Source: a virus. From it: a stretch of 56,300 nucleotides of DNA. This document shows positions 1-56,300 of the stretch, piece after piece. The position numbers and the translations under genes are program-made. Each line of letters starts with the position of its first letter. The first letter of the stretch is position 1. The DNA lies in IMG/VR virus record IMGVR_UViG_3300036816_000056, positions 1-56,300 of that record; one strand, written 5' to 3'. The notes under the pieces were generated by a model that was not told the DNA's origin, did no database searches, and saw nothing but the letters and a program-made list of their open reading frames with translations.

Positions 1-219
1 GTGGAAATCTCCCGAGGGAGATGTAGGCTTCTTGAACTCATTACTGCTAAGGGCTGGACTCAGACCGAGTATGCTAATCGATCTGGACGGTCTCAGCGGA
101 TGATATCCCATTTCTGTAACGATACCCGTGTAATGCTGCCTGAAGATATGTATACTGCCGTGCTCCTACTAGGGTGTGAATGGGACGATCTATATGAGTT
201 TGACATCAAGCGTACATGA
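1..219 (+). CDS. XRE-type helix-turn-helix protein
   Basis: This 72-residue protein looks like a small Cro/CI-type DNA-binding protein. Residues 8-45 fit a helix-turn-helix: a 'GWTQTEYANRSG' first helix and turn, then 'RSQRMISHF' as the recognition helix. The C-terminal 'GCEWDDLYEF' is the usual end of such domains. The GTG at base 1 is the first base of the window, so a longer start upstream cannot be excluded. It stands alone on the plus strand, followed by an inverted repeat and a LexA-type box, and its neighbours to the right run the other way. Its target is unknown. Confidence 0.7.
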   Translation: MEISRGRCRLLELITAKGWTQTEYANRSGRSQRMISHFCNDTRVMLPEDMYTAVLLLGCEWDDLYEFDIKRT

Positions 220-246
220 GGCGGTATTACCGCGCTCCCCCGGGTT

Positions 247-269
247 GTTTAGAACAAATTGTTCTAAAC
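247..269. repeat. 23-bp perfect inverted repeat
   Basis: Two 11-base arms (GTTTAGAACAA and its complement) flank a single central A. It lies 28 bases after the stop of the XRE gene, following a smaller GCGGTA/TACCGC hairpin, and no T-run follows. It could be an operator for the adjacent XRE protein or a weak terminator. The inner GAAC/GTTC spacing is 5, so it is not a standard LexA box. Confidence 0.5.
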
Positions 270-411
270 TTCTGGTAAGTAAATAATACCTTTTTCCCAT
301 GACGTGTTGTGTCGCAATGTGTCGAACGTCCCGAAGGTAAAAGTTTACATCTCAGCACTTCACAAAACCACGAATTGACTTTATAAGAAAGATATTCCTA
401 ACATTATAACA

Positions 412-425
412 AGAACGTACGTTCT
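412..425. promoter_or_regulatory. LexA (DinR)-type SOS box
   Basis: AGAACGTACGTTCT contains GAAC-N4-GTTC with the R-N-R-Y centre of the Bacillus LexA consensus (CGAACRNRYGTTYC). The full dyad extends to CAAGAACGTACGTTCTTG. No gene starts just downstream on either strand inside the window, so it may serve a leftward promoter whose gene lies outside, or it may be an orphan site. Confidence 0.6.
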
Positions 426-524
426 TGTACAGATCAAAAACATTGTCGAATACAAGCACAGTATAATATGAATCCAGCCAGATCAGCGTCGATAATTCGG
501 ATGTTTTTAGGTTGTTTCTGGTCA

Positions 525-555
525 TAAAAAAACCGCCAAGTACTTTACCTGACGG
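525..555 (-). terminator. Rho-independent terminator after YolD-like gene
   Basis: On the minus strand an imperfect hairpin (CCGTCAGGTA pairing with TACTTGGCGG) is followed by seven T. It ends the SOS mini-operon immediately after the YolD-like stop codon, so no polymerase gene follows in that transcript. Confidence 0.8.
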
Positions 556-563
556 ATTTAATC

Positions 564-899
564 TCATATAGAAGCTGCAGTAATCTCTTCAATCCTGATC
601 CAGCTGTAATCCTCTTCGCCTCTGACAAGCTTGATTCTTCTGCATGGCTTATCAATAGCTGTGACAACGCCCCGCAACTCCTCGTCATCAAACGGATTAA
701 ATACAGTCAGCGTGATAGACCTGCATTCCTGATACGATTCAAAAATCGCCCGCTCTATAAGCTGTATTTCCTGATCGTCTAGGACAGGCTTTCCTCGTTT
801 CTCCTGCTTATCCATCTCATTAAGGTAAGCCTGCCGATGTTCAGGAAGGATTATACGAGATCCTTCAATGATCCCGTTACCTGTCAATTTGCTTGCCAT
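564..899 (-). CDS. YolD-like protein
   Basis: This 111-residue protein has the YolD-like pattern: an N-terminal 'GSRIILPEHR' stretch, a central charged helix, and a C-terminal barrel-like part with 'RGVVTAIDKPCRRIKL' and 'IRIEEI'. YolD proteins usually accompany Y-family polymerases of the UvrX/DinB type and are SOS genes in Bacillus prophages. The start at 899 is chosen because AAGGAGG lies nine bases upstream. The open frame runs further up but without a binding site. It is the last gene of a three-gene leftward operon. The usual downstream polymerase is absent; a terminator follows at once. Confidence 0.75.
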   Translation of the reverse strand: MASKLTGNGIIEGSRIILPEHRQAYLNEMDKQEKRGKPVLDDQEIQLIERAIFESYQECRSITLTVFNPFDDEELRGVVTAIDKPCRRIKLVRGEEDYSWIRIEEITAASI

Positions 900-912
900 A
901 ATAGATGCCTCC

Positions 913-1206
913 TTAATATTGGGTCCAATAATCCGTGTTGTTGGGGTTAGCCGGTGCTGGTCTATGATCAACCTTAGGACGTTCACCCTCACGCTCCCAA
1001 CCTTCCAAAATGATTATGTTTGACGTATCCATCTTGTCATCCCAATGTATGTACTCGGCGGCAATGAGGGCGTCCAAAGCAGCCATGACATCTGGCTTAT
1101 GCTTCCCTGTTTTAACCGTTAGCTCGTGAATTGTGGGAAACCTACGTCGTCCACCTTTGTAGTTGTACAAGATCCTCAGTACCTTGCGTTGAAAATCCGT
1201 CAACAT
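913..1206 (-). CDS. LexA-like winged-helix DNA-binding protein
   Basis: This 97-residue protein starts 'LTDFQRKVLRILYNY' and continues 'FPTIHELTVKTGKHKPDVM', which tracks the N-terminal winged helix of LexA (L-T-x-x-Q, P-T-x-x-E, then the recognition helix). The autocleaving peptidase domain of LexA is missing; the C-terminus is short and polar. The ATG at 1206 has a GGGGGA site upstream. It sits between the WYL-like and YolD-like genes under the same SOS-type promoter. A plausible role is a cleavage-insensitive competitor or regulator at SOS boxes, but that is inference. Confidence 0.6.
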   Translation of the reverse strand: MLTDFQRKVLRILYNYKGGRRRFPTIHELTVKTGKHKPDVMAALDALIAAEYIHWDDKMDTSNIIILEGWEREGERPKVDHRPAPANPNNTDYWTQY

Positions 1207-1217
1207 TTTAAGTCCCC

Positions 1218-1412
1218 CTATGCTGTCGTTCTTATTGGACGGCATGCCAGTAAACGGGATTCCCTAAACGTACGTGGCTTTCCCGACAATAGATCATCAG
1301 CTTTAATCATCCCCGACCGTATGCTCTTGACCTGGATACGTCGTTTGGTGATCTTTCCACTTTGATCCTCATAGATAATTTCAACCAACCTACCCAAGTA
1401 TTTCACCGGCAT
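1218..1412 (-). CDS. Small WYL-like protein
   Basis: This 64-residue protein has one small beta-rich domain. Its order, 'EIIYEDQSG-ITKRRIQV', then a hydrophobic strand, then 'KPRTFRESRLLA', resembles the core of a WYL ligand-sensing domain (E/I-x-Y, T-x-R-x-I/V, R-x-F-R-x-x-R-I). No helix-turn-helix is attached. The start at 1412 follows GGAGGG. It is the first gene of the SOS-boxed operon. WYL domains often regulate DNA-damage and defence loci, so the company fits, but the match is to a short motif only. Confidence 0.5.
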   Translation of the reverse strand: MPVKYLGRLVEIIYEDQSGKITKRRIQVKSIRSGMIKADDLLSGKPRTFRESRLLACRPIRTTA

Positions 1413-1432
1413 GTTCTTCCCTCCAATCACAC

Positions 1433-1475
1433 AGAACGTTTGTTTGTATTTTTATTATATGCGAATGTATGTTCG
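1433..1475 (-). promoter_or_regulatory. Promoter region with LexA-type boxes
   Basis: CGAATGTATGTTCG at 1462-1475 is a near match to the Bacillus LexA consensus, with one key mismatch (GAAT for GAAC). A weaker copy, AGAACGTTTGTTTG, lies at 1433-1446. Both are directly upstream of the WYL-like gene start at 1412, which suggests SOS control of the WYL-like/LexA-like/YolD-like operon. Confidence 0.55.
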
Positions 1476-1486
1476 TTATTCAACAG

Positions 1487-1515
1487 AAAAAAATACCCAG
1501 TCCGAAGACTGGGCA
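1487..1515 (-). terminator. Strong terminator with TTCG loop
   Basis: Read leftward, GCCCAGTC-TTCG-GACTGGGT is followed by ATTTTTTT. It insulates the toxin/immunity-like pair from the SOS mini-operon. Confidence 0.9.
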
Positions 1516-1547
1516 TTTTCTTGTTTTCTTTAACTGATACAGTCCAA

Positions 1548-1799
1548 TTAGAATACAGCCGTGATAGTTAACTCATCATTTTTAAATAGCTCTAAAAATG
1601 TTTTCCCGTTAAGTTTGCTCTCCTTAATCATTTCTTCATAAGTTGTAAAGATTGGACCTTGCGTTTTGTTTTCACATACAAAAGCAAAGCCATCTTTATG
1701 AGAAAGGAATGCATACTGTTTGTTATCAAAGACAAATTCTATTTCTCTATGCTCCCAAATAAACTGAAGAATTTCTTCGTAAGTAAACTTTTCACTCAT
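1548..1799 (-). CDS. Probable immunity protein of the adjacent toxin-like gene
   Basis: This 83-residue, acidic, soluble protein has a small alpha-beta layout typical of cytoplasmic immunity proteins ('EIEFVFDNKQYAFLSHKDG', 'NGKTFLELFKNDELTITAVF'). It has no signal peptide. The ATG at 1799 follows AGGTGG and lies 12 bases after the stop of the upstream secreted protein, so the two are cotranscribed and end at the 1487-1515 terminator. The immunity role is inferred from size, position and pairing; I do not recognise a named family. Confidence 0.5.
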   Translation of the reverse strand: MSEKFTYEEILQFIWEHREIEFVFDNKQYAFLSHKDGFAFVCENKTQGPIFTTYEEMIKESKLNGKTFLELFKNDELTITAVF

Positions 1800-1810
1800 A
1801 TCATCACCAC

Positions 1811-2485
1811 CTAGAATCTTTGACCATTGATCCATTTATGTCTATGCGGAAACGTATGTGATCCATCCGCATTTGAATGGTCGTAGTCGATATCTTCGTC
1901 TGCATTACCATTTTTATCATAGTATCTACGTTGTTTCAACCCCTTCGAATCGTACAGATCTTCGGTAGAACGTGGTTTGCCGGTTCTTTCAAGAGTATTT
2001 TTATATGGTGGGCGTCTATCCGTATGTGTACCTGCTTTAGTACCATTTTTCTTAGCGTCCTGATAAGCCTTTTCTGCTGCAATTTCTGCTTCGGCTGCAT
2101 CCTTTTCCGCAAAATAAGCTTTAACTTTATTATATATCGTTGAACCCGCGTAGTATGTAACACCTCCTACAACAATAACTCCAGTAGCTAGCAACGCGAC
2201 TTCACCAACTCCTGGTATGAAATAAACACCGGCTGCCAATCCAATATTTGATACCGCTAATTGGTCGGCTGGTAATTGACCTCCAGATAGATCATCAACA
2301 GGAACTACATAGAAATCTTGATATGCATCTGTTGTTGCTGTTTCCTGCTCGGAATTTGTGTCCGCTATAACTGATTGTTCTACTTTAATACTTTCATCTG
2401 ACGCATCAGCAAAAACTTGAACACCTGCTACACCTGCAAATAATGATAATGATAGCATTGCACCCATAAACTTTCTTAAAACCAT
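1811..2485 (-). CDS. Secreted protein with polymorphic-toxin-like C-terminus
   Basis: This 224-residue protein has a signal peptide (residues 1-26, hydrophobic core then VFA/DAS), a hydrophobic glycine-rich segment at 80-115, an alanine/glutamate-rich helix at 122-145, and a C-terminal domain at 155-224. That last part carries 'LKQRRYYDKNGNADEDIDY' and ends 'HTFPHRHKWINGQRF'. A YYDxxGxADxDIDY-to-HxFPHxHxW pattern recalls the polymorphic toxin type 24 family, with clustered His residues as possible catalytic groups. The start at 2485 follows AGGAGATG. It is probably a lysogen-encoded effector paired with the small downstream gene. The exact family is uncertain. Confidence 0.6.
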   Translation of the reverse strand: MVLRKFMGAMLSLSLFAGVAGVQVFADASDESIKVEQSVIADTNSEQETATTDAYQDFYVVPVDDLSGGQLPADQLAVSNIGLAAGVYFIPGVGEVALLATGVIVVGGVTYYAGSTIYNKVKAYFAEKDAAEAEIAAEKAYQDAKKNGTKAGTHTDRRPPYKNTLERTGKPRSTEDLYDSKGLKQRRYYDKNGNADEDIDYDHSNADGSHTFPHRHKWINGQRF

Positions 2486-2753
2486 TCTCTCATCTCCTAT
2501 TTTTTTAAAATTGAAGTGTAATCTTACCATATTAATATTAGTTAAAACATAAACAATATGTCACAAATAATATAATAAAAAAATACATAATGGCGTATTA
2601 TTAATTTATCTATAATTCAAAAGTAGTAATTATTCGACATTTTTTTTATTTTATAGTTTAATAAACACAAATATTTTCAATAGAATATTTTATCCCATAA
2701 CTTACCGCCTCAATCCTTTATGGCAAACGATATAATTGGGTTGAGGTGTTTTT

Positions 2754-3611
2754 ATGTTTATCAGTCCAATGTTACTCGCAACAGCTCCGGGTCCATTTAG
2801 TCACTCGAATTTTATATATGAACCTAAAGTTGATGGGCACCGGTTGATATATTCGCAACAGTCCGGCAATGTCCGGTTATACACACGTCATAACAATGAT
2901 TGCACCCGTCAGTACCCTGAATTGCTTCTGCCTTTTGATGATGATATTATCCTGGACGGCGAGGTGGCATGCACTGATCCCGAAACCGGACTGAATGACT
3001 TCGAGGCTGTGATGAGCCGATTTAGCACACGTCAGCACTCTAAGGTTCAGCAGCTCATCAAGAAGCTGCCTGCAACGTTTGCCATATTTGATATTCTTTT
3101 TTACCAAGGCCGGGATCTACGTAAGCTACCTCTTATGGAACGCAAGATGATCCTACACAGTTTATCTCTTCCTTCCTCTAACTTTGGAGTTGTGCCCCAT
3201 ATAGAAGGCGCTGGAGAGGATCTATTCGCTCAGATTGAAGCCATGGGTATGGAAGGTGTAGTTGGCAAACGCAAGGACAGCCAGTACGTTAGCAGACGGT
3301 CCAGGGACTGGCAAAAGGTCATTAACTGGTCTTATGCTGATGTTTATATCACTGGGTATCGAAAAACTGAATTCGGATGGCTTGCTGCTGTGCCCGATCT
3401 GTCCGGCAGGCTGCGACCAGCAGGAATAATTGAGCATGGCCCAAATCAAAAGCATAAGCAGGCATTTCGCGGTGTATGCCAGCAGCTCGTAACAGGCCAG
3501 GATAAGGATTATGTGTACCTGGAACCGAAGATACAAGCCAGGGTCAAGATGCGGAACTGGACAAAGTCCGGCTTGCTACGTATACCCGTGTTTGATCAAT
3601 TTATTGTGTGA
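2754..3611 (+). CDS. ATP-dependent DNA ligase
   Basis: This 285-residue protein seals nicks using an enzyme-AMP intermediate. Motif I is 'EPKVDGHR' with the adenylated lysine at 25; 'ILDGE' follows at 66-70, motif III at about 109-119 ('FAIFDILFYQG'), motif IV 'EGVVGKR' at 167-173, and motif V around W186/K188. Residues 195-285 form the OB-fold. The size matches minimal phage and LigD-type ligases such as YoqV of SPbeta. It is followed by the SRAP gene, the same pairing as yoqV-yoqW in SPbeta. TATAAT at 2731-2736 is a possible -10. The 268 bases upstream are AT-rich with no gene. Confidence 0.93.
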   Translation: MFISPMLLATAPGPFSHSNFIYEPKVDGHRLIYSQQSGNVRLYTRHNNDCTRQYPELLLPFDDDIILDGEVACTDPETGLNDFEAVMSRFSTRQHSKVQQLIKKLPATFAIFDILFYQGRDLRKLPLMERKMILHSLSLPSSNFGVVPHIEGAGEDLFAQIEAMGMEGVVGKRKDSQYVSRRSRDWQKVINWSYADVYITGYRKTEFGWLAAVPDLSGRLRPAGIIEHGPNQKHKQAFRGVCQQLVTGQDKDYVYLEPKIQARVKMRNWTKSGLLRIPVFDQFIV

Positions 3612-3647
3612 TTATATATTGTAAAGACAATACAGGAGGTGCTTTGT

Positions 3648-4319
3648 ATGTGTGGTAGATTTACGATCACTGACCCCATAGACGCTATAATGGACAGGTA
3701 CTATGCATCTATTGCAGACGGATTTGAGTATCGCCCCAACTATAATGCTGCACCTATGCAGTACATCCCTACCATTATAGGGAGCAAAGACGGCAATAGA
3801 CTGGGCTCGCTCAGATGGGGACTGGTACCAGTTTGGGCCAAAGATGACAAGATCGGCAACAAGATGATTAACGCTCGGGCTGAGACGTTAGCCGAAAAGC
3901 CGGCCTTCAAACGTCTGATCAACTCCAAGCGCTGCATCATCCCAACAAACGGATTTTATGAGTGGCGTAAGGAAGGATCGAGTAAACAACCTATGCGAAT
4001 TCTGATGAAGAACGATAGCATCTTTTCTTTGGCTGGGCTGTACGATACCTGGACAGATCCAGACGGCAATAAACTGAGTACGTGCACCATTATTACAACC
4101 GAACCAAATAGCCTTATGGAAGACATTCATAATCGCATGCCTGTTATTCTGCACCCCGAGGATGAGGCGGAATGGCTCGGAAGAGATAGTGAAGGTATTC
4201 AGTCTCTTCTTGGTCTGCTTAAGCCATATCAAGCGTCTAAGATGAGAGCATATGAGGTACCAAAGGAAGTTGGTAATGTGCGTAATAATAATAAAGAATT
4301 ATTAAAAGAAATAGGTTAA
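3648..4319 (+). CDS. SRAP (YedK/HMCES-type) abasic-site protein
   Basis: This 223-residue protein crosslinks to abasic sites in single-stranded DNA through its N-terminal cysteine after Met removal. All four hallmark residues are visible: C2 ('MCGRF'), N75 ('MINARAET'), E105 ('NGFYEW') and H161 ('HNRMPVIL'). The start at 3648 places Cys at position 2 and has AGGAGG ahead; the in-frame GTG nine bases upstream would bury the catalytic Cys and is rejected. It lies 36 bases after the ligase gene, so the two form a DNA-repair cassette, and a terminator follows. Confidence 0.96.
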   Translation: MCGRFTITDPIDAIMDRYYASIADGFEYRPNYNAAPMQYIPTIIGSKDGNRLGSLRWGLVPVWAKDDKIGNKMINARAETLAEKPAFKRLINSKRCIIPTNGFYEWRKEGSSKQPMRILMKNDSIFSLAGLYDTWTDPDGNKLSTCTIITTEPNSLMEDIHNRMPVILHPEDEAEWLGRDSEGIQSLLGLLKPYQASKMRAYEVPKEVGNVRNNNKELLKEIG

Positions 4320-4328
4320 AGAGTTATT

Positions 4329-4365
4329 AGCTTTATCGACTTATAAGGTCGGTAGAGCTTTTTAT
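4329..4365 (+). terminator. Terminator after SRAP gene
   Basis: A 12-base stem (AGCTTTATCGAC with GTCGGTAGAGCT, including G-U pairs) is followed by TTTTTATT. It ends the ligase-SRAP transcript. Confidence 0.85.
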
Positions 4366-4467
4366 TACTTCTAACACTTAATTGAATATATAGTTATTAT
4401 TGTTTAGACCATCCTTGTTAAATTTTGTATTATTAAATTCGAATAAAAATTAGGAGGACAAGTTTAA

Positions 4468-5265
4468 ATGAGAAGAAAGATTAATTTATTTTTAATTCTA
4501 ACACTAATTGTATCAGTATTTATCCCCTTATCATCTGTGAGTGCCTATACGGGTGGGTATGCTAATGGAAAAGATTCCATAATTATGATCCCCGATAACT
4601 ACTTCATTACAAAACCGCATGATTCGAAAGTTGTTACGACATTAATCACTGATAACAACGAAACAACAGGAACCTTACTTCCTAAAAGTAAAATGTTGAT
4701 GATTGATTTAGGAACAGATAGAACAATCGATTCTTTTAAAATAAATAGTGATTTAAAAAGTATGAGAATTAGTTTTCAGGATCGATCTGTTGGTTACTTG
4801 CATGAGTTTACCCTTAATGGTGGTAGTGGGGCCCTCGAACCAATCCCAAACGGTAAAGTAATAAGTAAAGTAAGATACATCACTTTGTACACCATGTCTG
4901 GAGAAGATATCAACATAAATGAACTCGACTTTTTTTATAGTAAAGATCCAGATTCTGTACCCGATCCTACAAATCCTACAGACCCAACGAATCCTACAGA
5001 CCCAACAGACCCAATTGAACCTACAGCAAATCATGCAATTCTAGTTGTAACAATGACAACTGGGCTAGAAAAAGAATATGATCTTCCAATTAGTGATGTA
5101 AATGCATTCCTCAACTGGTACGATGCTCGTGATGCAGGAACTGGACCAGCTAAATTCGCCATAAACAAATACAGCAACAACAAAGGTCCATTCAGTAAGC
5201 GTACAGATTACGTGATTTTCGATAAGATTTTAACGTTTGAAGTAAGTGAATATACGACCAACTAA
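4468..5265 (+). CDS. Secreted two-domain protein with Pro-Thr-Asp linker
   Basis: This 265-residue protein has a signal peptide (about 1-26, ending VSA), then a beta-rich domain at 30-165 with a possible galactose-binding-like layout. A repetitive linker of P-T-N/D-P-T-D units follows at about 168-190. The C-terminal domain at 195-265 has 'EYDLPISDVNAFLNWYDA', 'GPAKFAINK' and 'YVIFDKILTFEV'. I have the impression that similar C-terminal domains occur in proteins of Bacillales phages, but I cannot name one. The start follows AGGAGGA, and terminators flank the gene, so it is a separate unit. It is probably exported cargo of the lysogen. Confidence 0.7.
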   Translation: MRRKINLFLILTLIVSVFIPLSSVSAYTGGYANGKDSIIMIPDNYFITKPHDSKVVTTLITDNNETTGTLLPKSKMLMIDLGTDRTIDSFKINSDLKSMRISFQDRSVGYLHEFTLNGGSGALEPIPNGKVISKVRYITLYTMSGEDININELDFFYSKDPDSVPDPTNPTDPTNPTDPTDPIEPTANHAILVVTMTTGLEKEYDLPISDVNAFLNWYDARDAGTGPAKFAINKYSNNKGPFSKRTDYVIFDKILTFEVSEYTTN

Positions 5266-5271
5266 TTACAC

Positions 5272-5304
5272 GACTTTGTGCTTATTGCACGGAGTCTTTT
5301 CTTT
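5272..5304 (+). terminator. Terminator after secreted-protein gene
   Basis: GACTTTGTGC and GCACGGAGTC form a ten-base stem around TTATT, followed by TTTTCTTT. Confidence 0.8.
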
Positions 5305-5330
5305 ACAGAAATATATGGAAATTAAATTAA

Positions 5331-5346
5331 AGGTCTGATAGACTAT
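5331..5346 (+). repeat. 16-bp promoter-proximal repeat, copy 1
   Basis: AGGTCTGATAGACTAT is identical to 5989-6004. It contains the small dyad GTCT-GAT-AGAC and lies 31 bases before the start of a zinc-ribbon membrane protein gene. Confidence 0.6.
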
Positions 5347-5377
5347 TCTGGATTGATTACATAGTTGGAGGAGCAAG

Positions 5378-5713
5378 ATGCTTGATTACTTATTAAAAGT
5401 TTTCGGATGGCTAACTTTGGTAGGTGTAATATTATTCTTTTTTGTAGGAGGAGTAGCACTTTTCTACAGATCTTTTATAAATATAAAGATAAAAATATTT
5501 AAAAAAGGTCATGACTTGAAATGCAACGAATGCGGAAATAAAGTCCCACATGATGCTCTCTGTTGTGAATGGTGTGGTGTACGCTTTAAACGAACAGATC
5601 CCTTAGCAAACTCTATATTTTATTGTTTTATTTTTGGTTGTATGCTGATCACTGGCGGGTTAGGCATGACGCAAGAATTCTATGATAGTATTTTTTTCTT
5701 CTTATATGACTAA
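5378..5713 (+). CDS. Zinc-ribbon membrane protein
   Basis: This 111-residue protein has two predicted membrane segments, at about 8-32 and 80-106. Between them is a cytosolic zinc ribbon at 50-66, 'CNECG' and 'CCEWCG', which is a C-x2-C...C-x2-C ligand set. The start follows GGAGGAGC, and a bidirectional terminator follows the stop. The function is not recognisable. It shares a 16-bp upstream element with the plus-strand gene at 6044, so the two may be co-regulated. Confidence 0.65.
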   Translation: MLDYLLKVFGWLTLVGVILFFFVGGVALFYRSFINIKIKIFKKGHDLKCNECGNKVPHDALCCEWCGVRFKRTDPLANSIFYCFIFGCMLITGGLGMTQEFYDSIFFFLYD

Positions 5714-5720
5714 ATGTAAC

Positions 5721-5752
5721 AGGAGCTACCATTGGGGTTGCTCCTATTTTTG
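5721..5752. terminator. Bidirectional terminator
   Basis: AGGAGCTACC pairs with GGTTGCTCCT; TATTTTTG follows on the plus strand. It separates two converging genes and overlaps the stop codon of the minus-strand gene at 5744. Confidence 0.75.
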
Positions 5753-5950
5753 TACCCTAAACTCAAACGTATCACGAAAGTATCTCTTCCCCATAATTTT
5801 AATGGATAATGTGCTATACTCTTCTACTGGCCCGCCGTAGTCAATGATGTGTTCTAGATCATCAAGGGTGTGCCATACAGATACCTGAGTCTGAGATAAT
5901 GCAGCGACAAGGAATTCTACATCTGTTTCTAACACTCTATATGTATTCAT
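5744..5950 (-). CDS. Small hypothetical protein
   Basis: This is a 68-residue soluble protein with no recognised domain. Its sequence ('VEFLVAALSQTQVSVWHTLDDL', then a beta-rich tail ending 'FEFRVQK') looks like a folded alpha-beta peptide. ATG at 5950 follows GTGGGAGA. It is alone on the minus strand between two plus-strand genes. Function unknown. Confidence 0.5.
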   Translation of the reverse strand: MNTYRVLETDVEFLVAALSQTQVSVWHTLDDLEHIIDYGGPVEEYSTLSIKIMGKRYFRDTFEFRVQK

Positions 5951-5988
5951 TCTCCCACATCCATAGATTTTTATAGAAAATTATACCT

Positions 5989-6004
5989 AGGTCTGATAGA
6001 CTAT
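5989..6004 (+). repeat. 16-bp promoter-proximal repeat, copy 2
   Basis: This is identical to 5331-5346. It lies 39 bases before the TTG start of the secreted protein gene at 6044, a spacing close to that of the first copy. Confidence 0.6.
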
Positions 6005-6043
6005 GTTCTGTTGTTAATTATTACTATATCAGGAGGAATTGCA

Positions 6044-6595
6044 TTGCGTAAAGTTACTTCTTTGTTCTGTACATTATCAATTCTATTTAGTTTGCTAGCT
6101 CCTACCATGGATGCCGCTGAATTCAACCCAAAGCAATTGTTAGAAAAAAAATACCCCAGAGAACGTGTTACTGTCAGTAAGTCCATCGATCTGAATGGTG
6201 ATAACAAGAAAGAACACTTATTGATTACGGACTCAGACAACTTTTACTTTATTAACTCTAAAGGTGTAATTGTACTTATAGATACAAACTACTATAACGA
6301 AGAAGAACCCACCTTCCATATACTTAACATTTCCTCAAAAGAGAAACATGTTGCTATAACGTTAGACTATCCACCTTCAAACACTGAAATATTTGTTTTT
6401 AAGTACCAGGATGGGACGCTAAAAAAGAAACTCTCTATTGTTGGTGATGTAAGTATTAAAATATCTAAGTCAGGTGAGATCAGACAAGCGTGGAAGAATC
6501 ATTTACCCGAAGGAGGATGGGACACAGCTGTGGCCTACTATAAGTGGGATATTAAGAAAGATAAATATATAGGTTCAGGTAAATTATCGCGCTAA
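6044..6595 (+). CDS. Secreted hypothetical protein
   Basis: This 183-residue protein has a signal peptide (about 1-23, 'LFCTLSILFSLLAP', then DAAEF). The mature part contains 'IDLNGDNKKEHLLITDSD', an FG-GAP/VCBS-like calcium-binding loop (DxNGD) in a beta-rich context. The TTG at 6044 is chosen because AGGAGG lies eight bases upstream; the ATG at 6011 has no site and would spoil the signal peptide. The function is unknown; it is probably exported or surface-bound. Confidence 0.65.
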   Translation: MRKVTSLFCTLSILFSLLAPTMDAAEFNPKQLLEKKYPRERVTVSKSIDLNGDNKKEHLLITDSDNFYFINSKGVIVLIDTNYYNEEEPTFHILNISSKEKHVAITLDYPPSNTEIFVFKYQDGTLKKKLSIVGDVSIKISKSGEIRQAWKNHLPEGGWDTAVAYYKWDIKKDKYIGSGKLSR

Positions 6596-6633
6596 TGTAA
6601 CAAGCCACTTCCTGCAGGAAGTGGCTTGTTACA
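6596..6633. terminator. 38-bp perfect palindrome between converging genes
   Basis: Every base of this 38-base stretch pairs with its mirror, with no loop in the DNA sequence (centre CTGCAG, a PstI site). It begins one base after the TAA of the secreted protein gene and ends 17 bases before the stop of the opposing membrane protein gene. It most likely acts as a terminator for both. Confidence 0.75.
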
Positions 6634-6650
6634 AAGTTCTATAGATTACA

Positions 6651-7220
6651 TTAATGAAGTGGTCTTCCATGGTCGTCAATATCAATAATCTCTAGATATA
6701 TACCTTCTGGTAAATTACTGTTATTGTTTTTAAGTTTGTTGTACTCTGCTTTATTTACAGGACTGACTTTTACTCTCCCCACAGGTCTTCCATGTGACAT
6801 ATACAATTTAATTTCTAAATTTTCTTCATTCAGAAAATTAAAATTCTTGCTCCATTCCTCTACTTCTTTTCTTTTTTGTTCAATTAATTTCACACTGAAG
6901 ATCTCATGATTTTGTAAAATTTTATTTCGAATCAATAATCTAGAAGTTAGCACTAAAATCATCATTCCGGGTATTATCAAAAGAAAAAGCACTGGAAACA
7001 AGTCCGATCGGATAGTTAAATTTAAACCAATATACAATAATCCCGCAATAAATGATGAGGCTAACCAAGTGAAGGGAAAGAAATTAAAAAAAACCATTCG
7101 AAATGACTTCGTTCGACCAATCGGGAATGATGTATTCCATAGAGAAAAATAATAAAAAAGGAAGGAAACAAGGAACCAAAACAACAATAAACCTAATTGA
7201 ATTAAAACCCAAAGTGGCAT
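6651..7220 (-). CDS. Membrane protein paired with LCAT-like hydrolase
   Basis: This 189-residue protein has three or four hydrophobic segments in its N-terminal half (about 2-28, 42-68 and 77-100), followed by a cytosolic charged domain at 108-189 ('EQKRKEVEEWSKNFNF', then a beta-rich tail). ATG at 7220 follows AAAGGAGGAGC. It lies 18 bases after the stop of the 872-residue hydrolase gene, so the two are cotranscribed. It could be a membrane anchor, a regulator or an immunity partner for the hydrolase; nothing in the sequence decides this. Confidence 0.65.
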   Translation of the reverse strand: MPLWVLIQLGLLLFWFLVSFLFYYFSLWNTSFPIGRTKSFRMVFFNFFPFTWLASSFIAGLLYIGLNLTIRSDLFPVLFLLIIPGMMILVLTSRLLIRNKILQNHEIFSVKLIEQKRKEVEEWSKNFNFLNEENLEIKLYMSHGRPVGRVKVSPVNKAEYNKLKNNNSNLPEGIYLEIIDIDDHGRPLH

Positions 7221-7238
7221 ACTTGCTCCTCCTTTCAA

Positions 7239-9857
7239 TTATTCTTCGTCAGTTTCCTTCATGATTAAAGCAACATCTCTTAATGGCGGAGTAACATTTT
7301 TTTTATCAGTGATAATTAATCTGTACTTGTGTTTTAAAAATGATTCATCAACAGTAAAAGAGCTGTAGAACGTCCCGTTTTTTTCAAAAACTTCCAAAGC
7401 ATGTTCTTCTTTTGATCGAGTCACCTTCAAAAATGCTTTCGGATCGGTATTTACAACTTTTTCTTTTGTTCTCTCAGCCAAAAGTTCAAATGAAAATTTA
7501 TAATTTTCACCAACCTGCAGCACTTCTGTTGGTGAACCTTTAAAGTAAAGAGAGTACTTTTCTGCATGCATAACATCAATCTGCACAGAGTCATGATCAA
7601 AACGTACACCTTTAACATCATCTTTAATGAAGTCAAAATAGCCTAATGGATAGTCAGTTTTGCTAATTGCCACTACAGTGAATTCCTCCAACGGAATTCT
7701 TGTTTTCTTTATTACATTATTCCAAATAATCTCAGGCGTAACGGCAGTTTGCTCTTCTCGCCACATAATTTGTGGAATATCCCCTAAAGAAATTTTAATT
7801 GACTTCACGTCTTCTTTATATCCAAATTCACTAACAGAGTAATATTCTACTGTTAGATATTTAGTCAAGTCTTTATTGACATTACCCCAATTTATATATT
7901 GCAATTCATTTTTCTCTGATACCAATTCAATCCAATCAGAGATATTGTCGTTACCATAGCTAATTCTATAGTAAATATTAGCTTTAGGGGTTAGATTAGA
8001 TGGAAGAAAACTCTCTGGAACGAAGTTCACTTCTAAAACATCTGGTTTAATTACTGCAACAAACTTTGTTTTTGGAGCTGATTTTACAATACTGAAAACC
8101 TTAGTGACTGGAACAAGAGGTCTCCCAGAATTATCTTTACCAAAAACAGTAACCGTATGCTCTCCTTCTGAAAAGTCCAAAACATTTTGATCGATATCGT
8201 ATTGTACAGGTGCAGTATCATCAACGGAATAATAAATATTTGTAAGATCAACATTTTTGATTTTCACATTTAAAAAAATTGGTCCGGAGTATGCCCACCT
8301 TCTATAAGATTTATTTGTATCTTCCGCTTCTTTAAAGGTAACTTCCAAACCTGGGATAGGTGTATCAAAAACATCAGGTTTCGCGCCATTCTTTTTCTTT
8401 TTTACGGAATATTCATAACTCTTACCATTGGCTTTATGAAGTGAAGCTTTATTTATTTCAGACGACAAAGGGATAATAGCGGTTGCCACTTCTCCACGCT
8501 CAACTGGCAGAGGTTCAAAATGGATTTCCTTAACTTCCTCAGTATCAAAATATTCGACTGAAATATCAGCAATACCTGTTTCATAAGAATTTATTTTTAC
8601 GGTAATATCCTTTTCGATCTCATTTGAAAAGTAAACAAACTTTGATTCACCAATATTTAGATATTGGACTTGGTTAGATTCAGCTAATGAGCTAACGTTT
8701 TCAATGCTTGTATCAAATTCACCTGCAATATAAGCGCCATTTTCGTCAAGAATAGTGGTATCAACTGGGCACTTAATTATAGCCATTACCCCGCTCTTTA
8801 AATTCTCTTGTGCTTCCAAGTCAATCCCATTTGGACGCATTCCCTTAGGCTTTCCATTCAAGCACCATCTAATAAATTCAATTGTATTTTTGTTTGAACA
8901 CAATTCAACATGTTCTGATTCAACATAGTACAATTCCATATTTTGATGCTCAGGAATAGCGCTAAATAACGGTACAACTCCATCCCCGTTTTTAAAAACC
9001 ACTTTACCTTTAAAGAAAAAACGTTTGTCCATAAAGGCTTTATCAGGGAGAGTGTATACTGTGGGACATCCAACACCAATTAAACAATCATGCTCAATAT
9101 TCTGCGGGAGCGGCTGTAACATAGCCTCTTGTAATTTCTCCATATAGCTTTTCCAAATATCAACTGATTTCAAGGGATTTCCATTATTATAATATTGTTG
9201 AGCTCTCTGTAACATATCTTCATATGACAAATTCACTTCTGTTTTGGATTTTAAAAATTTACCATCAGCATGACCATAATATTTTTTGCTCGGCAAAAGT
9301 TGATAAACTGCTGGGAACTGCCTCGCAATTTTCCTTGTTTTTTTGTCGTCTAAAAATTTTGCAGCCTGATACCATCTAGGAAAAACACCCGGTTCACCGT
9401 ATGCCAGAGCCTTAAATGCATCAGCCGAACCAAACCAAGGAGTACCTAGCGTAATTAACTTATTTACAGCCTTAGTTTGTCCAATTTCATCTAGTGCTTG
9501 AATCCCCAGCTTAGCTAGCATTCCACCCATACTATGAGCTACTATTGTAACCGGGCCTTTTTGACTCAATTCTAATAATCTAGCTAAAAGTTTGTCGACA
9601 TGCTGGGTGATATCGTGCCTCCAGTCATATGAGAAATAATCCATTTCTTCTGGATTAAATTCATCAAAAAAACCTTTATAGATATTTACCTTAAACCAGT
9701 TAAACGCATTAACAAGGCTTATTGGGTCGCCAACCTCTAATTCGTTATCAATATTCATTGCGTTTAAGTCTGCTTCCTTATTAGGAAACCAAACTTTTCT
9801 TTGGTTCTCGTGAAGCTCTGTTCCCTTAATTCCTGGAATAAACAATATATTAGTCAT
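7239..9857 (-). CDS. LCAT-type alpha/beta-hydrolase with Ig-like C-terminal domains
   Basis: The first ~330 residues of this 872-residue protein resemble lecithin:cholesterol acyltransferase-type lipases: 'FIPGIKGTEL' near the start, 'DWR' at 78-80, nucleophile S109 in 'AHSMGG', probable acid D292 ('NGDGVVP') and base H316 ('ESEHVEL'). Residues 340-870 are beta-rich with repeated units such as 'IYYSVDDTAPVQYDID', resembling bacterial Ig-like folds. No signal peptide or membrane segment is seen, so it would act inside the cell or after lysis. It likely cleaves ester bonds in phospholipids or acyl esters. It has its own promoter and a membrane-protein partner downstream. Confidence 0.8.
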   Translation of the reverse strand: MTNILFIPGIKGTELHENQRKVWFPNKEADLNAMNIDNELEVGDPISLVNAFNWFKVNIYKGFFDEFNPEEMDYFSYDWRHDITQHVDKLLARLLELSQKGPVTIVAHSMGGMLAKLGIQALDEIGQTKAVNKLITLGTPWFGSADAFKALAYGEPGVFPRWYQAAKFLDDKKTRKIARQFPAVYQLLPSKKYYGHADGKFLKSKTEVNLSYEDMLQRAQQYYNNGNPLKSVDIWKSYMEKLQEAMLQPLPQNIEHDCLIGVGCPTVYTLPDKAFMDKRFFFKGKVVFKNGDGVVPLFSAIPEHQNMELYYVESEHVELCSNKNTIEFIRWCLNGKPKGMRPNGIDLEAQENLKSGVMAIIKCPVDTTILDENGAYIAGEFDTSIENVSSLAESNQVQYLNIGESKFVYFSNEIEKDITVKINSYETGIADISVEYFDTEEVKEIHFEPLPVERGEVATAIIPLSSEINKASLHKANGKSYEYSVKKKKNGAKPDVFDTPIPGLEVTFKEAEDTNKSYRRWAYSGPIFLNVKIKNVDLTNIYYSVDDTAPVQYDIDQNVLDFSEGEHTVTVFGKDNSGRPLVPVTKVFSIVKSAPKTKFVAVIKPDVLEVNFVPESFLPSNLTPKANIYYRISYGNDNISDWIELVSEKNELQYINWGNVNKDLTKYLTVEYYSVSEFGYKEDVKSIKISLGDIPQIMWREEQTAVTPEIIWNNVIKKTRIPLEEFTVVAISKTDYPLGYFDFIKDDVKGVRFDHDSVQIDVMHAEKYSLYFKGSPTEVLQVGENYKFSFELLAERTKEKVVNTDPKAFLKVTRSKEEHALEVFEKNGTFYSSFTVDESFLKHKYRLIITDKKNVTPPLRDVALIMKETDEE

Positions 9858-9901
9858 TTCAAATGTTCCCCCGTTATAAATGTCAAAAACTACTTAATAT
9901 G

Positions 9902-9931
9902 ATTCTAGGGTCCTATAAGTCTACTTGTCAA
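9902..9931 (-). promoter_or_regulatory. Promoter of hydrolase operon
   Basis: Read leftward: TTGACA, an 18-base spacer, then TAGAAT. It lies 45 bases upstream of the hydrolase ATG. It is a sigma-A-type promoter that would keep this cargo pair expressed in the lysogen. Confidence 0.65.
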
Positions 9932-10028
9932 CATTTTCCTGTATTTATCGACAGGATATAATCTTTTATGTGAATTTATGTATATTTCTTTCTCGTTTCC
10001 AATATTTTAAAACGATTTTTCTGATTCA

Positions 10029-10065
10029 ACAAATTCCTGCTAGCGTAAGCGCCAGCAGGAATTTG
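10029..10065 (-). terminator. Hairpin after endolysin gene
   Basis: The 13-base arms ACAAATTCCTGCT and AGCAGGAATTTGT enclose a 11-base loop. It lies 38 bases past the endolysin stop. No immediate T-run follows, so it is a weak or processing-type end of the late transcript. Confidence 0.5.
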
Positions 10066-10103
10066 TAAATGGTCTAGTTACCTATTGATTCAAGCTTAAA
10101 TAG

Positions 10104-11006
10104 TTACTTTTTACATTTAGTTAACTCTTCAATGGAGGACAAGATATTCTTTTTAAAGCGATCTAAAACAACCGCCGTTTCCTCTCTAGTAATAAGCGCA
10201 CCTGGTTTGGTGCCATCAAAGTATCCCTTTGCTACGGCTTCCTTCCATGAAGTATCTGCCCACTTGCTTGGCACGTTAATATCCCTTGTTGTCACTGGTT
10301 GTGTCACTGGCTTGTCCTCCTTAACAGGTTCAATCTTCTTTGAACACTTGGCTTTCAGCTCGGCAACCGTCCCGTCAAACTCATTCAAATCCACATTACC
10401 GCTGATTCCGTTAACCTTACGGTTACCCCTTGGCAGATATCCACCAGCCGCCCCATCGCTGTACTGCCAATAATCCCAGCGTGTCCAACCAGAAGCATCA
10501 GCAGGCGTTTGCGTGTTGTATCGGGCAATCCAGAGCGGATATGAGGACAAGCCCGTAAAGTTGCCGATGAACGCCGGGTATGTATACACCAGCGGTTTAA
10601 CTCTGGTTAGCTTGTGTATCTCCTCCAGGAACGTCTTCGCTACAGCCGTAATCGTTGCTTTGCTGTAGCCCTTTTTGTTTGACTCATAGTCCATAACCGG
10701 CGGCAGATCAAAAACGCCAATCCCACCCGCATCCTGGATAGCTCTGTAGAAATTCTGTGCTTCTGCCTTTGCAGCATCCACGCTGCCAGCAGAGTCATCC
10801 ACATAATGGTATGCACCGATCAGCAGGCCAGCTGCCTTGGCATCCTTTACGAACTGTAGAAACTTGGTTGATCGGAAGGACTTACCTTGAGTCGCCTTGA
10901 TGAAAACGAACGAGATTCCGTCTGCTGCCACTTTCTTAAAATCAATGTTGCCATTGTGATGGGATACGTCAATCCCCTGTGCGTTCCCTTGTTTACGCGT
11001 TTGCAT
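10104..11006 (-). CDS. GH25 muramidase endolysin with SLH-like tail
   Basis: This 300-residue enzyme cleaves the glycan strand of peptidoglycan at lysis. The GH25 domain (about 9-215) shows 'GIDVSHHNGNIDF' with D13, and catalytic D106/E108 in 'VMDYES'. A Pro/Lys/Thr linker at 228-248 leads to a short C-terminal module, 'WADTSWKEAVAKGYFDG...ITREETAVVLDRF', which matches one S-layer-homology-like repeat and may bind cell-wall polymer. The start at 11006 gives proper spacing from AAGGAGA; the upstream ATG is too close. It overlaps the holin gene by 14 bases. Confidence 0.92.
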   Translation of the reverse strand: MQTRKQGNAQGIDVSHHNGNIDFKKVAADGISFVFIKATQGKSFRSTKFLQFVKDAKAAGLLIGAYHYVDDSAGSVDAAKAEAQNFYRAIQDAGGIGVFDLPPVMDYESNKKGYSKATITAVAKTFLEEIHKLTRVKPLVYTYPAFIGNFTGLSSYPLWIARYNTQTPADASGWTRWDYWQYSDGAAGGYLPRGNRKVNGISGNVDLNEFDGTVAELKAKCSKKIEPVKEDKPVTQPVTTRDINVPSKWADTSWKEAVAKGYFDGTKPGALITREETAVVLDRFKKNILSSIEELTKCKK

Positions 11007-11208
11007 CTGTACCATCTCCTTTGCTTACTTCCGGCAATCCCGCCAAACTGGTGAGTAGACTTGTGATTACCGATAATACCACCGTCCCGCCCACTACACG
11101 CCAGTCAACTGCTGCAAATACAGTAGTTGCACCGATAACACCAATTGCCACCTGGGCCCCTGTTTTGATAGCTCGAACGCCCGCCGCTTGCCACCATTTC
11201 TTATTCAC
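10993..11208 (-). CDS. Phage holin, r1t type
   Basis: This 71-residue membrane protein forms the lysis hole. It begins 'NKKWWQAAGVRAIKT', a signature start of r1t-type holins, then has two membrane spans (about 18-34 and 38-58) and a conserved 'AGLPEV' before a charged tail. The GTG at 11208 follows AGGGGG; earlier in-frame codons add an unlikely cysteine-rich stretch. It lies between the XhlA-like gene and the endolysin. Confidence 0.85.
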   Translation of the reverse strand: MNKKWWQAAGVRAIKTGAQVAIGVIGATTVFAAVDWRVVGGTVVLSVITSLLTSLAGLPEVSKGDGTDANA

Positions 11209-11210
11209 AA

Positions 11211-11576
11211 TTACATTCCCCCTAGTTTGATTCCGGCCCATACAGCCGCAATGAGAAGTCCCGTTATGCCTGTTAATGCAGCACCGTACACAGTACGTTT
11301 TAGCCACTTTTGATCCTCGTCATGCTTGTCCAATCGTGACAATGCTTCTGCCGAATTGCGCTTGGCTTCATGTGCAACATCAGCTGTCTTTTTCGATTCA
11401 ACTTCAAGTTCCACAATTCGAAGATTCAACTGCTGGACCGCCTGCAATGCTTCTTTGGCTATTTCTCTGACTTCCGCCAAACCTGGAGCCAAAGCAGCCA
11501 AAGGTTTCAACGCCTCCTCGATACGGGCCAATTGGACCTTCAAATCCACAATTGTATTTACATCCTGCACCTGCAT
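11211..11576 (-). CDS. xhlA: XhlA-like (hemolysin XhlA) lysis accessory protein
   Basis: This 121-residue protein has a long coiled coil (about 10-95) and one C-terminal membrane helix ('VYGAALTGITGLLIAAVWAGI'), the layout of XhlA of PBSX, which works with the holin XhlB. The start at 11576 follows GGAGGTG. The holin start lies two bases beyond its stop, so the lysis genes are tightly packed. Confidence 0.8.
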   Translation of the reverse strand: MQVQDVNTIVDLKVQLARIEEALKPLAALAPGLAEVREIAKEALQAVQQLNLRIVELEVESKKTADVAHEAKRNSAEALSRLDKHDEDQKWLKRTVYGAALTGITGLLIAAVWAGIKLGGM

Positions 11577-11628
11577 GTCATTCACACCTCCTGGTATGGC
11601 TTCCATCGCCTTCCCCCGTCTCTCTGTT

Positions 11629-11644
11629 CAGGAAATATTTCCTG
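11629..11644. repeat. GGAAATATTTCC palindrome, copy 1
   Basis: CAGGAAATATTTCCTG is a perfect 16-base palindrome between two lysis-region genes. The 12-base core recurs at 33882-33893 and 46545-46556. Confidence 0.5.
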
Positions 11645-11646
11645 CC

Positions 11647-11850
11647 CTATTCAATAGCTTCCGCGTTCTCTTTTTGTTCTTTAATCTCAATTGCTGCCAG
11701 TGCATTCCCAATCTCCAAATCCAAAGCAGCTAGAATTTCTTTTTGATTCTGAGGGTGTGCGCTAAGAACAGAACTAATTACCTGGGTCAATTCTTCAACC
11801 GGTTTATTCAAATCCATTTCAACTTGGAGTGTATGAGTCATCTTTGCCAA
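11647..11850 (-). CDS. Small hypothetical protein upstream of XhlA
   Basis: This 67-residue protein has a strand-like start ('THTLQVEMDLNKPVEEL') and an acidic helical tail. The TTG at 11850 is preferred because AGGAGG is at the right distance; the ATG nine bases later is too far from it. It is the first gene of the lysis group, after two terminators. Function unknown. Confidence 0.6.
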   Translation of the reverse strand: MAKMTHTLQVEMDLNKPVEELTQVISSVLSAHPQNQKEILAALDLEIGNALAAIEIKEQKENAEAIE

Positions 11851-11871
11851 GACCTTTCCTCCTCTCTATAC

Positions 11872-11906
11872 GAAAATAAGCCCTTTCCAATTAAGGAATA
11901 GGGCTT
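11872..11906 (-). terminator. Terminator upstream of lysis genes
   Basis: On the minus strand AAGCCCTATTCC pairs with GGAAAGGGCTT around TTAATT, followed by ATTTTCG. It is a second hairpin downstream of the stalk-domain gene and just before the lysis genes, so lysis transcription must pass or restart here. Confidence 0.7.
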
Positions 11907-11971
11907 CATGAATTTATTATCTTTCATCATTGATACGTAATGGCTACGGATTTAGGAAATGAAAAGCAATC

Positions 11972-12000
11972 AAAAAAAGAGCCCGTATGTAACGGGCCCT
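11972..12000 (-). terminator. Terminator after stalk-domain protein gene
   Basis: On the minus strand GGGCCCGTTACATACGGGCTC forms an eight-base GC-rich stem followed by TTTTTTTG. Confidence 0.85.
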
Positions 12001-12012
12001 CTCGGTATTATT

Positions 12013-12573
12013 CTATTTAGCAGTAAGTAATGCTTCATCAATTAGTTTTAAATCCGCTTCGTATTTTGCGATGTCAGCATCATATTGCGCAAGTTCTTTA
12101 GTCCAATTTTGAATTGCTATATCATTTCCTTGTTCTTTTGATTCTGCCAACCATTTTACAACATCTTCCCGTCCGGCTTTAGTAGGCGTCAATATCTTTT
12201 CTATTGTGCTATTCTTCAACTCTTCAAGACTAGATTTAGAGTATCCAATATATTTATTGTTTGATGCCGTATTTGTGCTTGTTGAATTCTCTAAGCCCAA
12301 AACATCTCCAGCTTCAGAAGTAATTGTTATTGTTTTTCCACTCACTTTTACATCAGCTCCTAACGCTTCGGACAAGGCGCGCGCCGGAACATTTGCCCGG
12401 TAATCAATTACTGCCCCCTTGTCCGACAATTTTTCCCCATTCACAATGATGTTATATTCACCAGTAACCTTTTTTCCAACAAGTGATTTGACCTGATCTG
12501 CAAAAGCTCCGCTTGCTGTCGAAAGAACGACGCCAATCAGTATACCACCAGCAACGTATGCAGTTTTTTTCAT
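12013..12573 (-). CDS. Secreted protein with copper-amine-oxidase-type stalk domain
   Basis: This 186-residue protein has a signal peptide (about 1-26, ending 'GAFA'). The domain at 27-100 has 'IIVNGEKLSDKGAVIDYRANVPARALSEALG' as its pattern (given here by its parts: I-V-N-G, then V-P-A-R-A-L-x-E-A-L-G), as in copper amine oxidase N-terminal or 'stalk' domains, which are abundant in Paenibacillus surface proteins. Residues 120-186 are helical. ATG at 12573 follows CGGAGGG. It is flanked by the tail genes and lysis genes but has its own terminator, so it is likely cargo. Confidence 0.8.
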   Translation of the reverse strand: MKKTAYVAGGILIGVVLSTASGAFADQVKSLVGKKVTGEYNIIVNGEKLSDKGAVIDYRANVPARALSEALGADVKVSGKTITITSEAGDVLGLENSTSTNTASNNKYIGYSKSSLEELKNSTIEKILTPTKAGREDVVKWLAESKEQGNDIAIQNWTKELAQYDADIAKYEADLKLIDEALLTAK

Positions 12574-12684
12574 TACGCACCCTCCGTATTGGTTCTTTTT
12601 TCCTATAGTACCATTACGGCGAAGATGGCGTAAAGGTTCACTCCTCATTTGTCGCTTCTGAAAATTGATATTTACAATTTGTCT

Positions 12685-14919
12685 CTAAGCAATGTTAACG
12701 GTCGAAATAACAGTTCCGTTTTGGTTGTACAACTTGAGATTCTTCGTTGTAGGGTCATACGCCATACTGACCGCATACTGAGTATGTGTATGCGTATTGA
12801 AATTAGATGTTAAACTTGAAATCTGAGACTGAAGCGAATTTAACATGGCTTGAAGCCCAGTAACATTAGCAATATTCAAACCGGAGATATTTGAATTTCC
12901 AAATGTAACTGCACCTCCGAATGTAGTCGCCCCCTGCAAACGAATAGGATTACCTGTATTATTTGATCCAAGAAACAGGTTATTACTAAATATCGTGAGT
13001 TGCCCACTAGATTGATATGAATTAATTTCTCCGACAGAAGATCCGTTTGTATCTCTCCAGATAATTGCCGCAGCAGAAGCATCATCTGTTGTGGCGATTT
13101 GAATACGATTCCGGTTAGAGGCATCATACGAACGGAAACCTTGGGAGTCTTGCTCTATTCGTCTTCCGCTTGCTGCTGTACGGATTAAAGCACCGGTAAT
13201 AGTACCACCATTAATATTTGTTCCTGTTACGGTAGAAGCAGTAATTGATCCAGAGAAGTTGGCTCCTACTGCGGACATGATTCCTCCAGATGTAACAGTA
13301 AACATGCCATTTCCCACATTAATGGATGAACCTACGATTGCCCCATTTTTGAAGTTTGAATATTCGATGTTTGCGTAATTTGCTGTTAAGCTATTCGCTA
13401 TTAAGTCGCCTTTCATGTTTAATCTAAAAGGTGCGTTATTAAACGTAGATGCTCCCGCCGCAATGCCCTTAGTATTGATTTGTACAATGTCCTCACCATT
13501 ACCGATTAACATAGATACAAAGTTACCAAGTTGTCCTATAACTTGCTCCGCCACAACTCCCCGCGCTGTTATGGCTGCTCGTATCGATTTCCATCCATCA
13601 GTGGATATCCCAAGACCTTTAGAAGTAAATCTGACTTGTTCTAAGGGATTGGTTTTCTCTTGAGCCAATATCCCGCCTTCTGGTGGATAGATCAGTTCGG
13701 TTTTGCTGTTGTTGATATCAATCACTGCTTGTTTTGCAAATGATTCAAAAACATCAGTCCGGATCTTCCCATTTGAAAATAGGTTGTTGGTGATATTCTT
13801 ATTCCTTTCCAGGTCACTGATTATATCATCGTAATCTCTTAAGTTGAGATTGGATATTGTTGGCTCTGCATGTTTGTCCATACTGTATGGGTATTCTGTT
13901 AGTTCAGTGATGCGAGCCTTCATCCGATTCATGCCCATATCTGGGTCGATACACATGACATCATCACCCAAGTGAGGTTTAGGTTCAGTGTGGTCGATTT
14001 TAAACAAGTCTGCCGTGGATATAGTTGCCTCCAGAGAAACTACCTCTTGTTCAAGCAACGCTTTACGTGTAGCCTTCAGCAACTCCTCTGCTTCTTCAAT
14101 ATCCTGCTCGATGATCTCCCCATCATAAAACGGAACTGAATCGCTCGCCCAGTACTGAGCAAAAGGAGATATGAGGTAGTTGACCGCGAGTTTACCATTA
14201 ACAATCGTTCCTGGTATGCTCGACAATAAACTTCTTTCTAAATCCGTCAGCAAGGATGCATCCATGCCGATAAACGTCCGACCATCTTTCATTTGTGCGT
14301 GCATCCGGGTAACAAGAGATTCGCCTTTGTCTTTGAATGAGCTGGACACGATGTTCTTTTTAAGCCGGTACTGCAAGCCGTGATCCGATCCTATCCTCTT
14401 CTTGAGGTTAATAACGAAATTATCAGGTTCGACCTCACATTCATACATATCGACGATCTTATTCAAAGCTTCCAGACATGTTCCCCGTCCAAAATCTTTT
14501 ACGTCATGTAAATCAAACGTATCATGGATAACGAATGTAAATCTTCCACCTGTAGCTTTTGTAACCAATTCAGTCAGCTCGTTGAGATTCACGCCATAAG
14601 CTTCGTCGATGTATGAAGCATAAGGGAATTTGAAGTCATTAAGTTTGAACATGACATGATTACAATAGATTGAAGCCATGAGTTTCCGACCTTCACGGGA
14701 TCGGCTCCGGGACTGAATAACATAAAATTGGCCACGCTCATCTTGAACGTGGCCTTTGATTGCTATTTTTTCGCGATAATCATCCGAAGTCATTGGGACC
14801 AGGAAGGTTATTTCATAATCACTGTTGATGCGTCTTCTTCGTTGAATGTCTGTGCTATCTATCAGCGTACCTGCACGCCGCAGATTTTTATCAAACACTT
14901 TCATTGTAGGATTAGGCAT
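12685..14919 (-). CDS. Phage tail tip protein (prophage endopeptidase tail family)
   Basis: This 744-residue protein is a tail-hub and receptor-binding protein. Residues 1-360 resemble the prophage tail endopeptidase family (Tal/gp27-like hub). Residues 430-640 are beta-helix-like with many Gly/Asn turns ('ITASTVTGTNINGGTITGA'). A short coiled coil follows at about 675-700 ('LQAMLNSLQSQISSLTSNF'), with a beta-tail at the end. The start at 14919 follows GAGGTG. It is the last of the tail genes and lies right after a Dit-C-like protein, as expected for baseplate genes. Confidence 0.8.
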   Translation of the reverse strand: MPNPTMKVFDKNLRRAGTLIDSTDIQRRRRINSDYEITFLVPMTSDDYREKIAIKGHVQDERGQFYVIQSRSRSREGRKLMASIYCNHVMFKLNDFKFPYASYIDEAYGVNLNELTELVTKATGGRFTFVIHDTFDLHDVKDFGRGTCLEALNKIVDMYECEVEPDNFVINLKKRIGSDHGLQYRLKKNIVSSSFKDKGESLVTRMHAQMKDGRTFIGMDASLLTDLERSLLSSIPGTIVNGKLAVNYLISPFAQYWASDSVPFYDGEIIEQDIEEAEELLKATRKALLEQEVVSLEATISTADLFKIDHTEPKPHLGDDVMCIDPDMGMNRMKARITELTEYPYSMDKHAEPTISNLNLRDYDDIISDLERNKNITNNLFSNGKIRTDVFESFAKQAVIDINNSKTELIYPPEGGILAQEKTNPLEQVRFTSKGLGISTDGWKSIRAAITARGVVAEQVIGQLGNFVSMLIGNGEDIVQINTKGIAAGASTFNNAPFRLNMKGDLIANSLTANYANIEYSNFKNGAIVGSSINVGNGMFTVTSGGIMSAVGANFSGSITASTVTGTNINGGTITGALIRTAASGRRIEQDSQGFRSYDASNRNRIQIATTDDASAAAIIWRDTNGSSVGEINSYQSSGQLTIFSNNLFLGSNNTGNPIRLQGATTFGGAVTFGNSNISGLNIANVTGLQAMLNSLQSQISSLTSNFNTHTHTQYAVSMAYDPTTKNLKLYNQNGTVISTVNIA

Positions 14920-14931
14920 ATCACACCTCAA

Positions 14932-15453
14932 TTAATACAGGAATTTGTCTCTATGTGTAACACGGATTAGTACGTTTCTACCTGTTTCAGGATCTGTCCA
15001 TGTGAGATTGTTTTCTCCAAGGTTTAAATCAAAAAAATCACCTTCAAGTAAATGTGAAGCATTAACTCCATTTTGAGTTATCTTGTACGAATTGGCATCG
15101 ATAACAACTTGATCACCTGGTTTAAATGGTCCCGTGAATTCAAGAAATTCCACATGGTACCTACTCCCTTTGGCAACTGCACCGAAACCAACATTCATAA
15201 TCGCCCGTTTGGTAATCTCTCGAATGAAATCCGCCTTTGTGCCAGCAGCTACATCCATAACCGCCGCAAAGGATATTTCACGGACAAAATCCCCTGCCGC
15301 TCCCACATTGACATCCATAACCGCCGAACCCGTCATTTCCATCGTGGCTGCGGCAACGGCTGAACCGGATACGTCAGCAACTGCCCGGCCAAAGACGAAT
15401 ACGGATATTTGGCGGTTAAAGGCCATGCGGTTAAAAGCCCCTCTGTTAAACAC
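14932..15453 (-). CDS. Tail protein with tandem repeats and Dit-like C-terminus
   Basis: In this 173-residue protein, residues 15-100 hold about four repeats of roughly 24 residues with an A-V-M-D-V core ('SAVMDVNVGAAGDFVREIS', 'AAVMDVAAGTKADFIREIT', 'RAIMNVGFGAVAKG'). The C-terminus (105-173) has 'FTGPFKPGDQVVIDANSYKI' and 'LNLGENNLTWTD', matching the C-terminal jelly-roll of siphophage distal tail proteins. The GTG at 15453 follows AAGGAGGG and is preferred to the GTG at 15510. It seems to be an accessory baseplate protein next to the tail-tip gene. Confidence 0.65.
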   Translation of the reverse strand: MFNRGAFNRMAFNRQISVFVFGRAVADVSGSAVAAATMEMTGSAVMDVNVGAAGDFVREISFAAVMDVAAGTKADFIREITKRAIMNVGFGAVAKGSRYHVEFLEFTGPFKPGDQVVIDANSYKITQNGVNASHLLEGDFFDLNLGENNLTWTDPETGRNVLIRVTHRDKFLY

Positions 15454-15523
15454 GGCCTTCCCTCCTTCAGCCCCCTTACCACTCCAGAGGGCATAAAAAT
15501 AGCGCACCACTTGGGTACGCTTG

Positions 15524-15664
15524 TTAAGCTACTGTTCCGTTGATCACATCAGTTACCACTACTTTTAAGTTAAACAATGCTGGTACCTGATCGACCTTAT
15601 ATACTCCAGTCATCACTAGGCCAACCCACACTTTTACCAAGCCGCTATCTTTTGTATATGTCAT
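15524..15664 (-). CDS. Small tail-region protein
   Basis: This 46-residue protein begins 'MTYTKDSGLVKVWVGLVMTG' and ends 'VVVTDVINGTVA'. The start follows GGAGGTGAGC and overlaps the upstream stop codon as ATGA, which argues for translational coupling. It occupies the slot often filled by XkdX-like small proteins in Bacillales prophages, although it lacks that family's sequence. Function unknown. Confidence 0.6.
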   Translation of the reverse strand: MTYTKDSGLVKVWVGLVMTGVYKVDQVPALFNLKVVVTDVINGTVA

Positions 15665-15972
15665 GTCTGCTCACCTCCCTCCATCAGCATGAATTGAATC
15701 GTCATGGTGAGGTCCACGATAGCAGCCTTCATGTCAGCATTGTCTTTCTGCAAGGCAGCGAACCTTTCATTCACCATTTCCTCTTCCGTCTTTGGCGCAG
15801 GGAAGTATTCGAAGACAAATTCGCCGTTGTCTGTATTGTAGTAAGTGTCCGCATACATACCAAGCTTATATGGTGCGTCTGGAACGGATTCGACAACGTA
15901 ACCAGATGCATAAAAATTAGGGTCTGCTTTTTCCACTTCCTGTGGGCTATAGTGACGTAAAACAACCAGCAT
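15661..15972 (-). CDS. Phage tail-region hypothetical protein
   Basis: This is a 103-residue protein. Its N-terminal half is mixed and aromatic ('NFYASGYVVESVPDAPYKLGMYADTYY' region, an XkdW-like feel). The C-terminal half is a helix ('EEMVNERFAALQKDNADMK') as seen in small fibre-chaperone or tail-fibre accessory proteins. ATG at 15972 follows AAAGGGAAA. It lies between the large fibre gene and the 46-residue gene and is coupled to the latter. Confidence 0.6.
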   Translation of the reverse strand: MLVVLRHYSPQEVEKADPNFYASGYVVESVPDAPYKLGMYADTYYNTDNGEFVFEYFPAPKTEEEMVNERFAALQKDNADMKAAIVDLTMTIQFMLMEGGEQT

Positions 15973-16021
15973 CAGGTTTCCCTTTTTTTCACCGTGGATA
16001 AAGATCAAAACGATCACTCCT

Positions 16022-17959
16022 CTAAGGTTGTATTTGTAGGTTGTTGAGGTACAAAGTCGTTGACCTTTGCAGTCCAACAATAAGATTATTTGGTGGATCA
16101 GACGTGAACTTTAATAACTGCCCTTGCCCTTTACGAGTGTCCATCCCTGAGTTAACAAAACTAGATTGTATTAAAACGGGGAACTCATTCTCGTAAGCCC
16201 CAGTGTAAGAAATAGTCTTCACCGCACTTACCATGTTAAACGCTGTGTCAGTTACCCCACTGAGTCGACCAAGAACATAAATTTTATTATTGTTAAACGT
16301 GATGTCATAAATCGCAGTGCTGTTGGTTGACATATCCCATGATTTTCCCAAGTTCCAGTTGAGGGCATACAACCTGCCAGCGGTAGATCCCACGTATAAC
16401 CGGCCCGATCCATCTCCTATCAAACTAGTGCCGATAATATTCTCATCGCTCCATGGATTGATGGCATAAGTTGATAGGACTGGCGACGATGGGCCTTTTG
16501 TAATTCTACCTAGAAAAGTCGAACTCCCTAACCCGTATACAAAATATACGTAGTCATTGTACACGACTATTGCTGAATTTGTTTGCGAACGAGAAATATT
16601 CCATGTTCTAAGCGCATTAGTTGCGGTGCTTGAAAAACTGTCATCTACATCAAGTCTTGAAATATCATTAGCCACCGATGTAAATATCGTACCGTCAGTG
16701 TCAATCTTCACATCAACAGGCCATTCGTTTACGGGCACATAATACTTTCTAAACAACTGCCCGGCTGAATTGTATTTTATGAGCGAGTTATCGTTTCTCC
16801 CCGTTTCTCTCATATACACACAGACCCCGCCATCTCTAGTGCCTTCTATCGGCACGACATACGTTGATTGGACTGGCGTGTTTCCAACCTGAATGTTCCA
16901 CAACAATTTACCGTAGTTATCGAATTTAGCCAGTCTTATGAGCGTACCGTCTAGAAAAGTGGTGTAATAACCTGACCCATCTTTAGCTATACACATACCC
17001 ATTGTGGCAGTGGAAAGTCCTAAGGGTGAGTTGAAAATATGAGTTTTAGGAGGCATGGCTGTCAATCCCAACTTCGTGTAACTCATAACATCGCCAGCAC
17101 CATAACTAACCAGCGTTCCCACAGCTTCACCGTCATCATTGGTAAATGTTTTTCCAAGCACTACATCAGAGGGCAGTGCATTTCCTGACCCCCCTTCACC
17201 CTGTAAGATAAAATTTGCGCCATTGTATACCAGCGAATATACCGAATTCGCCCGAAGTGCATTGGAAGCCATGGCGCTACCGTTTGATTTAAGGACACTT
17301 TTAGCACCAAGTCCGTTTACGTTAATGGTTACCGCACCAGTATTAGCCGCGTTGATTTTGATCGTGATTCTCAGTCCATCTACATATGCCGCAGGCGCAG
17401 GCGTTAGAGTAACTGCATAGGTGTTTCCACTATTCGTCGTTAATCCGTACCCATCTCTGTTGTTAATGATGGTCTGTGCCGCTTGAGCTGCTGAAACTCC
17501 TGCACTGCCTCGGTCGTATGCTTCCTTAACTGCTTTTTCTGTCGCGGCCACCGACTCGGACGTCCCATCCGTTTTATTGGACAGTTGGACGATACCCTTA
17601 TCTGTTAAAGAGGCGTCCTGTGGTGCGGGAATGTTTTCTAATCGCCTGTCTAAGTCCTCGATGTTGGCCTTGAATGTGTTGTGATCATAAGCCGTGAAGT
17701 ATCGGGCCAACTTTGTTCCGGCCATCCACGATCTAGCCACACCCTCAAACCCACGAGTTACGCCTGTAATCTCGTTTCCGGTCTTTCCTGTATATTTTAT
17801 TGTCTCTGCCGATTCATCCGTACCTAGCGTTAGTTGGTTAGGCGCAGGAGGTAATGCCGAACCATCCAGCACCGTGAAACTGGTTTGAGTATCGTCAATG
17901 TCTGTCGCCAGCTCCGTCTGCCTACTGTTGACGGATGCCGGATACATTGTTTCAATCAT
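16022..17959 (-). CDS. Tail fibre protein
   Basis: In this 645-residue protein the N-terminus (1-95) is a beta-rich attachment domain. Residues 112-150 contain 'DASLTDKGIVQLSNKTDG' followed by 'AATEKAVKEAYD', the classical phage tail-fibre repeat. The C-terminal half (300-645) has repeated strand motifs around 'GRLYVGSTAGRLYAL' and 'NNKIYVLGRL', suggesting a beta-propeller receptor-binding head. The start follows AAGGAGGC. It probably binds the host surface. Confidence 0.85.
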   Translation of the reverse strand: MIETMYPASVNSRQTELATDIDDTQTSFTVLDGSALPPAPNQLTLGTDESAETIKYTGKTGNEITGVTRGFEGVARSWMAGTKLARYFTAYDHNTFKANIEDLDRRLENIPAPQDASLTDKGIVQLSNKTDGTSESVAATEKAVKEAYDRGSAGVSAAQAAQTIINNRDGYGLTTNSGNTYAVTLTPAPAAYVDGLRITIKINAANTGAVTINVNGLGAKSVLKSNGSAMASNALRANSVYSLVYNGANFILQGEGGSGNALPSDVVLGKTFTNDDGEAVGTLVSYGAGDVMSYTKLGLTAMPPKTHIFNSPLGLSTATMGMCIAKDGSGYYTTFLDGTLIRLAKFDNYGKLLWNIQVGNTPVQSTYVVPIEGTRDGGVCVYMRETGRNDNSLIKYNSAGQLFRKYYVPVNEWPVDVKIDTDGTIFTSVANDISRLDVDDSFSSTATNALRTWNISRSQTNSAIVVYNDYVYFVYGLGSSTFLGRITKGPSSPVLSTYAINPWSDENIIGTSLIGDGSGRLYVGSTAGRLYALNWNLGKSWDMSTNSTAIYDITFNNNKIYVLGRLSGVTDTAFNMVSAVKTISYTGAYENEFPVLIQSSFVNSGMDTRKGQGQLLKFTSDPPNNLIVGLQRSTTLYLNNLQIQP

Positions 17960-17972
17960 CGTTTATGCCTCC

Positions 17973-18413
17973 TTAGTTCAACCGGATTTCTACTTGCCCA
18001 GTTAAAAACTTGAAAATGTCATTATTCAAAATACTTCGCGGCGCTTCGAGCGTCCCGAAATAATAAAGGTTCCCACCTGTAACAGCATCCCGCAGCCCAA
18101 AGTGTGTTACCGCGCCCCAATTTGCTGTCGCTACTGCAAAAGCTACGTCGGCCGCAGATTTGATGGACATCTTCTGTATGTTATTCATCAATACACCCGT
18201 GATCGGGTTAAACTCTTGAACTGTAATTTGAGCCGGTTCGGCAAAGGTTATCACTTGCCTGCCGTAACCTCCACCGGATACCTCTTGTCCCGTATCATTC
18301 CAAGTTGGATCGGAATTATAAAGAGCGACATATAGCCTATCTGGGAATGCGAATTTTTCCCCTCTTGCTGATACATTCAGTTGTTTGGTTGCTAAATATT
18401 TACTGATGTTCAT
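17973..18413 (-). CDS. Tail fibre/baseplate accessory protein
   Basis: This 146-residue protein starts 'MNISKYLATKQLN' and has 'LYVALYNSDPTWNDTGQEV', 'GYGRQVITF' and 'VTHFGLRDAVTGGNLYYFG'. This is the pattern of a phage tail fibre/gp80-like family found in Mycobacterium and Bacillales siphophages. It lies between Dit and the large fibre, and the start follows AGGGGTG. Confidence 0.7.
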   Translation of the reverse strand: MNISKYLATKQLNVSARGEKFAFPDRLYVALYNSDPTWNDTGQEVSGGGYGRQVITFAEPAQITVQEFNPITGVLMNNIQKMSIKSAADVAFAVATANWGAVTHFGLRDAVTGGNLYYFGTLEAPRSILNNDIFKFLTGQVEIRLN

Positions 18414-18417
18414 CGAA

Positions 18418-18975
18418 TCACCCCTCTAACAAGTATTCATTCTGAATCTTGAATTTTTGAATTGTTGTGGAACCGGTGTTGGTTAAAACAATCACCGGAC
18501 TTGCGCGTTCATCGCCCAAAGAAATTACTTTGATCTTTTCTGGAGAATGAGTAATAGTTTCTTCCAGCATATTTTCATCGCTTTCCGGAAACGGATGTTT
18601 GCCCATTTTGATTGGGATTGTCAGTTCACCATCAAAAATAATCTTCTCGATATCCATAGTTCCGGCATATCTTCCGATGTACCTTCTGCCTGGTAAATCC
18701 TCGAACGTCAGCACAATATCCCCCTTCTTAACATTAAAAAGAGCCGCCACTTGGGCGACTCTTCTGTGATAGTCAAGGGTAGCATCGTCTGCCATAACGA
18801 TACACTCCAGATTAATTACTCTCGGGCCATAGGTGCTACCAAAATCGACTTCTCCATCCCGTCCTGCAATTTCGAGACTGTAGTCCCTCGTAGGTGGCAA
18901 TACCGGGATGTTGTGCTTCTTCAGGCCAAGTCCGATATCACGAAAAGACTTCCCATCAGCAGTAGCATTTATCAT
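18418..18975 (-). CDS. Distal tail protein (Dit)
   Basis: This 185-residue protein matches the siphovirus Dit N-terminal domain ('SFRDIGLGLKKHNIPVLPPTRDYSLEI' region, then 'GRDGEVDFG' and 'RVINLECIV', and the strand pair ending 'RYIGRYAG'). Dit forms the hexameric ring at the tail tip. It overlaps the tape measure stop by one base. The C-terminal galectin-like part is short; the gene at 14932 carries a Dit-like C-terminus and may complement it. Confidence 0.85.
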   Translation of the reverse strand: MINATADGKSFRDIGLGLKKHNIPVLPPTRDYSLEIAGRDGEVDFGSTYGPRVINLECIVMADDATLDYHRRVAQVAALFNVKKGDIVLTFEDLPGRRYIGRYAGTMDIEKIIFDGELTIPIKMGKHPFPESDENMLEETITHSPEKIKVISLGDERASPVIVLTNTGSTTIQKFKIQNEYLLEG

Positions 18976-21900
18976 TAGCCTTTGCCCCCTCTCGCCTGGA
19001 ATCGTCTCATCAAATTGTCACGTTCGCTCCAGAAAACCTTTGCTGCCGATTCGTCCGCGATATAAGTATCTCCTGATTTAATTACGATTTGATTACTGGT
19101 TCTCTCCGGATTTACTCCGTTTGATCCTTGAGGAACTGAGAATTCAGGCATTGTAAAGTCTAGTCTGTGCATTCGTAGATTTAAGAGATTAAACAACGTA
19201 TCTTGTTGTCGGTCATTAAGGATGGCTTCTCCAGCGTGTGCGATTACTGGAACAGCCGCACCGCGAGGACCTTTGACTACTCCCCCTTCACTAAAATGCT
19301 GGAGTTTGCCTGTATCTTTATCGATTCCATATTTCTTACGAATGGCATCGTTTTGTTCTTGAAGGAGTCGCATGGTTTCAGCATCACCACGAGCTTTAGC
19401 TGCATCCCAAGCATCCTTGTTAGCGTTATAGGTGTACAGATCAATTTCCTTCTGATATGAAGAGTCCTTCGATGCAGTTCCAGGAGCCAATGATCCACCA
19501 GCGACACCAGTCCCTCCAATTGCAGCACTTGCCGCAGCAATCTGATCAAGGCGACTCTGATACTCCAAAACAAAAGCATCAAGCATTCCAAGGATCGTTT
19601 GATTTTTCTCATTTTCCTTTAGTATCTGAATGTTTTTCAGGTTTTCAGCAGACAATTCAGTGTTTGAAGAGAATTCATCAAATGCTGCTGAAAGATCATC
19701 ATAATGCGATTTAGCACCTTGGATTTTATCGTCAAAATCTTTTTCGCGAGTTGTTTTCTCCTCTTGTAACGCCGTTTTCTGATCCTCAAGTGCTTGTTTG
19801 GCAAGCTTGCGACCGTGTTCACGATCCATGTCCTCAATGTCTTTTTGGACTTGTTTTCGTTCAGCAATACCTTCTGGACCAACAGCAGACTGGAGCTTTT
19901 CAAGTCGAGCAACTTTCTCCGCACGTAACCTTTCATAGTCATCCTGATCATTAGTTCGCTCCATAGATTGAATCAAATCATCAATGGCTTTGATTTTGGC
20001 TTCTTGTGCTGAGGTGAACGCGTCCTTCTCAGCTTGGATACGTTTAATTTCCTCGTCTCTCGCGCTGTCCAATAACTTTTTCTGCTTAGTTACCGATTCA
20101 GATACTGCCTTGGTCATTTCGTCCATCAGTTTTTTCTTTAGATCATAGACCTTTTCATCCGCATCCATTCGTTGATCGCTTCCTACCAGATAAGCAGTTT
20201 GAAGCTTCATATACTCAGCAAGTTCTTGCTCAGTAGTCATTTCACCGATGGCCTTCAAGTGGTTAATTCGTTTCTCAGCAGCGGAATAGTATTCTTTGTC
20301 CAGATCATTTCGCTGCTTATATATTTTCTGCTCGAGATCCCATTGCTGTTCAGCAGATAAGGTTTTATTAGCCTGCATTTTTAGGTACTCTTGCAGCTCC
20401 CATTTCATGATGTCTACTTTTTGACTACCGGCCATTTCCATTTTTAAAGCTTCTTTGGTCATCCACTTCTCTGAAAATTCATAACGAGACTGAATTAATT
20501 TCTTCGCAGTATCCTGGTACATTTTTTCTGCTTCTGCTCTTTGTTCTGCCTTTAATGTTGTATCATTGCGCATACGATTGTATGCTTCAGCTTGCATCTG
20601 ATATATTTCAACTTCAGACTTCCCTTGTCGCTCCATCTGATCCGTCTGTTTCTCAATCCAATTGGTTGAATTTTTGAATTTCAAATCAGTTACTTTATTT
20701 GTCAGGTCATACACTTGTTTAGCTGATTCAACACGTTGTTCCTCAGTGAGGGCCGTATTCTTGAGTTGTCCCTGATAGAACTGAAGTTGAGTCTTGGTCA
20801 TTTCCATTTCGGATCGACCCTGTTGACGCATGCGCTCAACACGGGCTTCCATATTCGCCTGTGCCGTATCAAATTGGTCACTTGCATACTGATTCTTCAT
20901 GTCCTCTTTTTCGGACTGTACATCCCCTATTTTTTCAGTCAGGCTCCGACGCTTATTAGTCAATTCATCAGATTTTAACCCAGACTGTTCGATCATCTGA
21001 CGCTGCTCCTGCATCAGTTTCTGGATTTCTGTTTTGAGTTTCAATTGGAGCTCATATTCGGATTTGTACTCTTGAGAGTCTTTCTTCATGTTCTTCTGCC
21101 GCGCTTCAGATTGTTTTAAAGACAACTCTTTGTCGGAAATTTTCATATCTTTAATGCCGAGTTTACTTTCCAGCTCTGAGACATCAATGTTATAAAGCTC
21201 ATCGCTAATCCGTAACAATTCACTGTCCGCTGTGTTTTTAGCATCCGTTAATTGTTTCTGTGTAGGTGGTGTACTGGTTTTTTGTGGTGAATAATCAGCC
21301 AGGATTTTATCCACATACCCAACATCGCCGTATACTTTACTGTTATAGACTTTTTTATATTTTTCACTATAAGCTACCATGTCGGCCTGATTGTAACCAC
21401 CAGACTTTTTGAACCAGTCGATGATTCCTGATCCCATGTTATATCCGCCAAGAGCCATGGCGACATCTCCACCGGATTTTTTAAGCAACTCGGAGAGCAT
21501 CTTAGTGCCTGCATCAATACTCTGTTTTACTGTCGCATTGTTCATGCCATTAACTTGCATGACGTTTGTTACGCCATTGGCTCCAAAAGTTGATTCGCGT
21601 TGGATCACAGCAGCGACAAGATACGGGTCAACGTTAAACTGACTTGCAGCAGCGTTGATTTCAGAAGCGTATTTCCCAGCATACTTGACATTGCTATTGC
21701 TTGCTTGAGAAACAGTTAATGAAGTTGCAGTTGCATTTTCATTGGATAACCCAGGAATACGCGTTGCTCCGTTATACATAGGTGACCAATAGTTATTATT
21801 TAAATCGGACACCTTTAATCCCGATTCACCCATTTGTATGAACTTACTATCCCCCATGTAAATTCCAACGTGAGAGTTGTCCTTGCCGTTTGTGTTGAAA

Positions 21901-24900
21901 AATACAAGGTCTCCAGCTTGTAGGTTTTTCTTTGAAACCGCAGTTCCGGCCTTAGCTTGTTGAGCTGCTGTTCTTGGGACTTGTACGCCAATCGTCTCAA
22001 ACATCTCCTGCACAAACTGCGAACAATCCGAATAGGCCCGTTCTTTAAACTCATTGAACGAACCAGTAAACTCACCTGGTATTTGTTTATACTTCATCAC
22101 GCCAGAGTTCGCCAAATCAACAGCAGTAGATAGCATTTTAGTGATATCTGTCGATGGACCCCCGCCTGTTGTTATTTCCATCTGAGAGGATACGAGCTGT
22201 GACGGATCATTGTATCCTTGTTCGTATAACTTTTGCTCCTCCAGTAGGGCTGTACGTTTCTGCGCGAGGATATCAAGGTACTCTTTGGAGGACTTCGCTA
22301 CACGCTTCTGCTGGGAGTCCAATTCTTCAAGTGATTTGTTATACCCCTCGATTGCTTTCTGCAAATCAGTCATGATGTCTACAGTCTCTTTACGGGCTTT
22401 ATTTGAATCTTTTGTAGAGTCTGTATTGTCGTCAATTCCAAATGTATTGTCATTCAAAAGTTTAGTCATGGCCTCAATCTGGTCATTGCTTAGTTGCAAC
22501 TGCCCCGCGTATTGCTTTATAACATCATTTAATTCTTGAACACGCTGTTTCTTTACAGAAAGCTGATCATCTGACATCTTATTAAGCATATCGCTCTGGT
22601 TTTTTAAAGCATCAGCAAGGCCGCTCGGGAGCGAGGAGGGCAAATTAGCGAAAGGAGGATTTGCAGCATTCTTTTTCTGTTGCTCTGAGATTTCTGATTC
22701 AATGTCGGCAATTTTTTGTTTGGCTTCCGCAAAGGTTGTGATAGCCTCAAATTCTTTCCCGTAGAACTGGATTCGTTTTAAGCTTTCCAATGCTACCGTT
22801 CGTGTTGAATCTCTTTCTGCTTTTAAATCATCTATTGCCTTTTTGATTTTAGCCTGTCTAAGTTTTTCGAGCACTTGTCCCTCAAACATCCAACCGTCAG
22901 TGGTTTTTCTGATTTGTGAAGCCAGTTCTGGATATTTGAGAATTAAATCTGCTACTGCTTGAGCGCTGAGAGATTGCCCGTCAGCCAGTGTTTCAGCTAC
23001 TTGATTGAGTTCAGAAACAGATGCAATATTTGCCTGAACCGATTCCCTTAATGCTTTTGTTTGTTCCACTAAATTTTCAGTCAGTTCTTCAATGGTCTCG
23101 GAAACTTTTCCATTTATACCTGCTAAAGAATCCATCTCTTTTTGTGCGTCCAAGGCTTCTAATGTCATTTGACCCATCTGAACATCAGCATCGCTTAATG
23201 CGGCTTGCAGTTCACGGTTCTTCGCTTCAAGAGATGCCAGTTCATTCTCAAGGGTCTTAAGCTGCTCTGTCCTGTTTATATTTGATCCGAAAGACGCAAT
23301 GCTTTTATTTACAGCATCAATTTTAGACTTCGCTTCTTCAATGGCAGAAACGTTTGCAGTTAACTGATTTCCCAGTGAGTTCTTTTGATCTTCCAGAACG
23401 TTTTTTCTAGCCTCTCTCTGCTTCTCGATCAACTGATTAAGATTATCTATCTGTTGCTTTGTCGCTGTGTCTGTGAACCCTGCCGCTTCGAGCTGAGCCA
23501 ACCCCTCTTGACCAATTGTCATCGCAAGAGCTTTTGAAACTTCCTCAAGTTGTCTCTTAGCCTGCTCTTGTTTACTTGAGGAGAGAGTTCCACTGTCGAT
23601 CATTTTTTTCAGTGAATTGTGCGCATTAACCATTTTTGGTAATAAATCAATCTGCCGTTGATATTGACTGATCATCTGCTGACTCGCAGAATCGTTATCT
23701 TTCAGACTTTGTAATCTATCGCGCTCGGCTTTGTCTGCTTCTCCGCTTTTAAAAGCGAAAATGGCAATAGCACCTACCAGCAGTGATAACCCTGCGGTTG
23801 CTGCTGCCATAGTAACGGTTGAGACTGCTTGCGCTTTGCTCAGTGAACTAGTCGCCACTGTAGCCGCACCCGTCGCTACTGTTTGGGCTTCTCTAGCAGC
23901 AGTCTGTTGCACTGTAGAGACAATCACACCTTCACTGGAAACGATATTTACTGTGTTTGCCGCACTGTTTGCTGCGGTGGCCGCTGTCCCTGCAACAGTC
24001 GTAGCAGCTTCTTTCGCTTTAGCTGCATTCAATACTTCAATCGCTGCGACTACTGCCATTACAGGCCCGCGTAATGCTTTGTATGCCAAAAGCAAACCAG
24101 TTAATCCAGCAGTTGCTGCATAGACACCTGTTGGTATTTTCGTTAATCCGATCAAAAGTTGATCTATACCGTCCAAGACATCTTTGATCATCTGGCGAAG
24201 GCCGTCTTCTCCAGCCGTGTTAAAAATCTCAAGGAGAGAGGTTTTGGTCTGTGCTGCCTTCCGCTGAATTGTATCCATCTGAACGGTTAGGTACTGCATG
24301 GTTGATCCAGTTGAACCGACTGAAGCAGCAGTACCCAGGAGTATATCCCCCACGTTTAGAGATGCTGCCAGTTTTGCATATTGATAAACCCCGCGAGAAA
24401 TATCCGCATAGGATTGTGTGAGGTCATAGTTTTTGTCTGTCACCTGGATGGACAAATCCAATAGAATATCTTCGGCTTTACGCCATTGTTCAACACCATC
24501 GACAACTTCCTTGGTCTTCACACCGAGACGTTCAATTTCATCCACGGCTTTATCCGTCCGGATTGTACCAAGGACTGTTTTCCACATGTTACCCAAGTTC
24601 TCCCCGGATAAGGCAGTGTTCCGCACACCAGAGGAGATCAGACCGTTCATTACGTCGAATGATACGCCTGTTTCGGCGGCTATCTTACCAGTACGTTGGA
24701 AAGCAGCGCCCAGATCACGCGCTGGAGCCATCGTATCATGTGCAACTTTAGACCAGGAGTCCAAAACCCGGTTACCAATTACCATGGCATCATTCGCATT
24801 ACTGATGTGTACACCATACTGAGACATAACGGATTCCATCGACTTGGTTGCATCTTCGAGTTCCACCATATCAACAGTGGACAATTTTGTAGACTGACGG

Positions 24901-25892
24901 ACAAGCTCCTGGACTACGTTTACATCTTTGTACATACGGCCCCAGAGACGAGCTGACTCCGTTACATCCAATATGTTTGAACCCAGCTCATGAGCAGTAT
25001 GGATGAATTGTTGAGTTTCCTTATTCAACCTTTGGGTGTCCATAATCATTTTGTTAGTGCCATCTTCGAAATGTACAAAATAATGCTCATTGGTCTGCAC
25101 GTAACCAGCCATGTTTGATTCGATGTCAACCAAGCCTTCTTTCATGGCCTGGGTGACTTCGTGCATCGCTTTGTACATTGTATGGAACACAACCGCGTGA
25201 GCAGCCATGTCTCCTAATCTACCAATCCAACTTTTAGAGACAGCGTCCATAGTGGACCCCATCAGTTTGGTTTGCTGTTCAGTTTGTGACAAGGCTTGTC
25301 TGATCCGTTGTTCCTCTTGTAAGACTTTTTCCCTGAGAGCTTCTTCTTTGCGTTGCCGCTCAGTGATTGCCATACGTATCTTCTGTTCCTCTTGCAAAAC
25401 TCGTTCCCTGGTTCGGTCATCCGTTCCAGCACCCGTTGCCCTTGCAGCCTCCTGCCCGGATTTAACAGAACGATTTTGAAGAATTTGCATCTTTTGTTGA
25501 TGCTCTCGTTCGGATTGCTCAATCTGTTGATTGCGTCTTTTGATCAGGGCTTGTTGTGCCTGCATCTTAGCATCAATCAAACGATTGGTTTGCTCCAACT
25601 GTTGAGCTTTCGCACCAAGTAAGGCGGTTTGAGCAAGTTTTTGCTTATGTTGAGCTTCAACTTCAGCGAGTATCTTTTGGCGACGTTGATCCGAAGTTAA
25701 AGCCATCTTATCCATAGCTGAAGATATATTCTTGTATGACTTCTCAGCCGTTGATAACTCAGCATTAAGGGCTTTAAACGCATCTGCATTCCCTCGTGCT
25801 CCAGTGTCGATGTTTTTGAAAGACTGTAAGACTGTCCCTGTATCTAAATTAATCCGCGCAGCAACGACATCTTTATTTGTACCCTCTGCCAT
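18975..25892 (-). CDS. Tape measure protein with NlpC/P60 and lytic transglycosylase domains
   Basis: This 2305-residue protein sets the tail length. Residues 40-215 are a Gln/Glu-rich coiled coil, 230-560 the TMP core, and 585-720 an Ala-rich region with membrane-like stretches. A papain-like NlpC/P60 domain lies at about 1265-1385 (C1290 in 'YSDCSQF', H1341 in 'SHVGIYMG'), then an SLT lytic transglycosylase at about 1415-1525 (E1433 in 'IQRES'). Residues 1690-1950 hold about four 65-residue helical repeats with a T-L-x-x-E-Q-R core. Both enzymes would open the wall during DNA entry. At about 0.15 nm per residue the tail would be near 340 nm. Confidence 0.97.
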   Translation of the reverse strand: MAEGTNKDVVAARINLDTGTVLQSFKNIDTGARGNADAFKALNAELSTAEKSYKNISSAMDKMALTSDQRRQKILAEVEAQHKQKLAQTALLGAKAQQLEQTNRLIDAKMQAQQALIKRRNQQIEQSEREHQQKMQILQNRSVKSGQEAARATGAGTDDRTRERVLQEEQKIRMAITERQRKEEALREKVLQEEQRIRQALSQTEQQTKLMGSTMDAVSKSWIGRLGDMAAHAVVFHTMYKAMHEVTQAMKEGLVDIESNMAGYVQTNEHYFVHFEDGTNKMIMDTQRLNKETQQFIHTAHELGSNILDVTESARLWGRMYKDVNVVQELVRQSTKLSTVDMVELEDATKSMESVMSQYGVHISNANDAMVIGNRVLDSWSKVAHDTMAPARDLGAAFQRTGKIAAETGVSFDVMNGLISSGVRNTALSGENLGNMWKTVLGTIRTDKAVDEIERLGVKTKEVVDGVEQWRKAEDILLDLSIQVTDKNYDLTQSYADISRGVYQYAKLAASLNVGDILLGTAASVGSTGSTMQYLTVQMDTIQRKAAQTKTSLLEIFNTAGEDGLRQMIKDVLDGIDQLLIGLTKIPTGVYAATAGLTGLLLAYKALRGPVMAVVAAIEVLNAAKAKEAATTVAGTAATAANSAANTVNIVSSEGVIVSTVQQTAAREAQTVATGAATVATSSLSKAQAVSTVTMAAATAGLSLLVGAIAIFAFKSGEADKAERDRLQSLKDNDSASQQMISQYQRQIDLLPKMVNAHNSLKKMIDSGTLSSSKQEQAKRQLEEVSKALAMTIGQEGLAQLEAAGFTDTATKQQIDNLNQLIEKQREARKNVLEDQKNSLGNQLTANVSAIEEAKSKIDAVNKSIASFGSNINRTEQLKTLENELASLEAKNRELQAALSDADVQMGQMTLEALDAQKEMDSLAGINGKVSETIEELTENLVEQTKALRESVQANIASVSELNQVAETLADGQSLSAQAVADLILKYPELASQIRKTTDGWMFEGQVLEKLRQAKIKKAIDDLKAERDSTRTVALESLKRIQFYGKEFEAITTFAEAKQKIADIESEISEQQKKNAANPPFANLPSSLPSGLADALKNQSDMLNKMSDDQLSVKKQRVQELNDVIKQYAGQLQLSNDQIEAMTKLLNDNTFGIDDNTDSTKDSNKARKETVDIMTDLQKAIEGYNKSLEELDSQQKRVAKSSKEYLDILAQKRTALLEEQKLYEQGYNDPSQLVSSQMEITTGGGPSTDITKMLSTAVDLANSGVMKYKQIPGEFTGSFNEFKERAYSDCSQFVQEMFETIGVQVPRTAAQQAKAGTAVSKKNLQAGDLVFFNTNGKDNSHVGIYMGDSKFIQMGESGLKVSDLNNNYWSPMYNGATRIPGLSNENATATSLTVSQASNSNVKYAGKYASEINAAASQFNVDPYLVAAVIQRESTFGANGVTNVMQVNGMNNATVKQSIDAGTKMLSELLKKSGGDVAMALGGYNMGSGIIDWFKKSGGYNQADMVAYSEKYKKVYNSKVYGDVGYVDKILADYSPQKTSTPPTQKQLTDAKNTADSELLRISDELYNIDVSELESKLGIKDMKISDKELSLKQSEARQKNMKKDSQEYKSEYELQLKLKTEIQKLMQEQRQMIEQSGLKSDELTNKRRSLTEKIGDVQSEKEDMKNQYASDQFDTAQANMEARVERMRQQGRSEMEMTKTQLQFYQGQLKNTALTEEQRVESAKQVYDLTNKVTDLKFKNSTNWIEKQTDQMERQGKSEVEIYQMQAEAYNRMRNDTTLKAEQRAEAEKMYQDTAKKLIQSRYEFSEKWMTKEALKMEMAGSQKVDIMKWELQEYLKMQANKTLSAEQQWDLEQKIYKQRNDLDKEYYSAAEKRINHLKAIGEMTTEQELAEYMKLQTAYLVGSDQRMDADEKVYDLKKKLMDEMTKAVSESVTKQKKLLDSARDEEIKRIQAEKDAFTSAQEAKIKAIDDLIQSMERTNDQDDYERLRAEKVARLEKLQSAVGPEGIAERKQVQKDIEDMDREHGRKLAKQALEDQKTALQEEKTTREKDFDDKIQGAKSHYDDLSAAFDEFSSNTELSAENLKNIQILKENEKNQTILGMLDAFVLEYQSRLDQIAAASAAIGGTGVAGGSLAPGTASKDSSYQKEIDLYTYNANKDAWDAAKARGDAETMRLLQEQNDAIRKKYGIDKDTGKLQHFSEGGVVKGPRGAAVPVIAHAGEAILNDRQQDTLFNLLNLRMHRLDFTMPEFSVPQGSNGVNPERTSNQIVIKSGDTYIADESAAKVFWSERDNLMRRFQARGGKG

Positions 25893-25904
25893 AGTAACTC
25901 CTCT

Positions 25905-26216
25905 CTATCTTGGCTGGATGAAACCGAGATCGGATAAGTATTTTGCTTTCTTCGGTTTTTTGTTTTCAACTTTACCGCCATGCAATACAATTTCGAACTC
26001 ACGAGAACGTTGTTTCTCATTCATCAAAGCCCGGATTTTAGGTATGGTCATATTGGGCCACTCTGTATCCGATATTCCGTTGCTAATACAAAGTGCCCAT
26101 AGACCAAGCCAATCCGTACCCGGATAATCTGATTCTTCCTCATCGTCAGAATCGTCGTCTTCGTCATCCGGGTCTTGTGGGAATGATTCCTTATAGAAAT
26201 CGATCCAGGACATCAT
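25905..26216 (-). CDS. Tail assembly chaperone, downstream frame (GT-like)
   Basis: This reading frame (residues from 'MMSWIDFYKESFPQD') overlaps the end of the upstream chaperone frame and ends just before the tape measure. It has an Asp/Glu-rich stretch and a lysine-rich end. It is the expected second half of the G/GT pair that wraps the tape measure. It can be reached by a +1 slip at TTT-C (26199-26196) near the end of the first frame, or by starting at ATG 26216 with AAGGA six bases before. The open frame extends up to 26252. Confidence 0.75.
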   Translation of the reverse strand: MMSWIDFYKESFPQDPDDEDDDSDDEEESDYPGTDWLGLWALCISNGISDTEWPNMTIPKIRALMNEKQRSREFEIVLHGGKVENKKPKKAKYLSDLGFIQPR

Positions 26217-26571
26217 CAAGTTCCTTGATGCCCTCCATGTCCACTTGCTCAACTTCTTCGTCTGTGAGTCCTTCCACGAAGATCATGTTAAAAGCTTTCA
26301 AATAAGCTTTTTCGATGGCTGGGCAATCAATAGCTGGAATATCTTCATCTCCGACTTTATTCGGTTCGATAGGGTCACGACCAATAACGAAGCTGAAGCG
26401 TAGCCCTTTCAAGTTTTTGGCGTGCTGCCTTACTTCGCGAATCAATTTGATCGTTCCGACTTTAATTGTCTTCTTGATTCCTTCAGCCAGCTTCACTGTG
26501 CTGCCTATATTCAAAGTCTGATCCAATGTTTTCTCTTCTTGTCCTTCGACTACTTGTTCAACTTCACTCAT
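26191..26571 (-). CDS. Tail assembly chaperone (G-like)
   Basis: This 126-residue acidic protein precedes the tape measure, where the tail chaperone always lies. The N-terminus is acidic and the body mixed alpha/beta ('IKVGTIKLIREVRQHAKN', 'LRFSFVIGRDPIEPNKVGD'); it ends in a helical acidic tail '...ELDDVLDRFL'. The start at 26571 is best spaced from AAAGGAG. Its last codons read CGA-TTT-CTA-TAA, a slip-prone end discussed under findings. Confidence 0.8.
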   Translation of the reverse strand: MSEVEQVVEGQEEKTLDQTLNIGSTVKLAEGIKKTIKVGTIKLIREVRQHAKNLKGLRFSFVIGRDPIEPNKVGDEDIPAIDCPAIEKAYLKAFNMIFVEGLTDEEVEQVDMEGIKELDDVLDRFL

Positions 26572-26608
26572 GTTCATTCTCCTTTGAATTCAAATTATGG
26601 TTTTTACC

Positions 26609-26642
26609 AAAAAAAGAACCCCGCCGATTACCAGCAGGGTTG
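26609..26642 (-). terminator. Terminator between tail tube and chaperone genes
   Basis: On the minus strand AACCCTGCTGG pairs with CGGCGGGGTT around TAAT, followed by CTTTTTTTGG. It is a full terminator inside the late operon; it would reduce tape measure expression relative to the tail tube. Confidence 0.85.
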
Positions 26643-26653
26643 CATATGTTGGT

Positions 26654-27424
26654 TTAGATTCCGAAAATGATACTCATTGCATGTCCTTCGGGATTTTTAG
26701 GAGTGATATCCGGGTCCATTACTTGCAAATCCATAGTTGTCGTGCTTGGTTTTTTTCGCTCTTGAGACGCATCAAGTGTTCCACCGCCAAGTGCTTTGTA
26801 GATCGTAACTTGGCATTGAATAGTATTTCCAGAATGGTCATCAATCAACTCAAATCTATGAGTGAGCTTAAAAGGTGTAGGACGTCTTGTTCCGTTAAAG
26901 TTTGTCTCTGTTCCTTCATCTTCCCAATTGTACATTACGCGAATTCTCTTATTTCTATTAGCTGAACTAGATTCAATTTTTCCTTCTGGAGTGATTGTAT
27001 ACTGTTCATCTGTCGGCGTAGATGCAACTCTATCTAATTTTTTGAGTTCGTCAGTTGACTCATCAACAAGATAAACTTCGTCACTTTCCACGACTAATTT
27101 CTCCCCAAATTTCAGTGTATAACCATCTGTTTTTAGAAAGCCGACTTCTGTTTCATCGTATTCGACTGACTTCCTTACCGTTTTTCCTCCCTGAGACATT
27201 TCAGCGATTGCAGGAGAAAATCTTGGAACTTCGATGCTGACTTTATCTTGCAAATCGCCCGCTGTAAAGTGAAATGCATACCCACTGTCGCCGCCCATAA
27301 CACCTTGCCAATCAAACTGCAATTGCAAATTTACTTTTGTCACTTTATCCTCAATCCACTTAATTGAACCATCCAAACTACGAGCTACGATTGTACCTAC
27401 ACCATCAAAAACGAGTGGTCTCAT
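26654..27424 (-). CDS. Major tail tube protein
   Basis: This 256-residue beta-rich protein is in the usual position between head-tail genes and tail chaperones. Features include the N-terminal 'VFDGVGTIVARSLDG' and central strands, an insert at about 90-170, and a C-terminal half with 'FKLTHRFELIDDHSGNTIQ'. It probably forms the stacked hexamers of the tail tube. The start follows AAGGAGGAAAT, the strongest site in this part, and a terminator follows, which suits a high-copy structural protein. Confidence 0.75.
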   Translation of the reverse strand: MRPLVFDGVGTIVARSLDGSIKWIEDKVTKVNLQLQFDWQGVMGGDSGYAFHFTAGDLQDKVSIEVPRFSPAIAEMSQGGKTVRKSVEYDETEVGFLKTDGYTLKFGEKLVVESDEVYLVDESTDELKKLDRVASTPTDEQYTITPEGKIESSSANRNKRIRVMYNWEDEGTETNFNGTRRPTPFKLTHRFELIDDHSGNTIQCQVTIYKALGGGTLDASQERKKPSTTTMDLQVMDPDITPKNPEGHAMSIIFGI

Positions 27425-27454
27425 ATTAATATTTCCTCCTTATTTTTGTGACGC

Positions 27455-27661
27455 TTAAACAAGCTCCCAGAGCCTTGCGTCAATTTCTTCGATACGTTTG
27501 TAATCTTTGGTATCTTTGTATCCTTCTACAGGTTGCTGACCGTCCATCAATCCTAGTTTTTTGGCAAGACGAACCTTTTCTTGAATCAGCTTCTTCAGCT
27601 CAGGAAAATCTTCCTTAGGCTCCTGTTGCCCCTCCGCTGACTCATTCTGTTTATCAGACAT
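27455..27661 (-). CDS. Small acidic/helical late protein
   Basis: This 68-residue protein has an acidic N-terminus and then helices ('FPELKKLIQEKVRLAKKLG', 'YKRIEEIDARLWELV'). The start follows GAGGTGAAA. It lies between the tail terminator-like gene and the tail tube gene, so it may be a minor tail or chaperone protein. No family recognised. Confidence 0.65.
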   Translation of the reverse strand: MSDKQNESAEGQQEPKEDFPELKKLIQEKVRLAKKLGLMDGQQPVEGYKDTKDYKRIEEIDARLWELV

Positions 27662-27670
27662 ATTTTCACC

Positions 27671-28105
27671 TCAATTCATTCGGAGATAGTCCACGTCGAA
27701 AATAGCCTTGTATCCTTTTACGCCTTGGATTCCAGTTGCGAAATCAGCGTCATACGTAAGTACACAAAGGTATGTCGCCCAACCCGGCATCGTGATCCGT
27801 TTATCGTGTAAAATACGGAACGCTCTTTCAAACAGCAGCTTCGCCGCATAACCAGTACCAGCATAAAAATCTAAACAAAACTTTCCTTCGAAGACTAATT
27901 GATTCGGAGAAAAGCGCCCTGGCATCACATATTGGCAGATATGAGGAACAGTTTCATGACTTACAGTGATTTCTGGCTCCATTCCCTTGGTCAATCTCTT
28001 CACTACCTCTTTGGATGGTGAAGATGCATCAAGTTCTAGCAGTTCCATTAGCTCCAAATCACTTTTAAGCGCATGTTGAACTGCATCCAACAATTGCAAA
28101 CTCAA
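27671..28105 (-). CDS. Tail terminator/completion-like protein
   Basis: This 144-residue protein occupies the position of the tail terminator, between the neck genes and the tube gene. Its sequence alternates a helix ('LLDAVQHALKSDLELMELL') and strands ('ATYLCVLTYDADFATGIQG', ending 'AIFDVDYLRMN'). It starts with TTG at 28105 after GGAGGTG. Function is inferred from gene order. Confidence 0.6.
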   Translation of the reverse strand: MSLQLLDAVQHALKSDLELMELLELDASSPSKEVVKRLTKGMEPEITVSHETVPHICQYVMPGRFSPNQLVFEGKFCLDFYAGTGYAAKLLFERAFRILHDKRITMPGWATYLCVLTYDADFATGIQGVKGYKAIFDVDYLRMN

Positions 28106-28680
28106 CCCTTCACCTCCCTGAAGTAGCGATGATATGGGAAATCAGTAATAACGCGACTGATTCCTTTAATTATCCGCTCACGATTGGATTCAAGGGCAAT
28201 ACGCATGAAATAAGTAGGAGGAGTGGCTTTAAACGAAGGATCAAGATCTCCCCGTTCTGCCAACTCCTCCAAATCAACACCTGCATATCCGCCTTTGGAC
28301 TCCTTAATCGTTCCGTCAATAGCTTGGTACTTCCCTCTACCCCGCCCTACAACAACTCGGCTCCCCTTTGACCTCAGCCGGTTCCATGCTTCACTGTTCA
28401 TATAACTTACCAGACCCGGGTTTTGACTCGGTCCAGCCATAAGTGAGCCTTTACCGAACTGTTCCAGCCAGGCTTGCCAGTAATCAGCAGTGATATCTCC
28501 TGATATCATCTGGTTCGCCAGAACAGTCATTTGCATTTCCAAGCTTTCCCGGACAGCAGGGTAGTATCTAATGCCAGTCTTGGCAGTAAGCATAACGATT
28601 TTCGTCAGACCTGTGATTTCAACCGCCAGTTTGTTCTCCAAATCCCTTGCAGCTCGTTCAGCATCATACCCTGTAATCAT
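28102..28680 (-). CDS. Neck/HK97 gp10-like protein
   Basis: This 192-residue protein is rich in helices at the N-terminus, with a basic centre ('RLRSKGSRVVVGRGRGKYQ'). It fits the head-tail joining position. ATG at 28680 is chosen over the one 15 bases up because GAGGA precedes it and it overlaps the upstream stop as ATGA. The specific family is not certain. Confidence 0.6.
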   Translation of the reverse strand: MITGYDAERAARDLENKLAVEITGLTKIVMLTAKTGIRYYPAVRESLEMQMTVLANQMISGDITADYWQAWLEQFGKGSLMAGPSQNPGLVSYMNSEAWNRLRSKGSRVVVGRGRGKYQAIDGTIKESKGGYAGVDLEELAERGDLDPSFKATPPTYFMRIALESNRERIIKGISRVITDFPYHRYFREVKG

Positions 28681-29252
28681 CGCCGGTCCTCGCATAGCTG
28701 AATGTACAGAAGATTCGGATACTTGATCCGATCAACCGCATCCACTTGATATTTCTTGCCAGCAATCACTATACGGTCTGGACTCATCAGCTCCGGGTCA
28801 CTTGGTTCCCTTACATCCACATTCGTCTGTAAAAGGAGAACCAGAGATGTTGTTGATAAAAGACCTGGGTCTTCTTGCTTGAGCTGCACAGAGACATGTT
28901 GAGCGAAACCGATGATATCCGCGGCAACGGGTGTAAACTCAGGTTTGCCCTTTGGATTGTCATTCTCATCAAACTCCTGCATGTACCGTTGAACTTCCAC
29001 GGTAACGTTTGCTTTGATTAAGGAACAGTATTTGTCCGTATCAACCGTATTTCGGATGGTCTGGACTAAGAAAGAATCACTCGTTCGCACCAAAGAGCCC
29101 CTTTCAACCATTGAGTCTGGTGAAAACAGCCCGTTGTACACGTATTCTTTGCCCATTACAGTCGTTGCTTTTGTTTCACGAGACAGAATGACCGATTCCT
29201 CGTTTTCGTCCACTGTACAGGCAGTATGACGGTGAGAGAACTCATAGAACAT
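28677..29252 (-). CDS. Head-tail joining (head closure) protein
   Basis: This 191-residue protein is largely beta-structured ('VNDTDKYCSLIKANVTVEV' region, 'IVIAGKKYQVDAVDRIKYPNLLYIQL' at the end, here in parts). A final 'GxxYxVxxVxxxxYPNxLYIxL' pattern suits phage head closure/stopper proteins. It follows the connector gene at a 10-base gap, and the start follows GTAGGTGAAG. Confidence 0.65.
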   Translation of the reverse strand: MFYEFSHRHTACTVDENEESVILSRETKATTVMGKEYVYNGLFSPDSMVERGSLVRTSDSFLVQTIRNTVDTDKYCSLIKANVTVEVQRYMQEFDENDNPKGKPEFTPVAADIIGFAQHVSVQLKQEDPGLLSTTSLVLLLQTNVDVREPSDPELMSPDRIVIAGKKYQVDAVDRIKYPNLLYIQLCEDRR

Positions 29253-29262
29253 TTATCTTCAC

Positions 29263-29829
29263 CTACCTAAACGACCGAAGCTCGAACTCTGACAACAGGT
29301 CGGCAATCTCCGGTGTGATCATGTTATTTCCAAAGTACTCAATGCTGTAATCGAAATCCTTCTTTGACTTAACATTAGAATTAGGATTGGTAGCCATCTG
29401 TCCAATAAGCAACCCGCAAGCCACCTTCACTTTATCCGGTATGATTTCCCAACCGCTCGTGTAGCTCACTTCCAACTCTTCGTAGGCTGATCCGAAAGGT
29501 GAATGTCCGCACCAGACAGTTCCGATCTCCTTGTCCACGTCTATGATACTCAGATCATCAATGTTTTCGAAGTTAGGAGGACCGAAGAAATTCCCGAGAA
29601 CACTCTGTGTAGGTCTTCCTTTTGCGCTAAGCACATCAACAACAGGGTAGTAAGACAAGTGTCCTCGCTGCGCATCAGTGAGCCGTATGCGCTCGGTGTA
29701 TGCCTTTACCCCAATCTCACGCTTACACTTGCCATCAATAATGGCAGATGCACGAATGATCAAAGGTTCTGTTAGTTTGACACTGGCAGGAACATAATCG
29801 GTATCGGTAACTTCGATGTAACGGCTCAT
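29263..29829 (-). CDS. Head-tail connector (gp6-like adaptor)
   Basis: This 188-residue protein lies where the adaptor that docks onto the portal is found, after the capsid genes and before head closure. It has 'YEELEVSYTSGWEIIPDKVKVACGLL' (in parts: E-V-x-Y-x-S-G-W, then P-D-x-V-K-x-A), a feature of gp6-like connectors. It overlaps the neighbouring upstream gene as ATGA. Confidence 0.7.
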   Translation of the reverse strand: MSRYIEVTDTDYVPASVKLTEPLIIRASAIIDGKCKREIGVKAYTERIRLTDAQRGHLSYYPVVDVLSAKGRPTQSVLGNFFGPPNFENIDDLSIIDVDKEIGTVWCGHSPFGSAYEELEVSYTSGWEIIPDKVKVACGLLIGQMATNPNSNVKSKKDFDYSIEYFGNNMITPEIADLLSEFELRSFR

Positions 29830-30248
29830 TTCGCATAACCAGCCTTGATGAGCGTATTTCCTAGTGCGTTTGGAACGAATGCCTTTCCTTCCTGGAATGT
29901 CACAATTCCTCCGTTGAGATGGATGGAATGCGAACCTTTACACTGGCTTGGCGTGCCGATCAAAGTCAATTCAACAACATCCGGAAATTCTTCTTTTGGA
30001 GTTTCATTAACCTTGCTGGATATTAAAGCTTTTCGTGCTTCATTCAGCGCGTTATTCCCAACTTCAAATTGACTCGGTTCAGCACCATCAGTTGCTGCCA
30101 ATGATTCAGCTTCTTTGATGGCACTCTGAAAAGCTTCAACAGCAGCGATTGGATACTGTCCCGGATCATCTCCGGCTTTCGTTTGGGATAACAGTTCAAT
30201 AGCAGCAGAAATAGCATCCTTCAATCTGTCCAAATTCGATTTTGCCAC
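29826..30248 (-). CDS. Head-region protein with FIVAR-like helices
   Basis: This is a 140-residue protein. Residues 1-75 are alpha-helical and Ala-rich ('LDRLKDAISAAIELLSQTK', 'AVEAFQSAIKEAESLA', 'NNALNEARKALISSKV'), resembling FIVAR three-helix modules. Residues 90-140 are a small beta domain ('VELTLIGTP', 'HSIHLNGGIVTFQEGKAFV'). It starts with GTG after AAGGAG and follows the major capsid gene, so it may be a head decoration or fibre protein. Confidence 0.6.
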   Translation of the reverse strand: MAKSNLDRLKDAISAAIELLSQTKAGDDPGQYPIAAVEAFQSAIKEAESLAATDGAEPSQFEVGNNALNEARKALISSKVNETPKEEFPDVVELTLIGTPSQCKGSHSIHLNGGIVTFQEGKAFVPNALGNTLIKAGYAK

Positions 30249-30270
30249 GAAGTCACTCTCCTTTCTGTAA

Positions 30271-30291
30271 GACGGCCCTTCTGGGCCGCCT
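30271..30291 (-). terminator. GC-rich hairpin after capsid gene
   Basis: GGCGGCCC-AGAA-GGGCCGTC forms an eight-base stem just 10 bases past the capsid stop on the minus strand. Only CTT follows, so it probably protects or attenuates the message rather than ending it fully. Confidence 0.6.
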
Positions 30292-30300
30292 TAAACTTGA

Positions 30301-31302
30301 TTAGCCTACAGCAGCGATTGTAGGACGTTCGATAGTTCCGTACGCGTGAGCGTAACTTGGACCTTTAGCAACCGGTGCTCCATATTTCACACCAACGTAT
30401 TGTTCCAGCAGGTTGCTTGTTGTTCCAAGTTCGAACAGGAACATACCCTTTTCGCCAACATAGTGATACTCAATCATGGATTCGGTAACAATGGCGATAC
30501 CGTAATCCGTATTGCCTGTGTTAGTATCGTTTGCTTTAGAAGGCATAAACGGCTCAGGGATGATTGGTAACAAGCCAGCTGCGGTCATGATAGTTGGAAC
30601 CTCAAGACCCGCCACAACTGTTTTGCCAAATGGATCAGACATTTTTCCGCTTTCTACAGCCAAGCGTACTTCTTCAGTCATGTGATAATGACCGATTGGG
30701 TGAATATAAATGGCTGACGGTAGTACTTCATACTTCTCGCTTCCAACCATTGCCGCAACTTTTGCTCGAATAGCAGCAACAATTGATGCTCCAACACCTA
30801 CTGTGAACGTGTTTGTGATCTGACTTGGAATGCCCATGTATTGTCGAGTGGTAGGGACAGCCAAAGCAGTATCATTCCCACGCCATAGTGCTTTGCCGTG
30901 TGTCAATGCAATACCATTCAGCATGTCATCGAGATCCTTGGCCTTCAGTTCTGGGAAATTATTTTGCTGTTGTCCGAGAGTGACATCGTAATGCCCGAAG
31001 TTGACCTGATTCGTCAGAGCCTTAATCTTAACACCATGAGGCGTACGCTGGTTGCTTGTTGGTGTAGCCGAAGGATTACGAGGGTCAATGAAATCCCCAC
31101 CATTTACAGTGTTTTGTTCATAGTATGTTGAGATATCTCCTGTAGCCGGTACGTAATTGATTCGTCCATCTAGCACCGACTTCCGGCGAAGAATGTCCGT
31201 AATTTCTTTTTGGTAATCATCTGTGATCAGAGCACCTGGTCCTTGGAATTGAGTTGCTGCTGCGATATCAACGAATTGAGCTTGTCCAACGCGACTGTTC
31301 AT
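30301..31302 (-). CDS. Major capsid protein (HK97 fold)
   Basis: This 333-residue protein forms the head shell. It follows the protease/scaffold gene. An N-terminal arm ('TDDYQKEITDILRRKSVL') leads to typical beta-sheet and P-domain sequence ('HGVKIKALTNQVNFGHYDVTLG', in parts), then the spine-helix region ('DDMLNGIALTHGKALWRG') and the A-domain ('LPSAIYIHPIGHYHM', ending 'RPTIAAVG'). It lacks a long scaffold-like N-terminus, which agrees with a separate scaffold. The ribosome site is surprisingly weak (AGAGAG). Confidence 0.85.
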   Translation of the reverse strand: MNSRVGQAQFVDIAAATQFQGPGALITDDYQKEITDILRRKSVLDGRINYVPATGDISTYYEQNTVNGGDFIDPRNPSATPTSNQRTPHGVKIKALTNQVNFGHYDVTLGQQQNNFPELKAKDLDDMLNGIALTHGKALWRGNDTALAVPTTRQYMGIPSQITNTFTVGVGASIVAAIRAKVAAMVGSEKYEVLPSAIYIHPIGHYHMTEEVRLAVESGKMSDPFGKTVVAGLEVPTIMTAAGLLPIIPEPFMPSKANDTNTGNTDYGIAIVTESMIEYHYVGEKGMFLFELGTTSNLLEQYVGVKYGAPVAKGPSYAHAYGTIERPTIAAVG

Positions 31303-31305
31303 ATA

Positions 31306-31764
31306 TTACACGCTCTCTTTCTCGGCAAATTGTGCTTTTGCCTGCATTTTAAGTTTGAATGATTCAGAAGAAGAAAGGTTCAGAGCATCAACAGAGGCAC
31401 AGAACGTTTTGTAATCAGTCTCAGCATCGCTTCCGGCAAGGTTAGTACCATATTTGGAGAGCAACGAAGTCGCACTGATTGTTTTTCTTTCTGGTTCTCC
31501 TGGAGGAGTGGCAGCAGCTTTCAACTCCTTGAGTTCCTTTTCCAACGCGGCCGTTCTATCTTGAGCTGCTTTCAGATCAGCAGCAGCTTGTTCCTCTGCC
31601 GTCTTTTGCTCATCCTCTTCCTTCGATGCCTTCATACTTGTAACTTCGGTTTTAATAGACCCGACCTCCGTCACAACACTTTGCACACTTGCTGTAATGG
31701 TCGTCATGCTTTCTTGCAATGCTTTCATAGCATCTTCCATCCCTTTAATTTGTTCCGGTGTCAT
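31306..31764 (-). CDS. Probable nested scaffold protein (internal start)
   Basis: This frame is the last 152 residues of the protease-scaffold gene, with a perfect site AAGGAGGATGTCGAT directly before an in-frame ATG at 31764 ('MTPEQIKGMEDAMKALQ'). The product would be coiled coil and Glu/Lys/Ala-rich with a helical C-terminus, like a free scaffold. A parent of C/Nu3 type in lambda uses the same trick. Confidence 0.7.
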   Translation of the reverse strand: MTPEQIKGMEDAMKALQESMTTITASVQSVVTEVGSIKTEVTSMKASKEEDEQKTAEEQAAADLKAAQDRTAALEKELKELKAAATPPGEPERKTISATSLLSKYGTNLAGSDAETDYKTFCASVDALNLSSSESFKLKMQAKAQFAEKESV

Positions 31765-32355
31765 ATCGACATCCTCCTTGTTCTGTTTCGAATTACGAGC
31801 AGCAAAGCTCGTTGTTTTATAAGCAGCGGCTTCGGCAAACAGAATAGCTGCTCCAGTACCGCAAAACTCCATAACATCCAATACGTCATCTGCATCAGTA
31901 GCATTTTGCACAGATGCTTCCATTTCAAGTGATGCACCGAATTGATATTCACTCCAGCTATGCTCCGAAGCTAGCCCGTTATAGTAACGTATTGTCGCAA
32001 CAACGTCTGGAAAGTCTTTACCGTAGATATAGCCCTCTATCCAAGCGTACCCATCCATTGCACGGTAAGCCTTTTCGATTACCGCCACTTTAAAACGTGG
32101 GTCATGATCAGACATACCGTTGATGTAGTCAATGTTTAAGGCCATACCCACGAACGTATGTAAACATTGATCGCAAACACTGGATGAAATACGAATCTTT
32201 TTGCCTCCAGCTCCATGAGGCGAGCCATCACTTGGCTGGTCAACTGCAAACAACGCACACTTGAAAGGAACTTTATTGGGATGACTTCCTGCATCAGACA
32301 TACTAAAGTCTTGAACACGCATGGTTTGCCTGCTCATTTTCAATGTTTTGAGCAT
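31306..32355 (-). CDS. Capsid maturation protease fused to scaffold
   Basis: In this 349-residue protein, residues 20-190 fit a prohead protease: a strand region, 'CDQCLHTFVGMALNIDYI' with a candidate catalytic His, and 'FGASLEMEASV' with a candidate Ser. Residues 200-349 are a scaffold: a coiled coil ('EEQAAADLKAAQDRTAALEKE', in parts) and a terminal helix. It lies between portal and capsid genes, as expected. ATG at 32355 follows GGAGGGGGTGAG. Protease family assignment is by layout and needs confirmation. Confidence 0.8.
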   Translation of the reverse strand: MLKTLKMSRQTMRVQDFSMSDAGSHPNKVPFKCALFAVDQPSDGSPHGAGGKKIRISSSVCDQCLHTFVGMALNIDYINGMSDHDPRFKVAVIEKAYRAMDGYAWIEGYIYGKDFPDVVATIRYYNGLASEHSWSEYQFGASLEMEASVQNATDADDVLDVMEFCGTGAAILFAEAAAYKTTSFAARNSKQNKEDVDMTPEQIKGMEDAMKALQESMTTITASVQSVVTEVGSIKTEVTSMKASKEEDEQKTAEEQAAADLKAAQDRTAALEKELKELKAAATPPGEPERKTISATSLLSKYGTNLAGSDAETDYKTFCASVDALNLSSSESFKLKMQAKAQFAEKESV

Positions 32356-32363
32356 TTAAATTC

Positions 32364-32474
32364 TCACCCCCTCCCACGGAATTGGAGTTCCCGTCTTTCC
32401 CACCGATTTCTTGGAGTAGGAACAGACCGCTGATAAGTCATCCTTACCAGCTTAGAAACGATCTTCGAAAGCAT
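32364..32474 (-). CDS. Possible small basic protein between portal and protease genes
   Basis: This 36-residue frame begins 'MLSKIVSKLVRMTYQRS' and is rich in Arg/Lys. ATG at 32474 follows GGTGAGAAA. Its end contains the ribosome site of the next gene. It could be a real small late gene or a chance frame; support is modest. Confidence 0.35.
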   Translation of the reverse strand: MLSKIVSKLVRMTYQRSVPTPRNRWERRELQFRGRG

Positions 32475-32498
32475 TTTCTCACCATCTCTCTGTGAAAC

Positions 32499-32529
32499 TA
32501 AAAAAACACCAGCTTATTTAAGCGGTGTT
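32499..32529 (-). terminator. Terminator overlapping portal stop codon
   Basis: On the minus strand AACACCGCTTA pairs with TAAGCTGGTGTT (one bulge), followed by TTTTTTAG. The hairpin begins inside the portal stop codon. It would lower protease/scaffold expression unless read through. Confidence 0.8.
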
Positions 32530-33844
32530 AAGGTTCATCTTCTTCAGTTGTGTTTGGTGGAGGATCACTCGTTGTTTCTTTGATTTGCTGTTCGGCACCA
32601 ACAGGAACATTAAGGTTAACTACAGACGTCTTGCCTGGAACAAGCAATACTTCACCGTGACCATTAGGCAATGCTTTTTTAGCTTGTTCGTCACGAACCT
32701 CATCCGGCGTTATGACTCGACGATCTAAATAGATTGCATCAATATCCGCCTTGAGTTTTCGATCTTTCAACGAAGTCGCATAGTGGAATTTGAATTCAAG
32801 CACACCGCCCATACCAAAAATCCCATCAATAATATGATTGTTGATATGCTCGACGATATTCTCTGCTATAGATTGGACGGTATCTTCAGTATCTTCGTCC
32901 TCGCTATCGGCTGTGCTCCTATTAACATCCTTGGTCTGCCCAAGCTTTTTGGGCGAGATATCAAAGGAGATAGCCACGATTTCAATCAAGAAACGCTGCC
33001 ATTCAAGGAACAAAGCTTTGTCATCAGTAGCTCCAAGATCATGAACACTTGGATTTTCCCCGCCAATAATCGGGTCAACGCCTCTTCCCATGACCTCGTT
33101 TTCCCAATAGGAACGAAACGCCTTTACTGAATTCTCGCCTGCCCCCTTGCCCAAGTTAATCAACTTGCGTCTCCCTGCACCAGCTGTTTGCCTCCCAGCC
33201 GATCGGTGTGCAGAAATGAAACTTTCTGCCGACTCCCAAACTATTTCAAGCGGAGATAAACCAAATGGTGTATTACTCCTTGGATTCATCCGAATATACA
33301 TCAGTTCAGAGGATTTTAGATGAATATGCTGACCATTAACTCTCTGTGCATACCTGTACGAAGTCGATTTCCCATCCCATTCCGGATACAAATCTACAGA
33401 AAATGTATCAACAGGATACATTCTGAATGGTCTGAGTGGATCTCCCGCACGCAGCACCTCTGACGATCCAGCGCTACACACAAGCATGTCCTCAACCAAC
33501 TGCTCAATCCACGAACGGAATGTATCTCCCGGGTTTGGTTTCAACAGAGAGCGTTCAATAATCTTGCATAATTCGCGATACTGTTCACTCTCATGTTCAT
33601 TTATTGCTGCGACAGACCAATTCAGTTTTGTAATCCCTTTTTTAATAACATTGATCGCCCCCCTCGGGATTGGCGATTCTGACAGCTTCCTCAAGTTTGC
33701 TGGAGTGCGTTTCGGAGTCGGCTGGTTATTACCTTTACGCATCATCACTCCGTAAGGGAAAGGATAACTCTCTGTCATTCGGTCGGGCTCGTTTTTCGTC
33801 CTTCCTGCTTCAAGCCAGTTAACAAACCATGATCTTACCCCCAA
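32528..33844 (-). CDS. Portal protein
   Basis: This 438-residue protein forms the dodecameric DNA gate of the head. It has the layout of HK97-type portals: an N-terminal helical part, the 'LRPFRMYPVDTFSVDLYPEW' wing region, 'PFGLSPLEIVWES', a clip/stem region ('VAISFDISPKKLG'), and a disordered acidic end. The TTG at 33844 is chosen because AAGGAGG lies seven bases upstream. It follows the moron gene and its terminator, so it likely has its own start signals or readthrough. Confidence 0.88.
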   Translation of the reverse strand: MGVRSWFVNWLEAGRTKNEPDRMTESYPFPYGVMMRKGNNQPTPKRTPANLRKLSESPIPRGAINVIKKGITKLNWSVAAINEHESEQYRELCKIIERSLLKPNPGDTFRSWIEQLVEDMLVCSAGSSEVLRAGDPLRPFRMYPVDTFSVDLYPEWDGKSTSYRYAQRVNGQHIHLKSSELMYIRMNPRSNTPFGLSPLEIVWESAESFISAHRSAGRQTAGAGRRKLINLGKGAGENSVKAFRSYWENEVMGRGVDPIIGGENPSVHDLGATDDKALFLEWQRFLIEIVAISFDISPKKLGQTKDVNRSTADSEDEDTEDTVQSIAENIVEHINNHIIDGIFGMGGVLEFKFHYATSLKDRKLKADIDAIYLDRRVITPDEVRDEQAKKALPNGHGEVLLVPGKTSVVNLNVPVGAEQQIKETTSDPPPNTTEEDEP

Positions 33845-33863
33845 TCGCCTACCTCCTTTCTGA

Positions 33864-33901
33864 CAAAACAAAAAGAAGGCAGGAAATATTTCCTTACCTT
33901 C
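33864..33901 (-). terminator. Terminator after moron gene (GGAAATATTTCC copy 2)
   Basis: On the minus strand GAAGGTAAGGAAATATTTCC and its mirror form a long hairpin followed by TTTTTGTTTT. The 12-base palindromic core is at 33882-33893 and recurs twice elsewhere. It isolates the unknown gene at 33943 from the portal gene. Confidence 0.8.
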
Positions 33902-33942
33902 TTTCTTTGGTCACACTTCTATGGATTTATAATAACATTGGA

Positions 33943-34545
33943 TTATTTCCGTTTTACTGCGGATTTTTTTGTTCCTATTGCGCTAATCTCCATTTTGCCA
34001 CTCTTCAGTTCTTTTTTATTGTATTGCAGTCTACATGTTTTCAGGTTTTCATTTGTGTATTTAACAATATGGTTGACGATTTGGAAAATAAGTTTCAACT
34101 CTTCGTCCCTGAATTTACCTACATTAACAATTGAATCATTCTGATAATGCGGGTGGACGTAGCGATAGGCAACAGCCAACTTTAATAAATCCTGTCTTGC
34201 ATGCTCTCCCTTCTCAATTATTATATTAGCAATGTTAATCTTATTAAATTCAGTGATTGCATCCTGTTTTTCCTCTTCAGTAACACGCACCACTGAACCC
34301 TTAAATATCTCACGAGTTTCTCTCTTTATTGATTTATTCACTTCAACATAAGGGATTTCTTCTAGCGGAGCAGAAATGTCGTGGAATTTCTTTACAAATT
34401 CGGATTGAGCTACATTAGCATACAACTGCAAATATAACTTATTTAACTGTGTTGAAGCGTACTCTCTTTTAAATTTTTGTGTGTCCACTCCAAAATCAAA
34501 CTTATTTTTCACCCAGTGACCAATCCAGGTGAAGACAGCTGTCAA
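33943..34545 (-). CDS. Membrane-anchored protein of unknown function between portal and terminase
   Basis: This protein has one N-terminal membrane segment and a long polar domain of mixed helices ('STQLNKLYLQLYANVAQ', 'FRDEELKLIFQIVNHIVKYT'), ending lysine-rich. The TTG at 34545 has no binding site. The same frame is open to a TAG near 34621 and would add 'KGLTFEQTLQIAIYTALL' to the membrane helix if initiated at ATA 34599, which has GGGGGAG five bases upstream. AT-rich, with its own terminator, it interrupts the late order terL-portal. This is typical of a moron, possibly for superinfection exclusion. Confidence 0.6.
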   Translation of the reverse strand: MTAVFTWIGHWVKNKFDFGVDTQKFKREYASTQLNKLYLQLYANVAQSEFVKKFHDISAPLEEIPYVEVNKSIKRETREIFKGSVVRVTEEEKQDAITEFNKINIANIIIEKGEHARQDLLKLAVAYRYVHPHYQNDSIVNVGKFRDEELKLIFQIVNHIVKYTNENLKTCRLQYNKKELKSGKMEISAIGTKKSAVKRK

Positions 34546-34653
34546 CAGAGCTGTGTAAATTGCTATTTGGAGTGTTTGTTCAAATGTTAAACCTTTTATA
34601 TAGACTCCCCCTTCATTAGACTATATCTAATATATCATAACTCTTTGTAATTT

Positions 34654-36075
34654 TTATCCGAATGCAAATCCAGAATCCACTTGAATGTTAGCGAAGGACA
34701 AAACAAAAGCGTCTGCTCTATCGGGAGACTGAAGCCCTCGTTTCTTCATGTCCTCTTTCTTTTCCAAATAAATTCTCCCGTTACTACCCATTCTCCATTT
34801 ACGGCTTGTTAATTGTGTTACCAATTTCTCATCTTCCGGCAGTTCAAGGACACCGGGAACTCCAAGAATATAATTGCTCATGTTCTCTTCTAACAAAGAT
34901 TTAATGTGACCCCACATTTCGGAACCAAGATTTCCATAATGTGCATCGTCTGCCGAAGATCCATTGTTTACCCCGATTATGGTGTAACCAAGATTCCTCT
35001 CATCATTGATTTCGTTGAGACGATCCGTCACAGCTCCACCTATACCACTGTCATCGACTCTGATCTCCACTTCATCCACTTCTGCATGCTCTGACCTAAT
35101 ATCATCAACGATCCTTAATACCCAGCCGGTAGTCGTCATTGTATCTTGCTTGTGGTGGAAATGACTCTTCACTACCTTCCCACCAATTTGTCCGTATATG
35201 GTTGTTTCATCGTCACCAAAACGAGCAACGTCCACACCTACAGTGAGCTTGTGTCCGTTAGATACAATCCGAACTTCATTCTTGGCGAACTCAGCCGCCT
35301 CTAACGCGATGAAAGTATCCGACTCTCCACGAGGGAATTCTCCCTCAACCCGGACACGCCATACATCAGATCCTTTGCCGTACTTCCGTTCAAGCATAGC
35401 TATATTCTCTTTGCTCGTCCGAGGACTGTTCAAGCAGGACACTTTATGTGTGTTATAATCTGCCCGGTCCCTGTTGTGAGAATCATAAAACACACCGCTG
35501 GTCCGAGTCGGGTTTCCACACATGAGCAACTTATTGAATTCGCCTGAGAGTGTACCCAAGATCGCTTCCATGATCCGATCCTCAACCCCGGAAGCTTCGT
35601 CCACTATGAACAACATGTAGTCTTCATGAAAACCCTGCATGTTTTCTGGCTTAGTTGCTGTCCTGGCTGTAGCAAACCATCGTTCCTCGTAATTTCGCAT
35701 GTAAATCTTAGTCTTTGTCCATTTGAGTATCTTTTTGAGCACCGGGCTTTTCTCTTTCCACTTACTAATCTCAGCCCAAAGGACATCGTGAAGCTGCTGA
35801 CGGGTCGGAGCTGTACATATAACTTTCGGAAATGGGAAGCAAGAGAGAAACCATAATGCTGTCGCTGCCTCCAAACCTGTTTTCCCAACTCCCTGCCCTG
35901 ATCGCACTGAAACACGAGGATTACCAGCAATGTCCATCAGAACTTCAGATTGCCATTCGTCCGGGGTGAATTTTAACATTTCAATACAAAAAAGAACCGG
36001 ATTTTTCCGGTACTCAGGGATTCTCTTTTTGAATGCAGCAAAGCGGCGTTTCGTTTGCGGAGACTCTTTACTCAC
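34654..36075 (-). CDS. terL: Terminase large subunit
   Basis: This 473-residue packaging motor and nuclease has Walker A 'GQGVGKT' at 60-66, Walker B 'LFIVDE' at 155-160, and nuclease acidic residues D282 ('VGVDVARFGDDE'), D341 ('RVDDSGIGG') and the terminal 'SPDRADAFVLSF'. The GTG at 36075 follows GGAG and overlaps the terS stop by eight bases, so the two are coupled. The earlier ATG has no site. The moron gene follows. Confidence 0.95.
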   Translation of the reverse strand: MSKESPQTKRRFAAFKKRIPEYRKNPVLFCIEMLKFTPDEWQSEVLMDIAGNPRVSVRSGQGVGKTGLEAATALWFLSCFPFPKVICTAPTRQQLHDVLWAEISKWKEKSPVLKKILKWTKTKIYMRNYEERWFATARTATKPENMQGFHEDYMLFIVDEASGVEDRIMEAILGTLSGEFNKLLMCGNPTRTSGVFYDSHNRDRADYNTHKVSCLNSPRTSKENIAMLERKYGKGSDVWRVRVEGEFPRGESDTFIALEAAEFAKNEVRIVSNGHKLTVGVDVARFGDDETTIYGQIGGKVVKSHFHHKQDTMTTTGWVLRIVDDIRSEHAEVDEVEIRVDDSGIGGAVTDRLNEINDERNLGYTIIGVNNGSSADDAHYGNLGSEMWGHIKSLLEENMSNYILGVPGVLELPEDEKLVTQLTSRKWRMGSNGRIYLEKKEDMKKRGLQSPDRADAFVLSFANIQVDSGFAFG

Positions 36076-36796
36076 CAGACTCCACCGCCTTAACCCAATC
36101 TTCAATCAGATCGTCTTCTGTATCTCCATCGCCATTCTTCAATTTCTCAATTTCCAGACGGGTTTTCTCCACTTTGGCCTGCATCTGATCCAGTTTTAAT
36201 CGGCGTTCATCTTCCTGTGGTGCAATATCAAGGAATTGTTTGATGGCTCCCCTAATCTCACGCATGACCGTAGCTTCGGCCTTGATAAAACTAGCATATT
36301 TATCCCAAGCGAATTGGATTTCCCATTCATATTCATCTCCATACTCACCTGGTTTCTCCCTTTTCAACTCTTTGGTCATATCCTCTTTGTCTTTGATGAA
36401 GAAGATACGCTGCGCCCAAATGATTTTACGGAATCCCTGGGTGATGTTATGCCAGATCATGTCTACAGGTTCCATTTGCTGAACAATATCTATGAGTTCT
36501 AAATACTCAGGATCTTGCGGCTCGAACTTACGGAACAATCCATGTGTTACAGCTTTCTGATTGCCTAGCGGGCCTCCTTTTCCACCTCGATTACCTTTAG
36601 CGTTCTGATTGCCACGTGGAGCACCGGGTTTAGCGTTAGCCATCTTCCCTTCCCATTGATCAAGCGATTTCCATTTCCGGACTGATTCTGGCGTGATGCC
36701 CAGCTTTTCAGCAATCTCTTTCGGTTTCATCGTCGCGCCGCTATCTTTCCATATTTTGAACGCCTTCTTACGATTCGGATTCTGCTTCCTGCTCAC
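36068..36796 (-). CDS. terS: Terminase small subunit (PBSX/phBC6A51 type)
   Basis: This 242-residue DNA-recognition subunit of the packaging motor has an N-terminal helix-turn-helix at 10-50 ('MKPKEIAEKLGITPESVRKWK') and a basic glycine-rich linker ('GAPRGNQNAKGNRGGKGGP'). The helical body and the coiled-coil C-terminus ('LDQMQAKVEKTRLEIEKLKN', in parts) give oligomerisation and TerL contact. GTG at 36796 follows GGTGAT. The 262 bases upstream are gene-free and could hold the packaging site. Confidence 0.92.
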   Translation of the reverse strand: MSRKQNPNRKKAFKIWKDSGATMKPKEIAEKLGITPESVRKWKSLDQWEGKMANAKPGAPRGNQNAKGNRGGKGGPLGNQKAVTHGLFRKFEPQDPEYLELIDIVQQMEPVDMIWHNITQGFRKIIWAQRIFFIKDKEDMTKELKREKPGEYGDEYEWEIQFAWDKYASFIKAEATVMREIRGAIKQFLDIAPQEDERRLKLDQMQAKVEKTRLEIEKLKNGDGDTEDDLIEDWVKAVESGE

Positions 36797-36876
36797 AAAA
36801 TTATCACCACTTTCATGTAATTGAGTTGGAATTCCTATTTAAGGTCAGTAATAGTCAAACGTTACGAATCAAAATA

Positions 36877-36905
36877 AGCCTCCGTCTGAATCGCAGGCTG
36901 TTTTT
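36877..36905. terminator. Terminator between recombinase and terS
   Basis: AGCCT-C-CG and CG-C-AGGCT arms enclose TCTGAAT; GTTTTTC follows on the plus strand and TATTTTG on the minus strand. It separates the small recombinase gene from the late genes. Confidence 0.65.
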
Positions 36906-36960
36906 CTGTACTCATATCCACTAAATAATGTAAGTTGACTGAAACATAAAGGTAATAGTG

Positions 36961-36974
36961 TTTCACTCATTTCA
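36961..36974 (+). repeat. TTTCACTCATTTCA direct repeat, copy 1
   Basis: This 14-base element is identical to 37048-37061, 87 bases away. An inverted 8-base core (TGAGTGAA) lies between them near 37023. It is a candidate recombinase or packaging-related binding site in the gap between the recombinase gene and terS. Confidence 0.55.
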
Positions 36975-37047
36975 GGCATAAAAAAGTGCGTTCTTTCATC
37001 TAATGTCCTGATATTTCTTTTGTGAGTGAACTAATTGTTGCATTTTG

Positions 37048-37061
37048 TTTCACTCATTTCA
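37048..37061 (+). repeat. TTTCACTCATTTCA direct repeat, copy 2
   Basis: This is the second copy. It overlaps the last codon of the recombinase gene, so part of the match may come from coding sequence. Confidence 0.5.
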
Positions 37062-37619
37062 TCTCAACTTGAGAATTGCCCTATCCATCATGTCCTGAGT
37101 TAACCCAATATAGTCCAAAGTCTCTCTTGGATCGCTGTGTCCAAACATCTCCATTAGTAACGCTAAATTCTCTGGATCATCGACATAAAGACGGTATGCC
37201 CAGGTCTTTCGCAATGAGTGAACACCTATATCTTTCAATCTGAATTCACGAGCTGCTTCACTCAGAAAACGATATGCAGTGGTCCGATCAATCGGCTGTT
37301 TCCGCATTCGACTTACTTTTTTAACTTGGCGGCTTGGAAATAGACAATCATTCGGGAACATGTCCGCAGTGTACTCATCTAGATCTGATCGAATACTCGG
37401 ATGAATTATAAATGTTTTAGCATGCTTGTTCTTTTGCTCAACCATGCTTATGTGAGTTCCCTTGGTTTGCCACACCCTAAGACTAAGCAAGTCAGAAACA
37501 CGAAGTCCGCTGTATATACCCATACAAAAAAATAAGTAATTGCGCATGCTTCGTATATAGAAGTATTCCTTCATTCCATCTATAACCCGTTCATCACGGA
37601 TAGGCTGGACTTTCCTCAT
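37059..37619 (-). CDS. Tyrosine recombinase, catalytic domain only
   Basis: In this 186-residue protein all catalytic residues are present: R40 ('YSGLRVSDLL'), K63/K65, H134-x-x-R137 ('VHSLRKTW'), H161 ('FGHSD') and Y170 ('DYIGL'). It lacks the N-terminal arm and core-binding domains of normal integrases (the window's main integrase has 432 residues). It lies just before the late genes and is coupled by ATGA to the upstream 55-residue gene. It could resolve genome concatemers or act in recombination on repeats nearby. Confidence 0.88.
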   Translation of the reverse strand: MRKVQPIRDERVIDGMKEYFYIRSMRNYLFFCMGIYSGLRVSDLLSLRVWQTKGTHISMVEQKNKHAKTFIIHPSIRSDLDEYTADMFPNDCLFPSRQVKKVSRMRKQPIDRTTAYRFLSEAAREFRLKDIGVHSLRKTWAYRLYVDDPENLALLMEMFGHSDPRETLDYIGLTQDMMDRAILKLR

Positions 37620-37783
37620 TTCATCACCTTCTTCGACTCTTCATCCTTCCAACAGCGAGGTATAATACATAGCTGAACAGCTCCCGTCCAAGTCCCCAAG
37701 TAACAACATCTACACTGTTCCGGCTGCTTGTCTGATACCCTTGGAATAGCCGGTTCATTTCTACTGTAATAGTTACCCTCCAT
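37616..37783 (-). CDS. Small cysteine-rich protein
   Basis: This 55-residue protein has 'CRCCY', then 'CIIPRC', a possible zinc site. The start at 37783 follows GGAGGGAAG; the longer frame to 37960 has no site and reads through a terminator. It is translationally coupled to the recombinase gene, so it may be its accessory factor. Confidence 0.6.
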   Translation of the reverse strand: MEGNYYSRNEPAIPRVSDKQPEQCRCCYLGTWTGAVQLCIIPRCWKDEESKKVMK

Positions 37784-37799
37784 AATCTTCCCTCCAATG

Positions 37800-37831
37800 C
37801 AAAAAGGCCACTCTAAAAGAGCGACCTTCTC
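37800..37831 (-). terminator. Terminator upstream of 55-residue gene
   Basis: On the minus strand AAGGTCGCTCT and AGAGTGGCCTT pair around TTT, followed by TTTTTGC. Transcripts from further right would end here, so the 55-residue/recombinase pair needs readthrough or its own promoter. Confidence 0.75.
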
Positions 37832-38600
37832 ATTTACGTTATTATATGGATTTAAGATAACATTCTTTTCATTCGGAATTACTTCGTTTTTTGAGACTTC
37901 AACGCCAAGAAATAATTCCTTAGTTGAATGAACGATTGCCAGCGTTAGTAAACGCATCAAGGATAAGAAATTGTTGCTGAAGGATATGGCTGAGGAAACT
38001 AAGAAACCTAGATAAGTTAATAGAGTTGATCAAGCGTTCATTTATAACTCCAATAAAACATTCACCGAACAACAAGCCCTATTCACCGATCTGGAAGCTC
38101 GTTAAAGTAAGATGAGTTTTTTTTTAGTATTGTTGTAATAAGTACATCTGCATTACTCTATATAAAGAGAGAGAGACGAAATAATAAGAAAAATGTAGAT
38201 CCTGAAGGAGTCCTTTTATATTGGGTAATGATAATTACTAACTCTATATTTCTAAGTTTCTAAGAAAATCTAACTTATTAAAAAAAAGTCTTCTAGATGT
38301 CTTTAAGTTGTTTTTTGAAAAGAAAAATTAAAAAGACTAGTGATTTTTTTAAACTACTTTAAAGAGTTATTTCTAAAATAAATAGAGAGGAAAAATTCAA
38401 TAAAATGGTAAATTTAAATTAAGTTTCAGTCTATTCTAACCAATGTTTTCTTAAGAACAGTTAGATCTATTTATTTACTTTTTTTATTTCTTTATAGGTC
38501 TTTTAAACTAAATGTAGTAAATGAAAAATGCAAAAAACTATATGTTGTATATAGGAAAATACTGGGTAATTCTTTTCTTTTCTTTAGGGTAAAGTTCTAG
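37832..38600. other. AT-rich non-coding stretch with a possible coding remnant
   Basis: There is no convincing gene in these ~770 bases. At 37940-38105 the plus strand reads like a fragment of a protein interrupted by one TAA ('ASVSKRIKDKKLLLKDMAEE' and then 'NRVDQAFIYNSNKTFTEQQA' in the same frame), which looks like a decayed gene end. At 38195-38250 a good ribosome site leads only to a six-codon frame. The rest is very AT-rich with repeated T and A tracts. Confidence 0.5.
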
Positions 38601-38623
38601 TATAGTAAACTTAATTTAAGTTT
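38601..38623 (+). promoter_or_regulatory. Probable promoter and palindromic operator of the three-gene operon
   Basis: TATAGT at 38601-38606 is a candidate -10. It abuts a perfect 17-base palindrome AAACTTAATTTAAGTTT at 38607-38623, 16 bases before the first gene. This placement suits binding of a repressor at the transcription start. Confidence 0.5.
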
Positions 38624-38639
38624 AGGGTGGTGTACATAT

Positions 38640-38981
38640 ATGGTAGAAGCAACACGAGAAATGATTAAATACATTGATACTAAGAGTAATGACTATAAAA
38701 GAACATACGCCAATTCCACTCAATCAGCATCAAATCCTCAAGGGGATGTGGTAATTGATTTTTATGAAGAAGTTCTAGTTCCCTTAATGGTTGTTGAAAG
38801 ACCTCTTGATGTGCAAGATGATGATCAAGTGATTCTTAATCGAAAGCCAAATTATTTAGAGATTGAAAGAGAAAAAAAAGTATCTATCACTTTAACTAAA
38901 TCACGAGCTGTGGAGTTGGCTCACTGGATATTAGATAATGTATTAGAGGAGGATGAGGGTAATGACGACGAAAACTCGTGA
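38640..38981 (+). CDS. Operon gene A, DUF3467-like small protein
   Basis: In this 113-residue protein a strand-rich core ('RTYANSTQSASNPQGDVVIDF') is followed by an acidic linker and then a final strand-helix unit ('KVSITLTKSRAVELAHWIL'). The order 'Y-A-N-x...D-x-x-x-D-F' then 'I-T-L-T/S-x-x-x-A-x-x-L' resembles DUF3467-type proteins. ATG at 38640 follows GGGTGGTG. It is first in a three-gene plus-strand operon that runs against the phage genes. Function unknown. Confidence 0.65.
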   Translation: MVEATREMIKYIDTKSNDYKRTYANSTQSASNPQGDVVIDFYEEVLVPLMVVERPLDVQDDDQVILNRKPNYLEIEREKKVSITLTKSRAVELAHWILDNVLEEDEGNDDENS

Positions 38982-39492
38982 AGACCATAAAGTTTATCCT
39001 TTCGGAGATCCACACGTAGGAATACATATTAGTCGATATCAATCCGGGATGCCTTCCACCGAAGACTGGATGAGAACTGTTAGAGGTTCTGGAATGCAAA
39101 ATATATACGATTATACAATGGGATTAACTGATGATATTGACAGGATAAGAGAACTATTTGATCGTATAAGAATAAACATTGGGACATCAGCAAATACTGG
39201 ATCGCATAAGCTAGAAGCGGGCGGTGATGCTAATATGTTAGAGCAAATAACCAATGCGTTTTTAAATTTACAGAACGCGTTAGAGGTTTATCATCGAAAG
39301 ATCAGAGAACAACATGAATTCGTAGTTGTGTTTAAAGAAGATCACCCTAAATTAGGGAGATTTTTGGCTGAAGTGCAAGTCAGAGCTTTCAAAGAATATG
39401 GGATTTACATTGAGTCAACTTTTGAATTGGAAGAAGAGTTTGATGCTGATGAACTCCCAGAAGACTACTCCCAGATTGGTTTTGGGGGGTAA
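38962..39492 (+). CDS. Operon gene B, unknown protein
   Basis: In this 176-residue protein residues 40-110 are helical with an Arg/Asp-rich stretch ('DDIDRIRELFDRIRINIG') and a long helix ('MLEQITNAFLNLQNALEVYHRKI'). The C-terminal half has alternating strand/helix ('EFVVVFKEDHPKLGRFLAE') and an acidic tail. The start at 38962 follows GAGGAGGATGAGGG and overlaps gene A by 20 bases. No family recognised. The tight overlap means it is made with gene A. Confidence 0.65.
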   Translation: MTTKTREDHKVYPFGDPHVGIHISRYQSGMPSTEDWMRTVRGSGMQNIYDYTMGLTDDIDRIRELFDRIRINIGTSANTGSHKLEAGGDANMLEQITNAFLNLQNALEVYHRKIREQHEFVVVFKEDHPKLGRFLAEVQVRAFKEYGIYIESTFELEEEFDADELPEDYSQIGFGG

Positions 39493-39497
39493 GAGAA

Positions 39498-39959
39498 GTG
39501 CCAAAGAAAGATGCTCATTTCAATAAATTAATGACCAATATTAACCTTATTCAAAGGTACGTTTCAGAGGCTCCAGAAAAGCCCATACCTAATGATTGGT
39601 TAGTTACTACGTACTTCTATACCGCATTACACGTTGTTGAAAAAAAACTGGCAGATGAGAAAGTCCATTCTAGGGATCATGCTCAAAGGTTTGCTAACAT
39701 TGAAGAACATTATAGGGATATCCTTGAAACATACCAAGCTATGTACATTGATAGCATGACAGCTCGTTACAAATGTCGCAATATTTCTTCTGAAACGGTT
39801 ATAGAGGCAAAGAATAATCTCTACAGCATTTGTGAAGAATTTAACGAGACCCGAATTATCAACCAACTAGATATTGCTCATGGTGTCGGTGTGGTGAAAG
39901 CAATGCCCACCCCTGTTACGCCACCAAGTCTTGATATTGACTTAAGTGATGCAAAATAA
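39498..39959 (+). CDS. Operon gene C, HEPN-like protein
   Basis: This 153-residue, nearly all-helical protein has 'WLVTTYFYTALHVVEKKLAD', then 'HSRDHAQRFANIEEHYRDIL', then 'YQAMYIDSMTARYKCRNIS'. The layout (paired helices, an H-x-x-x-H region, a Y-x-x-x-x-x-x-A-R-Y segment) resembles small HEPN proteins. One R-x6-H motif ('RFANIEEH') fits the HEPN RNase consensus, though not in the last helix where it usually lies. It starts with GTG at 39498, six bases after gene B, and two terminators follow. Confidence 0.55.
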   Translation: MPKKDAHFNKLMTNINLIQRYVSEAPEKPIPNDWLVTTYFYTALHVVEKKLADEKVHSRDHAQRFANIEEHYRDILETYQAMYIDSMTARYKCRNISSETVIEAKNNLYSICEEFNETRIINQLDIAHGVGVVKAMPTPVTPPSLDIDLSDAK

Positions 39960-39969
39960 ATAAACATAA

Positions 39970-40011
39970 AAAAAGGGCTCTTAGCGTAAAAACTAGGCGT
40001 CCTTTTTCTTT
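39970..40011 (+). terminator. Terminator after three-gene operon
   Basis: AAAAAGGGCTCTTAG and CTAGGCGTCCTTTTT form an imperfect stem, followed by CTTTTAC. It closes the operon. Confidence 0.7.
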
Positions 40012-40105
40012 TACAAAATCGCAATCTCGTGTTTACATTAACAGTAAAGAGAGAATGATAGATGAGAATCCCTCAGAATTAAGAAGACGTTTATTTACTA
40101 AAGTG

Positions 40106-40138
40106 AAAGCCCCGGCAACACAGTGCGGCAGGGCTTTT
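40106..40138. terminator. Bidirectional terminator at end of early operon
   Basis: AAAGCCC and GGGCTTT arms with an inner GCA/TGC pair; TTTTCTTG follows on the plus strand. It lies nine bases past the stop of the ArpU-like gene on the minus strand. Confidence 0.7.
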
Positions 40139-40146
40139 CTTGTGTT

Positions 40147-40779
40147 TCATTTCGGGATAAGTAATCCTAGTTCCCCTTCATTGTTTCGACCTCTACCATA
40201 GTCGATCGTTACAAGATCCAAGGTTCGATTGAATTTCAAACAATTAGCTATATTTGCTATAGCCCTTCGACGCTTATCAGCAAATGTTGTTGCTGCGATA
40301 CCGGGTACGTCCTTGCGATATCCTTTTTCCATGTAAACCTGTGCTTTCAGATACTTCTTGCCTTCCAAAAATAGCAGTCTCGCAGCTACACTCTCATGAG
40401 GATCTTTAATATTATTTATGGCGAATCGGACGTTATTGGTTATGAATACATAAAGCTTGTAGTTATCATGACGCTTGTCCTTCATAATTACCGAATTAGC
40501 TGTAACATCTGCTGTCAGCTCATGACCTGCTTCTCGCTTGGCAACTGAACCCTCAGCCGACAACAACTCATAGGCTGACATTCCGTTCTCAATCTGTTTG
40601 AGTGCATATTCATAATTTTGTATGATGTCGATCATGTCCACATATTTACCGAGGAGCCATTTGGTTTTACGAATATCTACTTCATCCACATCCGAAAAAA
40701 AGTTTAACTGAATGATCTTTTTGGTATCATCAATGTCTTCATGCTTAGGTGCGATAACTACTATTTCTTCTGTGCTCAT
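40147..40779 (-). CDS. ArpU-like phage late-gene regulator
   Basis: This 210-residue protein is at the end of the early operon, upstream of the late genes. It shows a helical body ('YVDMIDIIQNYEYALKQIEN') and a C-terminal sigma-region-4-like part ('VAARLLFLEGKKYLKAQVYM', then 'TFADKRRRAIANIANCLKF'), as in ArpU/RinA-type activators of terminase and structural genes. ATG at 40779 follows GGGAGGGAA. It probably turns on the late operon. Confidence 0.65.
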   Translation of the reverse strand: MSTEEIVVIAPKHEDIDDTKKIIQLNFFSDVDEVDIRKTKWLLGKYVDMIDIIQNYEYALKQIENGMSAYELLSAEGSVAKREAGHELTADVTANSVIMKDKRHDNYKLYVFITNNVRFAINNIKDPHESVAARLLFLEGKKYLKAQVYMEKGYRKDVPGIAATTFADKRRRAIANIANCLKFNRTLDLVTIDYGRGRNNEGELGLLIPK

Positions 40780-41006
40780 GCCGTTCCCTCCCGCGTTTCC
40801 CACTTCGCCTTCTCGTTCATAAATTCCAAGCACCTGTTCTGAAACCACTCAAGCAAACGTTTTGTCTCGTCCCGTTCAGCCGCAATAATTGCATTGATCT
40901 CTGTCATTTTTTCCATTGCCTGGTCACGTTCTTTTATAGCTTCAATCAAATCCTCTGGAGCTACGCCTTCCCACTCATTTATCAAACCAGCTACACGGTT
41001 GTTCAT
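40776..41006 (-). CDS. Small coiled-coil early protein
   Basis: This 76-residue helical protein has a run of charged heptads ('LIEAIKERDQAMEKMTEINA', 'ERDETKRLLEWFQNRCLEF'). It overlaps both neighbours by four bases. ATG at 41006 follows GTTGGTGGTGG. Function unknown. Confidence 0.65.
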   Translation of the reverse strand: MNNRVAGLINEWEGVAPEDLIEAIKERDQAMEKMTEINAIIAAERDETKRLLEWFQNRCLEFMNEKAKWETREGTA

Positions 41007-41242
41007 TCCACCACCAACTTCCCAATCTCCCGTAACTCCGCTTTACTTTTGGCCTTCGTGAAAGAATTCAGATAAGCAATCTTTTTCATAGCCCGTTTGG
41101 TCTCAAGCATAACTGTCTTTCTTTCTGACGAATTTAAGTCATGGCTGAAATGTCGGTAAAACCTGTTTTGTGCCCTTAACCCTTCTAGTAAGGATGACTG
41201 GATAGCCACCGCATCGTCATAAGTTAATCCGAATTGTCTCAT
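41003..41242 (-). CDS. Small helical early protein
   Basis: This 79-residue, basic, helical protein ('AVAIQSSLLEGLRAQNRFYR', 'LETKRAMKKIAYLNSFTKA') is typical of phage early operons. The start follows GGGAGGAAAAAGC. It overlaps its neighbours by four bases on each side. Confidence 0.65.
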   Translation of the reverse strand: MRQFGLTYDDAVAIQSSLLEGLRAQNRFYRHFSHDLNSSERKTVMLETKRAMKKIAYLNSFTKAKSKAELREIGKLVVE

Positions 41243-41442
41243 GCTTTTTCCTCCCTAGGTTCGTTAATTTCAGCATAATGAGTGATATTTTCAACGGGCT
41301 CGCCATCGTAAGTATCACAGAGCAATCCATTTGAAACGTAACAAACACAAGCATATTGGTCTGCGTAAACCAGTACCTGATCATTCAGCTTGGACAAAAC
41401 CTCCGGGTCCCATTTACGCCTCTGTATCCGCTCCTTCCTCAC
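41239..41442 (-). CDS. Small early protein
   Basis: This 67-residue protein has 'VLVYADQYACVCYVSNGLLC' and an acidic end. GTG at 41442 is the only in-frame start with room; its site is weak, so translation may depend on coupling to the upstream YopX gene, which it overlaps by 29 bases. No family recognised. Confidence 0.55.
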   Translation of the reverse strand: MRKERIQRRKWDPEVLSKLNDQVLVYADQYACVCYVSNGLLCDTYDGEPVENITHYAEINEPREEKA

Positions 41443-41803
41443 CCAATAATTTAGGATTTTCGTAGATGTTGCCTATGACAACCGATTTTTCATTCGCAAA
41501 GTATAGTGACGTTGATCCGTATGGATGATGACCGATTAAATCTGCATGGAATGAACCTTTTCTGAACACGACTCTGTAATGACGTTTGATAAGTTGTCCG
41601 GACATTGGATTGTTGTAGCTGCCGTCCAAAATGTCTCCATCGTAAATGTCTTTGTCATTACGATCCTGCAATCCTGTATAAAGCATCAACTCTACATGTG
41701 GAGACAAAACAGCTACCTTCAACCAGTTACGCTCTAGGCAGTCATATGACATCTCTTTGGTTTCGGTATCCCATGCTCTTGCTCCAAACTCATAACTGCT
41801 CAT
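41414..41803 (-). CDS. YopX family protein
   Basis: This 129-residue protein has the YopX signature: N-terminal 'FGARAWDTETKEMSYD', then 'MLYTGLQDRNDKDIYDGDIL', then the C-terminal 'VVIGNIYENPKLL'. YopX proteins are common in Bacillota and Bacteroidetes phages; their role is not settled. ATG at 41803 follows AAGGAGCGG. Confidence 0.92.
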   Translation of the reverse strand: MSSYEFGARAWDTETKEMSYDCLERNWLKVAVLSPHVELMLYTGLQDRNDKDIYDGDILDGSYNNPMSGQLIKRHYRVVFRKGSFHADLIGHHPYGSTSLYFANEKSVVIGNIYENPKLLGEEGADTEA

Positions 41804-42035
41804 GCTTATCCGCTCCTTCCTCAACCAACTCGAAACATTCATCCAGTTCAAGTACACCGTTCACATCCAAGCACCCTACGTATACCTCTTCGCCGTCACT
41901 GTCCATTGCGAAGTATTCTTCTGATTCCTCGTGCAATACCGCTACCATTTCCTCGCCCTCTTTTACCTCGTACAATAAGTTTGTTCCACTGAACGCTTGG
42001 AAGGGATCAGTGCATCTCACGTTAATCTGTTTCAT
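41790..42035 (-). CDS. Small acidic early protein
   Basis: This 81-residue acidic protein is beta-rich ('KQINVRCTDPFQAFSGTNLLYE', in parts; 'EMVAVLHEESEEYFAMDSDG') with a Glu-rich tail. ATG at 42035 follows AAGGAGCGGA. The acidic, small character suggests a DNA-mimic or inhibitor type, but nothing proves it. Confidence 0.6.
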   Translation of the reverse strand: MKQINVRCTDPFQAFSGTNLLYEVKEGEEMVAVLHEESEEYFAMDSDGEEVYVGCLDVNGVLELDECFELVEEGADKHEQL

Positions 42036-42241
42036 TGTTCCGCTCCTTCCTTGGGAGCCAACCCCGCCATGTATTCTTGGACTTTCTCCTGTGCGCTCTT
42101 CGCATCTTCCAACCAGTTTTGAATTGTGATTATTTCTTTTCTCTCAACAATATGACCATGTTTTACAAGAGATCTGAATTTGTTGATGCGAGATTGCAAG
42201 GATTCATCTATCTGAGTCAACTCTTTAATTGTGAGTTCCAT
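42032..42241 (-). CDS. Small helical protein, paralogue of 43233-43418
   Basis: This 69-residue protein is 'MELTIKELTQIDESLQSRIN' and then 'EIITIQNWLEDAKSAQEKVQ'. It matches the gene at 43233 in the same order (T-x-x-E-x-x-Q-I-D, W-L-D/E-x-A-x-S-A-Q-E-K-V-Q-E-Y), so the two are copies. ATG at 42241 follows AGGAGGATATAC. Function unknown. Confidence 0.65.
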   Translation of the reverse strand: MELTIKELTQIDESLQSRINKFRSLVKHGHIVERKEIITIQNWLEDAKSAQEKVQEYMAGLAPKEGAEQ

Positions 42242-42296
42242 GTATATCCTCCTATTTGGGGAGACCAGACCTGATCCGGCCCCCGTTTCACTGGGT

Positions 42297-42845
42297 TTAT
42301 TCGGTCGTTCCGATGGCGGCCTTGCCGCAAATACCTTCAAAATCAAAATCACTCAAGATGTTCAGCAGCCGTTCAACTTTTGGAGCCCTCCAGGCTGTCA
42401 TAGCATATGTATGAGCCCGGTCAGTGTAGTGATAATGGTTCACTTCGATATGCCGTTTGGCTTCGGCCTTTGTCAGAAACATTGTGTTTGGTCTGATAAA
42501 GTGTTCCTCACATTCAGGGTGAAGTGTTGCGCCATAGTCATAATGTTCAGTAATCCACTCGTGAGCCGTTTCAGAACAATCGATCTCGTCCAGAGCTTTC
42601 AACGCATCAGGCTTTAGCTCATCCCTGCCCAATATCTGTTCCAAGAAATAATTTATTTCGTAGGACTCACCATCTTGAGGAAGGTAAACTGAATGCCGTT
42701 CAGCATTATCCTCTGAACATTCAACCCATTTATAGTCACCTACTGTCCAGAAGCGCGGAGCCGCTTGGCAATCGTCATCCTGACTGTTCAACTCGTTTTT
42801 CAGGTCGATTAGAAACTGAATGTCTTTGATTTGGTCATTTGTCAT
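42297..42845 (-). CDS. Phage hypothetical protein with His/Cys-rich centre
   Basis: In this 182-residue protein the N-terminus is 'QIKDIQFLIDLKNELNSQDD'. The central part has 'HYDYGATLHPECEEHFIRP' and 'RHIEVNHYHYTDRAHTYAMT', with many histidines that could bind metal. The start follows AGGAGGGATAG. Similar proteins appear in Bacillales phage early operons. Function unknown. Confidence 0.65.
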   Translation of the reverse strand: MTNDQIKDIQFLIDLKNELNSQDDDCQAAPRFWTVGDYKWVECSEDNAERHSVYLPQDGESYEINYFLEQILGRDELKPDALKALDEIDCSETAHEWITEHYDYGATLHPECEEHFIRPNTMFLTKAEAKRHIEVNHYHYTDRAHTYAMTAWRAPKVERLLNILSDFDFEGICGKAAIGTTE

Positions 42846-42859
42846 TTCTTCTATCCCTC

Positions 42860-43219
42860 CTATATGTCCAGTACAGCCAATAGAGCTGCCTTACAGATTG
42901 CTTCAGGTACAGACTTTCCTTCGGCATGTATCTTCCAGGTCGTCTCTCTCATTGGATCGTAGTCAGCCGAAACATTCCATGGATACGCGATAGTAGCGTC
43001 TTCGTGCATTTTTACTAACCATTTAAATACTTCCCATGCTGCGGATATGTCCGTGCTGTACCTTTTCGGGCAACCTTCAAATTTCGGGCCCAGTTTGATC
43101 CAACCGTCTTTGAATTCACCCGCTTCATGTCCCATCACTTCAATGGCTACGATCAAATCCAACTCATTTCCCGGCTTGAGTGCCAACACTTGCTCCCGGG
43201 TCAACGCTGTTTGTGTCAT
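42860..43219 (-). CDS. Phage ABA-sandwich domain protein
   Basis: This 119-residue protein fits the phage ABA-sandwich family: 'GNELDLIVAIEVMGHEAGE' and 'YSTDISAAWEVFKWL', then 'SVPEAICKAALLAVLDI' at the end. Such proteins are common in phage early regions; the role is unknown. ATG at 43219 follows GGGAGGATATAT. Confidence 0.8.
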   Translation of the reverse strand: MTQTALTREQVLALKPGNELDLIVAIEVMGHEAGEFKDGWIKLGPKFEGCPKRYSTDISAAWEVFKWLVKMHEDATIAYPWNVSADYDPMRETTWKIHAEGKSVPEAICKAALLAVLDI

Positions 43220-43232
43220 CTATATATCCTCC

Positions 43233-43418
43233 CTAATCCTTCGTGTATTCTTGGACCTTCTCTTGAGCGCTTCTTGCAGCATCCAGCCACTTTTCGATTA
43301 TTTTACGATCTCCTTCTTCTTTGAAGTGATCCTCTATCACAAGCGCATTGATTTCGTTGATGTGCGCTTTCAACGCCATATCAATTTGCTTCATTTCGGA
43401 ATATGTGAATTCGATCAT
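43233..43418 (-). CDS. Small helical protein, paralogue of 42032-42241
   Basis: This 61-residue protein is 'MIEFTYSEMKQIDMALKAHI' and then 'KIIEKWLDAARSAQEKVQEY'. It is the second copy of the 42032 family; both open with AGGAGGATAT sites. They probably arose by duplication within the early operon. Confidence 0.65.
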   Translation of the reverse strand: MIEFTYSEMKQIDMALKAHINEINALVIEDHFKEEGDRKIIEKWLDAARSAQEKVQEYTKD

Positions 43419-43456
43419 GTGTTATATCCTCCTTAGTAGGGAGGGGCCCACAGACC

Positions 43457-43735
43457 TCAATCCTCAATCTCTTTTACATCAGCTACCCAAACGGCGAACG
43501 ATCCACGTCCAGCGGAACAAAATGCATAGCAACCACCGTCTATATCAATCCCTTCCGGTGCTACCGGGAACCATCTTGCATGCCTCTCACGCACAGGGCC
43601 GACCTGATAAAACCCATCTGCTTCAGAAATGCATTCTTCTTTGAAATCTTCAGGAGAATCATAATTATGTTTAGGCGCTACATAACAGGATGGATTTCCG
43701 CCATCGTGCCACATTCCGAATCCCATGTTACTCAA
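43457..43735 (-). CDS. Phage hypothetical protein
   Basis: This is a 92-residue protein with 'CYVAPKHNYDSPEDFKEECI' and 'DIDGGCYAFCSAGRGSFAVW'. The TTG at 43735 is favoured by GAGAGGGG at proper distance and overlaps the previous gene. It looks like a small beta-structured phage protein; family not recognised. Confidence 0.6.
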   Translation of the reverse strand: MSNMGFGMWHDGGNPSCYVAPKHNYDSPEDFKEECISEADGFYQVGPVRERHARWFPVAPEGIDIDGGCYAFCSAGRGSFAVWVADVKEIED

Positions 43736-44018
43736 CTTGGTTCCCCTCTCCTTCCTGACCCACCGCCAGAGCTTCTACAAGGTTCTTGTGCGCTATCCCA
43801 TATAGCTTTTTGTCCATCAGCTTAAGTGCATCCTTAAGCGTCTTGTGTAGCCGATCCCGTTCAGATTTAGTTTGATCCAGCAATAAAAACACCTGGTCTA
43901 TGATTTCATCACCACTGGTCTCGATTGTGAGAGTAGAAATATCACGCGACACATTGAGACTTTCATCGTCTACGTACAAGGTGTATCCATTGAGTAATTT
44001 GTATCTTCGTTCACTCAT
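43728..44018 (-). CDS. Phage hypothetical protein
   Basis: In this 96-residue protein a strand-rich start ('RRYKLLNGYTLYVDDESLNV') is followed by a long helix ('LDQTKSERDRLHKTLKDALK'). ATG at 44018 follows GGGAGGAAGAACA. It overlaps both neighbours. Function unknown. Confidence 0.6.
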   Translation of the reverse strand: MSERRYKLLNGYTLYVDDESLNVSRDISTLTIETSGDEIIDQVFLLLDQTKSERDRLHKTLKDALKLMDKKLYGIAHKNLVEALAVGQEGEGNQVE

Positions 44019-44194
44019 GACTGTTCTTCCTCCCTCAAATTAAGTGCAAACGAAAACTTCCCTATCAGCCGTTCACAATAGCCACAATTTATATCAAAGT
44101 ACCGTAGTTCTTCTGGTGACTGCTGAATCTCTTTTGGTGGAGTTATCGCCATCTTTGCTCCGCACACACAATTAACGTTGAGCGATACTTGCAT
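44015..44194 (-). CDS. Small zinc-ribbon protein
   Basis: In this 59-residue protein 'CVCGAKM' and 'CGYCERLIG' form a C-x-C...C-x-x-C zinc ribbon in an otherwise beta-rich protein. ATG at 44194 follows GGGAGGGATAT. Function unknown; zinc ribbons of this size are frequent in phage early genes. Confidence 0.65.
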   Translation of the reverse strand: MQVSLNVNCVCGAKMAITPPKEIQQSPEELRYFDINCGYCERLIGKFSFALNLREEEQS

Positions 44195-44239
44195 CTGTAT
44201 ATCCCTCCCTGGGAAAGAGGCCCGGAGACCTCTCATTCA

Positions 44240-44530
44240 TTAAGCGTTGTAAGGAATCTCAATTACTTCCGCTTCGCAATCTTCATCCGACATCATGTCT
44301 AGTTGCCGCGAACTGTATCCCAATTCACGCAATAGCTTACGGTTATCCGTTTCAGTGACTGTTACCTGTACAAAATCTTCTTCAAATTCTTCCACGGTCA
44401 CTTGGCGTGTAGCTGGTTCGGTTCTGTGTTGAAGACTTACCTTCCCTGGAATTTCACCAACTAACGTCCACAATGCTGGAGCAAAGCTCTTTCTGTTTTG
44501 ATAGATTTGACCGAGTTTACGTTGATTCAT
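44240..44530 (-). CDS. Phage hypothetical protein
   Basis: This 96-residue protein is helical at the start ('NQRKLGQIYQNRKSFAPALW') and strand-rich later, with an acidic C-terminus ('DEDCEAEVIEIPYNA'). The start follows AAAGGAGAG. Family not recognised. Confidence 0.6.
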   Translation of the reverse strand: MNQRKLGQIYQNRKSFAPALWTLVGEIPGKVSLQHRTEPATRQVTVEEFEEDFVQVTVTETDNRKLLRELGYSSRQLDMMSDEDCEAEVIEIPYNA

Positions 44531-44553
44531 GTGTTATCTCTCCTTTGGTGGGC

Positions 44554-44841
44554 CTAGCCCAGATATGTGATACTTGCGATCATCCGTTCTTTTGCTTCAT
44601 CGATGACATCCTCTGGCACAGGCACATAATCTTTATTTGGCAAAATCCCCCGGCCTGTCGCATTAGGTCTGTTGGATTCATACGTTTGAACAGTTTTAAA
44701 TTTATGTCGTTTACTTGGTCGTTCCAATCGGAAGTATTTCGAAAGTGTGAATGTGATGCTTCCGTCCAGGCTGCTCACTTTGATCAAGAAATGCCACTCC
44801 TGCTTTTCTAGGCCAGCTACTCGCAAACGTTCGATCTTCAT
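44554..44841 (-). CDS. Phage hypothetical protein
   Basis: In this 95-residue protein the N-terminal half is beta-structured ('KQEWHFLIKVSSLDGSITFT') and the C-terminal part helical ('PEDVIDEAKERMIASI'). The start follows AAGGAGCGG. It lies in the small-gene early operon. Function unknown. Confidence 0.6.
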   Translation of the reverse strand: MKIERLRVAGLEKQEWHFLIKVSSLDGSITFTLSKYFRLERPSKRHKFKTVQTYESNRPNATGRGILPNKDYVPVPEDVIDEAKERMIASITYLG

Positions 44842-44943
44842 ATCTCCGCTCCTTTTTGGTGGGCCTATGGCCTCTGTGATATGTGGTGCTATCGGAGGGT
44901 TGCCTATCCCCTCCCTATCCCCTAACCTCTGTGGGTGTATTCT

Positions 44944-45291
44944 TTATTCGTTAATGCCGAGAACCTTCTTCCCAACAATGTTCAATGCTGTTGTCATTCC
45001 GTCACGGAACGCAGCTACGTTTTCTAATTGCGCCCATCTGCCGCCATTCACGACTGGGCATTCTTTATATGCTTCAAGAAGTTGCTCTTCTTCCGTCATT
45101 TCTACCCGATAACCAACTAAGAGGCATATTGCCATTTGCGTAGGTGATAAGTTATTCAAACATTCATTCTCTTCACTCATAAGCCCAGTCTTCAACCAAT
45201 TAGCTAAGAATGCATCTGCATTAAATGACTCCTGACTCGTGAAACTTTCTAAGGCATTTGACTGCTCTTTCGTCAATTCAACATTTATCAA
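44944..45291 (-). CDS. Phage DUF-type hypothetical protein
   Basis: In this 115-residue protein 'LTKEQSNALESF' and 'NLSPTQMAICLLVGYRVEMT' precede 'MTTALNIVGKKVLGINE' at the end. The 'L-x-P-x-x-x-A-x-x-L-V-x-G-Y-x-V' piece recurs in the 46102 gene ('QAIAFYVGYSLQ'), suggesting related small phage proteins. The TTG at 45291 follows AAGGAGACA. Confidence 0.65.
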   Translation of the reverse strand: MINVELTKEQSNALESFTSQESFNADAFLANWLKTGLMSEENECLNNLSPTQMAICLLVGYRVEMTEEEQLLEAYKECPVVNGGRWAQLENVAAFRDGMTTALNIVGKKVLGINE

Positions 45292-45363
45292 GTAGATGTC
45301 TCCTTCATTTCAGAACAACAATATAATCAATTTAAACTCGTTGTTATGAGAATTTTGTATACT

Positions 45364-46029
45364 TTAATCATCGAAGTGTCCGTACCCAAACGGAACTTGA
45401 TGCTTCTCTTCAAATCTTACGATATCGTTTATCATTGTCTCGAATATTGCGATTTGTTTATCATCCATCATTTCAATTAGACGAATCTCTTTGGCCTTCA
45501 AGGTACGCCCTGCTGCTGTAGAGATCAGTTCTTTGACAGGGTTTAAAGATTGTTCGCGATTCCGTTTCTTCTGATCTGCTTCCCGCTGCGCCTCTTGCTT
45601 CCGGTTGTACTCGTCCCAATCCTGTTCATCAAACCAAAATCGATCCCCGTACTTATCGCGGAAAGCTGAAATCCAAAACTGGAGCAATTCTTCGTTCGTT
45701 TGTATCCGATCATGACAGGGCCAGCAAAGACGGAGGCCGTTTGTCTTAACTCCACGGCCTTTTCGCCCCCGTGGATAAACATGGTGAGTAGTTGTTGCTT
45801 CAGCAATCTTGCAGCACTCACAAATCCCGTTTGATTCTTCGATAAGCTCAGCTATGACATCTTTAGGAAAATCACCGCGTTCCTTGGAGCCTGGTCGGGA
45901 TTGGTGATGAGCTAAAATGTCTTTCTTCCATTCCGGTACAGGCTTTTTATCTTTCTTGCTCCGTCCGAAGCTGCTCGCTTTCTTTTCTTTTGCTTTTTTC
46001 TCCGGTTTCCAGAATGTCTGATGGGCCAT
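45364..46029 (-). CDS. HNH endonuclease family protein
   Basis: In this 221-residue protein residues 65-110 contain 'CECCKIAEATTTHHVYPRG' (first Cys pair and the catalytic HH) and 'LCWPCHDRIQ' (second Cys pair), i.e. the zinc-bound HNH fold. It is flanked by a basic N-terminus and a Lys/Arg-rich C-terminal helix. Phage HNH proteins often act at packaging; here it lies in the early operon far from terL, so a role in homing or replication is also possible. ATG at 46029 follows AGGTGG. Confidence 0.85.
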   Translation of the reverse strand: MAHQTFWKPEKKAKEKKASSFGRSKKDKKPVPEWKKDILAHHQSRPGSKERGDFPKDVIAELIEESNGICECCKIAEATTTHHVYPRGRKGRGVKTNGLRLCWPCHDRIQTNEELLQFWISAFRDKYGDRFWFDEQDWDEYNRKQEAQREADQKKRNREQSLNPVKELISTAAGRTLKAKEIRLIEMMDDKQIAIFETMINDIVRFEEKHQVPFGYGHFDD

Positions 46030-46101
46030 TTCCTCATCCACCTTTCCTTCGTTTCTTCTGTGCTTATGCTTATATTTTGAACCTAATTCACTACGATTCC
46101 A

Positions 46102-46272
46102 CTACGGATTTAGAGGTTCCAATAATCCGAACTTTTCCAATACAGTGTAATGTGCTAGTCTTTCTTCGACAGTCGCTTGCACTTCTTGCAGCGAGTATCC
46201 AACATAAAAAGCAATGGCTTGCTGCACTTCAGTAGGTTGTTGATCGAAGTTGTTCAAATCTACAGTACTCAT
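46102..46272 (-). CDS. Small phage protein
   Basis: This 56-residue protein is 'MSTVDLNNFDQQPTEVQQAI' followed by 'YVGYSLQEVQATVEERLAHY'. The start at 46272 follows AAAGGAGG. It resembles part of the 44944 gene around 'V-G-Y'. Function unknown. Confidence 0.55.
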   Translation of the reverse strand: MSTVDLNNFDQQPTEVQQAIAFYVGYSLQEVQATVEERLAHYTVLEKFGLLEPLNP

Positions 46273-46285
46273 AACCAAACCTCCT

Positions 46286-46465
46286 TTACAAAGCCGACAA
46301 TCGACCATGCTTTTCTTTGAATTTTGATTTAATATCGGGAGGCAGATCACTGATTACTTCATCCCAGGTATTTATTAGTTCTTTGTTATGCGAATTGAAT
46401 TGTCGAATCTGGAGATACCTTTCAGATAACGCCGTGGAGAATTCTTCTTTTTCAGCTTCAGTCAT
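46286..46465 (-). CDS. Small helical phage protein
   Basis: This 59-residue protein is 'MTEAEKEEFSTALSERYLQI' followed by 'ELINTWDEVISDLPPDIKSK'. ATG at 46465 follows GGGAGGCGATG. It sits between the 46580 and 46102 genes in the same direction. Function unknown. Confidence 0.55.
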   Translation of the reverse strand: MTEAEKEEFSTALSERYLQIRQFNSHNKELINTWDEVISDLPPDIKSKFKEKHGRLSAL

Positions 46466-46544
46466 GGTTCATCGCCTCCCGTTTTCATATGCAGTTCGGA
46501 TATATTGTTAATTGTTCCAGTACAATGTTTCATAGATGAGGTAA

Positions 46545-46556
46545 GGAAATATTTCC
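46545..46556. repeat. GGAAATATTTCC palindrome, copy 3
   Basis: The core sits inside a longer near-perfect inverted repeat (46536-46562; GAGGTAAGG... mirrored as ...CCTTTACCTC). It lies between two small minus-strand genes. No T-run follows. Confidence 0.5.
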
Positions 46557-46579
46557 TTTACCTCTGAGTGGTGCCAACT

Positions 46580-46741
46580 TCACTGGATGTATCCAGTGAA
46601 CGCTCTGAGCCTAATGGCCTGTTTTCGTTCGCTCAGACGAACTTTCAATTCTCTTATCCAGATGGTAAGTAAGGTGAGGTCATATTCGAATTCCCAATAG
46701 CCATCGGTCCAGAAAGGTGTTTCTTTATAAGTTCTTATCAA
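46580..46741 (-). CDS. First gene of the leftward early operon segment
   Basis: This 53-residue protein has 'IRTYKETPFWTDGYWEFEYD' followed by a helix ('LTIWIRELKVRLSERKQA'). The TTG at 46741 follows GGAGGTTG. It begins directly left of a three-copy operator, so it is probably the first gene under the adjacent XRE regulator. Its last codons overlap an inverted repeat (CACTGGAT/ATCCAGTG). Confidence 0.55.
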   Translation of the reverse strand: MIRTYKETPFWTDGYWEFEYDLTLLTIWIRELKVRLSERKQAIRLRAFTGYIQ

Positions 46742-46763
46742 ATTAATTCAACCTCCAATTCAT

Positions 46764-46867
46764 TTATTCGTTATCGTATTTCGTATATTTTGTTCCTGAT
46801 GTAATCATATACGATATCGAATATTCAGTTAATCCATCTTGCTAATAAATATTCGTTATCGTATAAT
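46764..46867. promoter_or_regulatory. Three-copy operator of the second XRE regulator
   Basis: ATTCGTTATCGTAT occurs at 46766-46779 and 46851-46864, and the inverted form ATACGATATCGAAT at 46809-46822; the consensus is AATATTCGNTATCGTATA. The sites lie between the diverging genes at 46741 and 46889. They are the probable binding sites of the 70-residue regulator. Confidence 0.75.
46839..46867 (+). promoter_or_regulatory. Promoter of second XRE regulator
   Basis: TTGCTA, a 17-base spacer, then TATAAT. The -10 is overlapped by the third operator copy, so the regulator can repress itself. Confidence 0.75.
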
Positions 46868-46888
46868 CCCTTTGAAAGGGTGACTACT

Positions 46889-47101
46889 ATGATTAATGTG
46901 AAACCAAATTTAATGCCTCTTTTAAAAGATAAGGGGATTACTCAACAACAATTATCAGAAATGACCGGCATTCCTCAGGGTACGTTAAGTCGATTTGATA
47001 GAAATACCCGTCATGAATCTACTCACTTGTTTACTATCGCAAGAGCATTGGGTATAGGTGTAGAAGATTTGTTTGTAGTGCAGGAGCAAGAGGAAAAGTA
47101 A
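46889..47101 (+). CDS. XRE-family regulator (second switch)
   Basis: This 70-residue Cro-like protein has a helix-turn-helix at 12-52 ('GITQQQLSEMTGIPQGTLSRF') and 'ALGIGVEDLFVV' at the end. The start at 46889 follows AAAGGGTGA; the GTG nine bases upstream lies in the binding site itself. It is the only plus-strand gene between 40 and 54 kb and controls its own promoter through the operator described, probably also the leftward early genes from 46741. Confidence 0.85.
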   Translation: MINVKPNLMPLLKDKGITQQQLSEMTGIPQGTLSRFDRNTRHESTHLFTIARALGIGVEDLFVVQEQEEK

Positions 47102-47128
47102 ACCTCTGTGCTCCTTTTTAGTTTCCAA

Positions 47129-47422
47129 TTAGATGGGATTCTTAACTTCTGGAAGCTCCATCGTATCTCCCTCAAGCAGAAACTCAGCTTGATTTGTATC
47201 GTGTGTTGGTTCCCAATGGCCGTTTTCTTGTAAGACGCGTACAATGTCCTCGGCATAAGTTTCGTCTGTATTCACAACCAGGTACATATTAAATCCAACT
47301 TTCCCCTCTGAAACTCGACCATACTGAATTTTATGAAGCAAGCGCAGCAAGTCTTCTTTCTCCTGTTGGTTAAGATGCTTATTAATGTCCTCGTTTTTGA
47401 TTACGGTATGTTTGATTTTCAT
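47129..47422 (-). CDS. Phage hypothetical protein
   Basis: This 97-residue protein is a helix pair ('NEDINKHLNQQEKEDLLRLL') with a later beta part ('FNMYLVVNTDETYAEDIVRVL'). ATG at 47422 follows GAGGGGAG. It overlaps the end of the broken DUF1064 gene by 41 bases. Function unknown. Confidence 0.6.
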   Translation of the reverse strand: MKIKHTVIKNEDINKHLNQQEKEDLLRLLHKIQYGRVSEGKVGFNMYLVVNTDETYAEDIVRVLQENGHWEPTHDTNQAEFLLEGDTMELPEVKNPI

Positions 47423-47894
47423 TTTGCTTTCTCCCCTCATCTGCTCGTTTTCTAAGTGCATTCACCGCTCGTTTACGCGCTTCTTTTTCCTTCTTGTATT
47501 GTGCAAGTGGAATGAATTCTCCACGCTTTTTAACAAGTATATCTATTGGTAAAGTCGGATATTTAGCTTGGAATAGTTTCAGTTTGACTCGGAAGGTGGA
47601 TGTCTCTACTCCTTTGATATCCACCACCCGTTGACTGTTGTCTAATTCCGTTACCAGGAAGTCAGCAATGTAAGTAACCTTCGGTTTCTCTTAAAGAACA
47701 AATTTAGGATGACATTCGAAGGCTTTAATCTCCCCAAAACTCTTTTGCTGGAGAAGGAGCTGATAATACTCTCCCTCAGCTATGCTATCGAATCGTATAC
47801 CGGTTATATCAAGCTTGTGCTTCTTGACGATCCATTCCGAGAACAATGTCCCGTCTTCAGTGACGATCACTTTGGTTGCGTTGTATTTACTCAT
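47382..47894 (-). pseudogene. DUF1064 protein gene with an in-frame ochre stop
   Basis: The 171-codon frame is complete except for one TAA at 47691-47693. The first part (67 residues) has 'MSKYNATKVIVTEDGTLF' and 'FDSIAEGEYYQLLLQQKSFG', and ends 'HPKFVL'. After the stop the same frame reads 'EKPKVTYIADFLVTELDN' and 'VVDIKGVETSTFRVK', the usual continuation with a PD-(D/E)xK-like 'ADF...DIKG' core. A CAA to TAA change (Gln to stop) is the simplest cause. ATG 47894 overlaps the clamp stop. The enzyme is likely inactive unless the stop is read through. Confidence 0.85.
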
Positions 47895-49024
47895 AGCGTA
47901 TCTTCCGTTCTGTATGGCTGTACAACATGCACCGTCTTCAAATCATCTGGATCTTGGATGAAAATCGATTTAACTTTACCCGTGAAAACCAACAACACTT
48001 TGTCCCCTTCGAGCGTTTTCAAAGCATCCATAAAATATTTGGAATTAAGAGCAACCAGTAAGTTATCTCCCGAAAATGAATCAGGAACAATGCTTTCGCT
48101 AACCTTTCCAGTCTCCCTCCCTTGCCCGCGTATGCTCATCTCGTCTTGGCTGATCCTTAGAATTATTTTGTTATGTTTATCTTCTTTCGCAAGGGTGTAG
48201 ATCAATTCAAGACAGTCCAACATTTCTCTCCTTTCAACCGTGATCCGTGTAACCCCTTCAGGCACATTGGACATTAATCGGACATCAGGAAACTGCCCTT
48301 CCAACACTCGCGAATAAAACGTAAACCGATCCGTTCTAGCAAAAACATGAACTACTTCTCCGCCAGTCGATTTCGAAAATCCAAATTCGATATTGTCTTT
48401 GTCTAAGATGATCTTTTGGAGATCCCCAAGTGCCTTAGCTTCAATAACAGCACCACCTAATTTCCCAACTTCTGTGGCATACTCTGTCTTTGCAAGCCGA
48501 TGTCTATCCGTTGCTTCAATCCCGATCAGACCATCATCAATATACACATGCGCTCCTGAAAGTATTGCAGCATTTTTACCCGTAGGATCAGCCGCATACG
48601 TTGCCTTTTTGAATAATCTTTTGAGTTCTCTGCCTGTCATCTCAAACATTTCACTATCATCAACGGTCGGCACTTGAGGAAATTCTTCTGGGTCGAAGAT
48701 GCCCATGTCTATTTCTTTCTTCCGAGACCTGATAATTGCGGTTGTCCCTTTTGCCTCAATGCTTACGTCCCCATTAAGTTTCTTCATCATTTCCAATGAC
48801 AGTTTCGGGAGTGCTATACGTCCATTTATATCGACCCGGACGTCCTTGCTGAAGATGTAAGACTGAATTGTTGTCCGATTATCCGTCCCGGTAACTCTCA
48901 GCCCTTCGCTGTCAGCCTCAATCAAGAAGCAATCTAGGATAGGCATGAGGCTCTTGCTTGCAAATGCTTTACTTGCATCTTCGAGTGCTTCAACGAGCAA
49001 CTCACTATCCACGACTATTTTCAT
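47891..49024 (-). CDS. dnaN: DNA polymerase III beta subunit (sliding clamp)
   Basis: In this 377-residue protein three tandem clamp domains are recognisable from 'MKIVVDSELLVEALEDASKA', the central 'LSGAHVYIDDGLIGIEATDRHRLA' region (in parts), and the C-terminal 'SKYFMDALKTLEG' with the ending 'HVVQPYRT', close to the L-P-x-R of host clamps. It gives processivity to the replicative polymerase. A phage-borne clamp is less common than host use and may favour the phage fork. It overlaps the zinc-ribbon gene upstream and the DUF1064 gene downstream. Confidence 0.93.
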   Translation of the reverse strand: MKIVVDSELLVEALEDASKAFASKSLMPILDCFLIEADSEGLRVTGTDNRTTIQSYIFSKDVRVDINGRIALPKLSLEMMKKLNGDVSIEAKGTTAIIRSRKKEIDMGIFDPEEFPQVPTVDDSEMFEMTGRELKRLFKKATYAADPTGKNAAILSGAHVYIDDGLIGIEATDRHRLAKTEYATEVGKLGGAVIEAKALGDLQKIILDKDNIEFGFSKSTGGEVVHVFARTDRFTFYSRVLEGQFPDVRLMSNVPEGVTRITVERREMLDCLELIYTLAKEDKHNKIILRISQDEMSIRGQGRETGKVSESIVPDSFSGDNLLVALNSKYFMDALKTLEGDKVLLVFTGKVKSIFIQDPDDLKTVHVVQPYRTEDTL

Positions 49025-49148
49025 AAGGACGATTTACCTCCTGTGGTTTTTTCTTGGCGTTAGGATTGCACTCCGGGCAAGGGCCGAGCATCATCATCGC
49101 ACCAACAAATTGATATTTTACCGTTGCACCACCACAAGTTTTGCACAT
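49005..49148 (-). CDS. Small zinc-ribbon protein
   Basis: In this 47-residue protein 'CKTCG' and 'CPECNPN' form a C-x-x-C...C-x-x-C ribbon; a lysine-rich stretch follows. ATG at 49148 follows GGAGGGGATAG. It overlaps the clamp start by 20 bases and follows the helicase loader by four bases. Function unknown. Confidence 0.65.
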   Translation of the reverse strand: MCKTCGGATVKYQFVGAMMMLGPCPECNPNAKKKPQEVNRPYENSRG

Positions 49149-49152
49149 ACTA

Positions 49153-50109
49153 CTATCCCCTCCGTCTATTTCTTCCGCCCACTGGCAGTATTTTTACAAA
49201 AGGCTCAATCCGTTCAATAATCCGCTCCGCTTTCTTCTCATGCTGCTTTCTGTCCATCTCCCTGGCATCCTTTACATTAGCCAAGTGATGTCTCAATTCA
49301 TTAACAGTCAAATTGGAAGTATATATTGTCGGCAGACGCTCCATGCGTCGCTGGAGTATAGGACCTATCACTTCATCCCTTGTCCAAATGGTTAAGGTCT
49401 CGGCTCCAATATCATCGAGTATCAGTACAGATGCTGTCCGTAGAGAGTCAAGTTTGTTCTCAACTGTTTCTGTCTTGGAACCAATAGCATCTTTGACTTC
49501 CAGCAGAAAATCCGGTACATAGACCATGAGAACATCTATGTCACATTTGGCAAGTTCTTGAGCAATCGCTCCTGCGATCCGGCTCTTACCCACCCCCATC
49601 GGACCATAAAGATATAATCCTTCTCTCGTTTCCCCTGGAACGAAGGTGCTACAGAATTTCACTGCCGACGTAATCGCAGCCAACCGCTGCGGATCAGGTT
49701 CAATATCGTCAAAGGTGGCATCCAGAATGTGCGATGGTATATAGTGGCTCTTGATCTTTTGACCTATACCCTGTTGTCGCTCGTGAGACTTTAGTAAATC
49801 GCATTTCCGGAGTCGAAACACTAACTCGTCCGTTTTATTGGGGTTAGGCTCTTCGACGCTCCTATGCCCCTTCTGGACGTTCTGACAGCCTATTAGACCA
49901 GGGCAAGTGGCGCATGCATCACATTGAGCCAAATGTTCTGACACGTCCCTGTATCTTCTCGGGCTTGTCAGGTCGCTTGAACGATCAGGGTACGTCTGTC
50001 TGAGTCGTTGTATTTCAGGATGGTTATTAATCTGCTGAATAGCCGCTTGCTGCCTTTCAACAAAATCAGGAGGGACCAGCGCCCTTAATTCTTCCTCAAA
50101 GCTACCCAT
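49153..50109 (-). CDS. dnaI: DnaI-type helicase loader
   Basis: This 318-residue AAA+ protein places the replicative helicase on the phage origin. The N-terminus carries a zinc-like cluster 'CDACATCPGLIGC' (63-75), as in Bacillus DnaI. Walker A 'GPMGVGKS' is at 169-176, Walker B 'VLILDDIG' at 228-235, with sensor and arginine-finger regions after. ATG at 50109 lies four bases after the stop of the initiator gene, giving the classical O-P arrangement. Confidence 0.92.
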   Translation of the reverse strand: MGSFEEELRALVPPDFVERQQAAIQQINNHPEIQRLRQTYPDRSSDLTSPRRYRDVSEHLAQCDACATCPGLIGCQNVQKGHRSVEEPNPNKTDELVFRLRKCDLLKSHERQQGIGQKIKSHYIPSHILDATFDDIEPDPQRLAAITSAVKFCSTFVPGETREGLYLYGPMGVGKSRIAGAIAQELAKCDIDVLMVYVPDFLLEVKDAIGSKTETVENKLDSLRTASVLILDDIGAETLTIWTRDEVIGPILQRRMERLPTIYTSNLTVNELRHHLANVKDAREMDRKQHEKKAERIIERIEPFVKILPVGGRNRRRG

Positions 50110-50113
50110 ACAC

Positions 50114-51136
50114 TCACACTCCTTGTTTTGACCGTAAAGCAGCCAACATCTCTTTTAAATCATCCTTTGTCACAGTAGCTTCGGATGATTCTTCATCAGG
50201 CCGAATATCCGGCACTGGAACTGCAACCTGATTTAAGTTTTCTCGCTTAGCGTGTAGAGAATATACAACCGTGGCGCAATAACTCAGGTTACGTATCTGA
50301 TCCCATTTGTTTTTGGGTTTAAAATTGTTAAATGCTTGGTCAATTCCGTCTAAGACTGTTTGGAGCGGAATCCTTTCAGCCATGAACTGATTGACAGTCT
50401 CTTCATCGTTGAATGATATCTCCAGTCCTTTCCCTCTCCTCTGGAGATAACGATCTGCGACTTGATTACGATATTCGGTTTGGGAAACCTCCCGATCAGA
50501 GTCAGTATCTGCTTCGGTATTAGGAACAGAATCCGGGTTTCCCGTGTATGATTCAAAGACCGAATTGGCATCTTTTAAACAACAACTAACTTTAATACTG
50601 TCTTTAAACATGTCTTTAGAGGTGCCCTCAGACTTACTCCCGCAAGGGATTGAGCTCTCTTCGACTTCCACTTTTCGTAACTCAACAGTTACACTTTTCG
50701 TAACTTCGGAGTTACACTTTTCGTAACTTTCGTCATACTCTTCACTTTCTGGAGTTACACTTTTTGTAACTTTGGTTTTACTCAAATTAAGTGAAATAAG
50801 TTCAGAAAACTTGTCTCGATCCCACTCTTTTACGAGACTAACTCGCCATTCATCATAGTTCTTGTTCAGCGAATAAATTTGCTTTCCGTCCCATGAGATA
50901 ACCTTGCATTGTTGTAAATAGGTGATCTCTTTTTTGGCATCCTGTATACGCACTCCACACAGTTCAAAATTCTTGAGGAGTGGTATGACAGCCTCTTTCT
51001 TTTGGCAGCCATAAGAGAGTCGTAGAACAAGTTTGAGCACCTTCTGTTGGCGTTCTGTGAACTTCCTACTGATGATCTCGTCCCAAATTTCATTAGCAAT
51101 TCCTATATATCCGTTTTTTAACTGGGGACTTGCCAC
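50114..51136 (-). CDS. Phage replication initiator (O-like) with internal origin
   Basis: This 340-residue protein has an N-terminal winged helix typical of phage replication protein O ('ASPQLKNGYIGIANEIWDEI', 'RQQKVLKLVLRLSYGCQKK'), a variable middle, and a C-terminal part ('RIPLQTVLDGIDQAFNNFK') that would contact the loader. Lambda-type O binds iterons inside its own gene; four iterons are found in the middle of this one. GTG at 51136 yields the canonical M-A-S-P-Q start. It is followed by the DnaI-like gene. Confidence 0.9.
   Translation of the reverse strand: MASPQLKNGYIGIANEIWDEIISRKFTERQQKVLKLVLRLSYGCQKKEAVIPLLKNFELCGVRIQDAKKEITYLQQCKVISWDGKQIYSLNKNYDEWRVSLVKEWDRDKFSELISLNLSKTKVTKSVTPESEEYDESYEKCNSEVTKSVTVELRKVEVEESSIPCGSKSEGTSKDMFKDSIKVSCCLKDANSVFESYTGNPDSVPNTEADTDSDREVSQTEYRNQVADRYLQRRGKGLEISFNDEETVNQFMAERIPLQTVLDGIDQAFNNFKPKNKWDQIRNLSYCATVVYSLHAKRENLNQVAVPVPDIRPDEESSEATVTKDDLKEMLAALRSKQGV
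50664..50772. repeat. Origin iterons inside the O-like gene
   Basis: AGTTACACTTTTCGTAACTT is repeated at 50687-50706, 50710-50729 and (one change) 50753-50772; a degenerate copy lies at 50664-50683. Starts are 23, 23 and 43 bases apart. Each unit is itself a dyad AGTTAC-N8-GTAACT. The flanks are AT-rich on both sides. This is the expected layout of a phage origin bound by its initiator. Confidence 0.85.
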
Positions 51137-51257
51137 TCTCCTCACCCCGAAACTTCAAATGACACGCTGTTGTATTTGCAAAATCGAAACAACATGATAT
51201 AATGCTTTCAATTGTTTAGGTAACTGATCGTGTTGGTAGCACGATTAACTTTAGGAC

Positions 51258-51620
51258 TCATTTGTTACTGTTGTTGCGGTAGACTCTTCTGCAATAGTAG
51301 TTACAAAAGAGTCCTTCTTCTTTCGGATCAGGAACTCTCTGTCCTGAGAAAACCTCTCTATCACAGTGCTTACACAAACCAATCACTGTCCCTTCAACCT
51401 TATAACCTGATGGTTCTTTCCAGATAAGGCCTTCATATTCCGCGTTTTTATCAATTGAACGTTCCAACTGTATGAGTTCATCACGAAGTACTTTGATTTC
51501 TCGTTTTATTGTTCTTATGTTAAGTTCCATTGATAATGCATCAATTGCATCATCATATAAGTCCCTAATCTTTCGACGCAACACCCTGGTTTGCATTAAC
51601 TTATGAGCGTGTATCATCAT
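51258..51620 (-). CDS. Phage hypothetical protein with C-terminal zinc site
   Basis: In this 120-residue protein an N-terminal coiled coil ('MNIRTIKREIKVLRDELIQLE' in parts) is followed by 'LCKHCDREVF' and 'LFCNYYCRRVY', a four-Cys zinc site. ATG at 51620 overlaps the stop of the 34-residue gene as ATGA. Function unknown. Confidence 0.65.
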   Translation of the reverse strand: MMIHAHKLMQTRVLRRKIRDLYDDAIDALSMELNIRTIKREIKVLRDELIQLERSIDKNAEYEGLIWKEPSGYKVEGTVIGLCKHCDREVFSGQRVPDPKEEGLFCNYYCRRVYRNNSNK

Positions 51621-51721
51621 TTCTTTTTAGCAATGTTTCTTTGTAGAATCGCATGCTGTAATGGTTTGTGTGACCACATGCGGGCTAATTCATCAAGTGT
51701 CATAAATTTGACAGCCATCAT
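51617..51721 (-). CDS. Very small protein coupled to 51258 gene
   Basis: This 34-residue peptide is 'MMAVKFMTLDELARMWSHKP' followed by 'LQHAILQRNIAKKK'. It has AGGAG before a double ATG, and its stop overlaps the next start. It resembles a short helix-turn-helix-like peptide. Real by signals; function unknown. Confidence 0.5.
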   Translation of the reverse strand: MMAVKFMTLDELARMWSHKPLQHAILQRNIAKKK

Positions 51722-51733
51722 TCTCAACTCCTA

Positions 51734-52162
51734 TCAAATGTAGTCTTCTGGACGAAATTCCTTGACGAACTCTGCCGCGTCATCAAAATCAATGCGCCGC
51801 ACATGACTGTACTTCGCTACTTCAAACCTTTCCTTCAACTTACTCCAGATCATTCGACGATAACGACCAACCATGTCCTTGAACTTCTCATCAGACTCTT
51901 TATAGCGATCCTTGGTTAGTCCATTAGATTTCTTGCGAACAAGAGACTGGAGTTGGTAGCACTCTGCATCCGTCAGCGTTACGCTGTCCCGGACCTCCTG
52001 AACCATCATCTGAACCTCTCCGACCTTTTCGGCAACGTCCTCTTGCATCTGTCTGATGCCATCCACCAAACCGCGAATAGCCATACCTTGTGCTTCAGTT
52101 AACTGCATCTGTCTTTCTACAACCGATAAGAAGTCAGGCTGATTAGGATTCATCAATGTCAT
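51734..52162 (-). CDS. ORF6C-domain phage protein
   Basis: In this 142-residue protein the N-terminal half is a coiled coil ('LVDGIRQMQEDVAEKVGEVQ'). The C-terminal 70 residues ('LVRKKSNGLTKDRYKESDEK' and 'MIWSKLKERFEVAKYSHVRR') match the ORF6C domain, found in phage antirepressor-like and regulatory proteins. It starts with ATG after AAAGGTGG and overlaps the ParB-like gene by 20 bases. Confidence 0.85.
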   Translation of the reverse strand: MTLMNPNQPDFLSVVERQMQLTEAQGMAIRGLVDGIRQMQEDVAEKVGEVQMMVQEVRDSVTLTDAECYQLQSLVRKKSNGLTKDRYKESDEKFKDMVGRYRRMIWSKLKERFEVAKYSHVRRIDFDDAAEFVKEFRPEDYI

Positions 52163-53282
52163 TTGGATTTACCACCTTTCTTGAATTAATTGCCGGACGA
52201 AGTTGGTCTATGAAGGATTGGAGCATATCAAGACCTTCAGACAGCCGTTTCTTTTCACTGGTGCTTGCACTGGATACTGCTCCAAGCATGAACGATGTAA
52301 TACCAACCTTCTGTAGGAACTGTTTAACATGAATGCTGATTTGAATAGTGTTACTGTCAGCTTCAAAGCGAAGTTTTTTCATCTGAGCTGCCGCTTGTTG
52401 TTCATCAAAGTCATCAGGTTGCTGGAGCTTCATTGTCTCCAACTCTTCTTTCGTCCGTTGATAACCAGCTTTCAATTCTTCCACCTTCAGGCGTTCGCTT
52501 TCCACATCAACTTCAAGCTTGTCCTTCCAGTATTGATCACGCTCTTTAATCTTCTTAGCAGCTTCCTGAGATTTCTGTTCGAGAAGAACTTCTGTCTCTT
52601 CATCTCGACGTTCTACTGCCGCCGCTACTGCTTCGTCCACCTGATCGACTGGAATCGCATCCTTGTACCGCCGCTCAAGTTCTTCCTTTTCCTTCTCGGC
52701 TTGGTTCGCCCTAGTCTCAGCCTCTCGCAAAGCAGCTTCAAGTCGCTCTTTTGTCTCTACATACGCTTTGTGTGTGGAAATGATCCCTGCGTCAAGCTGT
52801 TGAATGATTTCCGGTGTGGCGTTTTCCATGATGTACTTTGCTTTATCGTAATTTCTGCCTGATCCAAACCCTGCGTGATCAGCAACTATGTCACGAACCT
52901 GTCCGGCAGGCTGCTCATGAAAATTTTCCTTGCCTGCGGCCATTCGTTCTTTAGCTTTGATCCGTTCAACCTCTTCCAGACGTTTAGCCCATTCAACTCG
53001 CTCTGAGAAGGTGAATTCTTTCCGATGCTCGTTCTCGGATATTTCAAGCCGAAGCTGATGTTCGAAGTCGCTGATTTCCATCACCCGGACTACAACCTCT
53101 TTGCGTCCCAGGTACTGATGAGCGCGCAAACGACGCTCTCCTGCTATTAACTGATAATCTGGTGTTACTACTATAGGATTGATAAGTCCGTTTTGATCAA
53201 TGTCTTGCGCAAGTTCTTCAATACCACCGAAGTCCTTTCGGATACGGTCACTGACCTTAATTCTATTAATGTCTATGAGCAA
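52143..53282 (-). CDS. ParB-like nuclease/partition-domain protein
   Basis: In this 379-residue protein residues 5-80 are a ParB N-terminal domain ('GGIEELAQDIDQNGLINPIV', 'LIAGERRLRAHQYLG'). Residues 90-170 contain a helix-turn-helix-like part, and 190-320 a long coiled coil. The C-terminal 'SFMLGAVSSAS' region is helical. It could bind DNA for plasmid-like partition or act as a transcription factor during early lytic growth. The TTG at 53282 is well spaced from AAAGGGG; upstream ATGs are not. Confidence 0.82.
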   Translation of the reverse strand: MLIDINRIKVSDRIRKDFGGIEELAQDIDQNGLINPIVVTPDYQLIAGERRLRAHQYLGRKEVVVRVMEISDFEHQLRLEISENEHRKEFTFSERVEWAKRLEEVERIKAKERMAAGKENFHEQPAGQVRDIVADHAGFGSGRNYDKAKYIMENATPEIIQQLDAGIISTHKAYVETKERLEAALREAETRANQAEKEKEELERRYKDAIPVDQVDEAVAAAVERRDEETEVLLEQKSQEAAKKIKERDQYWKDKLEVDVESERLKVEELKAGYQRTKEELETMKLQQPDDFDEQQAAAQMKKLRFEADSNTIQISIHVKQFLQKVGITSFMLGAVSSASTSEKKRLSEGLDMLQSFIDQLRPAINSRKVVNPNDIDES

Positions 53283-53337
53283 GATAAGACCCCTTTCAAA
53301 CATAAAATTGAAGTTAATCGGCATGTTTCAGAAAAAT

Positions 53338-53646
53338 TCAGCTTCCTTTTTTGTAACTAGCAGCCCGTTGTGCAGCTCTCCATGCCTCCAAATCAGTTAG
53401 ACGGAACTTGATTACAGGTCTTCTGGAACCTGATGTCCCATAACGTTCATGTGGAATGCTGCCCTCTTGACACATACGGTATATCAGTTTTTCAGAGATT
53501 CCTATGTGTGCTGCCGTCTCTGCTACGTCCAAAGTTTTATCACTCAGTCCAGCAAACTCTGCCCTGAGTCGATTTTCTGCTATAGCTACATGCTCGGATA
53601 TCATTGAACGAATTGCTTCCTCAAGCAAAACTAATGGATTATCCAT
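53338..53646 (-). CDS. Excisionase-like helix-turn-helix protein
   Basis: In this 102-residue protein residues 45-95 fit an excisionase/HTH_17 domain: 'DVAETAAHIGISEKLIYRMC' and 'IPHERYGTSGSRRPVIKFRL', then 'DLEAWRAAQRAA'. It lies just left of the Cro-like gene. It may be an excisionase or a second regulator. ATG at 53646 follows AAAGGAAAT. Confidence 0.75.
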   Translation of the reverse strand: MDNPLVLLEEAIRSMISEHVAIAENRLRAEFAGLSDKTLDVAETAAHIGISEKLIYRMCQEGSIPHERYGTSGSRRPVIKFRLTDLEAWRAAQRAASYKKGS

Positions 53647-53684
53647 TTCACATTTCCTTTCTTTTGAGGTATGGTATACTGGAG

Positions 53685-53891
53685 TCATTGATGATCCCTT
53701 ACCAATTCATCAACTGTTACATCTAAAGCAGTTGCAAGTTTGACAAGCGTTTCAGCATTTGGCCCCTGTTTTTTTTCTTTCAAGCCATATATCACAGTCA
53801 TTGAAACACCGCTTTCCTTACCCAGCCTGTACGGCGTCCACCCTCTTTCGTCAAGGAACTTTTGAACGTTATTTCCGATTGTTAACCCCAT
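53685..53891 (-). CDS. Cro-like XRE repressor
   Basis: This 68-residue protein has the helix-turn-helix 'WTPYRLGKESGVSMTVIYGL' and 'ALDVTVDELVRDHQ' at the end. It diverges from the CI-like gene across the operator region, so it is the lytic-side repressor. ATG at 53891 follows AAGGAGGTG. Confidence 0.9.
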   Translation of the reverse strand: MGLTIGNNVQKFLDERGWTPYRLGKESGVSMTVIYGLKEKKQGPNAETLVKLATALDVTVDELVRDHQ

Positions 53892-53916
53892 GTTGTGTTC
53901 ACCTCCTTAACACACT

Positions 53917-54067
53917 ATATCTCCGTTTTAGGTTATAGTAAAACTCATTAATCTCCGTTTTAGGTTATAAAACTATATATTTACTCTTTGATCCTCTCTT
54001 AAGCTTGACATATCTCCTCTTTTTGTTTTATTATAACCGTATTGGGTTATATCCTTTTTAGGTTATA
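53917..54067. promoter_or_regulatory. CI/Cro operator region
   Basis: Four sites share half-sites GGTTATA/TATAACC. ATCTCCGTTTTAGGTTATA is at 53919-53937 and 53951-53969 (32 bases apart); ATATCCTTTTTAGGTTATA is at 54049-54067; and the perfect dyad TATAACCGTATTGGGTTATA is at 54032-54051. The first two guard the leftward Cro side, the last two the rightward CI promoter. Confidence 0.85.
54005..54034 (+). promoter_or_regulatory. Repressor maintenance promoter
   Basis: TTGACA, an 18-base spacer and TATTAT lie 49 bases before the CI-like start. The dyad operator at 54032-54051 overlaps its start point, which implies autoregulation. Confidence 0.75.
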
Positions 54068-54082
54068 CTATCGGAGGTCGTG

Positions 54083-54508
54083 ATGTTAATGCTGTCAGAT
54101 AAAATTAAAGAATTGATGGATTTGAACAATCTAAGCGCCTACAGAGTCTCTAAAGACACAGGTATACCTTATACAACACTCACAAAGATTCTGAACGGAG
54201 CAACAAAAAGTCCTAAGATCGACTTGATTAAGATAATCGCCGATTATTTTAACAAGCCGCTAGACCACTTCACTGAGAGTGAAGACACCACTCACAACGC
54301 TCCAGAATGGGCCACATCTAAAGACTTATCAGATATTAAGAAAATCCTTGAAGAAGACCAGCCTGTCTTGTTTGATGGGGTACCAATTACAGATGAAAAC
54401 CGCCAAAGAGCTATGGACATTCTGACCGGGCTACTTTGGGAAGCCAAAGAGCTAAATAAGAAAACATATGGACGTAAGAAAAAGGCACCCCCTAGAGACG
54501 AAAAGTAG
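54083..54508 (+). CDS. CI-like phage repressor
   Basis: In this 141-residue protein residues 5-60 are a helix-turn-helix ('NNLSAYRVSKDTGIPYTTLT' and 'KSPKIDLIKIIADYF'). The remainder is an acidic linker and a helical C-terminus ('ENRQRAMDILTGLLWEAKEL'). There is no peptidase domain, so it is probably inactivated by the ImmA/IrrE-type protease encoded directly downstream, as for ICEBs1 ImmR. ATG at 54083 is five bases after GGAGG; ATG at 54089 is an alternative. Confidence 0.85.
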   Translation: MLMLSDKIKELMDLNNLSAYRVSKDTGIPYTTLTKILNGATKSPKIDLIKIIADYFNKPLDHFTESEDTTHNAPEWATSKDLSDIKKILEEDQPVLFDGVPITDENRQRAMDILTGLLWEAKELNKKTYGRKKKAPPRDEK

Positions 54509-54517
54509 GTGACCGGT

Positions 54518-54928
54518 TTGGATGACATCATTCGCAAGCTCGTTCGCAGATTCAAGACCAACGATCCTTTTGTAATAGCTAAAGGACTTAACATAATAAT
54601 TCAACATGCGGAATTCGGACCAGGCACGAGAGGTTTATACTACAGACGGTTGCGCAGGCGATTCATTGTTATACATAATGGCTTGCCTGAAGAGTGGCAA
54701 CGCGTGGTGTGTGCTCATGAACTTGGACACGATCGACTTCATTCGGGTTTAAGCCAATTCTGGATTGATGAGCATACCTTCTTCAATACAGGAAAATTCG
54801 AACGACAAGCAAATATTTTTGCGGTAAAACTGTTAACCCAACTCACTGAACGCGATCCAGGAGAAACAGAAGAATCATACCTCTTGCGATGCGGCGTACC
54901 GAAACAACTTCATAACTTAGAAATGTAA
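54518..54928 (+). CDS. ImmA/IrrE-family metallopeptidase (antirepressor protease)
   Basis: In this 136-residue protein the zinc protease motif 'AHELGH' at about 70-75 gives the H-E-x-x-H ligands and catalytic Glu; a C-terminal helix ('ERQANIFAVKLL') with the third ligand Glu is typical of ImmA. It lies just after the CI-like gene and would cleave it on induction. The TTG at 54518 is best spaced from AGGTG; the GTG at 54509 abuts the CI stop. Confidence 0.9.
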   Translation: MDDIIRKLVRRFKTNDPFVIAKGLNIIIQHAEFGPGTRGLYYRRLRRRFIVIHNGLPEEWQRVVCAHELGHDRLHSGLSQFWIDEHTFFNTGKFERQANIFAVKLLTQLTERDPGETEESYLLRCGVPKQLHNLEM

Positions 54929-55001
54929 CTTTGCGCTTTCCAGCCGCAAGGCTGTTTACCATACAAAAAAATAGAACTGGTGTTCGTCAGGAGGGATTTA
55001 T

Positions 55002-56300
55002 GTGGCAAAAGGAAGCATAGAAAAAAGAGGGAAAAATACATGGCGTCTTACGGTTGATTTAGGTTTAAACGGGGACGGCAGTCGCAATCGTCCCCGTAAA
55101 GCAATTACGATTGAGGATGAAGTCTTGTTAAGAACAAAGAAACGATTGAATGATCACCTTAACAATGAGTTGGCTAAATTTAAAATCGAAGTAGAAGCAG
55201 GAGAATATATCGCACCAGAAAAAACAACATTCATTAACTTCATTGAAGAATGGCGAGAAAAGTATGCTAGTAACCCCAACAACCTTTCTCAAACTACCTT
55301 AACTGTATACGAGAATGTGATTAAATCTCGATTAATACCTGTATTTAAGAATGATCGCATAGACCAACTTACCACTTTAAAACTCGTGTCTTTTTTTCAT
55401 GATCTAGAAAAACCAGGAACAAGGAAGCCTTCAAGTAGTAAGAAACCCCTAAGTGAAAAGCAAATGGCCAAACAACTTGAACCACTTGATGCCAGTACAC
55501 TAGCACATATCCATCGCGTACTAAAGAATATATTTTCCCGAGCAGTTGAGTGGAAAATAATAAAAGAAAATCCAATGGACGGAGTCAAAAAACCAACCTC
55601 AAAAAACGCAAAAGAGAAATTAATTGAACAACGGGACAATCCCCAATATTTCGATGAAATGGAGGCCCAAGAAGTTGTTGATGCTTTGTATAAAGAAACA
55701 AGAAAATGGCGGCTTTTAATATTAGGTTCAATGTTAGGAGGATTCAGACGTGGTGAACTTAACGGATTAGAATGGCCAGAAGTTCTATTTGACAATAACA
55801 CGATAAGAATTGAAAACAATATACCTCTCACTTTGAAGGGGCAAGCTGTAGAAAAAGGGCCGAAGTCTTTAGCTTCATTTAGAGATGTAGACATGCCAGA
55901 TTGGTATATGAATGAGTTGAAAATTTATAAACAGGAGTGGTTAAAAGAAAAAGAGTTTTTAGAAGACAAGTGGCTTGGTGCTGATCGGCAATTTGTTTTC
56001 CATAATGGCACAGGAACCCCCTACTATTACCAGCATCCTTCAAAATGGTGGAAGCGATTTTGTGATAGGCATAGTCTGCGGTACATTAAATTCCATGGCT
56101 TACGACACAGTGCCGGAACCTTACTACTTGAAGACGAGGATGAAGCTAATTATGATTCGATACTTATCGCTATTCAGAGGCGCTTAGGTCATGCCAGACT
56201 TTCCACAACATCAGACACGTATGTGCACGTCACTAAAAAGGTAAAGACTCGTGTAGCAGGAAAGTTAAATAAATTTGATCCTTCAGGTTTACGCAAATGA
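55002..56300 (+). CDS. int: Phage integrase (tyrosine recombinase)
   Basis: In this 432-residue protein the N-terminal arm-binding domain (1-60, 'GSIEKRGKNTWRLTVDLG') and core-binding helices at 75-190 precede the catalytic domain: R249 ('GGFRRGEL'), K288, H365-x-x-R368 ('HGLRH'), H397 ('LGHARL') and Y407 ('DTYVHV'). GTG at 55002 follows AGGAGG. It lies at the extreme right of the window next to ImmA, marking the prophage end where the attachment site should be just outside. Confidence 0.97.
   Translation: MAKGSIEKRGKNTWRLTVDLGLNGDGSRNRPRKAITIEDEVLLRTKKRLNDHLNNELAKFKIEVEAGEYIAPEKTTFINFIEEWREKYASNPNNLSQTTLTVYENVIKSRLIPVFKNDRIDQLTTLKLVSFFHDLEKPGTRKPSSSKKPLSEKQMAKQLEPLDASTLAHIHRVLKNIFSRAVEWKIIKENPMDGVKKPTSKNAKEKLIEQRDNPQYFDEMEAQEVVDALYKETRKWRLLILGSMLGGFRRGELNGLEWPEVLFDNNTIRIENNIPLTLKGQAVEKGPKSLASFRDVDMPDWYMNELKIYKQEWLKEKEFLEDKWLGADRQFVFHNGTGTPYYYQHPSKWWKRFCDRHSLRYIKFHGLRHSAGTLLLEDEDEANYDSILIAIQRRLGHARLSTTSDTYVHVTKKVKTRVAGKLNKFDPSGLRK

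Follow-up and report, generated by a model that had tools for sequence, protein, structure and literature searches.

The MNT antitoxins of the type VII HEPN-MNT (HepT/MntA) toxin-antitoxin systems carry a GSX10DXD motif between strands 1 and 2, which is required for AMPylation (PMC11586414). Among HEPN proteins, the AF0298-like HEPN-T and AbiV families lack the histidine of the Rx4-6H motif but possess another one, located between helices 2 and 3, that might provide an alternative site; moreover, several inactive HEPN families exist (PMC3710099). A HEPN gene of Thermus IN93-like proviruses has been proposed as an effector of lysogen defence (PMC11437467). Here we analysed a viral DNA stretch of 56,300 nucleotides (in the following the window; positions 1 to 56,300 of the IMG/VR virus record IMGVR_UViG_3300036816_000056), which harbours a three-gene operon, A-B-C, with a HEPN-like last gene. 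The A-B-C operon is real and conserved, and it is probably a toxin-antitoxin or anti-phage module without earlier description.

Cargo slot and operon structure

Among other IMG/VR records, the nearest has a terminase large subunit 97% identical to that encoded in the window; identity reaches 87% for a Paenibacillus contig and 82-83% for named Paenibacillus species. Together with the presence of an integrase gene (55002-56300), these identities indicate a temperate phage of the Paenibacillus type. Besides this integrase, a second recombinase of the phage-integrase family is found at 37059-37619, adjoining the terminase genes. Comparison with the closest sister phages shows 77-89% identity in both flanks of the operon (about 37890 and 40160) but a different stretch in between, from which the A-B-C cassette is missing. 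Hence, the cassette represents cargo. The same slot is occupied by a Gp49 toxin together with an HTH gene (HTH_3) of the HigBA type in L019, by HicA/HicB in L091, by DUF3800 in L006, by an AbiEii-like AAA ATPase (AAA_21) in L025 and by a CPT-type kinase in L028, whereby the left flank is less similar in L025, L028 and L091 and the slot was assigned there mainly by the right flank and its position. Some of the sister-phage slots also hold genes without assigned identity.

The first-pass annotation had described three plus-strand genes of 113, 176 and 153 residues that run opposite to the phage genes around them. All three are present as open reading frames, including the 20-base overlap between A and B, and the flanking genes that can be recognised as phage genes are indeed located on the minus strand (Table 1). 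B and C are separated by 5 bases, and an alternative in-frame ATG at 38953 would extend B to 179 residues. The G+C content amounts to 25% just upstream of the operon, to 32-38% across A-B-C and to about 43% further out. The supposed operator upstream of A exists as a perfect 9-1-9 palindrome, TAAACTTAA-T-TTAAGTTTA, matched by 1.5% of mononucleotide shuffles; as a conserved operator it had to be rejected, because it is absent from the near homologue L196. The leader TAGGGTGGTGTACATATATG (38623-38642, 20 bases around the start codon of A) is identical in L196, and the bases before it differ. Of the two terminators initially assigned, the first is strong, whereas the second (about 40104-40145) is no better than shuffled sequences (z -1.15). 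In the promoter scan, the number of sites did not exceed that in shuffles and none was situated just before A.

No good match was obtained for any of the three proteins in Pfam, PADLOC, PHROGs or NCBIfam. Regarding the anti-phage systems catalogued in PADLOC-DB 2.0.0, A and C of the window matched no family, B gave partial matches only (E 0.001-0.01), and the relatives of C gave no match of weight.

Table 1. Position of the cassette and its elements in the window.
Feature	Coordinates	Strand	Evidence
Gene A, 113 aa, similar to DUF3467 in outline, putative accessory component	38640..38981	+	ORF; identity to L196, L166 and L209; weak PF11950 matches
Gene B, 176 aa, variable N-terminus; predicted alpha-beta-beta-alpha-beta domain at the C-terminus, similar to MNT antitoxins but lacking GSX10DXD	38962..39492	+	
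C-terminal domain of B (residues 72-176)	39175..39489	+	AlphaFold2 model; best PDB matches are MNT antitoxins
Gene C, 153 aa, GTG start, HEPN protein by sequence, with H45, H61, R90 and Y91 as its alternative-histidine motif	39498..39959	+	Profiles and conservation
Palindrome upstream of A, absent from L196	38606..38624	.	Sequence; comparison with L196
Intrinsic terminator behind C	39965..40012	+	-14.9 kcal/mol; z -3.7 versus shuffles
Variable cargo slot separating the recombinase-side gene from the phrog_21810 gene	37900..40160	.	Both flanks matched in sister phages

Distribution and genomic setting

B and C used directly as queries gave no match in viral contigs, genome contigs or plasmids, and neither did small alignments of C or of B. 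A tblastn search led to the HEPN gene of the Thermus phage Tsatsa; in front of it lie two small genes, arranged as in the window. Of 398 Bacillota genomes, 28 were matched by the profile of C; true relatives occur in about 17 of these, and most of the rest contain MNT-HEPN pairs. The profile also matched in 3 of 399 Bacilli genomes and in 3 of 396 genomes of the family of G653. A degenerate DNA pattern derived from the DW..T..FY..A.H motif revealed 22 phage loci, nearly all of them B-C pairs. The loci L183-L193 from the first genome scan were discarded as relatives and rather look like ordinary MNT-HEPN pairs; among them, L190 and L184 show the HEPN gene only, L187 and L192 are doubtful, and the MNT of seven loci were used as controls.

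The whole A-B-C operon was found in L196 from a genome of the Paenibacillaceae family, with 56, 44 and 64% identity to A, B and C of the window, respectively, where its neighbours are an ADP-ribosylglycohydrolase gene and a pair of genes of holin- and amidase-like type. It is also present in the more distant L166, surrounded by housekeeping genes, in the phages L203 and L209, and in the Thermus IN93-like phages Tsatsa and L216/L229. L171, L173-L175 and L178 have the A-B-C order with a second small type of A, and the other B-C loci have either a larger gene in its position or no A. The co-occurrence of all three genes is thus not restricted to the window, since their order recurs in phages and bacteria. 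The core of the cassette is the B-C pair: a B-type gene, called by size, position and a C-terminal strand-helix pattern because the divergence of B exceeds what a single profile can cover, lies directly upstream of C in 42 of the 45 non-redundant C loci. In the remaining three, the sequence starts immediately ahead of C (L226), no B is seen (L197) or only a doubtful ORF is present (L217).

Several variants of this organization were noticed. A gene of about 210-250 residues replaces A upstream of B-C in L170, L182 and L202 (also in L177 and L194). The genomes G240 (L175 and L194) and G133 (L168 and L195) each contain two members of the C family. Furthermore, L215, L224, L227 and L228 form a tight phage subgroup of B-C pairs without A, in which B shares an acidic stretch followed by E...AK.N.

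With regard to the genomic neighbourhood, A-B-C precedes the integrase gene in Thermus IN93-like phages, and in L205 the B-C pair is located directly before terminase-like genes. L203 (1-6351; also L231) carries a phage-borne defence island behind the lysis genes, which comprises a STAND/TPR gene upstream of A-B-C and, downstream of the cassette, a NucC-like nuclease and a bSEFIR gene (E 4e-76). This setting fits an association of the cassette with phage defence, which is based on few loci. It might be argued that the cassette is a plain addiction module that stabilizes the prophage without any anti-phage role, as could be expected from its toxin-antitoxin-like gene order and from the HigBA and HicAB modules that sister phages carry in the same slot. 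The island in L203 and the defence function already proposed for the HEPN gene of Thermus IN93-like proviruses (PMC11437467) make this explanation somewhat unlikely.

The encoded proteins

The alternative that we prefer is a toxin-antitoxin or abortive-infection cassette. The conservation of B is confined to the C-terminal domain, while the N-terminus is variable. AlphaFold2 reached a pLDDT of only 37 with the B sequence alone versus a pLDDT of 83 and a pTM of 0.74 for residues 72-176 with six window and phage sequences. In the PDB, the top Foldseek match was 5yep_A, the antitoxin from the HEPN-MNT complex of Shewanella (E 3e-3, probability 1.00); MamM domains and KH domains of ribosomal S3 came next. 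VIA-align ranked the Legionella MNT in complex and alone first (Z 9.0 and 8.9, 89 residues) before two further nucleotidyltransferases, a CDF transporter domain (Z 8.6) and S3 KH domains (about 8.2), bearing in mind that rows differing by no more than 1 Z count as tied and that no structure match of the B model has an E-value below 0.001. The MNT rows span residues 14-105 of the model including the last strand, whereas most CDF and S3 rows cover 14-88. A search of BFVD with B gave no clear viral match. As a profile-detectable MNT, B was rejected, because profile-profile comparison with MNT resulted in 11% and 0.3%. The GSX10DXD motif is present in none of the 42 B genes versus all seven control MNT, and at the corresponding site the model has two strands (35-43 and 46-53) with a two-residue turn between them.

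The MNT likeness could reflect a common structural arrangement, because the CDF and KH domains score close and the Foldseek E-value is above 0.001. If B were unrelated to MNT, as the near scores of these domains and the missing profile link would allow, it could be a generic alpha-beta-beta-alpha-beta (CDF-/KH-like) sensor of RNA or a ligand that activates C in a two- or three-part HEPN defence. We regard this as unlikely, since the MNT rows include the last strand and rank first in both programs, and it is exactly MNT proteins that are known to pair with HEPN proteins. Judged from the fold ranking and the HEPN partner, it is rather likely that the C-terminal domain of B is MNT-like, and its constant 5' position together with this predicted fold makes B a plausible antitoxin-like partner.

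The initial assignment of C as HEPN-like was borne out. C and the HEPN protein of Tsatsa gave a pair score of E 9e-10, and the latter passes the Pfam HEPN cut-off (22.5 versus 22 bits); PF05168 was matched by 5 of 20 phage relatives, and the C profile aligned with MNT-associated HEPN proteins in hhalign (67%, E 5e-5), while window C itself had no HEPN match in Pfam. The R-x6-H motif noted initially (R64...H71) was abandoned as active site, because position 71 is a histidine in only 8 of 45 relatives. Invariant instead are W34, Y41, H45 and H61 (45 of 45 each), and among the 44 relatives having those positions R90 is constant in 43 and Y91 in all. A canonical Rx4-6H is not found in the family, as none of the positions 1-9 residues after R90 carries a conserved histidine in the 45 relatives. 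C has a conserved histidine (H61) upstream of a conserved arginine (R90), as is typical of AF0298 and AbiV, and is thus, on sequence grounds, a HEPN protein with such an alternative-histidine arrangement, which may act as an RNase. That C is enzymatically inactive and serves the phage itself in regulation or in the control of replication, as suggested by the lacking canonical motif and by the inactive HEPN families known (PMC3710099), is quite improbable given that H45, H61, R90 and Y91 are near-invariant across highly diverged relatives and that the cassette is missing from sister phages.

Window A has 56, 36 and 32% identity to its counterparts in L196, L166 and L209, respectively, and the proteins of the window type share 32-56% with it. 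Its assumed resemblance to DUF3467 is weak: 2 of 8 relatives touched PF11950 (best E 0.0033), and A itself had no Pfam match. The other small type of A aligned with the window type in the same register, yet at a probability of 4.5%. Our literature search, mainly covering non-subscription journals, found no paper that mentions DUF3467 together with HEPN. An accessory role of A is a guess.

Possible mechanism and relation to known systems

Three features, namely the gene order, the constant partner and the fold, point to an interaction in which B holds C and which A modulates. We therefore favour, with moderate confidence, a prophage-borne toxin-antitoxin or abortive-infection cassette in which the HEPN toxin C is inhibited by binding of B, a pseudo-MNT, with A as accessory. 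C would be the toxic effector, probably an RNase with an alternative site formed by R90 and by H61 from the helix 2-3 loop, perhaps also H45; alternatively, it might bind RNA and stop translation. B would retain the arrangement of an MNT antitoxin without the nucleotide-transfer loop and motif, and because these are absent it should neutralize C by binding and not by AMPylation. A, which occurs in Bacillota, Thermus and some phage versions and is absent from many B-C pairs, may sense the trigger or stabilize B. In the lysogen, the cassette could be expressed on its own, and superinfection or loss of the cassette would release C, by which it might contribute to defence. The original idea of a toxin-type or anti-phage system with A or B as sensor or antitoxin still stands with regard to co-occurrence, the HEPN assignment, the antitoxin-like B and the fitting cargo-slot and defence-island setting, whereas its R-x6-H active site does not and DUF3467 for A is only hinted at.

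Tentatively, the cassette might even belong to a widespread three-part family of phage-borne immunity or toxin-antitoxin systems new to description, combining an alternative-site HEPN, non-enzymatic restraint by a pseudo-MNT and release via a third, trigger-sensing protein. The novelty would be a HEPN module whose partner resembles the usual enzyme antitoxin yet lacks the catalytic motif. A large sister family of this kind would show that antitoxin function can outlast the enzyme, and it would offer a testable mechanism for many of the hypothetical genes that phages carry in cargo slots.

As in the type VII HEPN-MNT systems, a small partner gene immediately precedes the HEPN gene of the cassette (42 of 45 loci here), and the best structural matches of the B model are HEPN-MNT antitoxins. 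However, B lacks GSX10DXD and the loop holding it, C lacks RX4HXY, and many loci add gene A. Type VII systems involve AMPylation of a HEPN tyrosine, and C has a conserved tyrosine in Y91. Because the catalytic motif is absent from the partner, the cassette is not a type VII HEPN-MNT system as defined. With AF0298-like HEPN-T (PF05168) and AbiV, C shares the missing histidine of Rx4-6H, the conserved arginine and an alternative histidine between helices 2 and 3, but the partner genes differ and most members of the C family are too distant for PF05168. The Tsatsa/IN93-like proviruses have the same A-B-C order beside the integrase, and their lysogen defence effector has already been proposed; in the available part of that report (PMC11437467), the effector is the HEPN gene alone, A and B bear hypothetical annotations, and no description is given of the wider family. 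Finally, toxin-antitoxin-chaperone (TAC) systems also consist of three genes, an RNase toxin with two small partners, whereas the presumed toxin of the present cassette is a HEPN protein and not HigB-like.
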